From Reyranella sp. (lineage in GTDB: Bacteria; Pseudomonadota; Alphaproteobacteria; Reyranellales; Reyranellaceae): DNA of 64,000 nt. The notes under the pieces were generated by a model that had not been told where the DNA came from, did no database searches, and saw nothing but the letters and a program-made list of their open reading frames with translations. The translations under genes and the position numbers were made by a program. The stretch is from assembly GCF_030651995.1 (NCBI RefSeq), contig NZ_JAUSBN010000025.1, forward strand, positions 1 through 64,000, given 5' to 3'. The stretch's first letter is position 1. Every line of letters begins with the position of its first letter. Below are positions 1-64,000 of this stretch, piece by piece.

Positions 1-1570
1 TCTGCACGGCCGGCAGCAGCAGGCCGAGCAGGATGCCGGCCGGTTGTGCCGGCTCGCTGCCGGACGGACCGGGGATGCGGGCGTCCAGCAGCTTCTTCGT
101 GTCGAGCACCACCGAATGGGTTCCGGGCGTCAGCACGCCCAGCGTCGTGGTGCCGTCGCCGCCGGTGTTCTGCGTGAGGGCGGTGCCGGAAGGCTTCTTC
201 TGCACGACGACGTCGATGCCCGGGATCGGGTTGTTCGAGTAGTTGGGGATCGGCGTGCCGGGGCCGGTCGGCGTGCCGGCCGTGCGGTTGGCCGGTGCCG
301 GACCCGGAATTCTTTCGAACTTGAGGGTGATGGTGTCCCGGGCGTTGCCGACCGAAAACGTGCCGACCGAGCTTCCGACCGGAAAGTCGGTGCGCGAGGA
401 TTCCTTGCCGTTGACGAACGTCGTCATGCTCACCGAGCCTCCGCCGGGAACGCTCGGCAGCGCGACCTCGTAGTTGCCCGGTTCCAACTGCCTGAAGGTG
501 GTCTGCCCGGTGCCGTCGGTCTTCGACGTCGAGATCGCTTTGCCGCCGGAAGGCTTCTTCTGCACGACGACGTCGATGCCCGGGATCGGCGCGTTCGAAT
601 TGTTGGGGATCGGCTTGTCGGGGCCGGTCGGATTGCCCGGTGTGGTGCCCAGCCGCGTGGTGGATACGGCGTCCATCGCAGCGTTCGCGTCGGCCAGGGC
701 GGCAGCGTTGCTGCCGGGGACCGGCGTGACGAAGACGAGCCGGGTCTCGCCGGACGTGTTGCGTTTGGCGAGGTCATCGAAATGCTTGAGGTCCGTGCGC
801 CCGTCGCCGGTGAAGTCGCCAACAGCCACGTTGATCGACGCTTTACCGCCTCCCCAGTCGATGCGGGAGACCCGGCCCCCGGCGTCGACCTCGACCTTGA
901 TCTGCACCTGCTCGTCCGGGTCGTTGACGGGTGGGACGTTGGTCGACGCGTAGCGGACTCCCTGCACGGCCGGCAGCAACAGGCCGATGAGGGCGACGGG
1001 CTGGCCGCCGGGCAGCGGGGCGGTACCCGTACCCGTGCCGAGGCTCTTCCGATTGACGGTCAGCTCGTGGCGACCCGGTCCCAGCTTGCCCAGCGAGACG
1101 ACGCCGTTGGAGTCGCTGGTCAGCTGGCGATTGCCGCCGGGGCCGCGCAGGCCGACGCCGACGCCGCGCAGCGCCCTCACCTGCGAGTCCGTGTAGGGCG
1201 ACGGCGCGCTGGCCGTCGCGCGCGGCGTCTGTGGCGAGCCGGTCGCGGGCGGTGGGGTCGGCGTGGGCGTCGGTGTCGCGACCGGGGCGGGTGTGGCCGG
1301 CGTCGGGGTGGCCGGCGCGGTGGCCGTCGGTGCCTTGGGCGCCGGGGGCGGCGGTGGTGGCGGCGCCATCACCGGAGCCACCGGCATCGGCGGCGGGGTC
1401 GGGACGACCGGGGGAACGAACACCGGCGGCGGTGGCGGCGGGGCGACGCGCGGCGGCGGCGCCACGTCCATCCGCGGGGCCATGGGTCCCTGCGAAAAGG
1501 CGGGGGAAGCCCAGCCGTTCAGACCGGCCAGGAGCACCGCTCCGGCCGCACACATCATCCGTCGGGTCAT
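1..1570 (-). CDS. Proline-rich exported repeat protein (C-terminus beyond window)
   Basis: The reading frame is open from ATG 1570 to the window edge, so at least 523 residues are present and the C-terminus is missing. Residues 1-27 form a signal peptide ending near AFSQG, followed by a proline-rich stretch of about 70 residues (runs of PPPPPP). Then comes a module with an L-G-x-L-x-P-G turn, an LLLPAVQ strand and an IDWGGG motif, and a GDFTGDGRTDL stretch that resembles calcium-binding FG-GAP loops. Two Ig-like segments each start with IPGIDVVVQKKPSG and have the DG...L-x-PG pattern of SpaA/carboxypeptidase-regulatory folds. A second LLLPAVQ module begins at the edge. The N-terminus (SQGPM-x-P, RVAPPPPPP) matches the gene at 2838-4346, so the two are paralogues. 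Function is unknown. An extracellular or periplasmic structural role is inference. Confidence 0.75.
   Translation of the reverse strand, partial: MTRRMMCAAGAVLLAGLNGWASPAFSQGPMAPRMDVAPPPRVAPPPPPPVFVPPVVPTPPPMPVAPVMAPPPPPPPAPKAPTATAPATPTPATPAPVATPTPTPTPPPATGSPQTPRATASAPSPYTDSQVRALRGVGVGLRGPGGNRQLTSDSNGVVSLGKLGPGRHELTVNRKSLGTGTGTAPLPGGQPVALIGLLLPAVQGVRYASTNVPPVNDPDEQVQIKVEVDAGGRVSRIDWGGGKASINVAVGDFTGDGRTDLKHFDDLAKRNTSGETRLVFVTPVPGSNAAALADANAAMDAVSTTRLGTTPGNPTGPDKPIPNNSNAPIPGIDVVVQKKPSGGKAISTSKTDGTGQTTFRQLEPGNYEVALPSVPGGGSVSMTTFVNGKESSRTDFPVGSSVGTFSVGNARDTITLKFERIPGPAPANRTAGTPTGPGTPIPNYSNNPIPGIDVVVQKKPSGTALTQNTGGDGTTTLGVLTPGTHSVVLDTKKLLDARIPGPSGSEPAQPAGILLGLLLPAVQ
185..631. repeat. Direct repeat inside the proline-rich gene (two copies 360 bp apart)
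   Basis: Positions 185-229 and 545-589 are identical over 45 bases. The similarity continues with a few changes to 271 and 631. The spacing is exactly 120 codons, so the repeat corresponds to duplicated Ig-like protein segments. A second pair, 1-32 and 961-992, lies 320 codons apart and marks the LLLPAVQ module. Confidence 0.8.
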
Positions 1571-1616
1571 GTCACGTTCCCCCTCGCTTCGTGTCGAATG
1601 CTCTTCTCAGAGGCAC

Positions 1617-1787
1617 ACCGGAAATGAATTGAATCGATTGAAGCACCTACCTCATCCTGAGGAGCGGCCACAGGCCGCGTCTCGAAGGATGGGCAACAGG
1701 CAAGGTGCGCGTTCCCATCCTTCGAGACGGTCGCTGCGCGACCTCCTCAGGATGAGGCTATCGGGCTTTATTGCTTTCATTTCCGGT
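1617..1787. repeat. MITE-like palindromic repeat, copy 1
   Basis: The ends are inverted repeats: ACCGGAAATGAA on the left and its reverse complement near 1776-1787. Inside lies a long palindrome (about 1651-1757) that starts CCTCATCCTGAGGAGCG and ends with the reverse complement, CTCCTCAGGATGAGG. The same ends bound a second element at 4520-4652, and the same core occurs at 25282-25390. There is no coding capacity. It fills most of the gap between the start of the proline-rich gene (1570) and the end of the beta-barrel gene (1795). Confidence 0.7.
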
Positions 1788-1794
1788 CAGCCTC

Positions 1795-2829
1795 TCAGAA
1801 CCGGACGTTCAGCCGCACGCTGCCCGACCACGACGACAGGGCGTAGCGCCCGATCGAGTTGTAGCCGCCGTCGACCGATGCCCAGATCGCGTCGTTGAGC
1901 GGCACGGTCGCGCCCGCGCCGATCGTGCCGCCGGTGTAGCCGTTGGCGCCGCTGCCGGTCGGTGCGTAGAAATCCTGCTCGATGGTGGCACGGATGTAGG
2001 GCTGCCACTTGTCGAGCGGCAGGCTGAGGAAGCCGCCGGCCGAACCGCGCGTCAGCGCCGTGGTCTGGCCGGGCACCAAGACCAGGTTGCTGTCGGTGTA
2101 GCCGTAGCTGTTGATCGGCGAATAGAGGATCGAGACCATCGGGGCCAGCACGATGGCGCCCACCTTGTAGTAACCGTTGAGCCCACCCTGGAAGCTCCAC
2201 TGGCTGCTGGCGTAGTTGGCGTTGTAGGTGAAGCCCGAATTGGTCATCGTGTTGGTGCCGCTGCTGTAGCCGGCCATCGCCGAGACGTTCCAGTGCTCGT
2301 CGAGCTGGTAACCGCCATAGACGGTGACGCCGAACGTCGAGTTGGTCGACGCGAAGCCGCCGCTCATCGTGCCGCTCGAGCCCTGCCACGAACCGCTGAC
2401 GCCCAGCAGGAATTCAGGCGTGATCTGCTTCTGCACGCCGAGCTGCCCGCCATAGGTGCCGATCGAGTAGCCGCCGGTCGCCAGGCTGTTGGTGGCCTGG
2501 CCGCCGCCGGTCTGCGCCCACACCTGCCAGCCCATCGGATCGTCGCCGGCGGCCATGCCGCTGTGCATCGGACCGAGGTCCGTGGTCGAGCGGGGGCCGA
2601 CCAGTTTCGGCCCCAGCAACGTCTGCTGGATCACCGCGCTGATGCCCGGCAGCGTGACATAGGCCGTGGTGTTGCTCTGGCTCTGGATGCCGCTGCTGAC
2701 GGCAGTCGATTGTGAGGAGGCCGAGGGCGAGGCCGGTGCAGTCCTCACGGGCGCCAGCTGCGCCTGTGCGGGAGAGGCGAGCAGCGCGCCCGAGGCGAGC
2801 GCCGACAGAGTGATCAGTTTCTTCTTCAT
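1795..2829 (-). CDS. Autotransporter-type outer-membrane beta-barrel protein
   Basis: This 344-residue protein starts at ATG 2829. It has a clear signal peptide (MKKKLITLSALASGALLASPAQA) and a short Ser/Thr-rich linker. From about residue 95 there is a run of alternating amphipathic strands, with motifs such as GGYSIGTYGGQLG, LLGVSGSW, TVYGGYQL and WSFQGGLNGYY. The last residues are VRLNVRF, with the terminal phenylalanine recognised by the BAM complex in outer-membrane barrels. The barrel is the size of an autotransporter translocator (about 250 residues), but there is almost no passenger domain, so it may instead be a stand-alone porin-like or adhesin barrel. It lies between two proline-rich exported proteins and 8 bp downstream of the second. 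Upstream in-frame codons to 3213 lack a signal peptide and overlap the neighbour, so I rejected them. Confidence 0.75.
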   Translation of the reverse strand: MKKKLITLSALASGALLASPAQAQLAPVRTAPASPSASSQSTAVSSGIQSQSNTTAYVTLPGISAVIQQTLLGPKLVGPRSTTDLGPMHSGMAAGDDPMGWQVWAQTGGGQATNSLATGGYSIGTYGGQLGVQKQITPEFLLGVSGSWQGSSGTMSGGFASTNSTFGVTVYGGYQLDEHWNVSAMAGYSSGTNTMTNSGFTYNANYASSQWSFQGGLNGYYKVGAIVLAPMVSILYSPINSYGYTDSNLVLVPGQTTALTRGSAGGFLSLPLDKWQPYIRATIEQDFYAPTGSGANGYTGGTIGAGATVPLNDAIWASVDGGYNSIGRYALSSWSGSVRLNVRF

Positions 2830-2837
2830 TCGATATC

Positions 2838-4346
2838 CTATGGTTGCTTCTTCCTGGAGCCGAGAAAGAGGATGCGGCCGACGGCTTCGCGGTCGACGCT
2901 GGCGGCGGCGATCGGTTTGCCGTCGCGCTTGACGTCGGTGACCGGCGTGCCGTCGCCCCAGTCCACGGTGGCGCCGCGGCCGTCGCCGGCCATGGTGATC
3001 CGGACATGCAGCGTCTGGCCCGTCGTGTCGGGCGCGTAGATGTGCTCGACGAGATGCAGGCGGTCGTTCTCGCCGGCCCGCGGCGGACGTCCGCCGGCAC
3101 TGATGGCCTGCGGGGTCCGCGGCTCGACCGGCAGCAGCAGCGCCACCTTCACCGGCGGTCGCGGAGGCTCGAAGATCGGCAGCCGCAACCTGACCTCGCG
3201 GATGCCCGGCCATAGGGGACCGATGTCGAAGGTGCTCTTGTCGCCGATCTTCGGCGGATCGTCCCGGGGCGGATCCTCGCGGGGCGGATCATCACGAGGT
3301 GGGTCATCCCGCGGCGGATCGTCGAGGTCGACGATCTCGATGAAGGGATCTTCGGGCGGCGGCAGGATGTCGATCTCCGGCAGGATCTCGGTCCAGGGAT
3401 CGTCCAGTGGCGGCGGATCGGGATCGGGCGGCGGCGCGCACTGCCACCACGGTGTGCAGGGATCCATCTGGATGAACCCCATCTTCTCGAACTTGCGCAC
3501 GAACGAGACCGTTCCGACCGTCTCGACCGGCCCGCGTCCGCCGCCGACATTGACCGGCCAGCCGTCGCGCACCGCGTTGACCGGAGGTGTGCCGTCGCCC
3601 CAGTCGACCGTCGCGCCGCCGCCGTCGCGTGGGACGGAGATGCGCGCGCGGATGTCCTTCTTCGGATCGAGCCGCGAATAGGTGTGGACCAGCAGGTTGC
3701 CGCGCGGGCCGGCGCCCGGCGCGGCGGGAATCACCAGGCTCACCGTGACGCTGGGTAGTTGCTTCGTACCGTCGGGCAACGCGCGCTGCAGGTCGGCATA
3801 GGGAATGGAGAGGTTGCGTACGCCCGGCGCGAGCGGACCCAGCGAGAACTGTCCTTTGTCGTTGGCCCGGACCTGCACAGGCGTACCGTTGCCGCCGCTC
3901 GAAACCAGCACGACGTCGCGGGCCGGGCGCAAGCCGCGCATCGTCGCGCCGAGCGCCGCCGTGCGATCGACCGCAGGAACGATCGGCGCAGGAGGCGGTA
4001 CCGCCTTTGGCACGGGAGCGGACAGGCGATCGGTCGGCCGGGGCGAATCGTTCTCCGTATTCTTGATTCCAACACCGCTATCGGAAGGCGACGAGGTGCG
4101 CGGCGCAACACCTGCCGGCGGCCCCGGCTGGAGGCCGGGCGCAACCGGCGCCATGACCGGCGGAGGTGGGGGTGGCGGCGGAGGTGGCGGCGCAATGCGC
4201 GGTTGCGGCGCCATCGCGCCGCCGCCGGGACCCATCGGGCCCTGCGACAGGGCGGGGTGCGAGAACAACAGGATGAGGGCCGCGGACCAGGCCACGCTTT
4301 TCACGCCCCGTTCGCGTACGCGCCGCGCACGGACTCCGTTCTGCAT
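2838..4346 (-). CDS. Proline-rich exported protein with two WGDG modules
   Basis: The 502-residue protein starts at ATG 4346, preceded by GGGGGAGAGAG. A long basic n-region and a hydrophobic core (SVAWSAALILLFSHPALS) form the signal peptide. Next come a proline stretch of about 60 residues and then two related modules of about 120-150 residues. Each module runs L-G-P-L-x-PG-x-R, a hydrophobic strand (VSLVIP or VALLLP), a Tyr-containing strand, and ends in GATVDWGDGTP, a PKD-like turn. A (DDPPR)n linker joins the modules. The protein is a paralogue of the gene at 1-1570 and lies just upstream of the beta-barrel gene, so co-transcription of 4346 to 1795 is likely. Function is unknown. No enzyme motif is visible. 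An alternative start at 4550 would run through the upstream repeat element and is unlikely. Confidence 0.75.
   Translation of the reverse strand: MQNGVRARRVRERGVKSVAWSAALILLFSHPALSQGPMGPGGGAMAPQPRIAPPPPPPPPPPPVMAPVAPGLQPGPPAGVAPRTSSPSDSGVGIKNTENDSPRPTDRLSAPVPKAVPPPAPIVPAVDRTAALGATMRGLRPARDVVLVSSGGNGTPVQVRANDKGQFSLGPLAPGVRNLSIPYADLQRALPDGTKQLPSVTVSLVIPAAPGAGPRGNLLVHTYSRLDPKKDIRARISVPRDGGGATVDWGDGTPPVNAVRDGWPVNVGGGRGPVETVGTVSFVRKFEKMGFIQMDPCTPWWQCAPPPDPDPPPLDDPWTEILPEIDILPPPEDPFIEIVDLDDPPRDDPPRDDPPREDPPRDDPPKIGDKSTFDIGPLWPGIREVRLRLPIFEPPRPPVKVALLLPVEPRTPQAISAGGRPPRAGENDRLHLVEHIYAPDTTGQTLHVRITMAGDGRGATVDWGDGTPVTDVKRDGKPIAAASVDREAVGRILFLGSRKKQP
3253..3327 (-). repeat. Tandem 15-bp coding repeat (DDPPR)n
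   Basis: About five copies of a 15-bp unit encode D-D/E-P-P-R repeats in the linker between the two WGDG modules of the proline-rich protein. Copies differ at wobble positions, so the repeat is not newly expanded. Confidence 0.75.
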
Positions 4347-4519
4347 GAAAACTCTCTCCCCCAGCCGGCAACGCCAGCTCTCCCGGAAACAGCTTTGCAT
4401 ACCCAATAAATATGCACAATAAGTGAACAAAATTGCGGCTTGCACGCAATTTGCGATCACCCACCTCCGCGCGCACGGGGGGCACGCACCAGAGAGACGG
4501 ACCTGTAGCTGTAAAGGCC

Positions 4520-4652
4520 GACCGGAAATGAATTTAATCAATTCAAGCACTTACCTCATCCTGAGCCGCCAGCGCCATCCGCGCTGGCGGCTCAGGGTGA
4601 GGTTTTCGGGGCTGTTCATAGCCTCTTGCCTTAGCGGCATTCATTTCCGGCC
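4520..4652. repeat. MITE-like palindromic repeat, copy 2
   Basis: This element has the same ends as the one at 1617-1787: GACCGGAAATGAAT on the left and its near reverse complement at 4639-4652. Its core is shorter, about 4555-4603, with arms around CCGCCAGCG. It sits about 175 bp upstream of the second proline-rich gene. The rest of the 4347-4753 gap holds no gene I can support. Confidence 0.65.
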
Positions 4653-4753
4653 AGATCCTGAGGAGCGTTCAGCACTCAAGCCCCTGCGATCATTGACGAA
4701 TCCTGTCTTGCGGGCGAAAACGGCGCACGAAACTCGGGTGGAAAATCAATAGG

Positions 4754-4782
4754 TTGACGGGAGCGGCTGGGGTCCGTATTTT
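4754..4782 (+). promoter_or_regulatory. Sigma-70 type promoter of rpmJ
   Basis: TTGACG at 4754-4759, a 17-bp spacer and TATTTT at 4777-4782 give a near-consensus housekeeping promoter. Transcription would start near 4789, leaving a leader of about 50 nt before rpmJ. Confidence 0.65.
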
Positions 4783-4801
4783 CCGCCCGCTTTCGGAATT
4801 C

Positions 4802-4826
4802 ACCCCGGCCCGGCCGGGGCTTTTTG
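4802..4826 (+). terminator. Terminator-like hairpin in the rpmJ leader
   Basis: CCCCGGC and GCCGGGG form a 7-bp GC stem around a 3-nt loop, followed by CTTTTTG. The hairpin ends about 13 nt before the rpmJ start codon and after its predicted promoter. No plus-strand gene precedes it. It could be an attenuator or translation-control hairpin for L36, or a leftover terminator. Confidence 0.6.
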
Positions 4827-4839
4827 TTGAGTTAGGGCC

Positions 4840-4965
4840 ATGAAGATCCGTCATTCTCTCAAGTCGGTGAAGCTCCGTCACAAGGACTGCCGCATCGTGC
4901 GCCGCAAGGGCCGCGTTTACGTGATCAACAAGACCAACCCGCGCTTCAAGGCCCGCCAGGGCTGA
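4840..4965 (+). CDS. rpmJ: 50S ribosomal protein L36
   Basis: The product is 41 residues, beginning [17 protein letters not shown] and ending [12 protein letters not shown]. It is the alphaproteobacterial form of L36, a small basic protein of the large ribosomal subunit that helps organise the 23S rRNA near helices 89-91. It keeps one cysteine (C17) but lacks the full zinc-binding Cys3-His set of classical L36, as is usual for this 41-residue type. The gene stands alone rather than in the spc operon, with its own promoter (4754), a leader hairpin (4802) and a strong terminator (4987). Confidence 0.95.
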
Positions 4966-4986
4966 GACGGCGTCAGCGTCTTGCTG

Positions 4987-5022
4987 AAAAAGCGGCGGGA
5001 GCTTCGGCTTCCGCCGCTTTTT
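4987..5022 (+). terminator. Rho-independent terminator of rpmJ
   Basis: AAAAAGCGGCGGGAGC and GCTTCCGCCGCTTTTT form a long stem around a TTCG loop, with a T-rich 3' side. It begins 21 bp after the rpmJ stop. The A/T-tailed arms could allow it to work in both directions. Confidence 0.85.
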
Positions 5023-5043
5023 CATTTGGCGTATGAGCGAAGC

Positions 5044-6531
5044 ATGGAGATGCCGCCGCTCGATCCCGCCATTCTCGCCCGCCGGTCGGAGATCGTCGCC
5101 GCACTGCGCGCCATCGTTCAGGGCGAGGGCGTCATCGACGATCTCGACGGCATGCGCCCCTACGAATGCGACGCGCTGTCGGCCTACCGGCAGATGCCGC
5201 TGGTCGTGGTGCTGCCCGAGACGGTGGACCAGGTGGCCGCCATCCTGCGCTACTGCCAGGACAACAAGGTCAAGGTCGTGCCGCGTGGTGCGGGCACCTC
5301 GTTGTCCGGAGGCTCGATGCCGGTGGGCGATGCGATCCTGCTGGCCATGGGCAAGTTCAACCGCGTGCTCGAGATCGACTATGCCAACCGCTGCGCCCGC
5401 GTGCAGCCCGGCGTCACCAACCTCGGCGTCACCAAGGCGGTCGAGCATGAAGGCTTCTACTACGCGCCCGATCCCAGCTCGCAGATCGCCTGCTCGATCG
5501 GCGGTAACGTCGCGGAGAATTCCGGCGGCGTGCACTGCCTGAAATACGGTCTGACCACCAACAACCTGCTCGGCATCGAGATGGTGCTGATGAACGGCGA
5601 GGTGGTCCGGCTGGGCGGCAAGCATCTCGATGCCGGCGGCTACGACCTGCTCGGCCTGATGACCGGCTCCGAAGGGCTTTTGGGCGTCGTCACCGAGGTG
5701 ACGGTGCGGTTGCTGCGCAAGCCCTCGACCGCGCGCGCCGTGCTTCTCGGTTTCCCGACCGAGGCGGGGGCCGCCGACTGCGTGGCTGCTGTCATCGCCT
5801 CGGGCATCATCCCCGGCGGCATGGAGATGATGGACAAAGAGGCGACCAAGTGCGCCGAGGCCTATGTCGGCGCGGGCTATCCGCTCGACGCCGAGGGGCT
5901 GCTGATCGTCGAGCTCGACGGGCCGCCGGTCGAGGTCGACTACCTGGTCGAGCGTGTTGCCGAGATCGCCAGGGGCCGCGGCGCCACGACCATCCGGGTC
6001 AGCCACGACGAGCAGGAGCGGGTGCTGTTCTGGGCCGGTCGCAAGGCGGCGTTCCCGGCGGTCGGCCAGATCTCGCCCGATTACATGTGCCTCGACGGCT
6101 CGGTGCCGCGGGGCAAGCTGGTCGAGGTGCTGGCCGAGATGCGCGTTCTGTCGAAGCAGTATGGCTTGCGCGTCGTGAACGTCTTCCATGCCGGCGACGG
6201 CAACCTCCACCCGCTGATCCTGTTCGACGCCAACGATCCCGCCGAGCTGAAGCGTTGCGAGGAGCTGGGCGCCGACATCCTGCGGCTCTGCGTGCGCGTC
6301 GGTGGCGTGCTGACCGGCGAGCATGGCGTCGGCATCGAGAAGCGCGACCTGATGGGCGTGCAGTTCACCGAGATCGATCTCGACCAGCAGATGCGTGTGA
6401 AATGCGCCTTCGATCCCGACCACCTGCTCAATCCCGGCAAGGTGTTCCCCAAGCTGCGCCGCTGCGCCGAACTCGGCCGGCTGGTCGTGACCCAGAACAA
6501 CCTCCCGTTCCCCGATATTCCGCGGTTCTAA
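5044..6531 (+). CDS. glcD: Glycolate oxidase FAD-linked subunit GlcD
   Basis: The 495-residue protein matches GlcD length (E. coli 499). It oxidises glycolate (or D-lactate) to glyoxylate (or pyruvate) as the flavin subunit of the membrane-associated GlcDEF complex, passing electrons through GlcF to quinone. The FAD_binding_4 (PCMH) signature PRGAGTSLSGG lies at residues 80-90, IGGNVAENSGG lies in the same domain, and the C-terminal FAD-oxidase domain carries GDGNLHP near 385 and TGEHGVGIEKRDLM near 424. ATG 5044 is chosen because the in-frame TTG at 4981 lies inside the rpmJ terminator. ATG 5050 is also possible. glcE and glcF follow, so the complex is complete. Growth on glycolate or detoxification of phosphoglycolate is the likely role. 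Confidence 0.92.
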   Translation: MEMPPLDPAILARRSEIVAALRAIVQGEGVIDDLDGMRPYECDALSAYRQMPLVVVLPETVDQVAAILRYCQDNKVKVVPRGAGTSLSGGSMPVGDAILLAMGKFNRVLEIDYANRCARVQPGVTNLGVTKAVEHEGFYYAPDPSSQIACSIGGNVAENSGGVHCLKYGLTTNNLLGIEMVLMNGEVVRLGGKHLDAGGYDLLGLMTGSEGLLGVVTEVTVRLLRKPSTARAVLLGFPTEAGAADCVAAVIASGIIPGGMEMMDKEATKCAEAYVGAGYPLDAEGLLIVELDGPPVEVDYLVERVAEIARGRGATTIRVSHDEQERVLFWAGRKAAFPAVGQISPDYMCLDGSVPRGKLVEVLAEMRVLSKQYGLRVVNVFHAGDGNLHPLILFDANDPAELKRCEELGADILRLCVRVGGVLTGEHGVGIEKRDLMGVQFTEIDLDQQMRVKCAFDPDHLLNPGKVFPKLRRCAELGRLVVTQNNLPFPDIPRF

Positions 6532-6560
6532 GAGTGATGGCAGCCTCTTCGTTTCAGGTT

Positions 6561-6720
6561 CCTCTCCGCCCGCGCGCAGCGTGGGGGGAGAGGCCAGGTG
6601 AGGTGGGTCATGCGGTGCGTCAACACGATGGCCGGCCCGCGTGGCGACGCCCACCTCACCCGCCCATTGCTTCGCAATGGGTCCCTCCCTCTCCCCCCAC
6701 GCTGCGCGCGGGCGGAGAGG
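6561..6720. repeat. Large inverted repeat between glcD and glcE
   Basis: The outer arms at 6561-6592 and 6689-6720 are perfect 32-bp reverse complements. The sequence between them also has shorter pairings (GAGGTGGGT with CCACCTCACC, and CCATTGCTTCGCAATGG). The right arm ends 4 bp before the glcE start, so the hairpin would form in the glcDEF mRNA. It resembles the dispersed palindromes common in alphaproteobacterial genomes. Confidence 0.8.
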
Positions 6721-6724
6721 GCCT

Positions 6725-7894
6725 ATGACTCAGACGATCAAGCCACGCTCGTCTGAGGAGCTGCGGCAGGCGGTGGAATGGGCGCTGGGTGAGGGCGTCA
6801 CGCTCGACGTGCGGGGCGAGGGCAGCAAGCTCGTGCTCGGCAAGCCGCTGCAGTGTGCCCAGGTGCTCGATCTGTCGGGCATCTCCGGCATCGTCGACTA
6901 TGCGCCGGAAGAGCTGGTGATCACCTTGCGCGCCGGTACGCCGATGCGCGAGGTCGAGGCGTTGCTGGCCCAGCGCAACCAGATGCTGGCCTTCGAGCCG
7001 CCCGATCTCGGTCCATTGCTCGGCCAGGCGCCGGGGCAGGGCACGCTGGTGGGAGCCGTGATGGGCAATCTCGCGGGCCCGCGCCGCCTCTCGGCCGGCG
7101 CGGCGCGGGACCATCTGCTGGGCTTCAGTGGCGTCAACGGACGCGGCGAGGCCTTCAAGTCTGGCGGCCGTGTGATGAAGAACGTCACAGGCTACGACCT
7201 CTCCAAAGTCCTCGCCGGTTCGTGGGGCACGCTCGCCGTTCTCGACGAAGTCTCGGTCAAGGTGCTGCCGGCGCCGGACCAGACGGCCACACTGGTGCTG
7301 CTGGGCCTCGACGATGCCGCAGGCGTGCGCGCCATGTGCGCGGCCATGGGCAGCCCGCACGAGGTCTCGGGCGCGGCGCACCTGCCGGGCCGCACGGCGC
7401 TGCGCCTCGAAGGCGTGGCGCCCTCGGTCGAGGCAAGGCTCAAGGGCCTGCGCGACCTGATGGCCGACGCCGGCGTGAAGATGGAGGAACTGGGCACACT
7501 GGAAAGCCGGACCTTCTGGTGTGAGGTGCGCGACGTGGCCCCCTTGAAGGCTGCACCCGATGCCGTGGTCTGGAAGATTTCCTGTCCGCCGACCGAAGGG
7601 CCGGCAATCCTGGCGCGCATCAAGACGCGGCGTCCTGCGGCACAGGCCTTCTACGACTGGTCGGGCGGGCTGATCTGGCTGGCGCTGCCGCCGTCAGACG
7701 ACGCCGACCATACGATCGTTCGCGGGGCGCTTGGCGCGACCGGCGGTCATGCGACGCTGATCCGCGCGCCCGAGGCTGTGCGCGCGGCCGTCCCCGTGTT
7801 CCACCCCCAGTCCGCCGCGCTCGTGGCGCTGGCGGCGCGGGTCAAGGAAAGCTTCGACCCCAAGGGTCTCTTCAATCCAGGCCGGATGGGCTGA
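6725..7894 (+). CDS. glcE: Glycolate oxidase FAD-binding subunit GlcE
   Basis: The 389-residue protein is a shorter relative of GlcD with an FAD_binding_4 domain (LDVRGEGSKL, GTLVGAVMGNLAGPRR, GGRVMKNVTGYDLSKVLAGSWGTLAV) and the C-terminal signature FDPKGLFNPGRMG. It is the second flavin-domain subunit needed for activity of glycolate oxidase. The start at ATG 6725 (MTQTIKPRSSEE) is chosen because upstream in-frame codons lie in the palindromic repeat. The stop is one base before the GTG of glcF, so the two are translationally linked. Confidence 0.92.
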   Translation: MTQTIKPRSSEELRQAVEWALGEGVTLDVRGEGSKLVLGKPLQCAQVLDLSGISGIVDYAPEELVITLRAGTPMREVEALLAQRNQMLAFEPPDLGPLLGQAPGQGTLVGAVMGNLAGPRRLSAGAARDHLLGFSGVNGRGEAFKSGGRVMKNVTGYDLSKVLAGSWGTLAVLDEVSVKVLPAPDQTATLVLLGLDDAAGVRAMCAAMGSPHEVSGAAHLPGRTALRLEGVAPSVEARLKGLRDLMADAGVKMEELGTLESRTFWCEVRDVAPLKAAPDAVVWKISCPPTEGPAILARIKTRRPAAQAFYDWSGGLIWLALPPSDDADHTIVRGALGATGGHATLIRAPEAVRAAVPVFHPQSAALVALAARVKESFDPKGLFNPGRMG

Positions 7895-7895
7895 C

Positions 7896-9215
7896 GTGCA
7901 AACCAACTTCACCCTGGCCCAGCTTGCCGATCCCGAGAACGCGCGCAGCGAGCACATCCTGCGCAAGTGCGTGCATTGCGGCTTCTGCACCGCCACCTGT
8001 CCAACCTTCGTGCTGCTGGGCGACGAACGCGACAGTCCGCGCGGCCGCATCTATCTCATCAAGGCGATGCTGGAGGGCGACCGCGCGCCGACGATGCAGG
8101 AGGTCAGGCACGTCGATCGCTGCCTGTCGTGCCTGTCCTGCATGACGACCTGCCCGTCGGGCGTGAACTACATGCACCTGGTCGATCACGGCCGGCACCA
8201 CATCGAGGAGACCTATACGAGGGCGCCGGCCGACCGCTTCATGCGCGGCCTGCTGGCCTGGCTGATGCCGCGGCCCACGGCGTTCCGCTGGGCCATGGTG
8301 CTGGGGCGTCTCGCCAAGCCGCTGGCACCGCTCCTGCCGGCGACCAGTACCGATCCCGGCGGTGCCACCTTCCTGCGCCGGCTGCGCGCCATGCTCGACG
8401 CCGTGCCGCTGCGCCTGCAAGGCCCGTCGCCGGTCGACCGGCCGCAGACCTTCCCCGCGAAGGGCCTGCGCCGCCGGCGAGTGGCGCTGATGCCGGGCTG
8501 CGGCCAGCAGGTTCTGGCGCCGGAGGTCAACGAGGCCACGGTGCGGCTGCTGACGCGTCACGACATCGAGGTCGTGAACGTCGCGGGCTCGGGCTGCTGC
8601 GGTTCTTCCGTGCTCCATGTCGGGCGCAACGAGCAGGCGATCGCGCTGGCCAAGGCCAACATCACCGCCTGGCTGCGCGAGATCGACGGCGCGGGACTCG
8701 ACGCCATCGTGATCAACGCCTCGGGCTGCGGCACGACGGTCAAGGACTACGGCAACATGCTGGCCGACGAGCCGGAATGGCACGAGAAGGCGCTGCAGGT
8801 CGCGAAGCTCGCCAGGGATGTCAGCGAGGTCATGCTCGATATCGGCCTCGTGAACGTCGAGCCCAAGGGCCTGACCGTGGCCTACCATTCGGCCTGCTCG
8901 ATGCAGCATGGCCAGAAGGTGATCGAACAACCCAAGCGGCTGCTGCGCGATGCCGGCTTCGTCGTGAAGGACGTGCCCGAGGGCCATCTCTGCTGCGGCT
9001 GGGCCGGCACCTATCAGGTGCTGCAGCCCGACCTGTCGCGCCGTCTGCGCGACCGCAAGGTGGCGAACATCGAGAGTGTGAAGCCCGACGTGATCGCGGC
9101 CGGCAACTTCGGCTGCATCGGCAACATCGCCTCGGGCACCGGGATACCCATCGCCCATACGGTCGAACTGCTCGACTGGGCGACGGGCGGCCCGAAGCCG
9201 GCCGCGCTCGACTGA
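7896..9215 (+). CDS. glcF: Glycolate oxidase iron-sulfur subunit GlcF
   Basis: The 439-residue protein starts at GTG 7896, one base after the glcE stop. Two 4Fe-4S ferredoxin motifs are visible, CVHCGFCTATCP (25-36) and CLSCLSCMTTCP (76-87). Two cysteine-rich CCG domains follow, with GCCGSS and LCCGWAGTYQ motifs, as in heterodisulfide reductase-like proteins. It carries electrons from the GlcDE flavins to the quinone pool at the inner membrane. Length and domain order are normal for GlcF. Confidence 0.93.
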   Translation: MQTNFTLAQLADPENARSEHILRKCVHCGFCTATCPTFVLLGDERDSPRGRIYLIKAMLEGDRAPTMQEVRHVDRCLSCLSCMTTCPSGVNYMHLVDHGRHHIEETYTRAPADRFMRGLLAWLMPRPTAFRWAMVLGRLAKPLAPLLPATSTDPGGATFLRRLRAMLDAVPLRLQGPSPVDRPQTFPAKGLRRRRVALMPGCGQQVLAPEVNEATVRLLTRHDIEVVNVAGSGCCGSSVLHVGRNEQAIALAKANITAWLREIDGAGLDAIVINASGCGTTVKDYGNMLADEPEWHEKALQVAKLARDVSEVMLDIGLVNVEPKGLTVAYHSACSMQHGQKVIEQPKRLLRDAGFVVKDVPEGHLCCGWAGTYQVLQPDLSRRLRDRKVANIESVKPDVIAAGNFGCIGNIASGTGIPIAHTVELLDWATGGPKPAALD

Positions 9216-9234
9216 TCGTGACTCGGGGGAAGGC

Positions 9235-9831
9235 ATGAACGCTGTTCGCGCTTGCCTTGCCGCCCTTCTCGGCCTGATGCTTGCAGCGAACGCATTGGCG
9301 CAGAACGCCGGGAGCGGCACCGTGCTCGATACCCTGTTCATCAAGCTGCAGAGCGCCACCGATCCGTCCGCCATCAAGTCGCTGGAGGCGGCGATCTGGG
9401 AACAGTGGGTGATGGTGCCCGACATGAGCCAGCGCGCGCTGATGATGCGCGGCATCGCCGAGATGCAGCAGCAGGAGTTGAAGGCCTCGATCGAGACCTT
9501 CACGCGCCTGATCGACCTCGCGCCGGATCTGTCGGAGGCCTGGAACAAGCGCGCGACGGCGCATTGGCTGATGGGCAACTTCCCGGCCTCGCTGGCCGAC
9601 ATCTGCGAGACGGTGAAGCGCGAGCCGCGCCATTTCGGCGCCTATTCCGGTCTCGGCATGATCCGCGCGGAAATGGGCGAGAACGGGCGTGCCGTCGCCG
9701 CCTTCGAACTGGCGCGCAGGTGGAACCCGCACATCCCGGGCATCGAGGGCGAGATCGAGCGGTTGAAGGCCTCGGGCGGCGCCGATGGCGGCGATGGCGA
9801 TCCGCTGGGTTGCGGCCGGCCCTCGACGTAG
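9235..9831 (+). CDS. Periplasmic TPR-repeat protein
   Basis: The 198-residue protein has a signal peptide (MNAVRACLAALLGLMLAANALAQ) and then about three tetratricopeptide repeats. The clearest run from ELKASIETFTRLIDLAPDLSEAWNKRATAHWLMGN to RHFGAYSGLGMIRAEMGENGRAVAAFELARRWNP. It should act in the periplasm as a protein-binding scaffold. Partner and process are unknown. It starts 19 bp after glcF and may be in its transcript. Confidence 0.8.
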   Translation: MNAVRACLAALLGLMLAANALAQNAGSGTVLDTLFIKLQSATDPSAIKSLEAAIWEQWVMVPDMSQRALMMRGIAEMQQQELKASIETFTRLIDLAPDLSEAWNKRATAHWLMGNFPASLADICETVKREPRHFGAYSGLGMIRAEMGENGRAVAAFELARRWNPHIPGIEGEIERLKASGGADGGDGDPLGCGRPST

Positions 9832-9869
9832 GTCAAAGTCGCCGCGCGTTCAGATTCGGGAGTTGGCGA

Positions 9870-11105
9870 ATGGCCATGTTGTATGTCGGCGGTCGTCTTT
9901 TCGACGGCGAGAAGGTGCAGGACGGGCAGGCGGTGCTGGAAGAGGGCGGCCGCATCAAGCGCGTCGCGCCTGCCGGCGAGTTCAAGGGCTTTGCCGGCGA
10001 GGTCGTCGACACGTCGGGGGCGACGCTGATTCCCGGCATCATCGACTGCCACGTCCACTCGCTCTCGGGCGCCGAGGGCAATCCCGGCGCCGTGCAGGAT
10101 CGCCTGAGCGCGGCCCAGCTCACGGTCCGCGGCATGGAGTTCATGCGCCAGACGCTGGAAGGCGGCGTCACCGCGGTGCGCGACTGCGGCGGCAAGGACT
10201 ATATCGAGTTCGCCATCCGCGACGCCTACAATGCCGGCCGGTTCCTGGGGCCGACCATGCGCTGCGCCGGCCGTATGATCTGCATGACCGGCGGCCACGG
10301 CAACCGCACCGGCCGCGTGGCCGACGGCGTCGACGAGGTGGTGAAGGCGGTGCGCGAGCAGGTCCATGCCGGCTCCGACCTGGTGAAGATCATGGCCACG
10401 GGCGGCGTGATGACTCAGGGCGTCAATCCCGAGGATGCCCATTACAGCGCCGAGGAAATGAAGGTCGGCATTTCGGAGGCGCATCGTTTCCACAAATGCT
10501 GCGCCAGCCATGCCCAGGGCGCGCTTGGCATCCTGAACGCGGTGCGCGGCGGCATTGATTCCATCGAGCACGGCATCTTCATGGACGAGGAATGCTGCCG
10601 CGAGATGAAGGAGCGCGGCGTCTGGCTGGTGCCGACCTTGGCGGCCGTGAAGAACATCCTCAAAGGGTACGACGAGGGCGACCGCTCGATCCCCGACTAT
10701 GTTATCGACAAGAGCCGCCGCGTCTTCGACCGCCATATCGCGGCGACCAAGATGTACTATTCGGCGGGCGGCCGGATCGCGATGGGCACCGATGCGGGGA
10801 CGCCGCACAACCGTCATGGCGAGAATGCGCGCGAGCTCGAATTCATGTGCGACATCGGCATTTCGAGCCGCGACTCGCTGTTCTTCGCGACCGCGAGCGC
10901 GGCCGACCTGATGCGACTGGCCGATCACGGCCGCATCCAGGAAGGCAACGTGGCCGACTTCGTGGTCTGTGACGGCGACGCGCTGGCCGACATCAAGCGC
11001 GCGGCGCGCAAGGAGAACCACCGCATGGTGGTCAAGCGCGGCATCGTCGCCCGCGACAATCGCGCGGCCTTCTCCCGCGAAGCCGTTCGCGTCGCGGCGG
11101 AATAG
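9870..11105 (+). CDS. Metal-dependent amidohydrolase (imidazolonepropionase/prolidase-like)
   Basis: The 411-residue protein has the amidohydrolase-superfamily layout. A small N-terminal beta-sandwich is followed by a TIM barrel with H61-x-H63 (IIDCHVHS), a probable carbamylated lysine K173 (LVKIMATGG), downstream metal-ligand histidines in CCASHAQG and SIEHGIF, and D308 in MGTDAGTPHNRHGEN. This is the binuclear-metal subgroup that includes Xaa-Pro dipeptidases and imidazolonepropionase-like enzymes. The substrate cannot be read from sequence. GGAG at 9859 supports ATG 9870, and the next ATG (9876) is possible. No signal peptide is present, so it is cytoplasmic. Confidence 0.85.
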   Translation: MAMLYVGGRLFDGEKVQDGQAVLEEGGRIKRVAPAGEFKGFAGEVVDTSGATLIPGIIDCHVHSLSGAEGNPGAVQDRLSAAQLTVRGMEFMRQTLEGGVTAVRDCGGKDYIEFAIRDAYNAGRFLGPTMRCAGRMICMTGGHGNRTGRVADGVDEVVKAVREQVHAGSDLVKIMATGGVMTQGVNPEDAHYSAEEMKVGISEAHRFHKCCASHAQGALGILNAVRGGIDSIEHGIFMDEECCREMKERGVWLVPTLAAVKNILKGYDEGDRSIPDYVIDKSRRVFDRHIAATKMYYSAGGRIAMGTDAGTPHNRHGENARELEFMCDIGISSRDSLFFATASAADLMRLADHGRIQEGNVADFVVCDGDALADIKRAARKENHRMVVKRGIVARDNRAAFSREAVRVAAE

Positions 11106-11134
11106 GGAACCGCAAGGGCGATCCCGGAGCCTTC

Positions 11135-13777
11135 GTGGAAGAAATCTTCCTCATCCTGGTCGGGATCGCCTGGGCGCTCGGCACACCGCTGATCGCCATC
11201 ATGGCGCTGGTTCGCACGTCGGGCCTACGGGCGCAAAACGCACGCCTCGCCTCGGACCTTTCGGCGCTCCGCCGCCAGATCGCCGCGACAGGCGTCCCGT
11301 CGCTTCCGCCGCCCATTGAAGGGGCGCCACTCGCGGCGCCGCCGGTCGAGGCCGCCGTCCCACCGCCGCCGGCACCGCCCTTCGTTCCGGAGCCGGATCC
11401 CCAGGCCATACCCGAAGCGATCGTCATCGGTGCGGATCTGCCGGCATCCTCGTCGGCTCCCGCGCCACCGCCGCCACTCCCAGCCATCGAGCCGGTGAAG
11501 GGCGGATGGGAACAGCGGCTCGGCGCACGCGCGTTCCTGTGGGTCGGCGCGGTCACCCTCGCTCTGGCAGCCGTCTTCCTCGTCCGCTACTCGATCGAGG
11601 AGGGCTATCTCTCTCCCGAGGTGCGCGTCATCCTGGCGGCGCTGTTCGGCTTCGCGTTGATTGCCGGCGCGGAGCGGATGCGATCGCGCGACGATCGCGT
11701 CTCGCAGGCCCTGGCAGCGGCCGGTGTCGCAGCGCTCTACGGCTCGCTCCTGTCGGCTGTCGCCCTTCACGGCATGATTTCCAAGGTCGCGGCGAGCGGC
11801 GGTGCGGCCGCCCTGACGGCGTTCGCGATCACGCTGTCTCTGCGCCATGGCATCCTCGTGGCAGCACTCGCCTTTGTCGGTGGTTTCCTGAGCCCCTTGA
11901 TCATCGGCAGCGAGCAGCCCAACACGCCGGTCCTGTTCGGCTATCTGCTGGCCATTGCCGCCGGCACGCTGACCGTCATCAGGATGCGCGGCTGGTGGGT
12001 TCTGGGTTGGGGCGTGCTGGCGGGCTCGGCGCTCTGGACCGTGCTGTGGATGCTGAGCGATCCGGATCTGCCGGAATTGCACTGGGTTGGACTCTTCCAT
12101 GTGGCGGTCGCCGGTCTCTTCGTCTGGGCCACCTGGCGGCGCCTGCAGGAGAGCGAGAACCCGGCGAAGGACGTGCTGGCCCTGGTCTGGGCCTCGCTCG
12201 CGGTCACCGGCGGCCTGCTCGTGCTGGCCATCGCGCAGGATGGCGGCGCGCAGACGGCCGGCTGGCTGGCCCTGGCCGTGCACGGCATCGGCATCTTTGC
12301 CTTCGCGCGATGGACGCCGCGCTTCCAGTTTGCAGCAGGCCTGCCACCCGCCCTGTCGTTGGCGGCGCTGGCCCTTTGGTGGTGGACATCGGGAGGCATC
12401 CCGGCCGACTGGAACGACGGCCGCTTCGGCTGGCTCGTGACGGGCTTCGGCGGCCTCTATGCAGCCGCTGCCTTCGCATTCCTGTGGAACGCGCCGCGGC
12501 CGGGATTCTGGGCCGCCCTGTCGGTGTCAGCGGCGCTGTCGCACTTCCTGTTCGCCTGGTACGTGCTGCGCGGCACGGCGATCGGTGGTCTTCCGTGGGG
12601 CCTGGTCAGCGTCGGCCTGGCCGCGCCTTTCCTCGTGGGGGCGGAGCGTCTCACCCGCTGGCGCGGAACGATGCCCGGCACCACCGAGGCACTGGGCTTT
12701 CTGGCCGCGGGCGTGACCTTCTTCATCGGCGCCGCGATCCCACTCGAGCTCAGTCGCGAATGGATCACCGTCGCCTACGCGGTCGAGTTGGCCGCCGTTG
12801 CCGCGATCTCCGCCCAACTCGGGCTCGTGACCCTGCGCCGGCTCTGCTGGCCGCTGCTCGCCATCGTGGTCGTGCGCTTCGTCGTCAATCCCGAGATCCT
12901 CAAGTATCCGATCGGCCTCACTCCGGTCCTGAACTGGATGCTCTGGGGCTATGGAATATCGATCGCCGCGCTGGTCGTGGCGCTGCGCTTCCTGCGGCCG
13001 ACAGGCGACGTGCGGTTGGTGCGTTCGGTCGAGGCCGCCGCGGCCTTGCTCACCTTCGTCCTGCTGACGCTGGAGGTCCGCAGCCTCTTCCAGCCGACCA
13101 CCATGATGACGCCCGACGCGAGCTTCATGGAACGGGCCTGCTACGTGCTGGTCTGGGGGGCGTTCGCCCTGGCGGCGCTGTGGAAGACGCGATTCGACGG
13201 TGACCTCGTGGCCCTGTGGGCGTGGCGCCTGAGCGGCGGGGTGGCTGTCGCGGTGGTGCTGGTCGTGCAGGTGCTGGTCGCCAATCCGGTGTTCGAGCCG
13301 GCGGATGTCGGCCGGCTGCCGATCGTCAACGGATTGCTGCTGGCCTATGCGGTACCGGCGGCGATGGCGGCGCTGGCGCGCCGCTGGATCGACGTCGAGC
13401 CTGAAAGGCGGGTCGATCTGCTCGTCGAGGCAGCAGCGTCGATCCTGGCCTTCGTCTATGTCTCGTTCGAGGTGCGCCACTTCTTCGATCCCGGCTTCGA
13501 GCGGCGCGGCTTCGACGCGCACGGGCTGGAACTCTATGCCTACTCGATCGTGTGGCTGCTGTTCGGCGTCGCCCTGCTGGCGCTGGGCTTCCTGCGGCAG
13601 GCGGGGGCGCTGCGGCATGCCGGCATGGTGCTGGTCTGCATCGTGGTCGCCAAGGTCTTCCTGATCGACATGGCGGGGCTGCAGGGGCTGCTGCGGGTCT
13701 TCTCGTTCCTCGGCCTGGGCGCCGCCCTGATCGGCCTCGGCTACACCTATCGGCGATTCGGGTTCGACAGCAAATGA
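11135..13777 (+). CDS. DUF2339 family multi-pass membrane protein
   Basis: The 880-residue protein starts at GTG 11135. An N-terminal TM helix (EIFLILVGIAWALGTPLIAIMALV) is followed by a short coiled segment and a proline/alanine-rich linker (residues ~50-125). More than 20 hydrophobic helices then run to the C-terminus, with the family hallmarks GARAFLWVGAVTLALAAVFLVRYSIEEGYLSPEVRV and GGFLSPLI near the first ones. The length and architecture match DUF2339 proteins. Their function is unknown, and a cell-envelope role is only suspected for the family. The stop overlaps the start of the CoA ligase (ATGA). Confidence 0.85.
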   Translation: MEEIFLILVGIAWALGTPLIAIMALVRTSGLRAQNARLASDLSALRRQIAATGVPSLPPPIEGAPLAAPPVEAAVPPPPAPPFVPEPDPQAIPEAIVIGADLPASSSAPAPPPPLPAIEPVKGGWEQRLGARAFLWVGAVTLALAAVFLVRYSIEEGYLSPEVRVILAALFGFALIAGAERMRSRDDRVSQALAAAGVAALYGSLLSAVALHGMISKVAASGGAAALTAFAITLSLRHGILVAALAFVGGFLSPLIIGSEQPNTPVLFGYLLAIAAGTLTVIRMRGWWVLGWGVLAGSALWTVLWMLSDPDLPELHWVGLFHVAVAGLFVWATWRRLQESENPAKDVLALVWASLAVTGGLLVLAIAQDGGAQTAGWLALAVHGIGIFAFARWTPRFQFAAGLPPALSLAALALWWWTSGGIPADWNDGRFGWLVTGFGGLYAAAAFAFLWNAPRPGFWAALSVSAALSHFLFAWYVLRGTAIGGLPWGLVSVGLAAPFLVGAERLTRWRGTMPGTTEALGFLAAGVTFFIGAAIPLELSREWITVAYAVELAAVAAISAQLGLVTLRRLCWPLLAIVVVRFVVNPEILKYPIGLTPVLNWMLWGYGISIAALVVALRFLRPTGDVRLVRSVEAAAALLTFVLLTLEVRSLFQPTTMMTPDASFMERACYVLVWGAFALAALWKTRFDGDLVALWAWRLSGGVAVAVVLVVQVLVANPVFEPADVGRLPIVNGLLLAYAVPAAMAALARRWIDVEPERRVDLLVEAAASILAFVYVSFEVRHFFDPGFERRGFDAHGLELYAYSIVWLLFGVALLALGFLRQAGALRHAGMVLVCIVVAKVFLIDMAGLQGLLRVFSFLGLGAALIGLGYTYRRFGFDSK

Positions 13778-15063
13778 CCGAAAATCTGTTCCCTGAGCTC
13801 GGGATGTCGCTCGACGCGCTGCGGGCGCTGCAACTCGACCGGCTGCGCACCACCTTGCGTCACGCCTACGAGAACCAGGCGCCGTACCGCGCCAAGTGTG
13901 AGGCGGCTGGCGTCCATCCCGACCAGCTTGCCGGCCTCGACGATCTGGCACGCTTCCCCTTCACGGAGAAGGGCGACCTGCGCGACGCCTATCCCTACGG
14001 CATGCTGGCGGTCCCGCGCGAACGCTGCGTGCGGCTGCACGCCTCCAGCGGCACGACGGGCCGGCCGACCGTCGTCGGCTACTCGGCGAAGGACATCGCG
14101 ACCTGGGGCGATCTGATGGCGCGCTCGCTGTTCGCGGGTGGCGCGCGGCCGGGCGACATCATCCACAATGCCTACGGCTACGGCCTGTTCACCGGCGGGC
14201 TGGGCGCGCATTACGGCGCGGAGCGGCTCGGCTGCACGGTCGTGCCGATGTCGGGCGGCTTCGGCGAGCGGCAGGTCCAGCTCATCCGCGAGTTCGGCGC
14301 CCGCATCGTGCTGATGACACCGTCCTACATGCTGGCGATCGCCGACGAGTTCGAGCGCCAGGGCGTCGATCCGCGCGACACGGCGATGCGCATCGGCATC
14401 TTCGGCGCCGAGCCGTGGACGGAAGGCATGCGCGCGGAGATCGAGCGCCGGCTCGGCATCGATGCCGTCGACATCTACGGCCTGAGCGAGGTGATGGGGC
14501 CGGGGGTCGCTTGCGAGTTCGTCGAGACCAAGGACGGGCCCACGATCTGGGAGGATCATTTCTATCCCGAGATCGTCGACCCCGCGACCGGCCGCCCGGT
14601 GGCCGAGGGCGAGCCCGGCGAGCTGGTCTTCACGAGCCTGACAAAGGAGGCGATGCCGGTGGTGCGCTACCGGACGCGCGACCTCACGCGGCTGATGCCG
14701 GGCTCGGTCACCGCCATGCGCCGCATGGCCAAGATCACGGGGCGCAGCGACGACATGCTGATCGTGCGCGGCGTGAACCTCTTCCCGAGCCAGGTCGAGG
14801 AACAGATCCTGCGCGACCCGGCGCTGAGCGGTCACTACGTCATCGAGCTGACCCGCACAGGTGCGCTCGACGATCTGGTGGTGCGGGTCGAGGCGCGACT
14901 CGTCCAGGAACAGGCGGACCGGGTTCACTCGGCCGCCGAACTGACTCGGCGGCTCAAGGGCATGTGCGGCCTCTCGGCCGAAGTCGAGATCATGCCGCCG
15001 GGTACGGTCGAACGCTCGATGGGCAAGGCGCGCCGTGTCATCGACAAGCGCCCGAGGGATTAG
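13774..15063 (+). CDS. Phenylacetate-CoA ligase family AMP-forming enzyme
   Basis: The 429-residue protein has the PaaK fold: the AMP-binding P-loop SSGTTGRP, the adenylation motif DIYGLSEVMGPG, YRTRDLTRL, and the C-terminal GRSDDMLIVRGVNLFPSQVE with the catalytic-lysine region SMGKARRV. It should activate an aromatic or other carboxylic acid to its CoA thioester with ATP. No other phenylacetate (paa) genes are nearby, so phenylacetate is not certain as substrate. Its ATG overlaps the DUF2339 stop by 4 bp. The Rieske oxygenase gene follows after 50-odd bases. Confidence 0.85.
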   Translation: MTENLFPELGMSLDALRALQLDRLRTTLRHAYENQAPYRAKCEAAGVHPDQLAGLDDLARFPFTEKGDLRDAYPYGMLAVPRERCVRLHASSGTTGRPTVVGYSAKDIATWGDLMARSLFAGGARPGDIIHNAYGYGLFTGGLGAHYGAERLGCTVVPMSGGFGERQVQLIREFGARIVLMTPSYMLAIADEFERQGVDPRDTAMRIGIFGAEPWTEGMRAEIERRLGIDAVDIYGLSEVMGPGVACEFVETKDGPTIWEDHFYPEIVDPATGRPVAEGEPGELVFTSLTKEAMPVVRYRTRDLTRLMPGSVTAMRRMAKITGRSDDMLIVRGVNLFPSQVEEQILRDPALSGHYVIELTRTGALDDLVVRVEARLVQEQADRVHSAAELTRRLKGMCGLSAEVEIMPPGTVERSMGKARRVIDKRPRD

Positions 15064-15115
15064 AGTCCCGAGGCCAACCGGATACCGCGACTGGGGGCAG
15101 ACCGCTTTGGTACGA

Positions 15116-16573
15116 ATGTTCGGCTCTTTGCGACGATCTCGATATCGCGGGTACATCGACGCGGTGAGTGGTGGGCTCGTATATGGTTGGGCGTACGACG
15201 GTGGTCGTCCCCGCGAGCGGCTCTCCATTGAAATCTATGCTGGTGGCATTCTTGTCGGCGTTGTGCGCGCGGATAGCTTTCGTTCGGATTTGGCTGTTGC
15301 TGGAATCGGCGACGGCAAGTGCGCCTTTTCTTTTTCCCTTCCCGCAGAGGTGGGCGACGGCGGTCCGATTGCTGCCCGGGTGGCGAATACCGAATACTGG
15401 CTAACCAACAGCAACCGTTATGGCACCGCCGACTCGCCGAGGCCCGGTCGAGGAGGGAATGTCTCGCCCAATTGGGCGAGCGCCCTTACCGGTGACAGGG
15501 AGTTTCGGGAAGAACAGGCCAGGCTGGGACATTGCTGGACGCTTCTCGGGATTACTCCGGACCTGAAGAAGGATGGAGACTGGTTTCGCGGGACACTGGG
15601 CGGTCGGTCGATTTTCGTGCAGAGGTTCGGTGACGCGATCAAAGGATTTGAGAATCGTTGCGCACACCGTTTTTTCCCTTTGCGAACGTCCGACAAGGGT
15701 AACGGCCCGATTGTCTGTGGCTTTCACCATTGGCACTACAATCGAGAAGGCCATGCGGTCGGGATCCCCAATTGTCTGGAAGTATTCGGCACCCATCCAC
15801 GCGAGGTCGGCGCCAAACTGGTCGCTTTGGACATAGCCACCTGCGGATCTCTCATCTTCGGTCGGTTTCCAGGAGGGAATACCTCGGAAAGCCTCGAGGA
15901 CTATCTCGGTGAAGGCTTCCCCATCCTCGACGCGATGTGCACGATGCCGGGGCGTCCACAGCGGTTGAACGGTAAAATTGCCGCCAACTGGAAACTGCCG
16001 ATGCAAATCACGCTGGATGATTACCACGGTGTCGCGATCCACCACAGAAAGCGCTACGCGAAGAACAGCGAAATTTCGTATTTCCGCTTTGGTCTGCATA
16101 GTGCGCACTTTACGGGGCACAACGACACGCTCGCCGCGATGTCGGTGGCATGTCGGGAGAATCGCTATCTTCCAAGCGGTTACCGTATCTTCAATATCTT
16201 TCCCAATCTTGCGGTTTCTATCTTCAACGCACGACCTTATTGGTATTGTCACGTCCAGCTGTTTGCGCCGACCTCTCCAAGGCAAACACACCATATGGGG
16301 TGGCTTTTCCAGACAGGATTTCCAGCGAAGGAGCGCGCACTCGATCGCTGGATGCGTCCATTCACGGATGTGATCCGCGCGCATCTCGTGCGTCACTTCA
16401 CAAAGAAGATCGTCGATGAAGATCGCCGAGCCTGCGAGCAGATGCAGACGATCGCCCATCAGTTTGAGGGTTCTCCGATACTCGGCGCGCAAGAGAAGCG
16501 TATCGAGTGGTTCGAGGAGGCCTATGAGGTTGCCATGTCGAGAGGCGAAGCGATAAGCGACGTTCGCAGATAG
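15116..16573 (+). CDS. Rieske non-heme iron oxygenase with extra N-terminal domain
   Basis: The 485-residue protein carries a Rieske 2Fe-2S site, C182-x-H184 and C201-x2-H204 (CAHR...CGFHH). Its catalytic iron motif D301/D302-Y-H304-x4-H309 is typical of ring-hydroxylating oxygenase alpha subunits. Before it, residues ~8-85 form a separate segment (RGYIDAVSGGLVYGWAYD, VGVVRADSFRSDLAVAGIGDG, FSFSLP) that resembles a small beta-rich domain I recall from glycosyltransferase-associated proteins. That assignment is memory-based inference. No reductase or ferredoxin gene is adjacent. Base composition is visibly less GC-rich than on either side, with A/T third positions and TTT/GTT codons, which suggests recent transfer. 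TTG 15107 has a better-placed GGGGG and is an alternative start. Confidence 0.8.
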   Translation: MFGSLRRSRYRGYIDAVSGGLVYGWAYDGGRPRERLSIEIYAGGILVGVVRADSFRSDLAVAGIGDGKCAFSFSLPAEVGDGGPIAARVANTEYWLTNSNRYGTADSPRPGRGGNVSPNWASALTGDREFREEQARLGHCWTLLGITPDLKKDGDWFRGTLGGRSIFVQRFGDAIKGFENRCAHRFFPLRTSDKGNGPIVCGFHHWHYNREGHAVGIPNCLEVFGTHPREVGAKLVALDIATCGSLIFGRFPGGNTSESLEDYLGEGFPILDAMCTMPGRPQRLNGKIAANWKLPMQITLDDYHGVAIHHRKRYAKNSEISYFRFGLHSAHFTGHNDTLAAMSVACRENRYLPSGYRIFNIFPNLAVSIFNARPYWYCHVQLFAPTSPRQTHHMGWLFQTGFPAKERALDRWMRPFTDVIRAHLVRHFTKKIVDEDRRACEQMQTIAHQFEGSPILGAQEKRIEWFEEAYEVAMSRGEAISDVRR

Positions 16574-16589
16574 GAGGGGTCGAAAGACT

Positions 16590-16844
16590 TTAGAGTCCTG
16601 ATGCCAGCCGGATCCGGGCCCTGAGCAACCCTGGATCGTCAGGGAACTGGCTGACTTCAGGCGTAATGAGGTTCGCCTGCGACACGGGCACCGATGCCTT
16701 GGCACGGCCCATCGAGGCGTCGACGACGACCGCAAGCGTGATCAGGGCGGCGGCGATCACGAGCAGGTCGAGCCAGGAAAAGCGCGACTTCTGGAGTTCG
16801 TAGGGGACAGCGATGGCCCGCTTCTTCTTTTGGCCGTTATTCAT
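16590..16844 (-). CDS. Small single-TM protein (84 aa)
   Basis: ATG 16844 is preceded by AAGAGG at good spacing. The product has a basic N-terminus (NNGQKKKRAIAVPYELQKSR), one membrane helix (FSWLDLLVIAAALITLAVVV), and a C-terminal tail of about 40 residues that ends IRLASGL. The N-in orientation follows the positive-inside rule. The helix resembles those of the two tiny proteins encoded upstream (pattern S-x-W-x-D-x-L-V-I-A-A). Function is unknown. Confidence 0.6.
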   Translation of the reverse strand: MNNGQKKKRAIAVPYELQKSRFSWLDLLVIAAALITLAVVVDASMGRAKASVPVSQANLITPEVSQFPDDPGLLRARIRLASGL

Positions 16845-16951
16845 GATGGCCTCTTGGAATAGTGTTATCGGCTGGGCTGGAATAGTTGCTTTATGATTCC
16901 GATTTCGGTCCGGGCGGCGACCGCACTGAGGCGACACCAAGGAAGTTGGTG

Positions 16952-17056
16952 TCAGCTGTATCCGATCGCCGCGCCGGCTACGGCCGCGAAGGTCAGAACC
17001 GAGGCGGCGATCACGAGGAAATCGACCCAGCCGAGCGACAGGCGCCGGCGTTTCAC
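16952..17056 (-). CDS. Tiny membrane protein (34 aa)
   Basis: GTG 17056 has a strong GGGAG ribosome-binding site 8 bp upstream. It overlaps the stop of the preceding 48-residue ORF (GTGA), a usual sign of coupled translation. The peptide is a basic start (VKRRRLSLG) and one helix (WVDFLVIAASVLTFAAVAGA) with almost no tail. The helix aligns with that of the 84-residue neighbour (W-x-D-x-L-V-I-A-A). A longer in-frame reading from 17230 exists but has no membrane or secretion logic before this GTG. Confidence 0.55.
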   Translation of the reverse strand: MKRRRLSLGWVDFLVIAASVLTFAAVAGAAIGYS

Positions 17057-17199
17057 GGCCTGTCTCCCGCAGCGATGGCCGAAGGAGGCTTCGTGGATGT
17101 AAAGGGCGTGCTGCTCTGCGCGAAGACGCCGCCCGCGAAGATTACGACGCAGATCACGACGAGCAAGGCATCGACAGTGGCGAAAGTGCGGCGAGACAT
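17053..17199 (-). CDS. Tiny membrane protein (48 aa)
   Basis: ATG 17199 is preceded by GAGAGG. The product starts MSRRTFATVDALLVVICVV and continues into IFAGGVFAQ, so it is either a single TM helix or a signal peptide, followed by a 20-residue Ser/Thr/Pro-rich tail. It resembles the next two small proteins: a basic start, an Asp at the helix entry, then LLVVI. Its stop overlaps the next start. Nothing of this kind is known to me by name. Confidence 0.5.
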   Translation of the reverse strand: MSRRTFATVDALLVVICVVIFAGGVFAQSSTPFTSTKPPSAIAAGDRP

Positions 17200-17212
17200 G
17201 GAACCTCTCGTT

Positions 17213-17230
17213 GTGTTCGTACGAGAACAC
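17213..17230. promoter_or_regulatory. 18-bp inverted repeat upstream of the mini-protein operon
   Basis: GTGTTCGTACGAGAACAC has 6-bp perfect arms around GTACGA. It lies 14-31 bp upstream of the 48-residue ORF start, where it could be an operator or part of an mRNA hairpin near the ribosome-binding site. It does not fit the alphaproteobacterial LexA box (GTTC-N7-GTTC). Confidence 0.4.
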
Positions 17231-17362
17231 TACGGAGAGGCGGCGGCGATCATCCCTTGCGGAAAATCATGCGCGCGGCGTGTGGTCCGAGCTTTGCTCG
17301 GCCCGTTAGCGTCAGGACATCGCTTGCGGTGTCCGGGAGCGCCGGAGAAAGAACAGTAAGCT

Positions 17363-18775
17363 CTAGACGTAGGCGATGCGCAGGATATTGGTCGCGCCGG
17401 GCGTGCCGAACGGAACGCCTGCCGTCACCACGAGCCGCTCGCCTTCCTTGGCGATCATTTCCTGGCGGGCGACTCGTACGGCGCGCTGCACCATGTCGCC
17501 GAAATTGTGGGCGTCTTCGGTCCGCACGGGATGCACGCCCCAGGTCAGGGTCATGCGGCGCGCCGTGTCGATGTTCGGCGTGAGGCAGAGGATGCGGACA
17601 TCGGGACGTTCGCGCGCCGCGCGCAAGGTCGTCGAGCCGGTGTTGGTATAGGTGACGATGGCGGCGGCCGACAATGTGTGGGCGCATTGGCGTGCGGCGG
17701 CACTGATCGCATCGGCCGTCGTCGCCTCGGGTTCGTGCCGGCTCGCGTCCATCAGGCGGCGATAGAGCGGGTCGGCTTCGACGCTCTTCAGTATGCGATC
17801 CATCATCGTGACCGCTTCGAGCGGATAGTTGCCCGAAGCTGATTCGGCGGACAGCATGACGGCGTCGGTGCCGTCATAGACGGCCGTGGCCACGTCGGAC
17901 ACTTCGGCCCGCGTCGGTGTCGGCGCGTTGATCATCGATTCCAGCATCTGCGTCGCCACGATGGTCGGGCGGCCCGCGACCCGGGCGGCGGCGAGGATGC
18001 GCTTCTGCAGCGGCGGGACGGCCTCGGGCGGCATCTCCACGCCGAGGTCGCCGCGCGCGACCATGATGCCGTCGCTCTGCTCGATGATCTCGTCGAGATG
18101 TTCGATCGCCTGCGGCTTCTCGAGCTTGGCCATGACGGCGGCGCGCCCGCCCACCATCTTCTTCAGTTCGGCGATGTCGTTGGCATGCTGCACGAAGGAG
18201 AGGGCGATCCAGTCGACACCCAGAGACAGGCCGAACGCGAGGTCCTTGTGATCCTTCTGTGTCATGGGCGACATCGGCAGGACCAGGTTGGGCAGGTTGA
18301 CGCCCTTGCGGTCGCTGAGGGTGCCGGCGACCTCGGCCTCGGCGTCGATGGTCTCGGCATCGTGCCTCACGATGCGCAGCCGGACCTTGCCGTCGTCGAT
18401 CAGCAACAGCCCATCGGGCTTCGCAGCCTTGAAGATTTCCGGATGGAGCAGGGGGATACGCTTGGCGGTGCCGGGCTCGGCATTCATGTCGAAGCGTACC
18501 GTCTGGCCCTTCTTCAGGACCATCGGCCCCTTGGCGAAGGTGCCGAGGCGCAGCTTGGGGCCCTGAAGATCCAGCAGGATGGCGATCGGGTGCTTGAATT
18601 CCTTCTCGAGCGCGCGCAGCTGCTCGACCCGCTGGCGATGGTCCTCGTGCTGTCCGTGGCTGAAGTTCAGCCGGAAAACGTCGGCGCCCGCTTCGAACAG
18701 GGTCCGCAGGCGCTCCGTGGTCGACGAGGCGGGGCCGAGCGTGGCGACGATCTTGGTGAATCGATTGCGGCGCAT
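17363..18775 (-). CDS. pyk: Pyruvate kinase (TtuE-like)
   Basis: The 470-residue protein opens with RRNRFTKIVATLGPASS and DVFRLNFSHG, and has LDLQGPKLR, the metal/phosphoryl-transfer signature AVMAKLEKPQAI, MVARGDLGVEMP and ATQMLESM. It converts phosphoenolpyruvate and ADP to pyruvate and ATP. It is the last gene of a tight minus-strand operon that begins with glycerate 2-kinase, 9 bp after the ltnD stop. In Agrobacterium tartrate operons the same pair is called ttuD-ttuE, so this copy is probably dedicated to glycerate-derived 2-phosphoglycerate rather than general glycolysis. Confidence 0.93.
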   Translation of the reverse strand: MRRNRFTKIVATLGPASSTTERLRTLFEAGADVFRLNFSHGQHEDHRQRVEQLRALEKEFKHPIAILLDLQGPKLRLGTFAKGPMVLKKGQTVRFDMNAEPGTAKRIPLLHPEIFKAAKPDGLLLIDDGKVRLRIVRHDAETIDAEAEVAGTLSDRKGVNLPNLVLPMSPMTQKDHKDLAFGLSLGVDWIALSFVQHANDIAELKKMVGGRAAVMAKLEKPQAIEHLDEIIEQSDGIMVARGDLGVEMPPEAVPPLQKRILAAARVAGRPTIVATQMLESMINAPTPTRAEVSDVATAVYDGTDAVMLSAESASGNYPLEAVTMMDRILKSVEADPLYRRLMDASRHEPEATTADAISAAARQCAHTLSAAAIVTYTNTGSTTLRAARERPDVRILCLTPNIDTARRMTLTWGVHPVRTEDAHNFGDMVQRAVRVARQEMIAKEGERLVVTAGVPFGTPGATNILRIAYV

Positions 18776-18784
18776 GAGGACAGT

Positions 18785-19699
18785 CTACTTCGAGGGCGAC
18801 GACACTTTGAAGTCACCTGCCTGTTCGTAGACCTTTACGACCGCGGCGTCATCCAGCTTGCCCCAGCCGGCGCCTGCCGCTGCAATGAAGAGCTGATGTG
18901 CGGCAGCGGCAAGAGGCAGCGGCAGTCGCAGTTCGTGGCCCGTGTCGAGCACCAGGCCGAGATCCTTCACGAAGATCTCGACCGCCGAGAGGGGCGAATA
19001 ATCGTCGTCGAGCATGTGCGGCACCCTGTTGCCGAACATCCAGGAATTTCCGGCGCTGGCCGAGATCACTTCATAGACCGCGCGCGTATCGGCACCGGCC
19101 TTGGCCGCGAGCGCCATTGCCTCGGCGGCGGTGGCGATGTGCACGCCGGCGAGGAGCTGGTTCACCGTCTTCACCAGCGAGCCGATGCCGGCCTTGTCGC
19201 CCAGGCGAAAGACTTTCGCCGAGGTCGCGGACAGGATGGACTCGGCCGCGGCGAAGGCTCCTGCATTGCCGGAGGACATGAAGGTGAGTTCACCGGATTC
19301 GGCGCGCGCCCGACCGCCCGACATCGGCGCGTCGAGCAGCTCGTGGCCGGTCGTCGCGAGACGCTCGTCGAGCTTGCGGATGAAGGCGGCGGGGCAGGTG
19401 GCGCACTGCATGACGAGGCCGCCCTTGCGCAGCGTGGCGACCGCACCGCCCTCGCCATAGAGCACCGCTTCGACCTGCTGCGCGTTCACGACGGCAACGA
19501 TGACCACATCGGCGGTCTTCGCGGCTTCCGCGGGTGTCGCGGCCGTCATGCCGCCGGCGGCCACGAAGGCCTCGCGTGCGGTCGCACTGGGGTCGACGCC
19601 GATCACCTTGTGACCATGTTTCAGCAGGTTCTTTGCCATGCCGAGGCCCATCGAGCCCAGGCCCACGAACGCGACGACGGGTGTGTTCTTGTCGGTCAT
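18785..19699 (-). CDS. ltnD: L-threonate dehydrogenase-type oxidoreductase
   Basis: The 304-residue protein is a beta-hydroxyacid dehydrogenase. It has a Rossmann motif (VAFVGLGSMGLGMAKNL), the substrate motif DAPMSGGRARAESGELTFM, the catalytic lysine in GSLVKTVNQLLAG, and a helical C-terminal domain. Together with otnK, otnC and otnI it should oxidise L-threonate (or D-threonate/erythronate) to 2-oxo-tetronate using NAD. The family assignment is strong. The exact stereoisomer is inferred from operon context only. Confidence 0.85.
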   Translation of the reverse strand: MTDKNTPVVAFVGLGSMGLGMAKNLLKHGHKVIGVDPSATAREAFVAAGGMTAATPAEAAKTADVVIVAVVNAQQVEAVLYGEGGAVATLRKGGLVMQCATCPAAFIRKLDERLATTGHELLDAPMSGGRARAESGELTFMSSGNAGAFAAAESILSATSAKVFRLGDKAGIGSLVKTVNQLLAGVHIATAAEAMALAAKAGADTRAVYEVISASAGNSWMFGNRVPHMLDDDYSPLSAVEIFVKDLGLVLDTGHELRLPLPLAAAAHQLFIAAAGAGWGKLDDAAVVKVYEQAGDFKVSSPSK

Positions 19700-19702
19700 G
19701 GC

Positions 19703-20488
19703 TCAGGCCTTGATGCCGTATTTGGCGGCCCAGCCGAGGCCGGCGGCTGTCGTCGTCTTCGGCTTGTATTCGAGGCCGACATAGCCGTCGTAGCCGAGCC
19801 GATCGAGCACATCGAGCAGGTAGAGGTGATTGACCTCGCCGATGTCGGGCTCGTTGCGGTCGGGATTGCCTGCGATCTGCACGTGCGAGGTGATCGGGAA
19901 GAGGCGCTCCATGCGCTTCTGGAGATCGCCCTCGGTGACCTGCAGGTGATAGAGGTCGAGCTGCAGGCGCAGATGCGGTGCGCCGACCTCGTCGATGATC
20001 GCCTTCACCTGGTCGGTCGTGTTGGTGAAATAGCCGGGAATGTCGCGATGGTTGATCGGCTCCAGCACGACGGTGATGCCGGTCTTGGCCGTGCGGTCGC
20101 AGATCTTCTTCAGGTTCGATATGAAGGTGCGGTGCATCGCCTTCACGTCGGCGCCAGGCGCGATCATGCCGGACATGACGTGCAGGGTCCGGCATTCGAG
20201 GACCCGGGCATAATCCAGCGCCTTGTCGATGGCGGCGGCGAACTCGGCCTCGCGGCCGGGAAGGGCGGCCAGTCCACGCTCGCCCTTGCTGGCATCGCCC
20301 GGCGGCAGGTTGAACAGCGCCTGCGTGAGCTTGTGCTTCTTCAGTTCGGCGGCGATCTCGGCGGCCGGCGCTTCATAGGGAAACAGGATCTCGACGGCCT
20401 TGAAACCGTGCGCCGCCGCGGCGCCGAAACGCTGCAGGAACGGCACTTCCTGGTAGATCCACGAAAGATTGGCGGCGAGCTTGGGCAT
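19703..20488 (-). CDS. otnI: 2-oxo-tetronate isomerase
   Basis: The 261-residue TIM-barrel protein belongs to the hydroxypyruvate isomerase-like family. It has LSWIYQEVPFLQRF at the start, a metal-binding Glu in VVLEPINHRDIPGYF, LQLDLYHLQ with an Asp and a His ligand, and VGLEYKP near the end. In the characterised pathway OtnI interconverts 2-oxo- and 3-oxo-tetronate. The gene lies 3 bp upstream of ltnD. Confidence 0.87.
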   Translation of the reverse strand: MPKLAANLSWIYQEVPFLQRFGAAAAHGFKAVEILFPYEAPAAEIAAELKKHKLTQALFNLPPGDASKGERGLAALPGREAEFAAAIDKALDYARVLECRTLHVMSGMIAPGADVKAMHRTFISNLKKICDRTAKTGITVVLEPINHRDIPGYFTNTTDQVKAIIDEVGAPHLRLQLDLYHLQVTEGDLQKRMERLFPITSHVQIAGNPDRNEPDIGEVNHLYLLDVLDRLGYDGYVGLEYKPKTTTAAGLGWAAKYGIKA

Positions 20489-20501
20489 TCTTCTTGTCCG
20501 A

Positions 20502-21149
20502 TCAGGAAGGATAGGCTTCTTCGACGTCGCGCACCTGGGCGTCCGAGAGGGTGCGTAGCTTGAATCCCTGCAGCAGCAGGTGGAGCTTGGCCGTTTCCTC
20601 CAGCTCCTCGATCGAGGCGGAGGCGGCCGACAGCGAGGTTCCGGCGACGACCGGACCGTGATTGGCCAGCAGCACGGCGCGATGGCCCTTGGCGTATTCG
20701 CGAATGGCGTCGGCGAGCTTGGGATCGCCCGGCTTGAAATAGGGCACCAGTGGCAGCTTGCCGACCCGCATCACGAAGTAGGGCGTGATCGGCGGCAGGG
20801 TCGTCTCGGCATTGTGATGGCAGGACGGGTCGAGGCAGGAGATCGCCACGGCATGCGTGCAGTGAAGATGGACGATGGCGCCGTCCTTGGGCCGCACGTC
20901 GTAGACCGAGCGATGCAGCAGCGCTTCCTTGGTCGGCGGATCGCCGGCGACATGCTTGCCCGAGAGATCGATCTTGGAGAGTTGGCCGGGCTCGAGTTCG
21001 CCCAGCGAGGAGTTGGTCGGCGTCATCAGCCAGCCATCGGCCACCCTCGCGCTGATGTTGCCGGAGGTGCCGGGGCAAAGGCCCCGCGCGGCGAGCTTGG
21101 CGCCCAGCGCGCAGATCTGCTCGCGGATCTTGGTTTCTGCGGTGCTCAT
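20502..21149 (-). CDS. otnC: 3-oxo-tetronate 4-phosphate decarboxylase
   Basis: The 215-residue protein is a class II aldolase/adducin-family enzyme: GTSGNIS for phosphate binding, IVHLHCTHAVAISC with two metal-ligand histidines, a catalytic acidic residue in the PTKEALLH segment, and LANHGPVV with the third zinc-ligand histidine. It decarboxylates 3-oxo-tetronate 4-phosphate to dihydroxyacetone phosphate and CO2. It overlaps otnK by 4 bp. Confidence 0.88.
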   Translation of the reverse strand: MSTAETKIREQICALGAKLAARGLCPGTSGNISARVADGWLMTPTNSSLGELEPGQLSKIDLSGKHVAGDPPTKEALLHRSVYDVRPKDGAIVHLHCTHAVAISCLDPSCHHNAETTLPPITPYFVMRVGKLPLVPYFKPGDPKLADAIREYAKGHRAVLLANHGPVVAGTSLSAASASIEELEETAKLHLLLQGFKLRTLSDAQVRDVEEAYPS

Positions 21150-22402
21150 AGCCGGTCGAATGCCTTGGTGAAGAAATCAGGGGCGCCGAAATTGCCGGAC
21201 TTCAGCGCGAGCAGGAGCGGTCTGGCGCCCACGGATGCCGTCCATGGCACGCCGGGATCGATCTCGGGGCCGATGCGGAGCGCCGTGACGTCGAGCGTGC
21301 CCACGACGGCGCCCGAGGTTTCGCCACCCGCGACGACGAGGCGGCCGACACCAGCCTCGACGAGTCCGCGGGCCAACGCCGCCATCGTCTTCTCGATCGC
21401 CTGGCTCGATTTCTCGATGCCGTACTTGGCCTGCAGCGCCTTCACCGCCTCGGGCGTGTCGCTGGCCGACAGCAGGATCGGCTCCTTGCCGAGTTTGTCC
21501 TTGGCCCAGGCGAGCGCCTTGCCGGCCACGTCTTCGCCGCGGCAGATCGCATCCGTGTCGAGAGCGAGATGCGCGCCCTTGAAGGCCTTGATCTGGCCGA
21601 GTGTCGCCGCGGAGCAGGAGCCGGCAAGGACGGCCGAAGCGCCTTCTGTCTTCGGCAGCGCATCTGCGCCGGAGCGATGGGCCATCAGGCCGCGGCGGCG
21701 ATAGGCGGCGGGTAGGCCGAGCGCCACGCCCGAGCCGCCCGTGACGAGGGTGTCGTCACCGATCGCTTCTCCGATGATGCCGAGATCGGTGTCGGCCACC
21801 GCATCGACCACGACATGCCGAACGCCGTCTGCAGCGAGCCTGTCGAGCGCTTCACGCAGGACGGCAGAGCCCGACTGGACCTGCTTCAAAGGCACGAGGC
21901 CGACCTTGTGCGGCGTCTGCCGCGCCAGCACGCGCACCAAGCTGGCATCCGTCATCGGAGTCAGCGGATGGTGCCTCATGTGCGAGTCCGACAGCAGCAC
22001 GTCGCCCACGAACAGGTGGCCGAAGAAGATCGTGCGGCCGTTCACCGGAAAGGCAGGGCAGTAGATCGCCTGCTTCGCCTTCAGCGCATCGAGCAGTGCG
22101 TCGCCCACCGGGCCGATGTTGCCGGCGTCGGTCGAATCGAAGGTCGAGCAGTACTTGAAGAAGAAGCGAACGCAGCCCGCGTCCTGTAGGACCTTCAGCG
22201 CGGCGAGCGATTGGGCGACCGCGTCGGCCGCCGGGATCGAGCGTGTCTTCAGTGCGACGACGACGGCATCGACGTCGCCGGGGATCGTACCCTTCGCCGG
22301 CACGCCGATTGTCTGGATCGTGCGCATGCCGCCTTTGACGAGCATGCCCGCGATGTCGGTTGCGCCGGTGAAATCGTCGGCGATCACTCCGAGAATGGCC
22401 AT
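21146..22402 (-). CDS. otnK: 3-oxo-tetronate kinase (DUF1537 family)
   Basis: The 418-residue protein has the four-carbon acid sugar kinase layout: an N-terminal domain starting GVIADDFTGATDIAG, a middle LVPLKQVQSGSAVLREAL segment, and a C-terminal nucleotide-binding domain with VAGGETSGAVV. It phosphorylates 3-oxo-tetronate at C4 with ATP before OtnC acts. Start ATG 22402 is 8 bp after the GFA-family gene. Confidence 0.9.
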   Translation of the reverse strand: MAILGVIADDFTGATDIAGMLVKGGMRTIQTIGVPAKGTIPGDVDAVVVALKTRSIPAADAVAQSLAALKVLQDAGCVRFFFKYCSTFDSTDAGNIGPVGDALLDALKAKQAIYCPAFPVNGRTIFFGHLFVGDVLLSDSHMRHHPLTPMTDASLVRVLARQTPHKVGLVPLKQVQSGSAVLREALDRLAADGVRHVVVDAVADTDLGIIGEAIGDDTLVTGGSGVALGLPAAYRRRGLMAHRSGADALPKTEGASAVLAGSCSAATLGQIKAFKGAHLALDTDAICRGEDVAGKALAWAKDKLGKEPILLSASDTPEAVKALQAKYGIEKSSQAIEKTMAALARGLVEAGVGRLVVAGGETSGAVVGTLDVTALRIGPEIDPGVPWTASVGARPLLLALKSGNFGAPDFFTKAFDRL

Positions 22403-22410
22403 GCGCGACC

Positions 22411-22830
22411 CTAGGCGATCACGGTTGCGGGCATCCAGAACTTTCGGCGTCTGGATCGGCGCTTCACCTCGTCTTCGCCGTCGTAATGATGCAACGGCGG
22501 TGCAGCATCGAAGGTGTCGCGAATGTCGAGCGAATTGACGTTAACGATGCCGATGGCGCCGTTTTCCTCGGGCATCACGGCACCAACATAGGCACCGCAT
22601 TTTGCGCAGAGGAGGTAGTCGGTGATGCCCAGGCCGAAGTGATAGCGGGAGAGGGCGCCGGGCGCGGCCCGGAATTCGACGGTGCCGCCGCGATCGCCCA
22701 TGGTACGGGCGCCGTGGCGGCGGCAGAAGCTGCAGCCGCAGCGGCCGACCCGCATCTCCTCGGGTTTCTTGTCGGAGGTGAGCGTGATCGCGATCGCGCC
22801 GCAGTGGCAGGAACCGGGGTAGGTTGTCAT
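22411..22830 (-). CDS. GFA/CENP-V family zinc protein
   Basis: The 139-residue protein has the GFA zinc-binding pattern CHCGAIA, CGCSFCRRHGA and LLCAKCGAYVG. Relatives bind zinc or glutathione adducts, and the best-known member is Gfa of Paracoccus, once described as glutathione-dependent formaldehyde-activating enzyme. Which reaction this one performs is unclear. It sits inside the threonate/glycerate operon (4-bp overlap with the kinase, 8 bp before otnK), so a role with a reactive aldehyde or oxo-acid intermediate is possible but unproven. Confidence 0.8.
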   Translation of the reverse strand: MTTYPGSCHCGAIAITLTSDKKPEEMRVGRCGCSFCRRHGARTMGDRGGTVEFRAAPGALSRYHFGLGITDYLLCAKCGAYVGAVMPEENGAIGIVNVNSLDIRDTFDAAPPLHHYDGEDEVKRRSRRRKFWMPATVIA

Positions 22831-24104
22831 GGCGCGATCAGCGTGACCCTGAAGTCGTTGACGTTGGTCCGCGTCGGGCCGGTGACGAGGCCGTCACCCA
22901 GCATCCCGAAGAAGCCGTGCCCGTCATTGTCGTCGAGCATGGCCTGCGGATCGCGCCCCTTGGCGCGCGCCCGGGCAAGCGTGTCGGGCGTGAACACCGC
23001 GCCGGCAATGTCTTCGGCACCGTCCACGCCGTCGGTATCGGCCGACAGGCCCCAGATGCCCGCCGCGCCGTCCGCCGCGATGGCCTCGGCCAGCAGATAC
23101 TCGACATTGCGGCCGCCGCGGCCCTTGCCGCGTACGGTGACGGTGGTCTCGCCACCGGACAGGATCGCCACCGGCTTGCCGCCGCGCTTGGCGATCTCGA
23201 GGGCCTGGCGCGCGTGAGCGGCGCCCAACTCGCGGGCCTCGCCTTCGAGATTGTCGCCCAGCATGACAACCTCGATGCCGTGCGCCTTTGCAACGTCGGC
23301 AGCAGCCTCGAGCGAGCGCTGGGGCGTCGCCACCATGATCGTCTCGACGTTGGCGAGGCGCGGATCGCCCGGTTTCGGCGTCTCTTCGATGCGGCCGGCG
23401 GCACCCTCCTGGAGGTGTCTCAGCACGGCAGGCGGCGGGTCGATGCGGTACTTCGCAAGGACGGCAAGCGCATCGGCGAAGGTCGTCTTGTCGGCGACCG
23501 TCGGTCCCGAGCCGATGACGCCGGGATCGTCATTCGGCACGTCGGAGATCAGCCAGGAAAGCACGCTCGCCGGCTGGGCGGCGATGGCAAGACGGCCTCC
23601 CTTGATCGCCGAGAGGTGTTTTCGCACCGTGTTCATCTCGACAATGTTGGCGCCCGATTTCAGCAGCGCGCGGTTGACCTCCTGCTTGTCGTTCAAGCTG
23701 AGACCGGGGGCCGGCAGCGCGAGCAGGGCCGAGGCGCCGCCGGAGATCAGGCAGAGCACAAGGTCGTCGGCGCTCAGTCCTTGCACGCGCTCGTAGATGC
23801 GGCCGGCGGCTTCGCGGCCCTTGTCGTCGGGAACGGGGTGCGCGGCTTCGACGATCTCGATGCGCCTGCAGGTTTCGCCGTAGCCGTAGCGGGTGACCAC
23901 CAGCCCGTCGAGCGGATGCGGCCACTGGTCCTCGACGGCGCGCGCCATGGCGGCACTCGCCTTGCCGGCGCCGATCACGATGGTCCGGCCCTTGGGTGGC
24001 TGCAGTCTCTCGATGTAGGGCGCAAGGCAGGTGGCGGGGCGGGCGGCGGCGAGCGCGGCATCGAAGAGGGCGCGCAGCACGGCGCGGGCGTCGGCATCTT
24101 TCAT
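22827..24104 (-). CDS. ttuD: Glycerate 2-kinase, MOFRL/TtuD family
   Basis: The 425-residue protein has the DUF4147 N-terminal domain (IVIGAGKASAAMA, LCLISGGASALL) and the C-terminal MOFRL domain (LSGGETTVTVRGKGRGGRNVEYLLA). Family members phosphorylate D-glycerate to 2-phosphoglycerate. Older annotations call them hydroxypyruvate reductase. It is the first gene of the operon ending in pyruvate kinase, which would take the 2-phosphoglycerate (after enolase) to pyruvate. ATG 24104 (MKDADARAVL) is chosen over the longer reading to 24164, which would overlap the divergent gene at 24134. Confidence 0.87.
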   Translation of the reverse strand: MKDADARAVLRALFDAALAAARPATCLAPYIERLQPPKGRTIVIGAGKASAAMARAVEDQWPHPLDGLVVTRYGYGETCRRIEIVEAAHPVPDDKGREAAGRIYERVQGLSADDLVLCLISGGASALLALPAPGLSLNDKQEVNRALLKSGANIVEMNTVRKHLSAIKGGRLAIAAQPASVLSWLISDVPNDDPGVIGSGPTVADKTTFADALAVLAKYRIDPPPAVLRHLQEGAAGRIEETPKPGDPRLANVETIMVATPQRSLEAAADVAKAHGIEVVMLGDNLEGEARELGAAHARQALEIAKRGGKPVAILSGGETTVTVRGKGRGGRNVEYLLAEAIAADGAAGIWGLSADTDGVDGAEDIAGAVFTPDTLARARAKGRDPQAMLDDNDGHGFFGMLGDGLVTGPTRTNVNDFRVTLIAP

Positions 24105-24133
24105 TTGCCCGATCTTCGCACTATAGGGGCGCG

Positions 24134-24907
24134 ATGCAACCGTTGCTCCGGCCGGGCGATCCACCGCCGTTCTCCGTCTTCAACGAACAGGGCCGGGCGC
24201 CGCTGTTGCTGCTGTGCGATCACGCCAGCAAGGCAGTGCCGCAGGCGCTGGGCGATCTCGGCATTCCAGAGAGCGAACTGGCGCGGCACATCGGCTGGGA
24301 CATCGGCGGACTCGACGCAGCGATCGAACTGGCGAAAGTGCTCGATGCGCCGCTGGTCTCTTCCGGCTACTCGCGGCTGGTGATCGACTGCAATCGCTGG
24401 CCGGGCGGCGAGGGCTCGACGCCGGAGATCAGCGACGAAACCGTCATACCGGCCAATCAGGGCCTCACCCGGGAACAGGTCGAGGCCCGGGCCGAAGCCT
24501 GCTTCTGGCCCTATCATCGCGAGGTCGACCGGCTGCTCGACGCGATGACCGAAGGCGGGCGTACGGTCTGCCTGCTGGTGGTGCACAGCTTCACGCCGGT
24601 GATGAAGGGCTTCGTGCGTCCCTGGCATGTCGGCGTGCTGTGGAACGACGATCCGCGCCTGCCCGAGCCGCTTCTGGCCGAGCTGCGCCGCGACCCGACG
24701 CTGGTGGTGGGCGACAACGAGCCCTATTCGGCGCGCGCGGCCTACGAATACACGTTGACCGCCCATGCCCGGCCGCGGGCGCTGCCGCATTGTTCGCTGG
24801 AGGTGCGCCAGGATCTGATGGGCACGCCGGACGACGCGCGCGCCTGGGGGCGTAGAGTGGCGCCCGCGATCTCGGCTTCCGTCAAGAAGGCTTTGGCGTC
24901 TGGTTAA
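24134..24907 (+). CDS. N-formylglutamate amidohydrolase family protein
   Basis: The 257-residue protein has the FGase-family features LLLLCDHASKAVP, a WDIGG...L segment, SGYSRLVIDCNRW, LVVHSFTP, and C-terminal ALPHCSLEVRQDLM. Family members release formate from N-formylglutamate in histidine catabolism, or act on related N-formyl or N-acyl amino acids. No hut genes are near, so the substrate is unknown. It is divergent from the glycerate kinase gene with only 29 bp between starts. Confidence 0.82.
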   Translation: MQPLLRPGDPPPFSVFNEQGRAPLLLLCDHASKAVPQALGDLGIPESELARHIGWDIGGLDAAIELAKVLDAPLVSSGYSRLVIDCNRWPGGEGSTPEISDETVIPANQGLTREQVEARAEACFWPYHREVDRLLDAMTEGGRTVCLLVVHSFTPVMKGFVRPWHVGVLWNDDPRLPEPLLAELRRDPTLVVGDNEPYSARAAYEYTLTAHARPRALPHCSLEVRQDLMGTPDDARAWGRRVAPAISASVKKALASG

Positions 24908-24967
24908 GCCTGCAGCCCGAGCCTATATCCAGAATACAACATCGGCCTGCATCCCCAGGAGACGACC

Positions 24968-25264
24968 ATGGATGACAAGACCCGTACCGAACTGGAAGCC
25001 GCCGCCTTCCGGCGTCTGGTATCGCACCTTCAGGAGCGGACCGACGTTCAGAACATCGACCTGATGAACCTGGCCGGATTCTGCCGGAACTGCCTGTCGC
25101 GCTGGTATCGCGAGGAGGCCGGCAAGCAGGGCATCGAGGTCGCCGATCCGAAGGCCCGCGAGATCGTCTACGGCATGCCCTACGACGAGTGGAAGGCCAA
25201 GCACCAGAAGGATGCGTCGGCCGACCAGAAGAAGGCCTTCGACAAGGCCCATAAGCACGGCTGA
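24968..25264 (+). CDS. DUF1244 domain protein
   Basis: The 98-residue protein has the DUF1244 core LVSHLQERTDVQNIDLMNLAGFCRNCLSRWY, followed by VYGMPYDEWKAKHQ and a lysine-rich tail. The family is common in Proteobacteria. Its function is unknown, and the conserved cysteines (FCRNC) could bind a metal. AGGAGACGACC precedes ATG 24968. It follows the N-formylglutamate amidohydrolase gene by 60 bp in the same direction. Confidence 0.88.
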   Translation: MDDKTRTELEAAAFRRLVSHLQERTDVQNIDLMNLAGFCRNCLSRWYREEAGKQGIEVADPKAREIVYGMPYDEWKAKHQKDASADQKKAFDKAHKHG

Positions 25265-25281
25265 ATCACCGACACCAACCT

Positions 25282-25390
25282 CATGCTGAGGAGCGCTCCG
25301 ACGGAGCGCGTCTCGAAGCATGGGCACGAGCACCACGCTTGTTGCCCATCCTTCGAGAGGGTCGCTGCGCGACCTCCTCAGATGAGGTGG
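25282..25390. repeat. Palindromic repeat in a convergent gap
   Basis: The arms CCTCATGCTGAGGAGCG (left) and GACCTCCTCAGATGAGG (right) match the core of the element at 1651-1757, including the inner CTTCGAGA and GGTCGCTGCGCGACC segments. It lacks the CCGGAAATGAA ends seen at 1617 and 4520. It sits between convergent DUF1244 and marR genes and could serve as a two-way terminator. Confidence 0.75.
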
Positions 25391-25417
25391 TGCGGGTCTG
25401 CTTGAAGTGGAAAGGCT

Positions 25418-26011
25418 CTAGCCGGGCCAGGTATCGATGGCTTCGGCGAAGCGGGAGAGTTCCGCGAGAAGCCGCTTCTGGCCGTCGTCGCCAAGCTTCT
25501 GGAGGCGGCTGCGCTGCACGTCGAAGACGCGGGGGATGGCCTCGTTGATGACGGCCTCGCCCGCCGCCGTGAGCTGGACCCGCAGGGTCCGGCGATCGCT
25601 CGGCTCGGCGAGCCGGGCGATCAGGTTCTGTGATTCCAGCTTGTTCAACCTGCTGGTCAATCCCGCGCCGCTGAGAAGCAGCGACTGCACGAGCTGCTTG
25701 GGCGTGAGGCAGTAGGGCGAGCCGGCGCGCCGCAGGGCGGTCAGCACGTCGAACGTGCCGCGGTTCAGGCCGAACGGAACCAGCGCTTCCTCGATGAAGG
25801 AAGTGCACTGGATCTGGATCCGCGCGATCAGGCCGTAGATCTGCACCGGACTGGTGTCGATGTCCGGCCGCTCGGCGCGCCACTGCGAGAAGATGGCATC
25901 GACCTGGTCGCGCGCCGCCCGGGCCTGGGCCGTCGGTCGCCGGCCCGGTCGCTGCGATTTCGCGATTGCGGTCTCCGGGTTGCCTTCGGTTTCCGGCTTG
26001 CCGCTGCCCAT
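25418..26011 (-). CDS. MarR-family transcriptional regulator
   Basis: The 197-residue protein starts at ATG 26011, preceded by GGAGGAAAG. It has a charged N-terminal arm of about 45 residues and then the MarR winged helix (FGLNRGTFDVLTALRRAGSPYCLTPKQLVQSLLLSGAGLTSRLNKLESQNLIARL, DRRTLRVQLTAAG). MarR proteins bind palindromic operators as dimers and release them on binding a small aromatic ligand. It is the last gene of the ABC-transporter operon. Paired palindromes at 28693 and 28854 in the divergent promoter region are its likely targets. Confidence 0.88.
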   Translation of the reverse strand: MGSGKPETEGNPETAIAKSQRPGRRPTAQARAARDQVDAIFSQWRAERPDIDTSPVQIYGLIARIQIQCTSFIEEALVPFGLNRGTFDVLTALRRAGSPYCLTPKQLVQSLLLSGAGLTSRLNKLESQNLIARLAEPSDRRTLRVQLTAAGEAVINEAIPRVFDVQRSRLQKLGDDGQKRLLAELSRFAEAIDTWPG

Positions 26012-26048
26012 CTTTCCTCCGTTGATGCCCGTCATTGCACGCGCGGGT

Positions 26049-26810
26049 TCACGGCGTCCAGTCGACGACCCTTCGCTCGATCCATTCGATGCCATGGAAG
26101 AGAGCGATGCTGAGCAGGGTCAACAGGGCGATGGCGGCGAAGGCGAGAGGGGTCTGCGACTGCGACGTCGAGATCAGGATGAGATAGCCGAGCCCTTCCT
26201 GGGCGGCCACGAACTCGCCGATGACCGAGCCGATGACGGCAAACGTCACCGCCACCTTGCAGCCGGTGAAGAAGTGCGGCAGCGCCACGGGAATGCGAAG
26301 GCGCCGGAAGATCATGTGCTGCGATGCGCCCAGCGAGCGCATGAGATCGAGCATGGTGCGCGGGGCGGCTTCCAGCCCGGCGATCAGGTTGACCAGGATC
26401 GGGAAGAAGCAGACCAGGATGACGATCACGATCTTCGGCCACTCCGAGAGACCGAGCCACAGGATGATGAGGGGGGCCACGGCGACCTTGGGCACCGACT
26501 GGAGGCCGAGCAGGATCGGATAGAGAAGCCGGCGAGCGGTCGTGTTCAGGGCGATGAGCACGGCCAGCGGCAGGGACAGCGCGATGGCGAGCAGGAAGCC
26601 GACCAGCGTCTCGCGCAGCGTCACGAGGCTGTTGAGCGCAAGTTCCGGAGCCCACTGCAGCGCGGTCCTTCCGATTTCGCTCGGGGCCGGCAGGATCCAG
26701 GCGGGAACCGCGAAGAAGCGGACGGACAGTTCCCAGGCAATGAGCAGCGCCAGGTAGACCGCCGGGATGGTGGCGCGCCCGGCCAGGCGCGAGGAGAAGG
26801 GCGCGCTCAT
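26049..26810 (-). CDS. ABC transporter permease (NitT/TauT type)
   Basis: The 253-residue inner-membrane protein has about six TM helices and the BPD_transp_1 EAA-type loop (LMRSLGASQHMIFRRLRIPVALPHFFTG) that contacts the ATPase. Family members import sulfonates, nitrate, pyrimidine precursors or aromatic anions. It starts 3 bp after the ATPase gene and is followed by marR. Confidence 0.9.
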   Translation of the reverse strand: MSAPFSSRLAGRATIPAVYLALLIAWELSVRFFAVPAWILPAPSEIGRTALQWAPELALNSLVTLRETLVGFLLAIALSLPLAVLIALNTTARRLLYPILLGLQSVPKVAVAPLIILWLGLSEWPKIVIVILVCFFPILVNLIAGLEAAPRTMLDLMRSLGASQHMIFRRLRIPVALPHFFTGCKVAVTFAVIGSVIGEFVAAQEGLGYLILISTSQSQTPLAFAAIALLTLLSIALFHGIEWIERRVVDWTP

Positions 26811-26813
26811 CGA

Positions 26814-27629
26814 TCAGGCCCGGCGGTCGAAGATGATGTCGCGGATTTCCTGCTTGAGTTCCTGGAAGCGTGACAGCCTCGGTGTATCGGCATTGCGCGG
26901 GCGCGGCAGGTCGATCTCGAAGTCGGCGCGGATGCGGCCCGGGCGCGGCGACATGACCAGCACGCGGTCGCTCAGCAGGATCGCCTCCTCGATGTCATGC
27001 GTGATCAGGAAGGCGGTTCGCCCTAGATCCTGCCAGAGGCCCGACAGTTCGAGCGAAAGCTCCTCGCGCGTCAGCGCATCGAGGGCGCCGAACGGCTCGT
27101 CGAGCAGCAGCAGGCGCGGATCCGCCAGCAACGCCCGGCAAAGCGCCGCGCGCTGCCGCATGCCGCCGGAGAGCATCTGGGGACGGTGATCGGCGAAGGC
27201 GGCGAGACCCGTCATTTCCAGGAGGCGCAGGGCGCGCTCGCGCGCCGCCGCCCTGGGCAGCGCGAGAACGTCGGCCGGGAGCAGGACGTTCTCGAGCACG
27301 GTGTTCCAGGGAAACAGCACGTGCTCCTGGAAGACGATTCCCACCTCGTGGGACGGCGCATCGAGCGGCGTGCCGTAGCGCATCATCGTGCCGGCGTCGG
27401 GCCTTTCCAGGCCGGCGACCAGCCGCAGCAGGGTCGACTTGCCGCAACCGGAGGGGCCGACGACGGCGACGAAGCTGCCAGTCGGAATCCGAAGGTCGAT
27501 CGGGCCGAGCGCATGGACCGACGTTCCCGCCGAGCCGGGGTAGTGCTTGCTCACACCCCGGACGTCGATGGCCGCCACGTCCGCCGCCGGCGGAGGGGCG
27601 GCCGCCAGGCCACCGGCGGCCGCGATCAT
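26814..27629 (-). CDS. ABC transporter ATP-binding protein (NitT/TauT type)
   Basis: The 271-residue protein has Walker A GPSGCGKST, Q-loop VFQEHVLFPW, signature LSGGMRQRAALCRALL, Walker B LLLLDEPFGALD, and switch His in FLITHDIEEA. ATG 27629 overlaps the stop of the substrate-binding-protein gene by 4 bp. The first 20 residues (alanine-rich) may be extra sequence ahead of the ABC domain. It powers the importer with the permease at 26049. Confidence 0.92.
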   Translation of the reverse strand: MIAAAGGLAAAPPPAADVAAIDVRGVSKHYPGSAGTSVHALGPIDLRIPTGSFVAVVGPSGCGKSTLLRLVAGLERPDAGTMMRYGTPLDAPSHEVGIVFQEHVLFPWNTVLENVLLPADVLALPRAAARERALRLLEMTGLAAFADHRPQMLSGGMRQRAALCRALLADPRLLLLDEPFGALDALTREELSLELSGLWQDLGRTAFLITHDIEEAILLSDRVLVMSPRPGRIRADFEIDLPRPRNADTPRLSRFQELKQEIRDIIFDRRA

Positions 27630-28603
27630 TCGACGAAGCCCGGCGCGTAGAGCTGGGCCGGCTGCACGGGCGACTTCAGGGTGAAGTTCGCCGACATGAC
27701 CTCGACGGTTCCCGCGATGCTCTTGGGGTCGATGCTGCCCAGCGGCTGACCGGGGACGGTCGCGAGTTCGCCGACGAGCTTCGTCTCGCCCTCGATGATC
27801 GCCGGCGCCAGTTCCTTCTGGTACTTGGCCATGATGGAGGCTGCTTCGGCCGGGTTGGCGAAGGCGTCCTTCATGCCCTTGATCGTCGCGCGGACGAAGG
27901 CTCGCACGAGTTCGGGCTGCTTGGCGATCGTCTCCTCCGAGGCGATCAGTCCGTTGCCGTAATAGTTCAGGCCCGAATCCTTGTAGGCGATGCGGACCGT
28001 TTCCTTCGGCGCGATCGCCGCCGCGATGAGCGGCTCTCCCACGGAGAACTGGCCGATCGCGTCGACCCGGCCGTTGGCGAGCAGCGAGGGCAGGGCGGAG
28101 CCTTCCGCGACGACCCATTTCACCTTGGAGGCATCGATGCCGGCGGCCTTGGCGAAGGCCGGGAACAGCAGGCGGACCGAGCTCGACGCGGTATCGGCGA
28201 TCGTCTTGCCCTCGAGATCCTTGGGAGAGGCGATGCCCGTTCCCTTTACGCCGAAGATGGCCTGCGGCGGCCGGGCATAGACGATCGAGACCAGCTTCAC
28301 CGGCACGCCGTCATTGCCGCGGGCCAGAACCAGGGAGCCCGCGTCGGCAAAGCCGATCGTGGCGAGGCCGGCCGCGACTTTCTTGATCGCATCGGCGGAG
28401 CCCTGCCCGCGCAGGAAGGTCACGTTGAGGCCGGCCTCCTTGTAGTAGCCCTTCTCGCGCGCGACGTAGAAGTACGCGTGCCGCCCGTTGAAGCCGAAGT
28501 CGGTGATGAAGTTCACGTCGGTCGCGTGAGCCGGCAAGGCGCTGGCGCCGGCCATGCCGACGACGAAGCCGATTGCAGCGGCGAGACGTCCAAGCAGTTT
28601 CAT
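27626..28603 (-). CDS. ABC transporter substrate-binding protein (NMT1/SsuA-like)
   Basis: The 325-residue protein has a signal peptide ending near ASALPAHA and then the NMT1/THI5-like fold: DVNFITDFGFNGRHAYFYVAREKGYYKEAGLNVTFLRGQGS, then GIASPKDLEGKTIADT. This family binds pyrimidines, nitrate, sulfonates and aromatic acids in the periplasm. The ligand here is unknown. Because the divergent genes encode a NicC-like hydroxylase and a PuuE-like hydrolase, a nitrogen-containing ring compound is a reasonable guess. It is the first gene of the operon, with an operator-like palindrome 90 bp upstream. Confidence 0.88.
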   Translation of the reverse strand: MKLLGRLAAAIGFVVGMAGASALPAHATDVNFITDFGFNGRHAYFYVAREKGYYKEAGLNVTFLRGQGSADAIKKVAAGLATIGFADAGSLVLARGNDGVPVKLVSIVYARPPQAIFGVKGTGIASPKDLEGKTIADTASSSVRLLFPAFAKAAGIDASKVKWVVAEGSALPSLLANGRVDAIGQFSVGEPLIAAAIAPKETVRIAYKDSGLNYYGNGLIASEETIAKQPELVRAFVRATIKGMKDAFANPAEAASIMAKYQKELAPAIIEGETKLVGELATVPGQPLGSIDPKSIAGTVEVMSANFTLKSPVQPAQLYAPGFVE

Positions 28604-28692
28604 AGATCACATCCTCGGTTCGAACTGGGAAGGCCCCCGGCAGGCTGCGGCGCCATCGCCGCCTTTGAGCGTTCCGTACGCCTTGCATATTT

Positions 28693-28708
28693 CATTCCAT
28701 AGCGAATG
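28693..28708 (-). promoter_or_regulatory. Operator-like palindrome before the ABC operon
   Basis: Read on the minus strand this is CATTCGCTATGGAATG, with CATTC/GAATG arms and a 6-bp centre. The same 16-mer with one change occurs at 28854, next to the divergent promoter. The rest of the 309-bp gap holds no gene I can support. Confidence 0.6.
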
Positions 28709-28853
28709 AAAAGACGAAGGTGCATTTGAATTAGGCGGTCTGCTGGCTGCCCATCATTTGCGCATTGTGTTGGAATAGTGCTATTAAAGTCGGCATTTTT
28801 CTATACGCTCTGGCCTGATCCACGCCGCTCATGCTTCCGTTCTTGTCTCTATT

Positions 28854-28869
28854 CATTCGCTATCGAATG
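28854..28869 (+). promoter_or_regulatory. Operator-like palindrome before the monooxygenase operon
   Basis: CATTCGCTATCGAATG lies 44 bp before the monooxygenase start. It differs by one base from the copy at 28693. This arrangement fits a MarR dimer repressing both divergent operons. Binding by the MarR protein encoded at 25418 is inference. Confidence 0.6.
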
Positions 28870-28912
28870 ATTTACGAAGAGATCTTCGAACGTCGTGATC
28901 GAGGTGGGACGG

Positions 28913-30043
28913 ATGGATCGGCAAACGCGAATCGCAGTTGTCGGCGGTGGGTTGGCGGGGCTGACGGTGGCGGCCCTGTTGCAGCGGGACGGATACCCCG
29001 TTGCCGTCTACGAGCAGACGTCGAATTTCTCCAGGATCGGCGCAGGGATCATCCTCGGCGCCAACGTCGCCAAGGTCCTCCGGTCCCTTGGTCTCGAGCG
29101 CAACTTCACCGAAACCGGCATCCGGCCGGATGCCTTCGTCAGCCGGGCGTGGGACAGCGGCGAGACGCTGTACGAACTCGTCTTCGACGCGGCCTGCGAG
29201 GCCCGGTTCGATGGTCCCTTCGTCAATATTCATCGCGCCGACCTGCATCGGATTCTCCAGGCACCGCTGGTGCCGGGAACGATTCGGTTCGGCCATCGGC
29301 TGGCGGGCCTCGACGAGACGCCGGCCGGGATCAGGCTGGCCTTCGACAACGCTGCCAGCGCCGAGGTCGATATCGTCATCGGCGCCGATGGCATTCGTTC
29401 GCGCGTGCGCGACGAGATCCTCGGCAAGGAAGAGCCGCGCTTCATCGGGCGCATCGCGCCGCGCGCCGTCTTTCCCGCCGAGCGTCTCGGCGACCTGGGG
29501 ATCCGCGATTGCACCAAATGGTGGGGACCGGACCGCCACGTGCTGGTCTATTACATGACGGCGCGCCGGGATGAGGTCTATGTGATGGCCGCCATTCCGG
29601 CCGATCGCTGGGACGGCGATGGCACGCCGATCCCCGGCACTCGCGACGATTTCGTGTCGGCGCTGGAGGGCTTCCATCCCGAGCTGCTGCGGGCCGCCGA
29701 AGCGGCGACGGACGTGACCGTGTGGCCGATCATGGACCGGCCGAGAAATGATCGCTGGCATGAAGGCCGCGTGGTGCTGATGGGCGACGCCTGCCACGCC
29801 GTGCGACCGTTCATGGCGGCCGGCGGCTCGATGGCGATCGAGGACGCTGCCATCCTTCATCGCTGCATCGTCGAGGCCACCGATACGGAGGCGGCCTTCC
29901 GCCGCTACGCCGCCAACCGGATTCCGCGGGTCGCCGAGGTGCAGCGCATCTCGATCGCCAACACCTGGATGCACGGGCCGACGGAGGTCGACTGGTTCTT
30001 CGCCTACGATCCCTGTAGCGCCCCGCTCGACGCCGCCCCTTGA
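28913..30043 (+). CDS. FAD-dependent aromatic hydroxylase, NicC-like
   Basis: The 376-residue protein is a class A flavoprotein monooxygenase with the Rossmann motif VVGGGLAGL near residue 9, the DG motif IVIGADGIRSRVR and the FAD-ribityl motif GDACHAVRPF. Segments such as CTKWWGPDRHVLVYYMTARRDE and a C-terminal NTWMHG resemble 6-hydroxynicotinate 3-monooxygenase (NicC), which performs decarboxylative ring hydroxylation. The substrate here is unproven. GAGGTGGG at 28901 supports ATG 28913 over GTG 28895. Confidence 0.85.
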   Translation: MDRQTRIAVVGGGLAGLTVAALLQRDGYPVAVYEQTSNFSRIGAGIILGANVAKVLRSLGLERNFTETGIRPDAFVSRAWDSGETLYELVFDAACEARFDGPFVNIHRADLHRILQAPLVPGTIRFGHRLAGLDETPAGIRLAFDNAASAEVDIVIGADGIRSRVRDEILGKEEPRFIGRIAPRAVFPAERLGDLGIRDCTKWWGPDRHVLVYYMTARRDEVYVMAAIPADRWDGDGTPIPGTRDDFVSALEGFHPELLRAAEAATDVTVWPIMDRPRNDRWHEGRVVLMGDACHAVRPFMAAGGSMAIEDAAILHRCIVEATDTEAAFRRYAANRIPRVAEVQRISIANTWMHGPTEVDWFFAYDPCSAPLDAAP

Positions 30044-30057
30044 TCATGGAGCCGCCA

Positions 30058-31020
30058 ATGTCCGTCCTCGATCCCGCTGCCGCCGGCGACATCCGCCCCG
30101 ACCCGATGAAGGTCCGCGATCTCGTCGGCTATGGCGAGCGACCGCCGCATCCGCACTGGCCGGGCAATGCCAGGATCGCCGTCAACTTCAACCTCAATGT
30201 CGAGGGCGGCGGGGAGTCGACACTGTTGAATGGTGACGCGGTGTCGGAAGGGATGCTCAATGACATCGGCGTGGAGGCCAAGACCGGCCGCCGGGTGCCG
30301 CTGGTCGAATCAGTGTTCGAGTATGGCAGCCGGCGGGGCGCCTGGCGGCTCCTCGACATTTTCGCGAGGTTCTCCGTGCCGGTCAGCGTCCTGGGCGTCG
30401 CCCGCGCTCTCGAGCAAAATCCGCTGCTCGCGCGGGCCTGCGTCGAACGCGGCCATGAGATGGTCAGCCACGGCTATCGCTGGATCGATTATGGCGACGT
30501 CGACGAGGCGACCGAACGCCAGCATGTCCGCCAGGCGGTCGAGATCCTGATGCGTCTCACCGGAACGCGTCCACTCGGCTGGATGACGGGGCGTCCCGGC
30601 GAGAACACGCGGCGGCTGGTGGTCGAGGAGGGCGGCTTTCTCTACGATCGCGACTCGCTCGCCGACGAACTGCCCTACTGGGTCGAAACCACGCACGGCC
30701 CCCACCTGGTGATTCCCTATTCATACGAAGCCAACGACAATCGCTTCGACGCGAATTCCGGCTTCTCGACCGGTCAGGACTTCTTCGAATACATGCGCGA
30801 CGCCTTCGATTTCCTCTACGAGGAGGGGGCGGCGGGCTCGCCGAAGCTGCTGTCGATCGGCCTTCACGACCGGCTGATCGGACGGCCGGGCCGCGCGGGC
30901 GGCCTCGTCAAGTTCCTGCAGCATGCGACGGCGCGCGAAGGGGTCTGGTTCTGTCGCGGCATCGACATCGCGCAGCACTGGCGAACACGCTTCCCGGCCC
31001 GTGCAGAGAGCGCCGGATGA
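30058..31020 (+). CDS. Polysaccharide deacetylase/PuuE-like allantoinase family protein
   Basis: The 320-residue NodB-fold protein has the PuuE-type landmarks VNFNLNVEGGGESTLLNGD, SVFEYGSRRGAWRLLDIF, GHEMVSHGYRWIDY and GWMTGRPGENTRRLV. Characterised PuuE hydrolyses allantoin without metal, and other relatives deacetylate glycans or open other amide rings. It follows the NicC-like gene by 14 bp, so it probably acts on the same pathway, perhaps by hydrolysing an amide or ring product. GGAG at 30048 supports ATG 30058. Confidence 0.82.
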   Translation: MSVLDPAAAGDIRPDPMKVRDLVGYGERPPHPHWPGNARIAVNFNLNVEGGGESTLLNGDAVSEGMLNDIGVEAKTGRRVPLVESVFEYGSRRGAWRLLDIFARFSVPVSVLGVARALEQNPLLARACVERGHEMVSHGYRWIDYGDVDEATERQHVRQAVEILMRLTGTRPLGWMTGRPGENTRRLVVEEGGFLYDRDSLADELPYWVETTHGPHLVIPYSYEANDNRFDANSGFSTGQDFFEYMRDAFDFLYEEGAAGSPKLLSIGLHDRLIGRPGRAGGLVKFLQHATAREGVWFCRGIDIAQHWRTRFPARAESAG

Positions 31021-31126
31021 GGGGCTGCCGTCCCCGTTATCCCCACGTTTCAGCGCGTCGATGTAATTGAGTGGACATGGTGGTCGCTTCTATGGTCTTG
31101 CCGGTCGGACCATGGAGTAGCTGGAC

Positions 31127-31399
31127 ATGCCGGACGGAAGCGCGATTTCCAAGAAGACAAAAGCGGGCCCGATCTCGGCCGACCGCCTGAAGAGTTTCAT
31201 CGAGCGCATCGAGAAGCTCGAGGAAGAGCGCAAGGCCATCGGCGGCGATATCAAGGACGTCTACAGCGAGGCCAAGGGTGTCGGCTACGACGTGAAGACC
31301 ATGCGCAAGATCGTGTCGCTGCGCTCCATGGACGCCTCCGACCGGGCGGAGGCGGAGACGCTGCTCGACGTCTACAAGCACGCCCTGGGAATGGTCTGA
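31127..31399 (+). CDS. gapR: GapR nucleoid-associated protein (DUF2312)
   Basis: The 90-residue coiled-coil protein contains the family core ISADRLKSFIERIEKLEEERKAIGGDIKDVYSEAKGVGYDVKTMRKIVSLR. In Caulobacter GapR binds overtwisted AT-rich DNA ahead of polymerases and helps DNA replication and topology. The gene stands alone here. Confidence 0.92.
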   Translation: MPDGSAISKKTKAGPISADRLKSFIERIEKLEEERKAIGGDIKDVYSEAKGVGYDVKTMRKIVSLRSMDASDRAEAETLLDVYKHALGMV

Positions 31400-31506
31400 G
31401 CGAAGCCTGACCGGTACGGATTTCTGATTTCGCAGGGGGCTCGCGGTCGCTAGGCTCCTTCACGGCGAATGCTCCGGCAAACGGGAGCACGCCCTGGAGG
31501 AATGCC

Positions 31507-32505
31507 ATGCGGAAATCCGCACATCAGTCGATACTCTCGAGGCGCCACGTGTTGCGCCTGCCTGCCGCTGCCGCCATCGCGACGGCCGCACTGCCCGCCT
31601 GGGCCCAGAGCTTTCCATCGCAGCCCGTGCATATCGTCGTGCCGTTCCCGCCCGGAGGCGGCACGGATGCGCTGGCGCGGGCGGTCCAGGAGCCGATGCA
31701 GAAGGCGCTGGGCGGCACGGTGATCATCGACAACAAGGGCGGCGGCGGTGGCAGCATCGCCCATGAGTTCGTGGCCAAGCAGCCGGCGGACGGCCACTGG
31801 ATGGTGGTGAGCGCCAACAACCTGCCGCTCTATCCCCACATCGTGGCCAAGCTCGGCTTCGATGCGAAGACGGCCTTCGTGCCGATCGGCTTCATCGCCA
31901 AGCAGGAATCCGTTCTGGTCGGCAGTCTCGATGCACCGTGGCCGGACCTCAAGGCCATCATCGCTGCGGCGAAGGCGGCACCCGGCTCGGTGCAGTACGG
32001 CACGGCGGGGCTGACCACGCCGATGCACCTCTCGACCGAGCAGTTCGCGATGCTGAACGGCCTCAAGCTGACGCACGTGCCGTTCCGCGGCACCGGCCCG
32101 CTGGTTACCGACCTGCTGGGCGGCCACATCAAGCTCGGCATGTCGAGCATCACCAGCGTGGCGCCGCAGATCGCGGCCGGCAAGCTCAAGCCCTACGCCA
32201 TGGCGTCTCTGGAACGCTCATCGGTCGCCCCGACCATTCCGACCTTCAAGGAACTGGGCGCGGGCGATGTCGACGGCACGATCGTCTACACGCTGCTGGC
32301 GCCCGCCGGCACGCCGCCGGCAACCGTCGCCCGGTTGAACCAGGCGCTGAACGCCGCCGTGGCGACGCCGAGCCAGAAGGAAGACCTCGCAAAGCGCGGC
32401 TTCGTCGCAATGGGCGGCACGCCGGAGCAACTGGCCGACTGGCTCAAGTTGCAGGAGCAAATCTGGGTACCGGTGCTTCAGGCCGCCGGCATCAAGCCGG
32501 AATAG
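31507..32505 (+). CDS. Bug/TctC-family periplasmic binding protein
   Basis: The 332-residue protein has a twin-arginine-like signal (SRRHVLRLPAAAAIATAALPAWAQ) and the Bug fold: HIVVPFPPGGGTDALAR, IIDNKGGGGGSIAHEF, VQYGTAGLTTPMHLS and FRGTGPLVTDLLGGHIKLGM. Bug proteins bind carboxylates or other small solutes, often without a nearby TctAB transporter, and none is present here. The ligand is unknown. Confidence 0.88.
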   Translation: MRKSAHQSILSRRHVLRLPAAAAIATAALPAWAQSFPSQPVHIVVPFPPGGGTDALARAVQEPMQKALGGTVIIDNKGGGGGSIAHEFVAKQPADGHWMVVSANNLPLYPHIVAKLGFDAKTAFVPIGFIAKQESVLVGSLDAPWPDLKAIIAAAKAAPGSVQYGTAGLTTPMHLSTEQFAMLNGLKLTHVPFRGTGPLVTDLLGGHIKLGMSSITSVAPQIAAGKLKPYAMASLERSSVAPTIPTFKELGAGDVDGTIVYTLLAPAGTPPATVARLNQALNAAVATPSQKEDLAKRGFVAMGGTPEQLADWLKLQEQIWVPVLQAAGIKPE

Positions 32506-32536
32506 CGAGAAGGGCTCCGCATCTCTGGTCCCGATA

Positions 32537-32550
32537 TTGATCCAGGTCAA
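32537..32550 (+). promoter_or_regulatory. FNR/FixK-type box before the first usp gene
   Basis: TTGATCCAGGTCAA fits the TTGAT-N4-ATCAA consensus with one mismatch. It lies 82 bp before the usp start, suitable for class II activation under low oxygen. Confidence 0.65.
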
Positions 32551-32632
32551 AGCGCAGGATCACATTTCAGTCGATGTGCTATTGCGAAAGTAAGCTGGAG
32601 AGGGAGCCATTCATGACCTTTCGGCGTCCGCG

Positions 32633-33502
32633 ATGACGAACGCAGCAGCCGCGTCCGCGCCGTCCAAAGTGCTCGTCGCGACGGACCTGTCCGCGCGATC
32701 CGATCGCGCGGTCGAGCGGGCCGTCCTCCTGGCGAAGGCGACGGGTTCAGCCCTCACGATCCTTCACGTGGTCGACGCGGAACTTCCGCGGCGGACGGCA
32801 GATCGGCTGGTCGATGAGGCCCGCGAGTTGATTGGCGAACATGTCGCAGCACTGAAAGGCGCCGAAGCGATGGCGCCTGACATCAAGGTCGTGCTCGGCA
32901 CGGACTACAAGGAGATCGAGGACGTCGCCTTGAAATCCGGGTGCGAACTCATCGTTCTCGGCGTTCACCGCAACGAGACACGTGATCTCTTCCGTGGCAC
33001 TACGGCGGAGCGCGTCATTCGCAGCCGTGCGTGCCAGGTCTTGATGGTCAAGGCGAGACCGCAATCCGACTATCGCCGCATCATGGTGGGGGTCGATTTC
33101 TCCGATTGCTCGCGGCGCGCCATCGAATTCGCAGTGAAGTTATTCCCGAATGCGGAGTTTCACCTCGTCCATGCGTTCGATGTCCCCTTCAAGGCTTTCC
33201 TGAGGAGCGACGACACTCGTCAGGAAGTGTCGAGGAGCCATGAGGAAGAGATGGACCGGTTCGTCAAGGGGGACTTCCCAGCGCTTCTTCCTCTCCTGCA
33301 GGCGGCGCCCGCTCGCGTGTTTCAAGTCCTGAAACAGGGGCCCGCCCGCGACGTGATCCAGGATCAGGTCGATGAGCTGAAGCCGGATCTTCTCGTTCTC
33401 GGTACTCATGGGCGGAGCGGCATCGCGCACGTCGTCATGGGAAGCGTCGCCGAGGATCTTCTGAGCTACCCTCCCTGCGACATCCTCGCGGTGAGGCCTT
33501 GA
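32633..33502 (+). CDS. Universal stress protein, two-domain
   Basis: The 289-residue protein has two UspA domains. The first begins KVLVATDLSARSDRAVERA and the second YRRIMVGVDFSDCSRRAIEFA. The second keeps the ATP-binding G-x2-G-x9-G-S/T signature (LGTHGRSGIAHVVMGSVAE). The first has a degenerate loop (LGVHRNETRDLFRGTTAE). Tandem Usps of this kind are often induced by hypoxia, and an FNR/FixK-type box upstream supports this. Confidence 0.88.
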   Translation: MTNAAAASAPSKVLVATDLSARSDRAVERAVLLAKATGSALTILHVVDAELPRRTADRLVDEARELIGEHVAALKGAEAMAPDIKVVLGTDYKEIEDVALKSGCELIVLGVHRNETRDLFRGTTAERVIRSRACQVLMVKARPQSDYRRIMVGVDFSDCSRRAIEFAVKLFPNAEFHLVHAFDVPFKAFLRSDDTRQEVSRSHEEEMDRFVKGDFPALLPLLQAAPARVFQVLKQGPARDVIQDQVDELKPDLLVLGTHGRSGIAHVVMGSVAEDLLSYPPCDILAVRP

Positions 33503-33595
33503 TGTCTCGCCTGACCGTCGGTCCTGGTCGATCCGAAGGTTCCTCCCGGCAGGAGCATCAGGGTGGTGCCGCCACTACATAACGAAAGGGTTCCC

Positions 33596-34435
33596 ATGAG
33601 TTCCATTCTCGTCACCGTCGACGACACGCCTTCCGCCATCGCCGCCAGGGGGCTTGCTGCGGCACTCGCTCGACAGTGCGGCGCCCAGGTGAGAGGCGTG
33701 ACCGCGCTGGATGTCAGCGATCTCGATCGCGTCGAGCCGGTTCCGATCGGCGGCGTCCAATACGCCTACGACCGATTGCAGCATCGCAAGAAGCTGACGG
33801 AAGAACGGCGCGCAAGGATCGCCGAACTGCCGGAGGTGTTTCGGCGTTCCCTGGCCGACGAGGGAATGGATGCTGTGTGCTCCATGATGGAAGCGGACGT
33901 GCGCGATGGATTGCTTCGGATGATCGAGACCTGCGACCTCGTCGTGACCGGCCGGGATGCAGAGTTTCATCTCGAGGCGGTCGAGGGAGTGACGCCCCTC
34001 GTCCACCACATCATCGCCAAGGGGTGCCGTCCGGTCGTGGTGAGCGGTCCCCAATGGATCGAAAAGGGCCCCGTCCTGGTGGCGTACGATGGAAGCGCGC
34101 CGTCCGCGAAGGCATTGCAGGTCGCGACGCTGATGGGGATTTTCGGATCCTCCGGGGCTCGCATCCTGTCGATCGGGCGCGAGAAATCGGCCGCCCTGTC
34201 CGTTGCTGAACGAGCCCGTTCATTCCTGGCTCTGCATGACATCGATGCCGACCTCGAGGCGGTCGCAACGACGGAAAACCCGGCCGATGTCCTGCTGAGG
34301 CGTGCTTCGGAGACGGGTGCGCGGATGCTCGTCATGGGCGCCTTCGGTCATCGCGGATTCCGGGAGATTCTCTTCGGCTCCACGACACGGCACCTGTTCG
34401 ACAGCGCTCCGATTCCGCTCTTCATCTACCACTGA
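33596..34435 (+). CDS. Universal stress protein, two-domain
   Basis: The 279-residue protein starts at ATG 33596 after GAAAGGG. It has UspA-like domains beginning SSILVTVDDTPSAIAARGL and PVLVAYDGSAPSAKAL. The C-terminal domain ends with MGAFGHRGFREILFGSTTRHLF, which keeps the nucleotide-binding glycine loop. It is the second of three usp genes in one direction, with a 93-bp gap and no clear box of its own. Confidence 0.85.
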   Translation: MSSILVTVDDTPSAIAARGLAAALARQCGAQVRGVTALDVSDLDRVEPVPIGGVQYAYDRLQHRKKLTEERRARIAELPEVFRRSLADEGMDAVCSMMEADVRDGLLRMIETCDLVVTGRDAEFHLEAVEGVTPLVHHIIAKGCRPVVVSGPQWIEKGPVLVAYDGSAPSAKALQVATLMGIFGSSGARILSIGREKSAALSVAERARSFLALHDIDADLEAVATTENPADVLLRRASETGARMLVMGAFGHRGFREILFGSTTRHLFDSAPIPLFIYH

Positions 34436-34460
34436 ACGAGTGAACGTCTGGCCTTCGCAG

Positions 34461-34474
34461 TTGACCCAGATCAA
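34461..34474 (+). promoter_or_regulatory. FNR/FixK-type box before the third usp gene
   Basis: TTGACCCAGATCAA matches TTGAT-N4-ATCAA with one mismatch and shares the CCAG centre of the box at 32537. It lies 95 bp before the start of the third usp gene. Confidence 0.65.
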
Positions 34475-34569
34475 GGGCAGGCACGAGGTCTTTCTTCAGA
34501 ATTGCACAGCATGTGAGGTGAGGCCGTCGGCCGTTCCTCACGCTCGGCTTAGTCAACTGGAGAGGCAAC

Positions 34570-35409
34570 ATGATCACGACCCGCAGGACCTACATGCCGT
34601 TGGCGACCTATCCGGAAGCGGCCGCAGATGAGGCCATCCTGGCGGCTGCCGGCTTCGCCATGTCGCTGGGAGGCGCGCTCGAGGTTACGACCTTCTCCGT
34701 CGACATTCCACGGGTGCAGTCGCCGTTGGCCGGCCTGCTGATCGACATCCCCGGTCTGGTTCAGGCGGCCGAAGACAAGAGCAAGTCCGAATGCGCCCGG
34801 CTCCAGAGCCTGATCGGCGGGCTCGGGGCTCCTCCCGCCGTGAATTGTACGAGCCGGAAGATCCTTCTGAGCGGGCTCCTCGATGCGGCTGCCGCCGAGG
34901 CTCGATACTACGACCTGGCGGTGCTTCCCTGGTCCAGGGAAGAGGCTTCCGCCCAGAATCTGATCGAGGCCGTCGTATTCGGATCCGGTCGGCCAGCCAT
35001 TCTGGTGCCGAGTTCCGCGCGGCCGCCCGCCCGGCTGGACCATATCGCGATCGCGTGGGATGCAAGCCGGGTCGCCGCCCGGGCGCTCGGCGATGCCCTT
35101 CCACTTCTGGCAGAAGGTGGTCGCGTCACGGTGTTGACGGTCGGCGATGAGAAGCCTCTGGCCGGCGCAGCTCTCGCCAGCCTTCTTGCTTCCTCGCTGG
35201 AGAAGCGGGGGGTGAAGGCACATCCAATCGAAATCACTCTCGGCGAAAATACGATTGCCCAGGCGTTGCAGGAGAAGGCCCTGGCGGAGGGGGCGCAGAT
35301 GCTTGCGATGGGAGGGTTCGGCCATTCCCGCCTCCGCGACTTCGTTCTCGGTGGCGCAACCACGGGGGTGTTCGCCGAACTTCGCCTGCCGGTGCTGCTC
35401 TCGCACTAG
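34570..35409 (+). CDS. Universal stress protein, divergent
   Basis: The 279-residue protein has two Usp-like halves. The N-terminal half (MPLATYPEAAADEAILAAAGFAMSLG) lacks the ATP-loop signature. The C-terminal half (IAIAWDASRVAARAL ... MGGFGHSRLRDFVLGGATTGVF) resembles the ATP-binding loop. GGAGAGGCAAC precedes ATG 34570. An FNR/FixK-type box is upstream and the P-type ATPase follows 92 bp downstream. Confidence 0.82.
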   Translation: MITTRRTYMPLATYPEAAADEAILAAAGFAMSLGGALEVTTFSVDIPRVQSPLAGLLIDIPGLVQAAEDKSKSECARLQSLIGGLGAPPAVNCTSRKILLSGLLDAAAAEARYYDLAVLPWSREEASAQNLIEAVVFGSGRPAILVPSSARPPARLDHIAIAWDASRVAARALGDALPLLAEGGRVTVLTVGDEKPLAGAALASLLASSLEKRGVKAHPIEITLGENTIAQALQEKALAEGAQMLAMGGFGHSRLRDFVLGGATTGVFAELRLPVLLSH

Positions 35410-35501
35410 CCCTCGTCGCCTGCCGATCCGGTTGGCTGCAATCACATAAACCGCGCTCTGACGACCTGTGTCGCCCAGGGCGCGGCTGGGAGTCCGTGAC
35501 G

Positions 35502-38297
35502 ATGCGGGAGACCCTGCCGGAAACTTCAGGTTCAGGAGCAGCGGGACGTCCCGGCGCAACAGCGGGCGTCGATGTGCGGCTGGATCTCGATCGCGCCTGG
35601 CACACCCTCGGACCTTCGGAGTCCCTGGAGGCGCTTGGAACCCGACCTGAAGGGCTTGGTGCGGGCGAGGCGGCGCAACGGCTCGCGTCGTGGGGCCCCA
35701 ACCGACTGCCGCAGGGCCACCATCGCAGCATCCTCGTGCGCTTTGCGCTGCAATTCCATAACCTCCTCATCTACGTCCTGCTGGCAGCCGCTCTCCTGGC
35801 GGCAGCCATCGGCCATGGCACCGACGCGTTGGTGATTCTCGCCGTCGTCGTCGCCAACGCCGTCATCGGCTTTGTCCAGGAGGGGCGTGCGGAGAAGGCG
35901 CTCGAGGCGATCCGCGGCCTGATCGATCCGCATGCTTCGGTGATGCGCGACGGCCATCGCCAGACCATTCCTGCCGATGACGTCGTGCCCGGCGACATCG
36001 TCCTGCTCGAGGCGGGTGACCGGGTGCCGGCCGATCTGCGCCTTGTCAAGGCGCGCAATCTCCGGGTCGACGAGGCCATCCTGACCGGCGAATCGGTGCC
36101 GGTCGACAAGGCGATCCGAGCCGTCGACGTCGCCGCACCGGTGGGCGACCGCTTGTGCATGGCTCACTCCGGGACGTTCGTCACCGCCGGTCAAGGCTCA
36201 GGCGTTGTAATCGGCACGGGCGCGGCCACGGAGCTCGGGCGGATCAGCGCAATGATCGGCGCCGTGGAGCAGCTGGCGACCCCTCTCGTGAAGCAGATGG
36301 ACCAGTTCGCGCGGCAGGTCACCGTGGCGGTCATCGCCGTGTCGGGCCTCGTGTTCCTGTATGCCGCGTTCGTGCAGGCCTACGCCTTCGACGATGCGTT
36401 CATGGTGGTCGTCGGCCTGGCGGTCGCCGCTATTCCCGAAGGTCTGCCTGCCGTCATGACCATTACGCTTGCCGTCGGCGTGCAACGCATGGCGCGACGC
36501 AATGCAATCATCCGTCGCCTGCCCGCCGTGGAGACGCTCGGCGCCGTCTCGGTGATCTGCTCCGACAAGACCGGCACGCTGACCCGCAACGAGATGACTG
36601 TGACCTCCGTGGTGACGGCGGATCGACGGATCGTCGTCGAGGGGGTCGGCTATCGGCCCGAGGGTCGGTTTGCTGTCGACGGCTCGGATGCGATCGATCC
36701 GGCCGCCGATTCCGTTCTCGAGGAACTCACCCTGGCGGGCCTCCTGTGCAACGATGCCGAACTCCGCCTGTCGGGCGACGAATGGATTGTCGACGGCGAT
36801 CCGATGGAGGGCGCCCTGGTGTCGCTGGCCCTCAAGGCAAGGCACGACATCACGGCCGCCCGGACGAGCTTCGTCCGCCGCGACGAAATCCCCTTCGATT
36901 CGCGCCACCGCTACATGGCGACCTTGAATGCTCGCCGGGATCGTCGACCGGCGATCTATGTGAAGGGCGCTCCCGAACGCATCGTCGACATGTGCGACCG
37001 GATGGCCACGTTCGAAGGCGACAGGCCGATCGATGCGGATTGGTGGCGGCAACAGACCGACAGGCTCGCAGCCGAGGGCCAGCGGGTGATCGGCGTCGCC
37101 CGCCGGACCATGCCGGCAGATGCCGCCGAAATAGTGCCCGCCGACGTCGAAGGGTCACTCACTCTGCTGGGCCTCGTGGGCCTGATCGATCCGCCCCGTC
37201 CGGAAGCCGTCGCGGCCGTTGCCGAATGCCGGTCGGCCGGCATCCGCGTCAAGATGATCACCGGCGATCATGCTGCAACCGCGCGCGCCATCGCTCTGCA
37301 ACTCGGGCTCGCGGCAGACCCCGTGGCGGTTACCGGACAGCAGCTCGACGCATTGGATGAAGCCGCATTCAATCGTCAGGCGCAGGACTCCTCGGTGTTT
37401 GCGCGCACCAGCCCCGAACACAAGCTTCGCCTCGTAGAAGCCTTGCAGCTGGACGGTTCCGTGATCGCCATGACCGGCGACGGGGTCAACGATGCACCGG
37501 CGCTGAAGCGCGCCGATGTCGGTGTCGCCATGGGCAGCAAAGGTACCGAAGCAGCCAAGGAGGCGAGCGAGATGGTGCTCGCCGACGACAACTTCGCCTC
37601 CATCGTGGCCGCCGTCCGCGAGGGCCGCACCGTCTACGACAACCTCACCAAGGTGATCGCCTGGACGCTGCCGACCAACGGCGGGGAGGCTGTCACGATC
37701 ATCCTCGCCATCCTGTTCGGCCTGACCCTGCCGGTGACGCCGGTCCAGATCCTGTGGGTCAACATGATCACGGCGGTCGCGCTGGGCCTCACGCTGGCCT
37801 TCGAGCCGACCGAGCCGGGCGCCATGCGGCGTCCGGCGCGGCCGACGGGGCAGAGCCTTCTGTCCGGCCGGCTCCTGTGGCGGATCCTGTTCGTCTCGGG
37901 CCTGATGGTCGTCGGGACCTTCGGGATTTTCGCCTGGGCGGAGAGCCGTGGACTTTCGGTCGAGACCGCACGGACCATGGCTGTGAATACTCTCGTCGTG
38001 ATGGAGATCTTCTATCTGTTCAGCGTGCGCTACGTTCACGGCACGTCGCTGACTTGGCAGGGCGTGCTCGGCACGCGCCCCGTCCTGATCGGTGTCGCGG
38101 GGGTCGTCCTGGCCCAGTTTGCCTTCACCTACCTGCCGCCGATGCAGGCGGTTTTCGGCACGGCCCCTGTTGCGCTTGCCGATGGCGCGGCAATCGTGGC
38201 GGTTGGCATCGCGCTGCTCGTCGTCGTGGAGATCGAGAAACGCCTGGTAGCCCTGTTCGCCCGGCGGTCGGCCGAACAGGCGCGCTCCGTACTTTAG
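35502..38297 (+). CDS. P-type cation-transporting ATPase (P2-type, Ca2+/Mn2+-like)
   Basis: The 931-residue protein has an N-terminal cation-ATPase domain (WHTLGPSESLEALGTRPEGL), actuator TGESVPVDK, TM4 motif VAAIPEGLPAVMTITLA, phosphorylation site DKTGTLT with D355, KGAPE in the nucleotide domain, and MTGDGVNDAPALKRADVG. The PEGLP motif and C-terminal Cation_ATPase_C helices place it in group P2, near Pmr1/SERCA. The ion cannot be fixed without the TM5/TM6 residues being compared. The last third has six TM helices. GGGAG at 35488 favours ATG 35502 over GTG 35496. It clusters with three stress proteins. Confidence 0.9.
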   Translation: MRETLPETSGSGAAGRPGATAGVDVRLDLDRAWHTLGPSESLEALGTRPEGLGAGEAAQRLASWGPNRLPQGHHRSILVRFALQFHNLLIYVLLAAALLAAAIGHGTDALVILAVVVANAVIGFVQEGRAEKALEAIRGLIDPHASVMRDGHRQTIPADDVVPGDIVLLEAGDRVPADLRLVKARNLRVDEAILTGESVPVDKAIRAVDVAAPVGDRLCMAHSGTFVTAGQGSGVVIGTGAATELGRISAMIGAVEQLATPLVKQMDQFARQVTVAVIAVSGLVFLYAAFVQAYAFDDAFMVVVGLAVAAIPEGLPAVMTITLAVGVQRMARRNAIIRRLPAVETLGAVSVICSDKTGTLTRNEMTVTSVVTADRRIVVEGVGYRPEGRFAVDGSDAIDPAADSVLEELTLAGLLCNDAELRLSGDEWIVDGDPMEGALVSLALKARHDITAARTSFVRRDEIPFDSRHRYMATLNARRDRRPAIYVKGAPERIVDMCDRMATFEGDRPIDADWWRQQTDRLAAEGQRVIGVARRTMPADAAEIVPADVEGSLTLLGLVGLIDPPRPEAVAAVAECRSAGIRVKMITGDHAATARAIALQLGLAADPVAVTGQQLDALDEAAFNRQAQDSSVFARTSPEHKLRLVEALQLDGSVIAMTGDGVNDAPALKRADVGVAMGSKGTEAAKEASEMVLADDNFASIVAAVREGRTVYDNLTKVIAWTLPTNGGEAVTIILAILFGLTLPVTPVQILWVNMITAVALGLTLAFEPTEPGAMRRPARPTGQSLLSGRLLWRILFVSGLMVVGTFGIFAWAESRGLSVETARTMAVNTLVVMEIFYLFSVRYVHGTSLTWQGVLGTRPVLIGVAGVVLAQFAFTYLPPMQAVFGTAPVALADGAAIVAVGIALLVVVEIEKRLVALFARRSAEQARSVL

Positions 38298-38459
38298 CAG
38301 GCCTGAAAGAGTGGGAACCTTGGCGCATAAACGAAACAAACAAAATAAACGAAATAAATGAAACGGAGGTCGCGCCCCCCTGAATCCAGACCCACGGTGG
38401 CCGTTGACGGGTCACTGTTGCTCGCCGCTACCTCCGAAAAGCCCATTGTTAACAGCCTC

Positions 38460-39134
38460 TTAGAACCAGATGTTCATCGGCAGGCCGTAGCGGTCACGCT
38501 CTTGCTCCGCCCCCAGGCGCGTCGCCGTGCCCTCGGCGATCAGCAGGGCCGTGCGACAGACGGCCATGGCATCGAGGAAGTCGTCGCGGGCCGCACCGGG
38601 GAGCGATCGCGGTTCCCACGGGAAGCCGTGGCGTGCGAGCAACTCAAGGCGCTCGGCGAAGCCTTCGGGGCGGCGCTTCCTGCTGAGCACCGGCTTGCCG
38701 CCGTTCATGCGGGCGAAGGCGAGTTCGGGATGGGCCTCGCGGATGACGCTCCGCAGCTTGCTGCTGTCGCGCAGCAGCTCGTCGAGCTCGTGTAATTTGG
38801 GGAACAGATGGAACGCCTGCCGGGTCAGCCCGGCGCCCAGTCCCTTGCTCGTGGTATTGGCCTCCGCGTAGCTCGCGCAGGCGAGGGCGGGGCGGCAGGG
38901 GCTGGGAAATACCGAACTCGCCTTGCCGGGAAGCAGGGTCCGCGCCTCGCTTTCGCAGGCGCGACCGGGGCGAGGCGAGTCGAGGAGGCCGACCGGCATG
39001 TCGACGGCCAAAATCGAAAGACCCTCGCAGGCGTCCGCAAGGGTCTTCACAACTCTTATATCCAGGGCACCATCGGTGTCGCGCCGGCAGACCACCCAGC
39101 CGGTGCGGCAACCGTCGGCGCCGGCGACGATCAA
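38460..39134 (-). CDS. DUF429 domain protein
   Basis: The 224-residue protein begins LIVAGADGCRTGWVV, the DUF429 nucleotide/RNase H-like N-terminus with a conserved Asp. It also has LAVDMPVGLLDSP, SSVFPSPCRPAL, HPELAFARMNGG, and DDFLDAMAVCRTALL near the end. The family has an RNase H-like fold, and its function is unknown. TTG 39134 with GGTAGG upstream is my start, because a longer reading to 39188 would overlap the icd end and add residues not seen in the family. It begins 7 bp after icd, so it is probably co-transcribed. Confidence 0.75.
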   Translation of the reverse strand: MIVAGADGCRTGWVVCRRDTDGALDIRVVKTLADACEGLSILAVDMPVGLLDSPRPGRACESEARTLLPGKASSVFPSPCRPALACASYAEANTTSKGLGAGLTRQAFHLFPKLHELDELLRDSSKLRSVIREAHPELAFARMNGGKPVLSRKRRPEGFAERLELLARHGFPWEPRSLPGAARDDFLDAMAVCRTALLIAEGTATRLGAEQERDRYGLPMNIWF

Positions 39135-39141
39135 ACGGGGC

Positions 39142-40359
39142 CTACCAGCTGGCCATCTGGGTCTTGAGGTTGCCGTCGAGCACGGCAAGGAACTCCTCGG
39201 TGGTCAGGTAGGCCTGGTTCATGCCGATCAGGAGCGCGAGGTCCTTGGTCATCTTGCCGCTCTCCACGGCCTCGACGCAGACCTTCTCCAGCGCTTCGGC
39301 GAACTTCACTACCTCCGGCGTGTCGTCGAAGGAGCCGCGGTACTTCAGGGCCTGCGTCCAGGCGAAGATCGAGGCGATCGGGTTGGTCGAGGTCGGCTTG
39401 CCCTGCTGGTGCTCGCGGTAGTGGCGCGTCACCGTGCCGTGCGCGGCCTCGGCCTCGACGGTCCTGCCATCCGGAGTCAGCAGCACGGAGGTCATGAGGC
39501 CCAGCGAGCCGAAGCCCTGGGCCACCGTGTCTGACTGGACGTCGCCGTCGTAGTTCTTGCAGGCCCAGACGAACTCGCCGTGCCACTTCAGCGCCGAGGC
39601 AACCATGTCGTCGATCAGGCGGTGCTGGTAGTGGATTTTCTTTGCCTTGAACCTGACGGCGAACTCCTTGTCGAAGACTTCCTGGAACAGGTCCTTGAAG
39701 CGGCCGTCATAGCGCTTGAGGATCGTGTTCTTGGTCGACAGGTAGACCGGCCAGCCGCGCATCAGGCCGTAGTTGAACGAGCTGCGCGCGAAGCCGATGA
39801 TCGATTCGTCGAGATTGTACATCGTCATGGCGACGCCGCCCGCCGGGAAGTCGAACACCTCGTGCTCGATGACCTTGCCGTCCTCGCCCTCGAAACGGAC
39901 GGTGAGCTTGCCCTTGCCCGGCACCACGAAGTCGGTGGCGCGATACTGGTCGCCGAAGGCGTGGCGGCCGATGACGATCGGATGCGTCCAGCCCGGCACC
40001 AGGCGGGGCACGTTCTTGCAGACGATCGGCTCGCGGAAGATCGTGCCGCCGATGATGTTGCGGATGGTGCCGTTCGGCGACCGCCACATCTCCTTCAAGT
40101 CGAATTCCTTAACGCGTGCTTCGTCCGGCGTGATGGTCGCGCACTTCACCGCGACGCGGTACTTCTTCGTGGCCTCGGCCGAGTCGACGGTGACCTGGTC
40201 GCCGGTCCTGTCGCGATTCTCGATGCCCAGATCGTAATATTTCAGGTCGATGTCGAGATAGGGAAGGATCAGCTTGTCCTTGATGAACGCCCAGATGATG
40301 CGGGTCATCTCGTCGCCGTCCATCTCGACGACCGGGTTCTTCACCTTGATCTTCGGCAT
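39142..40359 (-). CDS. icd: NADP-dependent isocitrate dehydrogenase, homodimeric type
   Basis: The 405-residue protein belongs to the eukaryote-like subgroup of homodimeric [54 protein letters not shown] with substrate-binding Ser/Asn/Arg, [25 protein letters not shown] with the catalytic Asp, and [31 protein letters not shown]. It decarboxylates isocitrate to 2-oxoglutarate with NADP in the TCA cycle. A terminator separates it from the unrelated monomeric IDH gene just upstream, so the two are transcribed separately. Confidence 0.95.
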
Positions 40360-40394
40360 CTTCCGGACCTCACAATTCCCGTAACGCGCAATCT

Positions 40395-40425
40395 AAAAAG
40401 CCGCCCCGGTTGCCCGGGGCGGCTT
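40395..40425 (-). terminator. Rho-independent terminator of the monomeric IDH gene
   Basis: Read on the minus strand, AAGCCGCCCCGG and CCGGGGCGGCTT form a 12-bp stem with a short loop, followed by a T-run (GGCTTTTTAG). It begins 15 bp after the stop at 40440. Confidence 0.88.
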
Positions 40426-40439
40426 GACCTGTCGCCCTG

Positions 40440-43432
<2,993 letters not shown>

Positions 43433-43548
43433 GAAAGCTGCTTTTCTGTTATGATCCAGCGCGTTTCCGCGCGCGCATGACGTGGTATTGTTACGCAAAG
43501 GCTGGCTGCGACGCCAATGGGGATGGTGGTCGCACCGTTGGGAGGGCG

Positions 43549-44694
43549 ATGTCACGAACTGTTTTCGGGCTGGTCGCTATGGGCGCGGTGGTGATCGCGA
43601 TCGCGCTGGGCGTCGCATGGCGCGGGAAACTGAGCGAGCAGGCCGCCATCGATCAACCGGTCAAACCCGTCATCGGCGGGCAGGCCCCTGAGCCCGTGGC
43701 GGTGGCCGCCGCGCCGGCCGCACCTGTCACCGTGCCCGCTGCACCTGCCGCCGCGCCTGCCGCTTCCGCTGCGCCCGCCGCATCCGCTTCACCCGCCGCA
43801 CCCGCCGGAACGACGACTGCCCCGGCGCCGGTGCCTGCGCCGGCCCCTGCGACTGCCGCCGTCCCCTCGCCATCGTTCGACGTCGCTCGGATTGGTGCGG
43901 ACGGCCGGGCGGTGATTGCCGGGCGCGCGGCGCCCGGCGCCAAGATCGTGCTGCTGGACGGCGGCAAGGAGATCGCCAAGGGCGCATCCGATGCGCGCGG
44001 GGAGTGGGTCATCATCGTTCAGGATCCGCCGCTTGCGGTCGGCCAGCACGAACTGCGCGTCGTGCAGCATATCGAGGGCAAGGCGCCGCTTACGTCGGAG
44101 CAGGCTGTCGTCGCCGTCGTGCCGGAGCCACCCGCGGCGAATGCACCGATCCAGCCGCGCGCGGAAACGCTGGTCATGATCTCACCGCCGGCCGGCGCCG
44201 CAACGCTCGTGCAGCCGCCCACGACCGCCGGCCTCCCGAAGGCAGCCGACCTCTCTGTTTCGACGCTGGATTACGATGACGGCGGCTATGTCACCGTGTC
44301 GGGCCTTGCTGCTCCGGGCACCGTCGTCAGGGCCTATGTGAACGACAGGATGGTCGCCGAAGGCAGGGCGGCCTCCGACGGTCGCTGGCGGCTCAAGCCG
44401 GCGGATCCGATCGGACAGGGCAAGCACCTTCTCAGGCTCGACCGCATCGCCACCGACGGGAAGCCGGTCGCGCGTCTCGAACTGCCGTTCGATCGCGTTG
44501 TCGTGGCGCCGGTTTCCAGCACCGACGGCAGGCGGCTTCACATCGTGAAGGGAGACAATCTCTGGAACATCGCCCAGGCGCACTATGGTGCGGGGTGGCG
44601 TCACACCGTCATTTTCGCCGCAAACAAGGATCAGGTTAAGAATCCCCATCTGATATACCCGGGGCAAATCCTCAGCCTGCCGAAGGTCAACTAA
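43549..44694 (+). CDS. Membrane-anchored LysM protein
   Basis: The 381-residue protein starts at ATG 43549 after GGAGGGCG. An N-terminal TM helix (TVFGLVAMGAVVIAIALGVAW) is followed by an Ala/Pro linker (~residues 50-105), two Ig-like domains (FDVARIGADGRAVIAGRAAPGAKIVLLDGG; LDYDDGGYVTVSGLAAPGTVVRAYVND), and a C-terminal LysM domain (about 331-381, HIVKGDNLWNIAQAHYG ... NPHLIYPGQILSLP). LysM binds peptidoglycan, so the protein should link the inner membrane to the cell wall. The architecture is common in Alphaproteobacteria. Its exact role is unknown. Confidence 0.88.
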   Translation: MSRTVFGLVAMGAVVIAIALGVAWRGKLSEQAAIDQPVKPVIGGQAPEPVAVAAAPAAPVTVPAAPAAAPAASAAPAASASPAAPAGTTTAPAPVPAPAPATAAVPSPSFDVARIGADGRAVIAGRAAPGAKIVLLDGGKEIAKGASDARGEWVIIVQDPPLAVGQHELRVVQHIEGKAPLTSEQAVVAVVPEPPAANAPIQPRAETLVMISPPAGAATLVQPPTTAGLPKAADLSVSTLDYDDGGYVTVSGLAAPGTVVRAYVNDRMVAEGRAASDGRWRLKPADPIGQGKHLLRLDRIATDGKPVARLELPFDRVVVAPVSSTDGRRLHIVKGDNLWNIAQAHYGAGWRHTVIFAANKDQVKNPHLIYPGQILSLPKVN

Positions 44695-44722
44695 CCTTCG
44701 GACAACAGAGAGCGCGCGACTC

Positions 44723-45415
44723 ATGCTTGCCAATTTCCTGGTGCCGATCCTCGAGGACGGTTGGCGCTTCATCGCCTTGTTTGCCGCGGCGACCTTCCTG
44801 GCCGCGTTGACCGGTGTGGCCTGGCTGTTCTGGCCCCTGTTTCTCGTAACCCTTTGGTCGATCTATTTCTTCAGGGATCCCTCGCGCGGCGTTCCGCAGG
44901 ATGACGGGCTGCTGATCGCTCCGGCCGACGGTCTGGTGCAGATGGTGGTCGACGCGGTGCCGCCGGCCGAACTGGGGCTGGGCGACAAGCCCCTGACGCG
45001 GGTCTCGATCTTTCTCAGCGTCTTCGACGTGCACATCAACCGCAGCCCTTGCGCCGCCATGGTCGACGTCGTGGCCTATCGGCCGGGCAAGTTCCTGAGC
45101 GCCAATGCCGACAAGGCCAGCGAGGACAACGAGCGCACGGCGCTGGCCTTGCGCCGGGCCGATGGGCGAGTCATCGGCTGCGTACAGATCGCGGGATACG
45201 TGGCCCGCCGCATCGTCTGCTACGTGAAGCCGGGGCAGGCGGTCGCCGCCGGGGAACGTTTCGGCCATATCCGCTTTGGTAGTCGTACGGACCTTTACCT
45301 GCCGGAAGGCGCGCGTCTTCTGGTCTCTCCGGGGCAGCGCATGATCGGCGGCGAAACCGTCATGGCAGAACTCGATCCCGTGGTGACCGGGCCGCGTCTC
45401 GCCGTCGAATTCTAG
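44723..45415 (+). CDS. psd: Phosphatidylserine decarboxylase
   Basis: The 230-residue protein is the short (archaetidylserine-type) PSD: two N-terminal TM helices, FRDPSRGVPQDDGLLIAPADG, SVFDVHINRSPC, and the self-cleavage site RFGSRTDLYLP, where the serine becomes the pyruvoyl group. It makes phosphatidylethanolamine at the inner membrane. It is 9 bp upstream of pssA, which supplies its substrate. Confidence 0.95.
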   Translation: MLANFLVPILEDGWRFIALFAAATFLAALTGVAWLFWPLFLVTLWSIYFFRDPSRGVPQDDGLLIAPADGLVQMVVDAVPPAELGLGDKPLTRVSIFLSVFDVHINRSPCAAMVDVVAYRPGKFLSANADKASEDNERTALALRRADGRVIGCVQIAGYVARRIVCYVKPGQAVAAGERFGHIRFGSRTDLYLPEGARLLVSPGQRMIGGETVMAELDPVVTGPRLAVEF

Positions 45416-45424
45416 GGAGTCGAC

Positions 45425-46258
45425 ATGGACAGCGACCTGCGCTCGCAGCGCGGCGGATTGCGCGGCTTTTCCATCAACCGTCTGATTCCGAACATCCTGA
45501 CGCTTGCTGCCCTGTGTTCTGGGCTGACGGGCATACGCTTTGCCCTGCAGGGAGAGATGCGGCTGGCGGTGATCGCCATCATCGTGGCGGCGATCTTCGA
45601 TGCCCTGGACGGCCGCGTGGCGCGCCGCCTCGGTGTCACCAGCCGGTTCGGCGCCGAGCTCGATTCCCTCTCGGATTTCCTCTGCTTCGGCGTTGCGCCG
45701 GCGCTGGTCCTCTATCTTGCCTCCCTGACCCATGCCGGGGCCCTGGGCTGGGTCGTGACGCTGATGTTCCCGATCTGCTCGGCGCTTCGCCTTGCGCGGT
45801 TCAATACGGCGCTGGTTTCCGACACGCCTCCGCCGGTCTGGACGGGGTCCTACTTCACCGGCGTGCCGGCACCTGCCGGCGCCCTCCTGGCCTTGATGCC
45901 GCTCATGCTGAGCTTCGAAATCGAGGCCGCCTGGCCGCGCCATGCCACCGTCGTCGGTGTCGTGCTGGTGGTTGTGGGCGGCCTGATGGTCAGCCGACTG
46001 CCGACCTTCTCGTTCAAGAAGGGCAGGATTCCGCGTCATCTGGTTCTACCCGCGATGCTGGCTGCTGCATTGGTCATGGGCGTGCTGGCCAGCGCGCCCT
46101 GGATCGCGCTGTCCCTGATCGGCTTCGGTTATATTTGCCTGATACCGTTCAGTGTGATGTCGCACCGTCGTCAGACCCTGCAGGACCGCAAGGCTGCAGA
46201 GGCCGCGGCGGTGGTGCCCTTGCGCTCCGTCGACGCCGGGACACGGCCGAACGACTGA
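45425..46258 (+). CDS. pssA: CDP-diacylglycerol-serine O-phosphatidyltransferase
   Basis: The 277-residue multi-pass protein has the CDP-alcohol phosphatidyltransferase motif D-G-x2-A-R-x8-G-x3-D-x3-D in DALDGRVARRLGVTSRFGAELDSLSD, and about eight TM helices. It makes phosphatidylserine from CDP-diacylglycerol and serine. It lies between psd and a second CDP-alcohol transferase gene. Confidence 0.94.
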   Translation: MDSDLRSQRGGLRGFSINRLIPNILTLAALCSGLTGIRFALQGEMRLAVIAIIVAAIFDALDGRVARRLGVTSRFGAELDSLSDFLCFGVAPALVLYLASLTHAGALGWVVTLMFPICSALRLARFNTALVSDTPPPVWTGSYFTGVPAPAGALLALMPLMLSFEIEAAWPRHATVVGVVLVVVGGLMVSRLPTFSFKKGRIPRHLVLPAMLAAALVMGVLASAPWIALSLIGFGYICLIPFSVMSHRRQTLQDRKAAEAAAVVPLRSVDAGTRPND

Positions 46259-46273
46259 TCGGCCACGGCGCCG

Positions 46274-46885
46274 ATGCTTGACCCATTGTTGCGGCGCTGG
46301 ATCGGTCCGCCGCTCGACCGTGCCGGCGCCTGGCTTGCGGGGCGCGGCATTACGGCGAACGCCGTCAGTGTGACGGGCCTGGCGGTCGGATTGGGCGCCG
46401 TGCCGCTCCTGGCGTTCGGCCACTATGGTGTGGCGCTCCTGATGATCCTACTAAACCGGCTGCTCGATGGGCTCGATGGCGCGGTCGCCCGGCATGGGCG
46501 GCCGACGGCTCTCGGTGGCTATCTCGACATCGTGTGCGACATGACCTTCTACGCGGCCGTTCCGCTGGGGTTCGCCCTTGCGCAGCCGGATAACGCCGTC
46601 TGGGCGGCGCTGCTGCTCGCTTCGTTCGTCTGTACCTGCGCCTCGTTCCTGGGCCGCGCCGTGCTGGCCGCCGGCCGCGGGGAGCGCGACCCGGGAACAA
46701 GAGGGCGCAAGTCCTTCTTCCATTCGGCAGGCCTGATGGAAGGCACGGAGACGATTCTCGCCTTCGTCCTTTTCTGCCTCCTTCCGGGCATGTTCCCCTG
46801 GCTGGCGGGGGCGGTGGCCGCCCTGTGCTTCTGGACGGCGGCGGCGCGTGTGTTCGAGACCTTCCTCGCCGACTCAATTTCTTGA
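46274..46885 (+). CDS. CDP-alcohol phosphatidyltransferase family protein
   Basis: The 203-residue membrane protein has the family motif in LDGLDGAVARHGRPTALGGYLDIVCD and about five to six TM helices. The family includes phosphatidylglycerophosphate, cardiolipin and phosphatidylinositol synthases. The substrate here is not clear. It starts 15 bp after pssA. Confidence 0.88.
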   Translation: MLDPLLRRWIGPPLDRAGAWLAGRGITANAVSVTGLAVGLGAVPLLAFGHYGVALLMILLNRLLDGLDGAVARHGRPTALGGYLDIVCDMTFYAAVPLGFALAQPDNAVWAALLLASFVCTCASFLGRAVLAAGRGERDPGTRGRKSFFHSAGLMEGTETILAFVLFCLLPGMFPWLAGAVAALCFWTAAARVFETFLADSIS

Positions 46886-46997
46886 TTATCGGATTTCGAG
46901 GATTCTTCGAACCTGCCGGGCAGGCTGCCCGTTGCCATCAAAAATTCCCATTGGAATCATAATGTTGGAAATGATGACACAAAAGGGTCGGATTTCG

Positions 46998-47026
46998 TTG
47001 ACCTAACAAATTACATTAAGTACCCT
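46998..47026 (+). promoter_or_regulatory. Possible promoter of the Flp pilin gene
   Basis: TTGACC at 46998-47003, a 17-bp AT-rich spacer and TACCCT at 47021-47026. The -35 is good and the -10 is weak. It lies in an unusually AT-rich stretch, 53 bp before the pilin start. Confidence 0.35.
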
Positions 47027-47078
47027 TCCTAAGTTGATTCGGCGCCGGGCCGGAAAATTGAGGCTGGAGGCTTAAGAC

Positions 47079-47237
47079 ATGCTTTCGATCTTCCGTCGCT
47101 TGATGAAGAACACCCAGGGCGCCACGGCGGTCGAATACACGCTGATCACCTCGCTGATCGCGGTTGCCGCCATCGCCTCCATTCGCTCCGTCACCGACAA
47201 GGTGAGCCACGTGCTCGGGACGGGGATTCTAAACTGA
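47079..47237 (+). CDS. flp: Flp/Fap-type pilin
   Basis: The 52-residue prepilin starts MLSIFRRLMKNTQGATAVEY and continues with the hydrophobic TLITSLIAVAAIASI stretch. The short basic leader, the G/A processing site (NTQG/ATAVEY) and Glu at +5 are the Flp signature used by TadV/CpaA peptidases. It would form a type IVc pilus subunit. GGCTGGAGG lies 8 bp before ATG 47079. The peptidase gene follows, but no other tad/cpa genes are in the window. Confidence 0.88.
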   Translation: MLSIFRRLMKNTQGATAVEYTLITSLIAVAAIASIRSVTDKVSHVLGTGILN

Positions 47238-47253
47238 CGCGCCGCAGAAGGTC

Positions 47254-47751
47254 TTGCCCGACCTGGCAACGCTTTCGCAGACGGTCTGCCTGATCGCCTT
47301 GGCCGGCCTGCTGATCGCAGCAGCCTGGCAGGACATGCGCACTCTTCACATTGGAAACGGGCTGTCGATTGCGATCGCGGCCCTCTTTGTCGGCTGGGCC
47401 ATCATTGGCCTGATCGCCGGTTCCTACACGCTTCAGGCCCTCGGCCTTTCGATCGCCTGCGGAGCCGGCTTGTTTGCCGTCGGCGTGGCGGCCTTCGCCA
47501 TCGGAATTCTGGGCGGCGGCGACGTCAAGCTCTTGGCCGCCGTGGGTCTGTTTGCCGGCCCGGCCGGGATTCTCGACCTGTTGCTCGTTACGGCATTGGC
47601 CGGCGGTTTGTTGGGCATCGCCGCCCTGGCAGGAGTGCCCATCGGGCTCGTCTCGACCCAGGGCGAGGCGGCGCTGCGGAGAAGACTGCCCTACGGCCCC
47701 GCGATTGCGGTGGGCGGTCTTTGGGTTGCGTCGAGGCTGGCAGTCGGTTGA
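47254..47751 (+). CDS. cpaA: Prepilin peptidase, CpaA/TadV type
   Basis: The 165-residue multi-pass protein has the two catalytic aspartates of A24 peptidases in AAWQDMRTLHIGN and ILGGGDVKLLAAVGL. It lacks the methylase domain of PilD, as in CpaA/TadV. It should process the Flp prepilin encoded 16 bp upstream. The start is TTG 47254 with AGAAGG upstream. Confidence 0.88.
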   Translation: MPDLATLSQTVCLIALAGLLIAAAWQDMRTLHIGNGLSIAIAALFVGWAIIGLIAGSYTLQALGLSIACGAGLFAVGVAAFAIGILGGGDVKLLAAVGLFAGPAGILDLLLVTALAGGLLGIAALAGVPIGLVSTQGEAALRRRLPYGPAIAVGGLWVASRLAVG

Positions 47752-47777
47752 GATTGGGCGACGAACAGGGAGAGCCA

Positions 47778-48365
47778 ATGCCTTCGCCGATCGCAATGAC
47801 AATCATCGCTGCCTTGGCGGCAACGGGTCTGGCAACCGCCGCGACTGCTCAGACCGCGCCGACGCCGGTACCGCGCAGCCGTGTCGAGGTTCCGACAACT
47901 CCCGGCGTGCCCGAGTTTCGCGATCCCAAGACGGGCCAGATCTGGACGCCGGAGAACGTCGGGCGGGGGCCGATCGGCAAGCCGACGCCGGCCGATCTTG
48001 CCTTCGATCCGCTGGCACAGGCCGAGCGGATAAAGGGCGTGGTGGTACAGCGTCCCAACTTCACGCCCCTGGGGTGGTCGGCGCCGAGTGCTGGGCCGGC
48101 CACGCCCCTCGTGACGATGGACAATGCGAGCCTGCGGGCCGTTCCCGGCAAGCGCTGGCAGGTCGTCCTTTACGTGAACAACAACAGCGCGGGCACCCTG
48201 GCGCCGATGATCGACTGCCGATTCATCAACGCCGGCAAGCTGGTCGAGGAAACCCGCGTTCTGGTGCCTGGCGTCGGCGCCGGCGTGCGCGGTGGACTCA
48301 CGATCTACGGGCCGAAGACCGACCTGTTCGTCGATCGCGCCGACTGCCGCGTCGTTTCGCCCTGA
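47778..48365 (+). CDS. Exported protein, WTPENV family
   Basis: The 195-residue protein has a signal peptide (MPSPIAMTIIAALAATGLATAATA), then FRDPKTGQIWTPENVG, TPADLAFDP, VVVQRP, and a C-terminal beta-rich part (WQVVLYVNNNSAGTLAPMIDCRFINAGK ... IYGPKTDLFVDRADCRVVSP) with two conserved cysteines. The protein at 57191 is clearly homologous over its whole length. I do not recognise a named family. A periplasmic or surface location is inferred. It follows cpaA by 26 bp. Confidence 0.72.
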   Translation: MPSPIAMTIIAALAATGLATAATAQTAPTPVPRSRVEVPTTPGVPEFRDPKTGQIWTPENVGRGPIGKPTPADLAFDPLAQAERIKGVVVQRPNFTPLGWSAPSAGPATPLVTMDNASLRAVPGKRWQVVLYVNNNSAGTLAPMIDCRFINAGKLVEETRVLVPGVGAGVRGGLTIYGPKTDLFVDRADCRVVSP

Positions 48366-48369
48366 TCGC

Positions 48370-49140
48370 CTAGCCCTGAACCGAATAGCCGCCGTCGACC
48401 GTGATGGCGGCGCCGGTGACGTAGTCCGAGGCGGATGCGGCGAGGAAGACCGCGATGCCCGCGAAGTCGTCGGGCGTGCCCCAGCGCCCGGCCGGCGTCC
48501 GCTTCAGCACCGAATCGTGCAGCGCCGGCACGTCACGGCGCGCGCGCTGGGTCAGCGCAGTGTCGATCCAGCCGGGCAGGATCGCATTTACCTGGATATT
48601 GTCCTTGGCCCAGGCGGTGGCCATCGCCTTGGTCATCTGCACGATACCGCCCTTGCTCGCGGCATAGGCTGTCGTGAAGGACGCCCCGAAGATCGACATC
48701 ATGGAGCCGATGTTGATCATCTTGCCGCCACCGGTCTTCATCATCGCCGGGTAGGCGGCCTGGCTGCACAGAAAGGCGCTGGTCAGGTTGCTGTCCAGAA
48801 CCTGATGCCATTCGGCCGAGGTGTACTCCTGTGGCTGCTTGCGGATGTTGATTCCGGCGTTGTTCACGAGGATGTCGAGCCGTCCGTGGGCCGCGACCGC
48901 ATTGGCGATGAGCGCGCGGCACGACTCTTCCTTCAGCACATCAACAATGGTGGAACTGGCGTTCGCCCCGGTCGCTTGCAGTTCCTTGACCGCCGCCTCG
49001 TTCTTGGCCGCGTCGCGTCCCGCGACGACGACGGTCGCGCCGGCGCGCGCCATGCCGAGGGCCATGCCGAGACCGATGCCGCCATTGCCGCCGGTGACGA
49101 CGGCCACGCGGCCGGAAAGATCAAAAAGCTTCATGGCCAT
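48370..49140 (-). CDS. SDR-family oxidoreductase
   Basis: The 256-residue protein is a classical short-chain dehydrogenase: TGGNGGIGLGMA for NAD(P), NNAG, catalytic Ser in INIGSMMSIFG, YAASK for Tyr and Lys, and a C-terminal DYVTGAAITVDGGYSVQG. It resembles 2-deoxy-D-gluconate 3-dehydrogenase/glucose dehydrogenase types. The substrate is unknown. Two starts (49140 and 49134) both have usable ribosome-binding sites. Confidence 0.88.
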   Translation of the reverse strand: MAMKLFDLSGRVAVVTGGNGGIGLGMALGMARAGATVVVAGRDAAKNEAAVKELQATGANASSTIVDVLKEESCRALIANAVAAHGRLDILVNNAGINIRKQPQEYTSAEWHQVLDSNLTSAFLCSQAAYPAMMKTGGGKMINIGSMMSIFGASFTTAYAASKGGIVQMTKAMATAWAKDNIQVNAILPGWIDTALTQRARRDVPALHDSVLKRTPAGRWGTPDDFAGIAVFLAASASDYVTGAAITVDGGYSVQG

Positions 49141-49176
49141 CTCCCGTTCCTCAAACTCCACCTATAGCGAACCGGG

Positions 49177-49202
49177 GGAACCCGAAACAGAGGCGGGCCG
49201 TT
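49177..49202 (+). promoter_or_regulatory. EcfG (general stress sigma) promoter, exact consensus
   Basis: GGAAC at 49177-49181, a 17-bp spacer and CGTT at 49199-49202 match the EcfG promoter GGAAC-N16/17-CGTT exactly. It reads away from the SDR gene toward the 3' end of nepR. No protein gene follows in this direction. A terminator occurs 105 bp later. Confidence 0.75.
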
Positions 49203-49208
49203 AGTGCC

Positions 49209-49336
49209 GGACAGTGGCGTGAGCACAACCTGCCTGAGCACAAGCACTTTCGCAGCACGAGTCCGTGGCCTGTCGGCCGGGCTGACCGGCAGGTCGCGGA
49301 CAAGGGTGGCGGCGATCGCGAGATCGCCGCCATTTT
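49209..49336 (+). ncRNA. Candidate stress-induced small RNA
   Basis: A transcript from the EcfG promoter at 49177 would run about 128 nt to a terminator. A long hairpin forms first (GTCCGTGGCCTGTCGG at 49261 pairing with CCGGCAGGTCGCGGAC at 49287-49302, with G-U pairs). It is followed by an intrinsic terminator with an 11-bp perfect stem (TGGCGGCGATC at 49307, GATCGCCGCCA to 49332), a GCGA GNRA loop and TTTT at 49333-49336. The only plus-strand ORF here (49204-49419) runs past the terminator and has no family look. Caulobacter GsrN is a precedent for a sigma-T-controlled sRNA, but I see no clear sequence match to it. The rest of the 49337-49456 gap shows nothing. Confidence 0.6.
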
Positions 49337-49456
49337 CTGCGGAAGGGTTTGGTGGAAAGAGTAGCCGAACCCCACTGGCTCGAGCGGTGCAACAAGCAAA
49401 AGCTTGGATATACTGTTGAGCCGTCAGAAGACTCGCGGGTATGGAGCCTGTCGGCC

Positions 49457-49684
49457 CTACTTCTTTGGCGGGTCTTCGGGGGAGTCGCCCTTCTTGTTCG
49501 CGGCGGCGTCCTTGTCGATGAGGTTGAGGAGATCGTCGGGCAGCGGCTCGCTCGCGATCTCGTCGTACATCGCGTGAAGCTGCTTGTGCAGCCACATGTC
49601 GAAAGGCCGATCGTTGCTCCGAGGCTTGGAACGCGCCTGTCCTCCAGCGCGTCCCGCATCGGGCTTATCGTCGTCAGTGGCCAT
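49457..49684 (-). CDS. nepR: Anti-sigma factor NepR
   Basis: The 75-residue protein has the NepR core RPFDMWLHKQLHAMYDEIASEPLPDDLLNLID, two helices that clamp EcfG or, after stress, PhyR. The flanks are charged and flexible, as in the family. ATG 49684 gives the normal length. A longer frame to 49762 adds unrelated residues. It is last of three minus-strand genes: sigma factor, EcfG, nepR. Confidence 0.9.
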   Translation of the reverse strand: MATDDDKPDAGRAGGQARSKPRSNDRPFDMWLHKQLHAMYDEIASEPLPDDLLNLIDKDAAANKKGDSPEDPPKK

Positions 49685-49801
49685 AACATGCACCCCGGAG
49701 GCGGATGTCCACTCCGCGGGATCCTGTCCGACCCATCCAACTCTCCCCGTGGGACTACTCATGACTTTGTCGCACTCAATTGTCAGACTTGGAAGCAGAC
49801 T

Positions 49802-50383
49802 TTAGCGAGTTGCGACAGCCGATTCGTCGTCGCGGAGCGCCGTGGAGGTCCGCCCGGACTCTGAGGGGCGGCGTGTCTCGCCTTCCAGCAGGAGGCGTTC
49901 GAGCGTGTCGCGAGCGCGCGAGATGCGGCTCTTGACCGTCCCGACCGATACGCCGGTATGTTCGGCGATCGTCTCATACGGCAGTCCTTCGAGGACCGCG
50001 AGAAGCAAGGCTTCGCGCTGCGCCGCAGCAAGCTTGCCGAACGCAGACATGAACTCCCGCATCACCAGGCCGCTGTCCTGATGGGGGGGGTGGGAGAGCG
50101 ATTCGGCAATCGCGGTGTCGACGGGTACGGTCGGACGGCGGCGGCGGAGGCCCGAAATGAATTCGTTGCGCTGGATACGAAACAGCCAGGCGGCGAGGTT
50201 GGTGCCGGGCTGGAAACTGTTGCGGCCGGTGAGCGCCTTGATCACCGTGTCGTGCACGAGGTCGTCCGCTGCGTCCCGGTCGCGCGTAAGAGACAGAGCG
50301 TAGATACGCAGGCGGGGCAGGATCGTCTTGAGCTGCTCGTGGAAGTCCCGAGTACCGTCATCCTGCTTGGTCTGCGTGCTCAT
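49802..50383 (-). CDS. ecfG: General stress sigma factor EcfG
   Basis: The 193-residue ECF sigma factor starts at ATG 50383 after GGAGATCGCC. Region 2 is LPRLRIYALSLTRDRDAADDLVHDTVIKAL ... NLAAWLFRIQRNEFISGLRRRR, and region 4 is LAAAQREALLLAVLEGLPYETIAEHTGVSVGTVKSRISRARDTLERLL. The match to EcfG and its place between nepR and PhyR identify it as the ECF15 sigma that recognises GGAAC...CGTT. It is released when PhyR~P takes NepR. Confidence 0.92.
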   Translation of the reverse strand: MSTQTKQDDGTRDFHEQLKTILPRLRIYALSLTRDRDAADDLVHDTVIKALTGRNSFQPGTNLAAWLFRIQRNEFISGLRRRRPTVPVDTAIAESLSHPPHQDSGLVMREFMSAFGKLAAAQREALLLAVLEGLPYETIAEHTGVSVGTVKSRISRARDTLERLLLEGETRRPSESGRTSTALRDDESAVATR

Positions 50384-50502
50384 TGGCGATCTCCAGAAGT
50401 TGCATCCTATGGAGAATGAATGCCGGAGACCGGGATTGGTTACACAGTTATCGTGAAATCCTTCAAGCTGTTGCGAATACACAATAAATCGTCCATGCAC
50501 CC

Positions 50503-50967
50503 CTACTGGAGTCTATCTGAAAGATACTTGCGAGCTCGCGATACGCGCGCTTTGAGGGTTCCCACCGAACAACCGCACAGTCGGGCCGCTTCCTCATAGG
50601 AAAAGCCGCCCGCCCCGATCAGTACCAGGGCTTCTCGCGATTGCGGGTTAAGCTTCCACAGCTCCGAGGAGAGCTCCTTCAACGCCATTGTGGCTTCGGG
50701 ATTGTCCACCGCGGCCAAGGGCGTCGCCGCGTCGTTGTCGATCGTCAAAGGACGGCGACGCTGCGTCCTGAGATCGGAGTAGAAGCGATTGCGCATGATG
50801 GTGAAGAGCCAGCCCTTGAGATTGGTGCCTGGCGTAAACTGGGTCTGCTTGTCGAGAGCGGCCAGAACGGTGTTCTGAACGAGATCGTCGGCCGCCTCGC
50901 GCTCGCGACACATGAAACGTGCGAAGGCACGCAAGTCGGGTAGGAGCGCGACGATCTCTTTTTTCAT
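50503..50967 (-). CDS. Second EcfG-like ECF sigma factor
   Basis: The 154-residue protein is a compact ECF sigma with region 2 (ALLPDLRAFARFMCREREAADDLVQNTVLAALDKQTQFTPGTNLKGWLFTIMRNRFYSDL) and region 4 (LNPQSREALVLIGAGGFSYEEAARLCGCSVGTLKARVSRARKYLSDRL). It is related to the adjacent EcfG, and several Alphaproteobacteria carry such paralogues. Whether NepR controls it is unknown. It may recognise the same promoters or modulate the main EcfG. The start is ATG 50967, and GTG 50970 is adjacent. Confidence 0.87.
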   Translation of the reverse strand: MKKEIVALLPDLRAFARFMCREREAADDLVQNTVLAALDKQTQFTPGTNLKGWLFTIMRNRFYSDLRTQRRRPLTIDNDAATPLAAVDNPEATMALKELSSELWKLNPQSREALVLIGAGGFSYEEAARLCGCSVGTLKARVSRARKYLSDRLQ

Positions 50968-51074
50968 CACCTTTCATCTGGGGACGGTGGCGCAAGGGTG
51001 AAAGGGAAAATTGCGACGGCAACCCAGATGTAGGTGCATTTGCTATGACACGGGTACCCGGAATCGGTTGGCAG

Positions 51075-51099
51075 GGAACCTTCGCGGAGGACGTGCGTT
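51075..51099 (+). promoter_or_regulatory. EcfG promoter, exact consensus
   Basis: GGAAC at 51075-51079, a 16-bp spacer and CGTT at 51096-51099. It points toward phyR but lies 334 bp before its start. A tiny frameshifted ORF and a strong hairpin come first. Confidence 0.75.
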
Positions 51100-51132
51100 G
51101 TGATGCCGAAATGTTTCCATGACGAGGAGTGT

Positions 51133-51215
51133 ATGGGACGCGCGGCAATCCTTTGGTTCCTGGGGTACCGATACCGGTCTTGTTGTTGATGTGGGTATTG
51201 GGGTGGCTGCACTGA
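51133..51215 (+). pseudogene. Tiny membrane-protein ORF interrupted by a one-base frameshift
   Basis: GACGAGGAGTGT gives a near-perfect ribosome-binding site before ATG 51133. The frame reads MGRAAILWFLG and then stops after 7 more residues. If the G-run at 51162-51165 had five Gs instead of four, it would continue as VPIPVLLLMWVLGWLH and end at TGA 51215. That gives a 27-residue membrane peptide of a type I recall from other Proteobacteria (LGVPIP followed by a hydrophobic helix). It sits 34 bp after an exact EcfG promoter. It may be a true pseudogene, a sequencing error in a homopolymer, or programmed slippage. Confidence 0.5.
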
Positions 51216-51245
51216 GATCGGCTCAGGAGGCTGGAAGTCGATATT

Positions 51246-51283
51246 GCGGACGGGTCCGTCGGGACCCGTCCGCAAACATTTTC
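51246..51283 (+). terminator. Terminator hairpin after the tiny stress ORF
   Basis: GCGGACGGGTCC and GGACCCGTCCGC form a perfect 12-bp stem around GTCG. AAACATTTTC follows, so the T-tract is weak and offset. It would end the transcript from the 51075 promoter before phyR, or reduce read-through into it. Confidence 0.6.
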
Positions 51284-51432
51284 GCAAGGGCAGACGCGGG
51301 GCAGCGTCTGTGCCCGAGCCGCGGGCGATGCTGCAATAGTCAGTTGTCTGCAGACGCGCACGGCGTAGTGTAGGCGTTGGACCCGGGACAGCCTGCGGCG
51401 AGACACGCTTTTGAGTGATGAGGGAGAACGAC

Positions 51433-52236
51433 GTGGCTGAAGAGCAGGTAGCTTCGAGGAAGGTGTCCGAGGCGATCACGAGGACGCTGCCGTTCCTGCG
51501 TCGGTACGCGCGGGCCGTTACCGGTTCGCAGCAGCGGGGCGACGAATGGGTCAGGCTTTGTGCTGAGGTTGCGGTTCAGCAACCGGACCTCATTGCCGAG
51601 GCCGAGGATACCAAGCTTGGGGTCTTCGCGCTGTTTAACCGTCTGCGTCAGCCGTTCGGAGACATGGAGGATGCCGCGAGCGGCGGCGAGAGTGTTCGCG
51701 GACGCCTGAAGGAATCACTCACGGAAATGGCTCCGATGCAGCGTCAGGTCCTGTTGTTGACCGTGCTGGAAGGTTTCACCGTCAGCGATGCCGCGCATAT
51801 CCTGGGCGTCAGCATCGATGCGGCCGAGCGCAGCCTGGAGGAAGCGCGCCGGGAGCTCCAGCGAGTCGCCTCGGTTCGGATTCTCGTCATTGAGGACGAA
51901 GCCGTCATCGCCCTCGACGTCGCTGACATCGTGCGCAACGCCGGCCACGAGGTCGTGGGCATCGCGGCGACCGAAAAGGCTGCCATCGAGCTTGCCAAGA
52001 AGCATTCGCCGCATCTGGTGTTGGCCGACATCCAGCTTCGCGGTTCCGACAGCGGGATCTCGGCCGTGAACCAGATCATGAAATCGATGTCCGTTCCGGT
52101 GATCTTCGTGACGGGCTTCCCGGAGCGTCTGTTGACGGGCAAGCAGGTCGAGCCCGCCTTCGTGATCTCCAAGCCCTTCGATCCCGACCTTCTTCGTGCG
52201 GCGATCGCGCAGGCGCTCGACACCGTATCGATCTGA
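51433..52236 (+). CDS. phyR: Stress response regulator PhyR (sigma-like/receiver)
   Basis: The 267-residue protein has an N-terminal sigma-factor mimic (ITRTLPFLRRYARAVTGSQQRGDEWVRL, then MAPMQRQVLLLTVLEGFTVSDAAHILGVSIDAAERSL) joined to a receiver domain (RILVIEDEAVIALDVADIV) with phosphoacceptor D199 in LVLADIQLRG and lysine in FVISKPFD. Phosphorylation exposes the sigma-like domain, which sequesters NepR. GTG 51433 is chosen because GGGAG lies 6 bp before it. Codons at 51415 and 51418 have no good ribosome-binding site. Confidence 0.95.
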   Translation: MAEEQVASRKVSEAITRTLPFLRRYARAVTGSQQRGDEWVRLCAEVAVQQPDLIAEAEDTKLGVFALFNRLRQPFGDMEDAASGGESVRGRLKESLTEMAPMQRQVLLLTVLEGFTVSDAAHILGVSIDAAERSLEEARRELQRVASVRILVIEDEAVIALDVADIVRNAGHEVVGIAATEKAAIELAKKHSPHLVLADIQLRGSDSGISAVNQIMKSMSVPVIFVTGFPERLLTGKQVEPAFVISKPFDPDLLRAAIAQALDTVSI

Positions 52237-52250
52237 GACCGAGACGAGTC

Positions 52251-53978
52251 GTGGTGCGATGGTCGCTTCGCTCCAAGCTCGTCACGCTCGTTGCGCTGGC
52301 CTTGCTGCCCGTCCTCGGGCTGGCGGCTTGGCAGTCCAAACTCCAGGAGGAGTCGGTCATCTCGCAGCGGGTTGCCGCGCTGGGATCTGTGTCCGATGTG
52401 GCGGTCGCGCGTTATGCCAGCCTTTTCGAAGCCTCGCGGCGCCTGCTGACGGCTGCGTGCGCTGACGAATCCGTCGAGCAGAGTGCTTCGGCCGAGCCGT
52501 CGTCCGCCACCGCCGGTCGATGCGGAGGCTACTTGTCGAAGTTGCTGGCAGCCTATCCGGGTCAATATTCGACCGCGCTGGTGACGGACGATCAGGGCGT
52601 TGCGCGATGCGCCAGCGATGCCAAGGCTCTCGGCATGTCATTTGCCGACCGGGACGTCTTTCAGAGGGCGCAGCTGGCCAAGGGGCTTATCGTCGGCGAT
52701 ACGATCGCGAGCCGCATGACGCAGCACGCGATCATTCCCATTGCCGTTCCCATCATTCGTGACGGCACGTTCCGCGGCATGTGCGCGGTGGGCATCCGGC
52801 TGCGGGCGTTGGCGCAGATGGCCGCCCAGGGGGAAGGCGCAGGCGGCACGGCGGTGGCGGTGGTTGACGGTTCCGGGGCTGCCCTCGGCGGCGATGCGAT
52901 GGCGCTGCGTCGGCTGCCGGTGCCGGCACGCCTGGTCGAGGCATTGACCGGCGGTCAGAGTACGTTCTCCGATTCCGGGCAGGATGGCTCCCTCTACGAG
53001 TTCCGGGTCCGGCCGGTTGGCGGCAACGCGCTCTTCGTCGTGGTGTCTGCACCCGTCGGCACCGATTCCCTGTCTTTAGCCGGAATCTGGGCGGGCTTTT
53101 TCCTCGTCGTGCTGGCGTCGATCGCCGTTCTTCTGGTGATCTGGTTCGGTGCCGACCGCTGGTGTGTCCGTCCTCTCAGGTACATCCAGGATTTCGCCGA
53201 CAAGGTCGCTCGCGGCGAACACATCACCTTGTCACCGCGACAGCCCTGGTCCCCGGAAATGGCCTCGGTCGGGGCGGGCGTGACGGCCATGGCGGAGGCC
53301 ATCTCCAGCCGCGAGGCGGCCCTGCGCGCCAACCTCGAGCAGCGTGACCACATGCTTCGCGAGATTCATCATCGAGTGAAGAACAACCTACAGATGATTT
53401 CGAGCCTGCTCAACCTCCAGGCCGGAGAGATCAGGTCGCCGCGTATTCGCCGCTTCTTCGGCGATGCGCAGAATCGCGTTCTCACCTTGTCGATCCTGCA
53501 CCGGCATCTCTACGAGCGATCGAGCTGGTCTCTGGTCGATTTCCAGCAGTTCATCAGCGATCTCGTGCGGCAGATATCGGTTGGCCGCGCGAGGGGCGAT
53601 CAGCCGGCGCCTCGCTTTCATATCCGCGCCCCGATCATGGCGGTCGGCCCCGACACCGCCATTCCCATTGGCCTGATCGTCACGGAGGCGGTGAGCATTG
53701 CGCTCACCCATGACTTCAGCAGGGCGGCCACGCCGGAAATTCGCATCGAGACCAGTGAACGCGGCGAGGAGGTCCAACTCGTCATCGAGGACAATGGCGT
53801 TGCCCGGGATGACGGCGCCGCGATCCCCGACGGGAAGGGTGGCTTTGCCCTCACCCTGATCCGCGGACTTGCCATGCAGCTGGGCGGCGAGGTTACCATT
53901 GAGCGCAAGCCCGAAGGCGGCAACAGGGTCATCGTCGTATTTCCGACGCCCGCGGCGGACGAGCCGGTAAATGCCTAG
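52251..53978 (+). CDS. HisKA_2-type sensor histidine kinase (probable PhyR kinase)
   Basis: The 575-residue protein starts at GTG 52251. It has TM1 near residues 9-26, a periplasmic Cache-like sensor to about 270 (with ARYASLFEASRRLL and FADRDVFQRAQ segments), and TM2 (LAGIWAGFFLVVLASIAVLLVIWF). A HAMP region follows, then the HisKA_2 motif LREIHHRVKNNLQMISSLLNLQ (H373/H374) and an ATPase domain with VIEDNGVA. HisKA_2/HWE kinases are the usual partners of PhyR, and this gene starts 14 bp after phyR. The signal sensed is unknown. Confidence 0.88.
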   Translation: MVRWSLRSKLVTLVALALLPVLGLAAWQSKLQEESVISQRVAALGSVSDVAVARYASLFEASRRLLTAACADESVEQSASAEPSSATAGRCGGYLSKLLAAYPGQYSTALVTDDQGVARCASDAKALGMSFADRDVFQRAQLAKGLIVGDTIASRMTQHAIIPIAVPIIRDGTFRGMCAVGIRLRALAQMAAQGEGAGGTAVAVVDGSGAALGGDAMALRRLPVPARLVEALTGGQSTFSDSGQDGSLYEFRVRPVGGNALFVVVSAPVGTDSLSLAGIWAGFFLVVLASIAVLLVIWFGADRWCVRPLRYIQDFADKVARGEHITLSPRQPWSPEMASVGAGVTAMAEAISSREAALRANLEQRDHMLREIHHRVKNNLQMISSLLNLQAGEIRSPRIRRFFGDAQNRVLTLSILHRHLYERSSWSLVDFQQFISDLVRQISVGRARGDQPAPRFHIRAPIMAVGPDTAIPIGLIVTEAVSIALTHDFSRAATPEIRIETSERGEEVQLVIEDNGVARDDGAAIPDGKGGFALTLIRGLAMQLGGEVTIERKPEGGNRVIVVFPTPAADEPVNA

Positions 53979-56538
53979 CCTTCTGCGATCGGCACGCTCG
54001 ACTGGCGTCATTGCCGGCATCACCCTCGCCGTGCTGATCGCGACGGGCCTCATGTTGGCATTCACCCACTCCCAGTCGGCGGCGCGCCAGCAGCGCCTGG
54101 TCGTAGCCAACTACGTGACGATGGGGTTGATGCGCGAGATCGTGATCGCCGTGCAGGACGCCGAGATCGGGCTGCGCGGCTACCTGCTGACCGGCGACGT
54201 CACGAGCCTCGAACCTTACGAGCGCGCCCGCCTCAGGATCGAATCCAGTATGCGCCAGTTCGAGGCTGCGGTTGAGGGCGATTCCGACACGACGCGCCAG
54301 TTCCACGAATTCCGCGACGTCACGACACAGAAGTTCGACCAGCTGAACGCCACCGTGGGCGCCTACCAGCTTGACGGTCGCGAGGCTGCCCTGGCGCTCG
54401 ATCGGACGGGCACAGGGCGGGCGATGCTCAGCCAGGTCAGGTTGCTCGGCGATACGCTCGTCGAAGGACAGAGGCTCCTGCTGGCGCGGCGCCTGACGGC
54501 CCTGCGATCGGAGCAGGAGCAGGCCGATAGATCCGGCCTGCTCGTCATGGGCGGGGCGTTCATCTGCCTGATCGTGGGCATTTACATCGTCGTGCGCAGC
54601 GCCGGGCGCCTGGAGCGCAGCCAGCATGCTCTCGCCGGCCGGTCACGCCTTCTCCAGGCGACTCTGGAGAGCCTGCGTGACCCCATCTTCGTGATCGATG
54701 GCGAGCGGAGCGTTGTGGCGTGGAACGAGGCGTTCGCCAGGCTGGCGCAGTGGGAGCCGGGCAAGCAGGCACCGCCGACGCTGGATCAGCTCCTGTCCGA
54801 TCGCTCGGCTGCGACGCGGGCTCTTCTCCTGCCGCTCGATCTCGGCGGGGCTCCGTCCACGGGGCCCGCCGTGGTCCGCGTAGCGCATGACGGGCGGGAC
54901 TACGAGATCTACCGCGGCGAAATGTCGGGCGGGGGCGCGGTCGTGCGGTGCGTCGACATCACTGAGAAGCTGCGTGATGAGGCTGCCCTTCGGCAGGGCC
55001 AGAAGATGGAAGCCACCGGCCAGCTCACCGGCGGCATGGCGCACGACTTCAACAACATCCTGCAGGTCATCCGGGCCAACCTTGATTTGCTGAAGGGCGA
55101 GGCCGGGGACAATGCCGCGATGCTGTCGCGGGTGCAGAGCGCAACGGCAGCGGCCGACCGCGGCGCACGCCTCACCCAGCAGCTCCTGGCCTTCGCCCGC
55201 AGGCAACCGCTGACGCCGCAGCCCACGAACGTTGCCAGGCTGGTCGGCGATCTCGCCGACCTGATGCGTCATTCTCTGGGCGAGCGCATCGGCATCGAGC
55301 TCAAGCTGGCCGACGATCCCTGGAACGCCCGAATCGATGCCGGTCAGCTCGAAAATGCCATCCTCAACCTTGCGATCAATGCCCGCGATGCCATGCCGGA
55401 CGGCGGCACCGTGCGAGTCGAAGTTTCCAATGCGACGCTAGACCGCCGCTATGCAGCGCTGCACCCCGATGTGACCCCCGGCCCCTATGTGCTGGTCGAC
55501 GTGAGCGACACCGGGATCGGCATGCCGCCCGAAGTCGCGGCGCAGGCGTTCGATCCGTTCTTTACGACCAAGGGTGACGGCAAGGGCACGGGGCTTGGCC
55601 TCAGCATGGTCTATGGCTTCGTACGACAGTCGAACGGGCATATCCGGATCGACAGCGCGATCGGGCAGGGGACCAGCATCAAGCTCTATCTGCCGCGCAC
55701 GGAGGATCCGGTCGTCGAGGAGTCGGAGGACCCGGTCAGTGCCGTGAGCGGCAGCGAGCGAATCCTCGTCGTGGAAGACAGCGAAGATGTCAGGCGCGCC
55801 GTCGTCGACATGCTGCAGGGGTGGGGCTATCGCGTCGAGGCTGCGGAGGATCCCGACGTGGCGGCGGCGATCCTGGAACGGGATTCCGCGTTCGATCTCC
55901 TGTTCACGGACATCGTGATGCCCGGCACGATAACTGCCGTCGAGCTTGCGCAACTGGCCCAGCGCCTGAAGCCTGGCATTGCCGTGCTTCTGACATCAGG
56001 ATTCGCCCGCGGCCTGATCCCCGACCACACGCGGTCGGGCTACCCCATGCTAGCCAAGCCCTACACCAGCGAGGCGCTTTCGACGAAGCTGCGCAGTGTC
56101 CTTGCGAGTCGGCGGCCCCTGCTCGCGCCGCCCGCAATCGCTTCCGCCGAGGAGTTCGCGCCGCCATCGGTGGCCGAGGGTCGGGCGAGGCGGGTCCTGT
56201 TGGTGGAGGACGAGGTCCTGCTGCGAATGTCGACCACCGACATGCTGGAGCGGCTGGGGTGTTCGGTGGCCGGGGTCGGCAGCGGCGAGGCCGCCCTGGA
56301 ACTCCTCGCCCAGAGCGGAGGCTATGACCTTCTGGTGACGGACGTGGGTTTGCCGGGGATGAGTGGCGAGGAACTCGCAGTCAAGGTGCGCGAAAAGTAT
56401 CCCTTGCTGCCCGTCGTGATTGCCAGCGGCTACGGCCGTTCGGGCCTTCAAGGCGAGGGAATCCAGTTCATTTCCAAGCCGTACTCCTCGGTCGACCTGC
56501 AGCAGGCGCTCGACCATACCGCGCGACGGGTCGCCTGA
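53971..56538 (+). CDS. Hybrid histidine kinase with CHASE3, PAS and two receivers
   Basis: The 855-residue protein overlaps the preceding kinase by 8 bp. Domains in order: TM1, a CHASE3-type periplasmic helical bundle (IVIAVQDAEIGLRGYLLTGD), TM2 (LVMGGAFICLIVGIYIVV), PAS (LLQATLESLRDPIFVIDGE), HisKA with H358 (GQLTGGMAHDFNNILQVI), HATPase (NLAINARDAM, DTGIGM, GKGTGLGLSMVYGF), receiver 1 with D647 (LLFTDIVMPG) and receiver 2 with D791 (LLVTDVGLPG). The two C-terminal receivers could act as phosphate sinks or as an output to PhyR. Its position makes a regulatory role in the stress response likely but unproven. Confidence 0.9.
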   Translation: MPSLLRSARSTGVIAGITLAVLIATGLMLAFTHSQSAARQQRLVVANYVTMGLMREIVIAVQDAEIGLRGYLLTGDVTSLEPYERARLRIESSMRQFEAAVEGDSDTTRQFHEFRDVTTQKFDQLNATVGAYQLDGREAALALDRTGTGRAMLSQVRLLGDTLVEGQRLLLARRLTALRSEQEQADRSGLLVMGGAFICLIVGIYIVVRSAGRLERSQHALAGRSRLLQATLESLRDPIFVIDGERSVVAWNEAFARLAQWEPGKQAPPTLDQLLSDRSAATRALLLPLDLGGAPSTGPAVVRVAHDGRDYEIYRGEMSGGGAVVRCVDITEKLRDEAALRQGQKMEATGQLTGGMAHDFNNILQVIRANLDLLKGEAGDNAAMLSRVQSATAAADRGARLTQQLLAFARRQPLTPQPTNVARLVGDLADLMRHSLGERIGIELKLADDPWNARIDAGQLENAILNLAINARDAMPDGGTVRVEVSNATLDRRYAALHPDVTPGPYVLVDVSDTGIGMPPEVAAQAFDPFFTTKGDGKGTGLGLSMVYGFVRQSNGHIRIDSAIGQGTSIKLYLPRTEDPVVEESEDPVSAVSGSERILVVEDSEDVRRAVVDMLQGWGYRVEAAEDPDVAAAILERDSAFDLLFTDIVMPGTITAVELAQLAQRLKPGIAVLLTSGFARGLIPDHTRSGYPMLAKPYTSEALSTKLRSVLASRRPLLAPPAIASAEEFAPPSVAEGRARRVLLVEDEVLLRMSTTDMLERLGCSVAGVGSGEAALELLAQSGGYDLLVTDVGLPGMSGEELAVKVREKYPLLPVVIASGYGRSGLQGEGIQFISKPYSSVDLQQALDHTARRVA

Positions 56539-56572
56539 CGCTTTCGCGACGACGATTCCCCGCGCGACGGCT

Positions 56573-56598
56573 GCAACCCCCCACGATTTTGTGGCGTT
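56573..56598 (+). promoter_or_regulatory. EcfG-like promoter before a 48-residue membrane protein
   Basis: GCAAC at 56573-56577, a 17-bp spacer and CGTT at 56595-56598. It differs from the consensus only at the second base (GCAAC for GGAAC). The start codon lies 36 bp downstream, an ideal distance. Confidence 0.5.
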
Positions 56599-56633
56599 CA
56601 TCTGTTGAGGATGGGGCAATCGTGGAGGGGATC

Positions 56634-56780
56634 ATGAAGTCCAAGCAAGCGTCCGAGACGTCGAACATGACTCAGGATCATTCGGACCACGGTCCGCTGG
56701 CGGGTGAACTGATGGATCTCTACGTCGCCATGCTCATCGTCATACCAATCGCTTTGGTCCTTAAATCTCTCTGGGTCTGA
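56634..56780 (+). CDS. Small single-TM protein (48 aa)
   Basis: ATG 56634 follows GGAGGGG at good spacing. The product has a polar N-terminal half (MKSKQASETSNMTQDHSDHG) and a C-terminal TM helix (LYVAMLIVIPIALVLKSLWV). An EcfG-like promoter lies just upstream, so it is probably a general-stress membrane peptide. Function is unknown. Confidence 0.65.
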   Translation: MKSKQASETSNMTQDHSDHGPLAGELMDLYVAMLIVIPIALVLKSLWV

Positions 56781-56805
56781 AGGCCTGGGCGCCCGTGCGC
56801 GCCTG

Positions 56806-56831
56806 GCAACCTCGTGGGGTGCATGCCCGTT
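56806..56831 (+). promoter_or_regulatory. EcfG-like promoter before the CsbD-like gene
   Basis: GCAAC at 56806-56810, a 17-bp spacer and CGTT at 56828-56831. It has the same single mismatch as the promoter at 56573. The gene starts 28 bp downstream. CsbD-like genes are frequent targets of the general stress response. Confidence 0.5.
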
Positions 56832-56858
56832 GGCAGGACCCAATCAGGAGGGTTTTAT

Positions 56859-57179
56859 ATGCGTTCTATCGCCATTCTGGCGGCGTGTGCCGCCGTCGCC
56901 GTCGCTTCGGTGCCACTCGTCGCCGGAGCCCAGACGACCGCCCAGACCACGACGCAGAATGACGCCCAGACCATGTGGGAGAAGGTCAAGGGCAGCTGGA
57001 ACCAGACCAAGGGTGCCGTGAAGGAGCAGTGGGGCGAGCTCACCGACGACGATCTGTTGGCCATCGAGGGGCGGCGCGACCAGCTCGTGGGCAAGATTCA
57101 AACGCGCTACGGGATTTCCCGTGAAGCCGCCGAGGCGCAGGTCGGCGCCTGGGAAAAGGGCCGCCTGAAGGACATGTGA
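56859..57179 (+). CDS. Exported CsbD-like stress protein
   Basis: The 106-residue protein starts at ATG 56859 after AGGAGGG. A signal peptide (MRSIAILAACAAVAVASVPLVAGA) is followed by a CsbD-like domain (WEKVKGSWNQTKGAVKEQWGELTDDDLLAIEGRRDQLVGKIQTRYG). CsbD/YjbJ proteins are abundant, small, stress-induced and of unknown function. They are normally cytoplasmic, so a version with a signal peptide is notable. Confidence 0.85.
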   Translation: MRSIAILAACAAVAVASVPLVAGAQTTAQTTTQNDAQTMWEKVKGSWNQTKGAVKEQWGELTDDDLLAIEGRRDQLVGKIQTRYGISREAAEAQVGAWEKGRLKDM

Positions 57180-57190
57180 GGAGCACGGAG

Positions 57191-57799
57191 ATGAACCGGT
57201 ACATCGTTCTCACAGCCGTGGCCGGCGCTCTGGCGCTGGCCACGATGAGCCCGGCGCTTGCCCAGGTGCCGGCCGCCCAGACTCCCGGCACGATCGGCGC
57301 CGGGGTCTCGGCCGACGGCGTGGCCCAGTTCAAGGACGAGCGGACCGGCAAGGTCTGGACGCCCGAGAACGTCAGCAAGGACAATCAGACCCCGCAGCAG
57401 CAGGCGGCCATGCCGACCACCCCGGCCGACAAGGCGTTCGATCCGAACAGCCAGTCGGTCGCGACGCAAATCGTCGTGCAACGGCCGCGCGGCAACCTGA
57501 TGGGAACGGTGCCCATCACCGCCGGCCCGACGGTGCCTGCGGTCGTGATCGATAGTCCGTGGTTGCAGGCCGTGCCGCAGCAGAACTGGTTGTCCGTTCT
57601 CTATGTCACCAACAACAGCGCAAACGTCGTCGATCCGGTCGTCGGCTGTACGTTCACCAACGGTGGGCGTCCGGTTCAGGACACCCGCATCGTCCTGTCC
57701 CCGGCCGGCCCCGGTGAGCGCTGGGGCGTTCCTGTCTATGGGCCGCCAGTGTCCACGTTCGTCGATCGGGTGACCTGCCGTCTCCTGTCGCCGGCTTAA
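57191..57799 (+). CDS. Exported protein, WTPENV family
   Basis: The 202-residue protein has a signal peptide (MNRYIVLTAVAGALALATMSPALA), then FKDERTGKVWTPENV, TPADKAFDP, VVQRP, a central WLSVLYVTNNSANVVDPVVGCTFTNGGR and C-terminal PVYGPPVSTFVDRVTCRLLSPA. It aligns with the protein at 47778 throughout, including two cysteines. It starts 11 bp after the CsbD-like gene and is probably in the same stress-induced transcript. Confidence 0.75.
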   Translation: MNRYIVLTAVAGALALATMSPALAQVPAAQTPGTIGAGVSADGVAQFKDERTGKVWTPENVSKDNQTPQQQAAMPTTPADKAFDPNSQSVATQIVVQRPRGNLMGTVPITAGPTVPAVVIDSPWLQAVPQQNWLSVLYVTNNSANVVDPVVGCTFTNGGRPVQDTRIVLSPAGPGERWGVPVYGPPVSTFVDRVTCRLLSPA

Positions 57800-57826
57800 C
57801 GGTCGCTTCTTCCGGCCAGCGAAGCG

Positions 57827-57864
57827 CGGGCCGGCCTTCCTGAAAGGGGAGGCCGGCCCGTTTC
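57827..57864 (+). terminator. Terminator after the WTPENV-family gene
   Basis: CGGGCCGGCC at 57827 and GGCCGGCCCG at 57851 form a 10-bp GC stem with a 14-nt loop that pairs further (CCTT with AGGGG), followed by TTTCGTTT. It ends the transcript that starts near 56838. Confidence 0.75.
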
Positions 57865-57919
57865 GTTTGGGACCAAAGCGCGCTACGGTCTCGCTTCGGG
57901 ATGAAGGGAAAGATTTGAC

Positions 57920-59491
57920 ATGCGTAGCATTGGGTTGGGGCGTCGGACGGCACTGGCGGGCAGTGTCGCCATGGCGAGCGCTTCTTTGATTAGGCCTCGC
58001 GAGGCGCGGGCGGCCAAGGGACTGACGGTCGTCCTCGAATCCGAGGTGACGATCCTCGATCCGCACGCGACCACCGCCGCGATCACCCGCACCTTCGGCA
58101 CCCACGTCTTCGACACGCTCTTCGCCATGAACGACAAAGGCGAGATCAAGCCGCAGATGGTCGAGAGCTACGACAGCAGCCCCGACAAGCTGACCTGGAC
58201 GTTCGTCCTGCGGGACGGGCTGAAGTGGCATGATGGCAATCCGGTGACGGCCGAGGATTGCGTGGCCTCGCTCAAGCGCTGGTCGGTGCGCGATCCCCTC
58301 GGCAAGATGCTGATGGCGGATACGGCCTCACTGGAAGCGACGAATCCGAAAACCATCAAGTTCGTCCTGAGGCAGCCCTTTCCGCTGATCCTCGAGGTGC
58401 TGGGCAAGCCGAACGCGCCGCTGCCGGTGATGATGCCGGCCCGCCTGGCCGCGACTCCTGCCGACCAGCGTATTCCCGAGCCGATCGGATCGGGTCCGTT
58501 CCGCTTCCTCAAGAACCAGTGGCGGCCTGGCGATTCCATGGTGCTGGAGCGCAACGCCGCCTATGTGCCACGCAAGGAAGCGCCGGATTTTCTGACCGGC
58601 GGGAAGAACGTGAAGATCGACCAACTCACCCTGCGCGTGATGCCGGACCCGTCGACCGGCGCAAACGCGCTGATCGCGGGCGAGATCGACTACATGCAGT
58701 ACCTGCCGTTCGACATGCTGCCGGTCCTGGAGAAGGAGAAGTCCGTCAAGCTTTTGGGCCTGGGCGGTATTCATCAGTTCCAGGGCAATTTCCGACTGAA
58801 TCATGCTTTCCCGCCCTTCGACAATCCGGCGGTGCGCAAGGTCATGTGGAAGCTGGTCGACCCGAGCGCGACGCTGATGGCGATCGGCGTACCGGAGAAG
58901 TACCAGACCCAGAATTGCGCTTCGTTCTGGATGTGCGGCGCGCCGTTCTCGACGGATGCCGGCGCCGGCGGAAACAAGTTCGACCTCGCTGCCGCTCGGG
59001 CCGAGTTGAAGGCGTCCGGGTACAAGGGCGAGCCGGTCATTATCCTCGAAGTCGCCGGGTCGATCAGCCAGACCGCTTCGCAGGTGCTGGTCCAGAACAT
59101 GAAGGACATCGGCTTCACCGTAGAGCAGCAGCCGCGCGACTGGCCGACTGTCCTTGCCCGTCGCGCCAAGAAGGACGGCTGGTCGATGTTTCCGGTCTAC
59201 TCGAACGGCACGGACATGTACTCGCCGCTCACGCACTTCTACATCGCGGCGACCTGCAACGACTTCCCGGGCTGGTCCTGCGACAACCGTATTCCCGACC
59301 TGCTGAAGGCCTACACGCGGGCCAGCACGCTCGAGGAACGCCGAAAGATCGCTGCCGACATCCAAGTGCTCGCCTATGATCTGGTCCCGGCCGTGATGTG
59401 GGGGCAGTTCACGAGGCCCGCCGGATATCGCAGCGACCTGAAAAACCTCATCCAGTCGTCCTACCCCATGTTCTGGGAAGTCGACCGCTAG
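57920..59491 (+). CDS. ABC transporter substrate-binding protein (family 5, DppA/OppA-like)
   Basis: The 523-residue protein has a Tat-type signal (GRRTALAGSVAMASASLIRP) and the SBP_bac_5 fold: VTILDPHATTAAITRTFGTHVFDTL, LTWTFVLRDGLKWHDGNPVTAEDCVASLKRW and PIGSGPFRF. These proteins bind peptides, dipeptides, nickel or glycosides in the periplasm. No permease or ATPase genes are adjacent, so it is an orphan in this window. Confidence 0.9.
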   Translation: MRSIGLGRRTALAGSVAMASASLIRPREARAAKGLTVVLESEVTILDPHATTAAITRTFGTHVFDTLFAMNDKGEIKPQMVESYDSSPDKLTWTFVLRDGLKWHDGNPVTAEDCVASLKRWSVRDPLGKMLMADTASLEATNPKTIKFVLRQPFPLILEVLGKPNAPLPVMMPARLAATPADQRIPEPIGSGPFRFLKNQWRPGDSMVLERNAAYVPRKEAPDFLTGGKNVKIDQLTLRVMPDPSTGANALIAGEIDYMQYLPFDMLPVLEKEKSVKLLGLGGIHQFQGNFRLNHAFPPFDNPAVRKVMWKLVDPSATLMAIGVPEKYQTQNCASFWMCGAPFSTDAGAGGNKFDLAAARAELKASGYKGEPVIILEVAGSISQTASQVLVQNMKDIGFTVEQQPRDWPTVLARRAKKDGWSMFPVYSNGTDMYSPLTHFYIAATCNDFPGWSCDNRIPDLLKAYTRASTLEERRKIAADIQVLAYDLVPAVMWGQFTRPAGYRSDLKNLIQSSYPMFWEVDR

Positions 59492-59551
59492 GAGCAACCG
59501 TCAACGCGCTCGCCTCGTTGCGGGGTGAGCGCGTCCCACGACAGGTGAAAT

Positions 59552-59821
59552 ATGACCGTCACTCACAATGTCGCACAGCAGCGGTACGAGCTACCGGTCG
59601 AGCATGGCCTGGCGATTGCCGTTTATCGCGAGCAGGGAGACGCGCGGGTCTTCACCCACACCGAAGTGCCGCCGGAAGACGAAGGCAAGGGTATCGGTGC
59701 GCGGATCGTGAAGGCCGCGCTCGAGGATACGCGCAACCAGGGTTTCAGGATCGTTCCGGCCTGCAGCTTCGTCGTCGCCTATGTGCGGCGTCATCCCGAG
59801 TTCGACGACAGCAACCGCTGA
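59552..59821 (+). CDS. GNAT-type N-acetyltransferase, YjdJ-like
   Basis: The 89-residue protein belongs to the short GNAT-related family: a N-terminal strand (RYELPVEHGLAIAVY), the acetyl-CoA pyrophosphate loop DEGKGIGARIVKAALEDTRNQG, and a C-terminal VVAYVRRHPEF. It lacks the N-terminal half of full GNATs, as is normal for this group. The substrate is unknown. The stop abuts the convergent DUF2177 gene. Confidence 0.87.
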   Translation: MTVTHNVAQQRYELPVEHGLAIAVYREQGDARVFTHTEVPPEDEGKGIGARIVKAALEDTRNQGFRIVPACSFVVAYVRRHPEFDDSNR

Positions 59822-60217
59822 TCAGGGCCTCACGACCAGGAATGTCGCCAGCGTCACTGCCGCGGTGACCGCAGCCCCCCAGGCGAGATCCACCGCGCTG
59901 ACGGCCATCGGCCAGCCCCGCAGCGTCGCGAGATTCGTGAGGTCGTACGCCGCATAAACGCAAAAGCCGAAGAGTCCTCCGTAGAGAAGGGCGCTCGACC
60001 AGGTGCCTGCAGCCAGGGCGAGTTGCACCGGGAAGACCGCGATTCCTGCCGCATGGACGACATAGAACAGGATGGCGATGCTCCAGATCGGTTTGTCCAG
60101 GAGCAGATGACCAAGTCGCGCTTTGTAGAATTCGCGGCTGACGACGCCGAGCCACAATGCGTCGAGAATCGCCAGGACGACGAGCGCGACGAGGTAGCTG
60201 AGCATCAGGGTTTTCAT
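59822..60217 (-). CDS. DUF2177 family membrane protein
   Basis: The 131-residue protein has four TM helices and the family signature LVVLAILDALWLGVVSREFYKARLGHLL, then YAAYDLTNLATLRGWP. The function of the family is unknown. It starts 9 bp after a 43-residue membrane-protein gene in the same direction, so the two are probably an operon. Confidence 0.87.
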   Translation of the reverse strand: MKTLMLSYLVALVVLAILDALWLGVVSREFYKARLGHLLLDKPIWSIAILFYVVHAAGIAVFPVQLALAAGTWSSALLYGGLFGFCVYAAYDLTNLATLRGWPMAVSAVDLAWGAAVTAAVTLATFLVVRP

Positions 60218-60226
60218 GAAGAAAGC

Positions 60227-60358
60227 TTACTGGGTGAGAAAGTACCAGGCCAGTGCCATGCCTCCGGCGGCGCCGATGAAGGAGACGATGAGAACGGTGA
60301 TGACGCGTCCAGTGACGACGCCACCGCGGGCTTCGGTCGGGGTAACTTCGGACTGCAT
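60227..60358 (-). CDS. Small single-TM protein (43 aa)
   Basis: ATG 60358 is preceded by GGAG at good spacing. The product reads MQSEVTPTEARGGVVTGRVI and then TVLIVSFIGAAGGMALAWYF, one clear TM helix near the C-terminus. It ends 9 bp before the DUF2177 gene. Function is unknown. Confidence 0.65.
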   Translation of the reverse strand: MQSEVTPTEARGGVVTGRVITVLIVSFIGAAGGMALAWYFLTQ

Positions 60359-60499
60359 GAGGGTCGCTCCAGGGTTGGGGCCTTAGGTTGGTTCCTCAAC
60401 GCCTCGCTTCCGGCTGGGTTGCCCCGGCGGTAATCCGCGCTCATGCGCCGACGTTTGCCGCACACCACCTGCCAATGTGCAAAAAAGGGTGCGGAGCCG

Positions 60500-60589
60500 A
60501 TGCTGTACTCGGCCCTGATGTTTCTCGTGATCGGGCTGGTCCTGTTTGTTGTCAGCCTGTTTGCCGGCTTCGTTCGTCGCAATCGCTAG
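60500..60589 (+). CDS. Possible tiny membrane peptide (29 aa)
   Basis: ATG 60500 follows GCGGAGCC. The peptide is nearly all one hydrophobic helix (LYSALMFLVIGLVLFVVSLF) ending in a basic tail (RRNR). Its stop overlaps that of the convergent ATP-grasp-like gene. Such a composition is typical of real small membrane proteins, but the ORF is short and may be chance. Confidence 0.4.
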   Translation: MLYSALMFLVIGLVLFVVSLFAGFVRRNR

Positions 60590-61488
60590 GCGCTGAAATG
60601 GGCGCGGAGCAGGGCGCGGGGCTCGTTCCCTGCGCCGCGGTCCCAGCAGTTCACAATGGCAACCCGGAAGCCGCCGCGTGGCATGGCGTGCTTTTCCGGC
60701 GCCATGGCTTCGTGAAACGTGATCTGCACGCTCGACACGTTCTGGATGCGCCTCACGCGCTGCAGGAGGGCCTGTGGCGGATGGCGGTACTGACGGCCGT
60801 GCGGCATGAACAGCACCACGCTGTAGCCGGTGCGCCGGTCGCCATCCTCATAGCGCCACTGGCGCCAGGCATAGAGCCGCACGAGCGCTTCCACCCATCC
60901 CTTGCCGTAGAGATCTGGCCATTGGTCGGCAAACCGCAGGTGTACCTCGATGATGCGTCCGCCGATGGTCTCGAAATTCACCATGCCGGTGTAGCCCGTG
61001 AAATGGCGCTGGCACCAGTCGGCTGCCCACCGTTCAATGGCATGCTCCGAACCGGCGCCGATCTCCCAGTAGTCGAACGTGCCGTCGTCGCCGGGGACGC
61101 CCCTCGCATGCCGCCACCAGCTCGGCACCCCGTCGACCAGGGCGACATCACTGCTCACATGGTCGCCTTGGAGAAGTGGCATCCACATGTGTCCCGGTCG
61201 ATAGGCCGCTTCGTAGTCTTCGGGCGAACGCAGGGCACGGCTTCCGACGCCCATGCCCTTGAGGTTGTAGATCGGCTTGGAAAAGACCGGAAAGGTCTTG
61301 GGCGCCACGCCGTGCGGCGCAGCCTCGAAACCCTGCCGGGTGGCGACGGCCAACTTGTCATAGACCCAGCGGTGCTCCGGATTCCAAAGCCACGCATCCG
61401 AGTCTTCAGTCGGTATGAATACGTCTGCGGGGCAATCCACCTTCTCGAAATATTGAGCGCGCCACGGGTCGATCTCGCAAATCGGCAC
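60586..61488 (-). CDS. ATP-grasp-like protein next to ergothioneine genes
   Basis: The 300-residue protein has features of an ATP-grasp ligase: TFPVFSKPIYNLKGMGVGSRAL as the nucleotide-binding lysine/glycine loop, DVALVDG, and VNFETIGGRIIEVHLRFADQWPDLYG as the metal-binding strand, with E-x-H-x-R in place of the usual E-x-N-x-R. I do not recognise the specific family. It is divergent from egtB with a 100-bp gap, so it may share regulation with ergothioneine synthesis. A role as amino-acid or peptide ligase is possible but unproven. Confidence 0.6.
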   Translation of the reverse strand: MPICEIDPWRAQYFEKVDCPADVFIPTEDSDAWLWNPEHRWVYDKLAVATRQGFEAAPHGVAPKTFPVFSKPIYNLKGMGVGSRALRSPEDYEAAYRPGHMWMPLLQGDHVSSDVALVDGVPSWWRHARGVPGDDGTFDYWEIGAGSEHAIERWAADWCQRHFTGYTGMVNFETIGGRIIEVHLRFADQWPDLYGKGWVEALVRLYAWRQWRYEDGDRRTGYSVVLFMPHGRQYRHPPQALLQRVRRIQNVSSVQITFHEAMAPEKHAMPRGGFRVAIVNCWDRGAGNEPRALLRAHFSA

Positions 61489-61588
61489 TTGCTTCCCTCA
61501 TGTCCACGAGCGGACGCTGCAGGGTGATCGTCGGGCAACGCCCTTGCAACCGACCTGCGCAGCCCCACGTTAGGCCCCCGGAGGTTCC

Positions 61589-62773
61589 GTGCCGAATACG
61601 TCGACGCTTACCGTGCAGCCGCACGATCTCCAGTCCTTCAGGACTGTCCGTTCCCTTGCCGAGGCACTGGCGGCTCCGTTGTCGGCCGAGGATCAGACCG
61701 TGCAGTCGATGCCCGATGCCAGTCCCACGAAATGGCATCTCGCCCACACGACGTGGTTTTTCGAGACCTTCGTGCTGCGGCCGCACGCGCGCGGCTATCG
61801 GGTGTTCGACCCGGCTTACGAGTATCTGTTCAATTCCTACTACGAGGCGGTCGGTCCGCGACATCCGCGGCCCCAGCGCGGCCTCATCACGCGGCCGGGA
61901 GTCGCAGAGGTTCTGGCTTACCGGCACCACGTTACGACCGCCATGCTGGCGTTCCTGACGGGCGACCATGCCGTACACGATCTCGTGCAACTGGGACTTA
62001 ACCACGAGCAGCAGCATCAGGAACTGATCCTGATGGACATCAAGCATGCTCTTTCGATGAACCCGCTGCAGCCCGCCTATCGCGCCGCGCGAGGCGGCTG
62101 GGTGCAGGCAGTGCAAGCCATGGGCTGGCGCGAGTTCGAGGGTGGCCTGGTTGAGACGGGACATGATGGGCGAGGCTTTGCGTTCGACAACGAGGGACCC
62201 CGCCACCGCTCGTGGCTCGACGCGTTCGCGCTGGCGAGGCGTCCGGTCAATTGCGGCGAGTACCTGGAGTTCATCGAAGATGGCGGTTACCGCCGGCCGG
62301 AGTTCTGGCTGTCAGCCGGCTGGGACTGTGTGAATCAGCGGGGCTGGCAGGCGCCTCTCTACTGGGAGAAAAAGGACGGCATCTGGCACGTCTTCACCCT
62401 GTCGGGCCTCGAACCGGTCGACCCCTTGCGGCCGGTCTGCCATGTCAGCGCCTTCGAGGCCGCCGCCTTTGCCAAATGGTCGGGCAAGCGGCTGCCGCGC
62501 GAAGCGGAATGGGAGATCGCGGCCGGCGCCGTTCAGGGCACTGGCGAGGTCTGGGAATGGACCGCGAGTCCCTACGTCGCCTATCCCGGGTATCGCGAAG
62601 CAGCGGGAGCCATCGGCGAATACAACGGCAAGTTCATGGCCAGCCAGATGGTGCTGCGCGGCGGATGTGCGGCGACGCCCCCGGGTCATGTGCGTCCGAC
62701 ATATCGCAATTTCTTTCCGCCAGACGCGCGCTGGATGTTCGGCGGAATTCGTCTCGCGGAGGATCTTCGATGA
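61589..62773 (+). CDS. egtB: Ergothioneine sulfoxide synthase EgtB
   Basis: The 394-residue protein starts at GTG 61589 with GGAGG upstream. It has an N-terminal DinB_2 domain with the iron-binding histidine KWHLAHTTWFFETF and the pair in LNHEQQHQELILMD, and a C-terminal formylglycine-generating-enzyme-like domain (WEWTASPY ... VLRGGCAATPPGHVRPTYRNFF). It joins hercynine to cysteine or gamma-glutamylcysteine through oxygen-dependent C-S bond formation. It overlaps egtD by 4 bp. Confidence 0.92.
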   Translation: MPNTSTLTVQPHDLQSFRTVRSLAEALAAPLSAEDQTVQSMPDASPTKWHLAHTTWFFETFVLRPHARGYRVFDPAYEYLFNSYYEAVGPRHPRPQRGLITRPGVAEVLAYRHHVTTAMLAFLTGDHAVHDLVQLGLNHEQQHQELILMDIKHALSMNPLQPAYRAARGGWVQAVQAMGWREFEGGLVETGHDGRGFAFDNEGPRHRSWLDAFALARRPVNCGEYLEFIEDGGYRRPEFWLSAGWDCVNQRGWQAPLYWEKKDGIWHVFTLSGLEPVDPLRPVCHVSAFEAAAFAKWSGKRLPREAEWEIAAGAVQGTGEVWEWTASPYVAYPGYREAAGAIGEYNGKFMASQMVLRGGCAATPPGHVRPTYRNFFPPDARWMFGGIRLAEDLR

Positions 62774-63729
62774 ACGTGTCGCTACTGGCCATCGAGCATG
62801 GCGATGCCGCCGATCGCGAAGACTTCCGTCGGGCCGTCCTCGCGGGCCTGGGCAGCTCGCCACGCGCGATTCCGGCCAAGTTCCTCTACGACGCCCGAGG
62901 GTCGGCGCTGTTCGACGCGATCTGCGAGCAACCCGAATACTATCCAACGCGGACCGAGACGCAGATCCTGCGCGCGTGCGCAGGCGACATCGCGCGCCTC
63001 GCCGGGCCGGGATGCGCGCTGGTCGAATATGGCAGCGGATCCAGCGTGAAGACTCGGCTCCTGCTCGACGCGATGCCGGATCTTCACGCCTATGTACCGA
63101 TCGACATCTCGCGTCAGCACCTCGATGGGACGGCCCGGCGCCTTCGCGAAGATTATCCGTGGCTGCGCGTCGATCCCGTAGCGGGCGACTACATGGCGCT
63201 GGACGCACTGCCGTCCGCGATCGACGGCGCCCGTCGCATCGGCTTCTTTCCGGGCTCCACGATCGGCAACCTGACTCCGGGGGAGGCGGTGCTGTATCTG
63301 CGCCGCGCCCGCCGGCTGCTGCGAAGCGACGGCGCCTTGATCCTGGGGGTGGACCTCAAGAAGGATCCACAGCGCCTGCACGCGGCCTACAACGACGCGG
63401 CGGGCGTGACGGCGCAGTTCACGTTGAATCTGCTGCGACGCATGAACCGCGAACTGGAGGCCAATTTCGACCTCTCGGCCTTCGCCCACGAGGCGTTCTA
63501 CAACGAGGCGGTGGGCCGCATCGAAATCTATTTCCGCAGTCTCCGCGCCCAGACGGTTACGGTCGCCGGCCGCCGATTCGCCTTTGCCGAAGGCGAACGC
63601 GTCCACACCGAGTATTCCTACAAGTATGACGATGCGGACGTTGCGGAGCTGGCCCGGCGGGGCGGATTCTCGATCGCCCACACCTGGACCGATCCCGCCC
63701 GCTTGTTCGCGGTCGCTTTCCTGAGGTAG
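62770..63729 (+). CDS. egtD: L-histidine N-alpha-methyltransferase EgtD
   Basis: The 319-residue protein has the EgtD/DUF2260 fold: PAKFLYDARGSALFDAICEQPEYYPTRTE, SAM-binding VEYGSGSSVKTRLLLDAM, FFPGSTIGNL and GVDLKKDP, and YNDAAGVTAQFTLNLLRRMNREL. It trimethylates histidine to hercynine, the substrate of EgtB. The ATGA overlap with egtB indicates an operon. EgtC and EgtE are not in the window. The final steps may be encoded elsewhere or done by other enzymes. Confidence 0.93.
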   Translation: MNVSLLAIEHGDAADREDFRRAVLAGLGSSPRAIPAKFLYDARGSALFDAICEQPEYYPTRTETQILRACAGDIARLAGPGCALVEYGSGSSVKTRLLLDAMPDLHAYVPIDISRQHLDGTARRLREDYPWLRVDPVAGDYMALDALPSAIDGARRIGFFPGSTIGNLTPGEAVLYLRRARRLLRSDGALILGVDLKKDPQRLHAAYNDAAGVTAQFTLNLLRRMNRELEANFDLSAFAHEAFYNEAVGRIEIYFRSLRAQTVTVAGRRFAFAEGERVHTEYSYKYDDADVAELARRGGFSIAHTWTDPARLFAVAFLR

Positions 63730-63742
63730 GCCCGACGCGACG

Positions 63743-63780
63743 AAGCCCGCCCCCGAGGTGGCTCGGGAGCGGGCTTTGAG
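63743..63780 (+). terminator. Terminator after egtD
   Basis: AAGCCCGCCCCCGAG and CTCGGGAGCGGGCTT pair with one mismatch around a GTGG loop, followed by a short T stretch. It starts 14 bp after the egtD stop. The T-tract is weak. Confidence 0.6.
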
Positions 63781-63898
63781 GCCGGACGGGAGAGAGGCGT
63801 CGCTGAGCGGGGGCAGAGGCAACGCCAAATATCCGGCCTGACCCGTCAACGGCACCTGCCGCATGAAGGTTGCCGCCCACCGCCGAAATAATGGCCCC

Positions 63899-64000
63899 CT
63901 AAGTCTTTGAATCAGTGCCGCCTATTGCCGCCAAGCGCGCGCTCAGCTCGGCATGGAGCACGTCATCCCGAATTCTCGGCAACATCCTGCGCAGCATATC
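63899..64000 (-). CDS. C-terminal end of an unidentified protein
   Basis: An open frame enters from the right edge and stops at 63899-63901 after 33 residues (DMLRRMLPRIRDDVLHAELS, then ARLAAIGGTDSKT). It has no recognisable motif, and the sequence could be chance. The stretch 63781-63898 before it shows nothing I can support. Confidence 0.4.
   Translation of the reverse strand, partial: DMLRRMLPRIRDDVLHAELSARLAAIGGTDSKT

Follow-up and report, generated by a model that had tools for sequence, protein, structure and literature searches.

Next to nepR in Reyranella we find a non-coding RNA that is conserved and preceded by an EcfG-type promoter, a reading that the comparison of related genomes strongly supports. 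This RNA appears to be what was kept of an mRNA for a small lipoprotein, namely its 3′ end, which is our main point and one that was absent from the preliminary description of this DNA. Promoter and retained 3′ end together probably form a small RNA gene whose product would act in trans through its loop, a proposal in which we have clearly more confidence than doubt.

The candidate RNA gene in the window

The window, as we call the whole stretch of 64,000 nt that was analysed, is placed in Reyranella by sequence kinship, with R. massiliensis, R. soli and R. aquatilis among its closest named loci. It contains a locus in which Pfam recognizes phyR, nepR and two sigma genes, one of them of the EcfG type. 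The anti-sigma factor gene nepR lies at 49457–49684 on the minus strand (Pfam NepR, 30.4 bits, over the cut-off) and the sigma gene at 49802–50383 (−); the latter shows the Pfam sigma-70 regions 2 and 4 and takes the name EcfG from its linkage to nepR and phyR. The second ECF sigma gene adjoins ecfG at 50503–50970 (−) and was found in 28 of 31 related loci scanned. A short-chain dehydrogenase gene (SDR; 48370–49134, −; Pfam adh_short_C2), divergent from the RNA, provided the flanking marker by synteny.

The EcfG consensus is GGAAC-N16/17-CGTT, and an exact match GGAAC-N17-CGTT, which recurs in relatives, is present at 49177–49202 (+), just as the preliminary description had reported. Such GGAAC matches (N16 or N17) occur twice in the window against 0.89 expected, and 26 of 100 shuffled sequences reach two matches. 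The earlier argument that the features are unlikely to coincide by chance needs to be shifted: the promoter match alone is weak evidence, and the observation rises above chance because it is conserved in relatives, not through the window alone. The other exact EcfG-type match in the window, at 51075–51099 (+), lies upstream of phyR. The SDR upstream region with its TATAGCG-like block and the EcfG-type promoter stand back to back at 49132–49202. Within the EcfG spacer, a GAAACAG-like block is common to many loci and altered in genome G016, where the SDR gene is broken; this block may serve the SDR gene.

The predicted transcript opens with a poorly conserved 5′ leader (49209–49260, +), its start being placed about 7 nt after CGTT, and continues on the same strand with two hairpins. 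Hairpin 1 (49261–49301), indicated by fold and covariation, has a 16-bp stem and a loop at 49277–49285; the near-invariant loop sequence CCGGGCTGAC (49277–49286), whose last base closes the stem, is the proposed contact site. The intrinsic terminator (49303–49336), indicated by fold and conservation, has a GNRA-capped stem of 15 pairs including G-U, 11 of them perfect with the loop GCGA (49307–49332), and TTTT at 49333–49336. The strong hairpin and the 11-bp GNRA-capped terminator with its TTTT, both proposed earlier, are hence located where they had been placed. The fold of 49209–49337 has −67.2 kcal/mol (z = −3.98), and none of 200 shuffles is equally stable. A simple terminator scan of the window did not list this terminator, its U-run being short; across the loci, the U-run is likewise short and often broken by C, after a strong terminator stem.

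That no gene follows the promoter was also borne out, with no credible gene found between promoter and terminator. The reading frame that ends in the loop, a relic discussed below, has just 6 codons from its start codon to the loop UGA. A mechanically called 71-aa ORF (49204–49419, GTG start) crosses the RNA in another frame, which has no promoter-side start in most relatives. Codon rhythm over the RNA region was found in no frame, with mean entropies of 0.34–0.43 at all codon positions (22 rows). Rfam families gave no match over the gathering threshold in the window, where only chance-level matches appeared (E 4.5–7.9), and no match in nine related loci.

Selection on the RNA and its place in Reyranella

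For the analysis of selection we used an alignment (A1) of the 28 loci that carry the RNA without an ORF, in which 91.9% of the cells of the two-hairpin structure are paired. Both sides change in 12 of 27 pairs, where shuffles give 8.1 and reach this number in 2 of 500 cases, and the covariation score is 0.280 compared with 0.190 in shuffles (0 of 500) and 0.029–0.117 when the structure is slid by 1–3 columns, with the caveat that related sequences can exceed shuffles. In hairpin 1, both sides change in 8 of 16 pairs; its helix is paired in 87.7% of cells, with the column pairs 14–36 and 17–33 failing in 10 and 14 of the 28 loci, respectively. The terminator stem is best kept, with 98.0% of cells paired. 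RNAalifold returned essentially the same two hairpins from A1. Thus the covariance check suggested in the preliminary description, once run, gave compensatory changes in both stems, in relatives that keep the flanking genes. Because G-U cells outnumber A-C cells in the ORF-less loci (94 versus 24), the plus strand is taken to be the folding RNA. This G-U bias, together with the single strong match per genome, ruled out a DNA site or a dispersed repeat.

Of the 28 ORF-less loci, 26 share the loop CCGGGCUGAC unchanged, the exceptions being one substitution (L036) and one deletion (L064). Conservation of the RNA was further compared with four-fold degenerate codon sites in 21 ORF-less loci, which comprise 14 of the 16 loci of the window clade (L002 and L036 excluded) and 7 of the R. 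soli clade. RNA identity exceeds that of the four-fold sites of both SDR and EcfG in all 210 pairs, with means of 0.82 for the RNA, 0.61 for the SDR sites and 0.48 for the EcfG sites. The flanks are also less alike than the RNA (0.62 for the 40-nt leader and 0.59 for the downstream flank), even though gapped alignment inflates both values.

A DNA search of 101 genomes gave matches in 41 of them (29 of the 70 of good quality), and all 30 loci retrieved from this search lie between an SDR gene and nepR. With an RNA model (R1), 40 of the 65 genomes of the genus were matched at E ≤ 0.01 and 37 at E ≤ 2.5e-8. All 37 strong matches, 30 of them known from the DNA search and 7 from genomes added by the RNA model (E ≤ 2.5e-8), occupy this same place between SDR (broken in G016) and nepR. 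No genome has more than one strong R1 match; second ones are rare and weak (E ≥ 0.0018). Because 25 of the 65 genomes, some of them incomplete, gave no R1 match at E ≤ 0.01, the RNA is, judged by gene content, dispensable. Of 385 genomes drawn across the class, R1 matched 7: four belong to the genus, among them that of the window, and the matches to the other three are weak; these large searches used stricter filters, by which weak matches are lost. The three matches outside the genus were rejected as chance, as one (L146) lies in an unrelated gene context and the other two match mainly the terminator. On this evidence the RNA is, in its sequence distribution, a genus-level feature.

To compare states of the locus, genome contigs were searched with the EcfG protein, which gave 76 loci, and those with an SDR gene beside nepR were retained. 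The final set of 49 loci consists of these retained loci, the window and L002, L008 and L015, three loci from the DNA search that lack a named counterpart. Excluded were loci in which nepR has no SDR neighbour, additional ecfG copies, L033 (truncated), sigma genes that are not related and G016 (L145); the remaining loci of the DNA search agree with named loci in their match identities and, treated as identical places, entered the count only once. Four states were found: 11 loci with the parent ORF described below, 2 with a remnant ORF plus RNA, 28 with RNA and no ORF, and 8 with neither. R. massiliensis 521 (L044), R. soli (L048) and R. aquatilis (L040) belong to the loci with RNA only. In loci with a clear RNA, the gap between SDR and nepR ranges from 190 to 819 nt.

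The promoter follows these states closely. A G[GC]AAC-N16/17-CGTT motif is found no more than 120 nt from the start of SDR in 39 of the 41 loci with RNA and/or parent ORF, that is in 11/11 ORF loci, 2/2 remnants and 26/28 RNA-only loci (it is missing from L032 and L036), and in 0/8 loci with neither. Because it is gone where ORF and RNA are both gone, promoter and RNA are, as far as these loci tell, inherited together. The RNA-only loci divide into 13 of 28 with exact GGAAC, 13 with GCAAC and 2 with neither. Upstream of phyR the GCAAC form recurs, often alongside GGAAC, with two matches (one of each) in many of 20 loci scanned, and because of this recurrence GCAAC may be a real promoter variant. 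The spacing from promoter to RNA is 6–61 nt (26 loci), and in several relatives the promoter ends just 6–21 nt before the modelled RNA. Half of 20 scanned loci (10) have a further EcfG-type match that stands just after nepR and points into the gap between nepR and the RNA (L048:3978–4306, +; similar places in L042–L046, L049–L051 and L054). A 95-aa ORF (METDMLASEDKKKAMTNPSSVF...) starts at this match in L048, the only locus in which an ORF was sought there.

In G016 (L145, about 917–1445), the SDR gene is a pseudogene that has lost its start, carries a large deletion and changes frame, and it matches SDR only at codons 25–40, 106–127 and 119–254, in two frames. Promoter, loop and terminator are intact, and no ORF match was found. 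Because the SDR gene is broken there, promoter and RNA cannot serve it in this genome.

The parent lipoprotein gene and its probable losses

Four relatives (L052, L055, L056 and L068) carry behind the same promoter an ORF for a lipoprotein of 104–105 aa, counted from the homologous start. A version of 77–79 aa with an internal deletion is present in L058 and L065, and L061 and L015 hold remnant ORFs of about 29–36 aa. The last eight or so codons of the parent gene (77–105 aa) and its stop form the 5′ arm and the loop of hairpin 1. Indeed, the ORF ends with GAC GAG TTC, variable alanine and arginine codons and CGG CCG GGC TGA, the stop falling within the loop. A relic of these last codons is found in the window at 49259–49285 (+), where GAG TCC GTG GCC TGT CGG CCG GGC TGA corresponds to the ancestral ...EFAARRPG followed by the stop; the TGA at 49283–49285 is inside the loop. 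This ORF is absent from 28 loci, the window among them, and 25 of these retain the exact core with the relic frame (the core is altered in L036, L060 and L064). The RNA overlaps the mRNA 3′ end and uses its terminator in six loci that have both ORF and loop; in the window, the ORF is lost.

The converse is seen in L059 and L069–L072, which retain the ORF and not the loop sequence. Among these, R1 gave weak matches to L071, L072 and L059 (E 4.6e-6 to 3.6e-4) and left L069 and L070 unmatched. In the six loci with ORF and loop, four-fold sites are identical in 66/85 cases in the last nine codons versus 188/432 elsewhere. For the five loci with ORF and no loop, the figures are 26/51 versus 214/412, which is no difference; these comparisons are pairwise and not independent. 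Because synonymous sites are constrained in the last codons where the loop is retained, the sequences suggest that both functions, protein and RNA, were once carried by one mRNA.

Pfam gave no family over its cut-off for three of the lipoproteins. Paralogues with C..YGF motifs are encoded elsewhere in the window genome, the best of them 42% identical. A longer, two-repeat C..YGF lipoprotein lies between phyR-like and sigma genes in another Reyranella stress locus (L092:1746–2228, −), a hint that lipoproteins of this type have long accompanied the stress locus.

The order of events was read from an IQ-TREE tree of the three linked proteins SDR, NepR and EcfG (51 rows), rooted with two distant rows without SDR. 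The ORF-bearing loci are nearest to the root and interleaved with the others, the branch closest to the root being weak (87/16). At fewest, six changes of ORF state are needed on this tree. In at least five places, a provisional count, the ORF was lost or reduced and the RNA retained: the window clade (100/99), the R. soli group with L015 (97/90), L060 with L096 (98/92), L061, and L063/L064. The sister group of the window clade contains the ORF-bearing L069–L072 (97/89), and for this reason the loss in the window clade is separate from that in the R. soli group. We infer losses rather than gains because the deletions are graded and because of where the root lies.

On balance, though with some reserve, we favour an ancestral bifunctional stress mRNA that encoded the lipoprotein and, in its last codons and terminator, with the stop in the seed loop, a regulatory RNA. 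The two functions would then have been split repeatedly within the genus, at least five lineages having shed or gutted the protein while retaining the RNA downstream of the original EcfG promoter, and others having retained the protein and let the loop drift. If true, this would be a natural series that shows how the 3′ end of an mRNA turns into an independent bacterial sRNA gene when the coding sequence is deleted.

Proposed action, alternatives and precedents

The proposed mechanism begins with PhyR, which would free EcfG from NepR so that the RNA is made; here the promoter is seen as a conserved sequence, and induction is expected from it. In the ancestor, hairpin 1 would have consisted of the last codons and the stop of an EcfG-driven lipoprotein mRNA, with the terminator behind it, and this region would already have had its own function as RNA. 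Deletions in at least five lineages, supported by the comparison of loci, would have removed or gutted the coding sequence and drawn the promoter near to the hairpins, leaving a stand-alone RNA with a predicted length of about 80–130 nt. Presented on the covarying stem and protected by the terminator hairpin, the loop CCGGGCUGAC would pair with short complements in target mRNAs, probably with Hfq, and translation or stability of the targets would be altered under stress. Hfq is present in the window genome; ProQ was not found there, with a control search that matched only E. coli.

The search for targets gave no convincing candidate. The exact loop complement GTCAGCCCGG has 22 sites in the window genome, one of them the RNA gene itself, versus 33 for the reversed control, and is thus not in excess. 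The one site near a start that looked credible by eye, at codons 8–11 of a permease-like gene (also named by eye), was dropped, the gene being found in only 5 of 65 genomes, and other GTCAGCCCGG sites near the starts of mechanical ORFs were set aside by eye as unlikely genes. No 7-mer complements of the loop were found near the starts of nepR, ecfG and SDR (31 loci each), phyR (27) or the second sigma gene (28). For phyR, a shortened N-terminus of the query shifted the start by about 7 codons, and the scanned region still spans the true start. The 6-mer complements, counted without a control, number 13 for nepR (in 11 of 31 loci), 3 for ecfG, 0 for SDR, 5 for phyR and 1 for the second sigma gene. 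A 23–25-nt stretch of hairpin 1 (query 113–137) matches another place in 12 genomes. In the window genome this is a 24/25-nt match (L031:3322–3346; C77:30321–30345), antisense to a coding stretch that by eye looks like a DadA-type FAD oxidoreductase. As 6 of the 12 genomes are without the RNA (G002, G006, G009, G021, G026 and G055), we regard this second place as coincidence.

That no convincing base-pairing target emerged would also fit a real RNA that acts as a decoy or sponge for a protein, with the loop as protein site and not as pairing seed, and a near-invariant loop on a variable stem is what protein recognition could leave behind. We nevertheless consider this unlikely: we recognized no known protein motif in the loop, Hfq is present, and conservation concentrated in the loop is usual for pairing sRNAs too. 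A quite improbable reading sees in the RNA the terminator or tail of a decayed gene that insulates the stress promoter from the oncoming nepR transcript, with no function in trans. The RNA would indeed end transcription from a promoter that faces nepR, and the terminator stem is its best-kept part; yet an insulator has no use for hairpin 1, which covaries, or for its fixed 10-nt loop, and the promoter is gone (0/8) where ORF and RNA are gone. Its position between SDR and nepR and opposite to both invites the thought of a cis action on either gene through convergent or divergent transcription. This is very doubtful, as the gap varies so widely in length with the sequence conserved and not mere position, and as the RNA outlives the broken SDR gene in G016.

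To a short peptide, made from the leftover frame or from another one, we assign next to no probability. The remnant ORFs of L061 and L015 are in its favour, and the RNA is free of stop codons in the two other frames in 25 and 23 of the 28 loci, respectively, which is common in G+C-rich DNA. However, in the 25 ORF-less loci with the relic frame, 13 have at most 6 codons from a start and 5 have 23–27, and the remaining 7 show only long frames that enter from the SDR antisense strand. The other frames often lack a start after the promoter and show no codon rhythm, and the frame switches between close relatives (e.g., L047 and L050 versus L046 and L048). There is, finally, only a slim chance that the RNA is a divergent form of GsrN, the EcfG/sigmaT-dependent sRNA known from Caulobacter. 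The two are alike in their stress-sigma promoter, in a size of about 100 nt and in their position by the general stress locus, as far as the accessible text on GsrN goes (PMC5869019). According to the same text, however, the best-conserved part of GsrN is a 5′ C-rich loop (PMC5869019), whereas here the 5′ leader is variable and the conserved loop is CCGGGCUGA. Moreover, several relatives leave only those 6–21 nt between promoter end and modelled RNA, and the origin of the RNA is traced to a lipoprotein 3′ end.

The preliminary description had left open whether this is an unlisted member of a known family or a new RNA, and had treated the adjacency to nepR as a contrast with GsrN. We favour a new RNA, with no Rfam family and no GsrN-like 5′ C-rich loop; its layout and 3′-end origin likewise set it apart from GsrN as described in the accessible text. 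The adjacency is no mark of novelty, as predicted GsrN homologues typically adjoin the ecfG/nepR/phyR locus (PMC5869019, accessible part). Other EcfG-type general stress regulons share the promoter motif and the PhyR/NepR/EcfG neighbours, but the output here is an RNA, not a protein. The nearest precedent for the loss of an ORF from a dual-function stress RNA is, going by the available part of PMC4021124, SgrS/SgrT of enteric bacteria: this too is a stress RNA with the ORF in its 5′ part and the base-pairing part and terminator in its 3′ part, and the Yersinia SgrS appears truncated at the 5′ end and without the ORF. In contrast, Reyranella has a lipoprotein gene of 77–105 aa whose last codons and stop are overlapped by the RNA, the ORF loss is recurrent with graded intermediates, and pairing is putative. 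CpxQ-type sRNAs are similarly conserved 3′ ends of stress-protein mRNAs with their terminator (PMC9438474, accessible part). Here, however, the mRNA body is gone in 28 of the 36 clear-RNA loci, so that only the 3′ part is left downstream of the ancestral promoter and release by processing would be unneeded. The accessible part of the 3′-end sRNA review covers the kind and was not seen to cover this route of origin (PMC9438474). In the open-licence literature, as far as its accessible text goes, we found no identical case of an sRNA born by loss of a coding sequence, SgrS of Yersinia being nearest, and the titles and abstract openings of the literature found describe no Reyranella sRNA.

To our knowledge, the origins of bacterial sRNA genes are mostly inferred from single cases, and Raghavan and colleagues have reportedly described sRNA birth through genome rearrangement. 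Reyranella offers at one syntenic site in one genus a full series in which the RNA accompanies a complete gene, a shortened gene or a remnant, stands by itself, or is missing together with the gene. Because this series lies within one genus and because promoter and RNA seem to be inherited together, it becomes directly testable how a stress sRNA originates from the 3′ end of an mRNA. For the Reyranella group itself, the finding points to a probable RNA branch of the general stress response.
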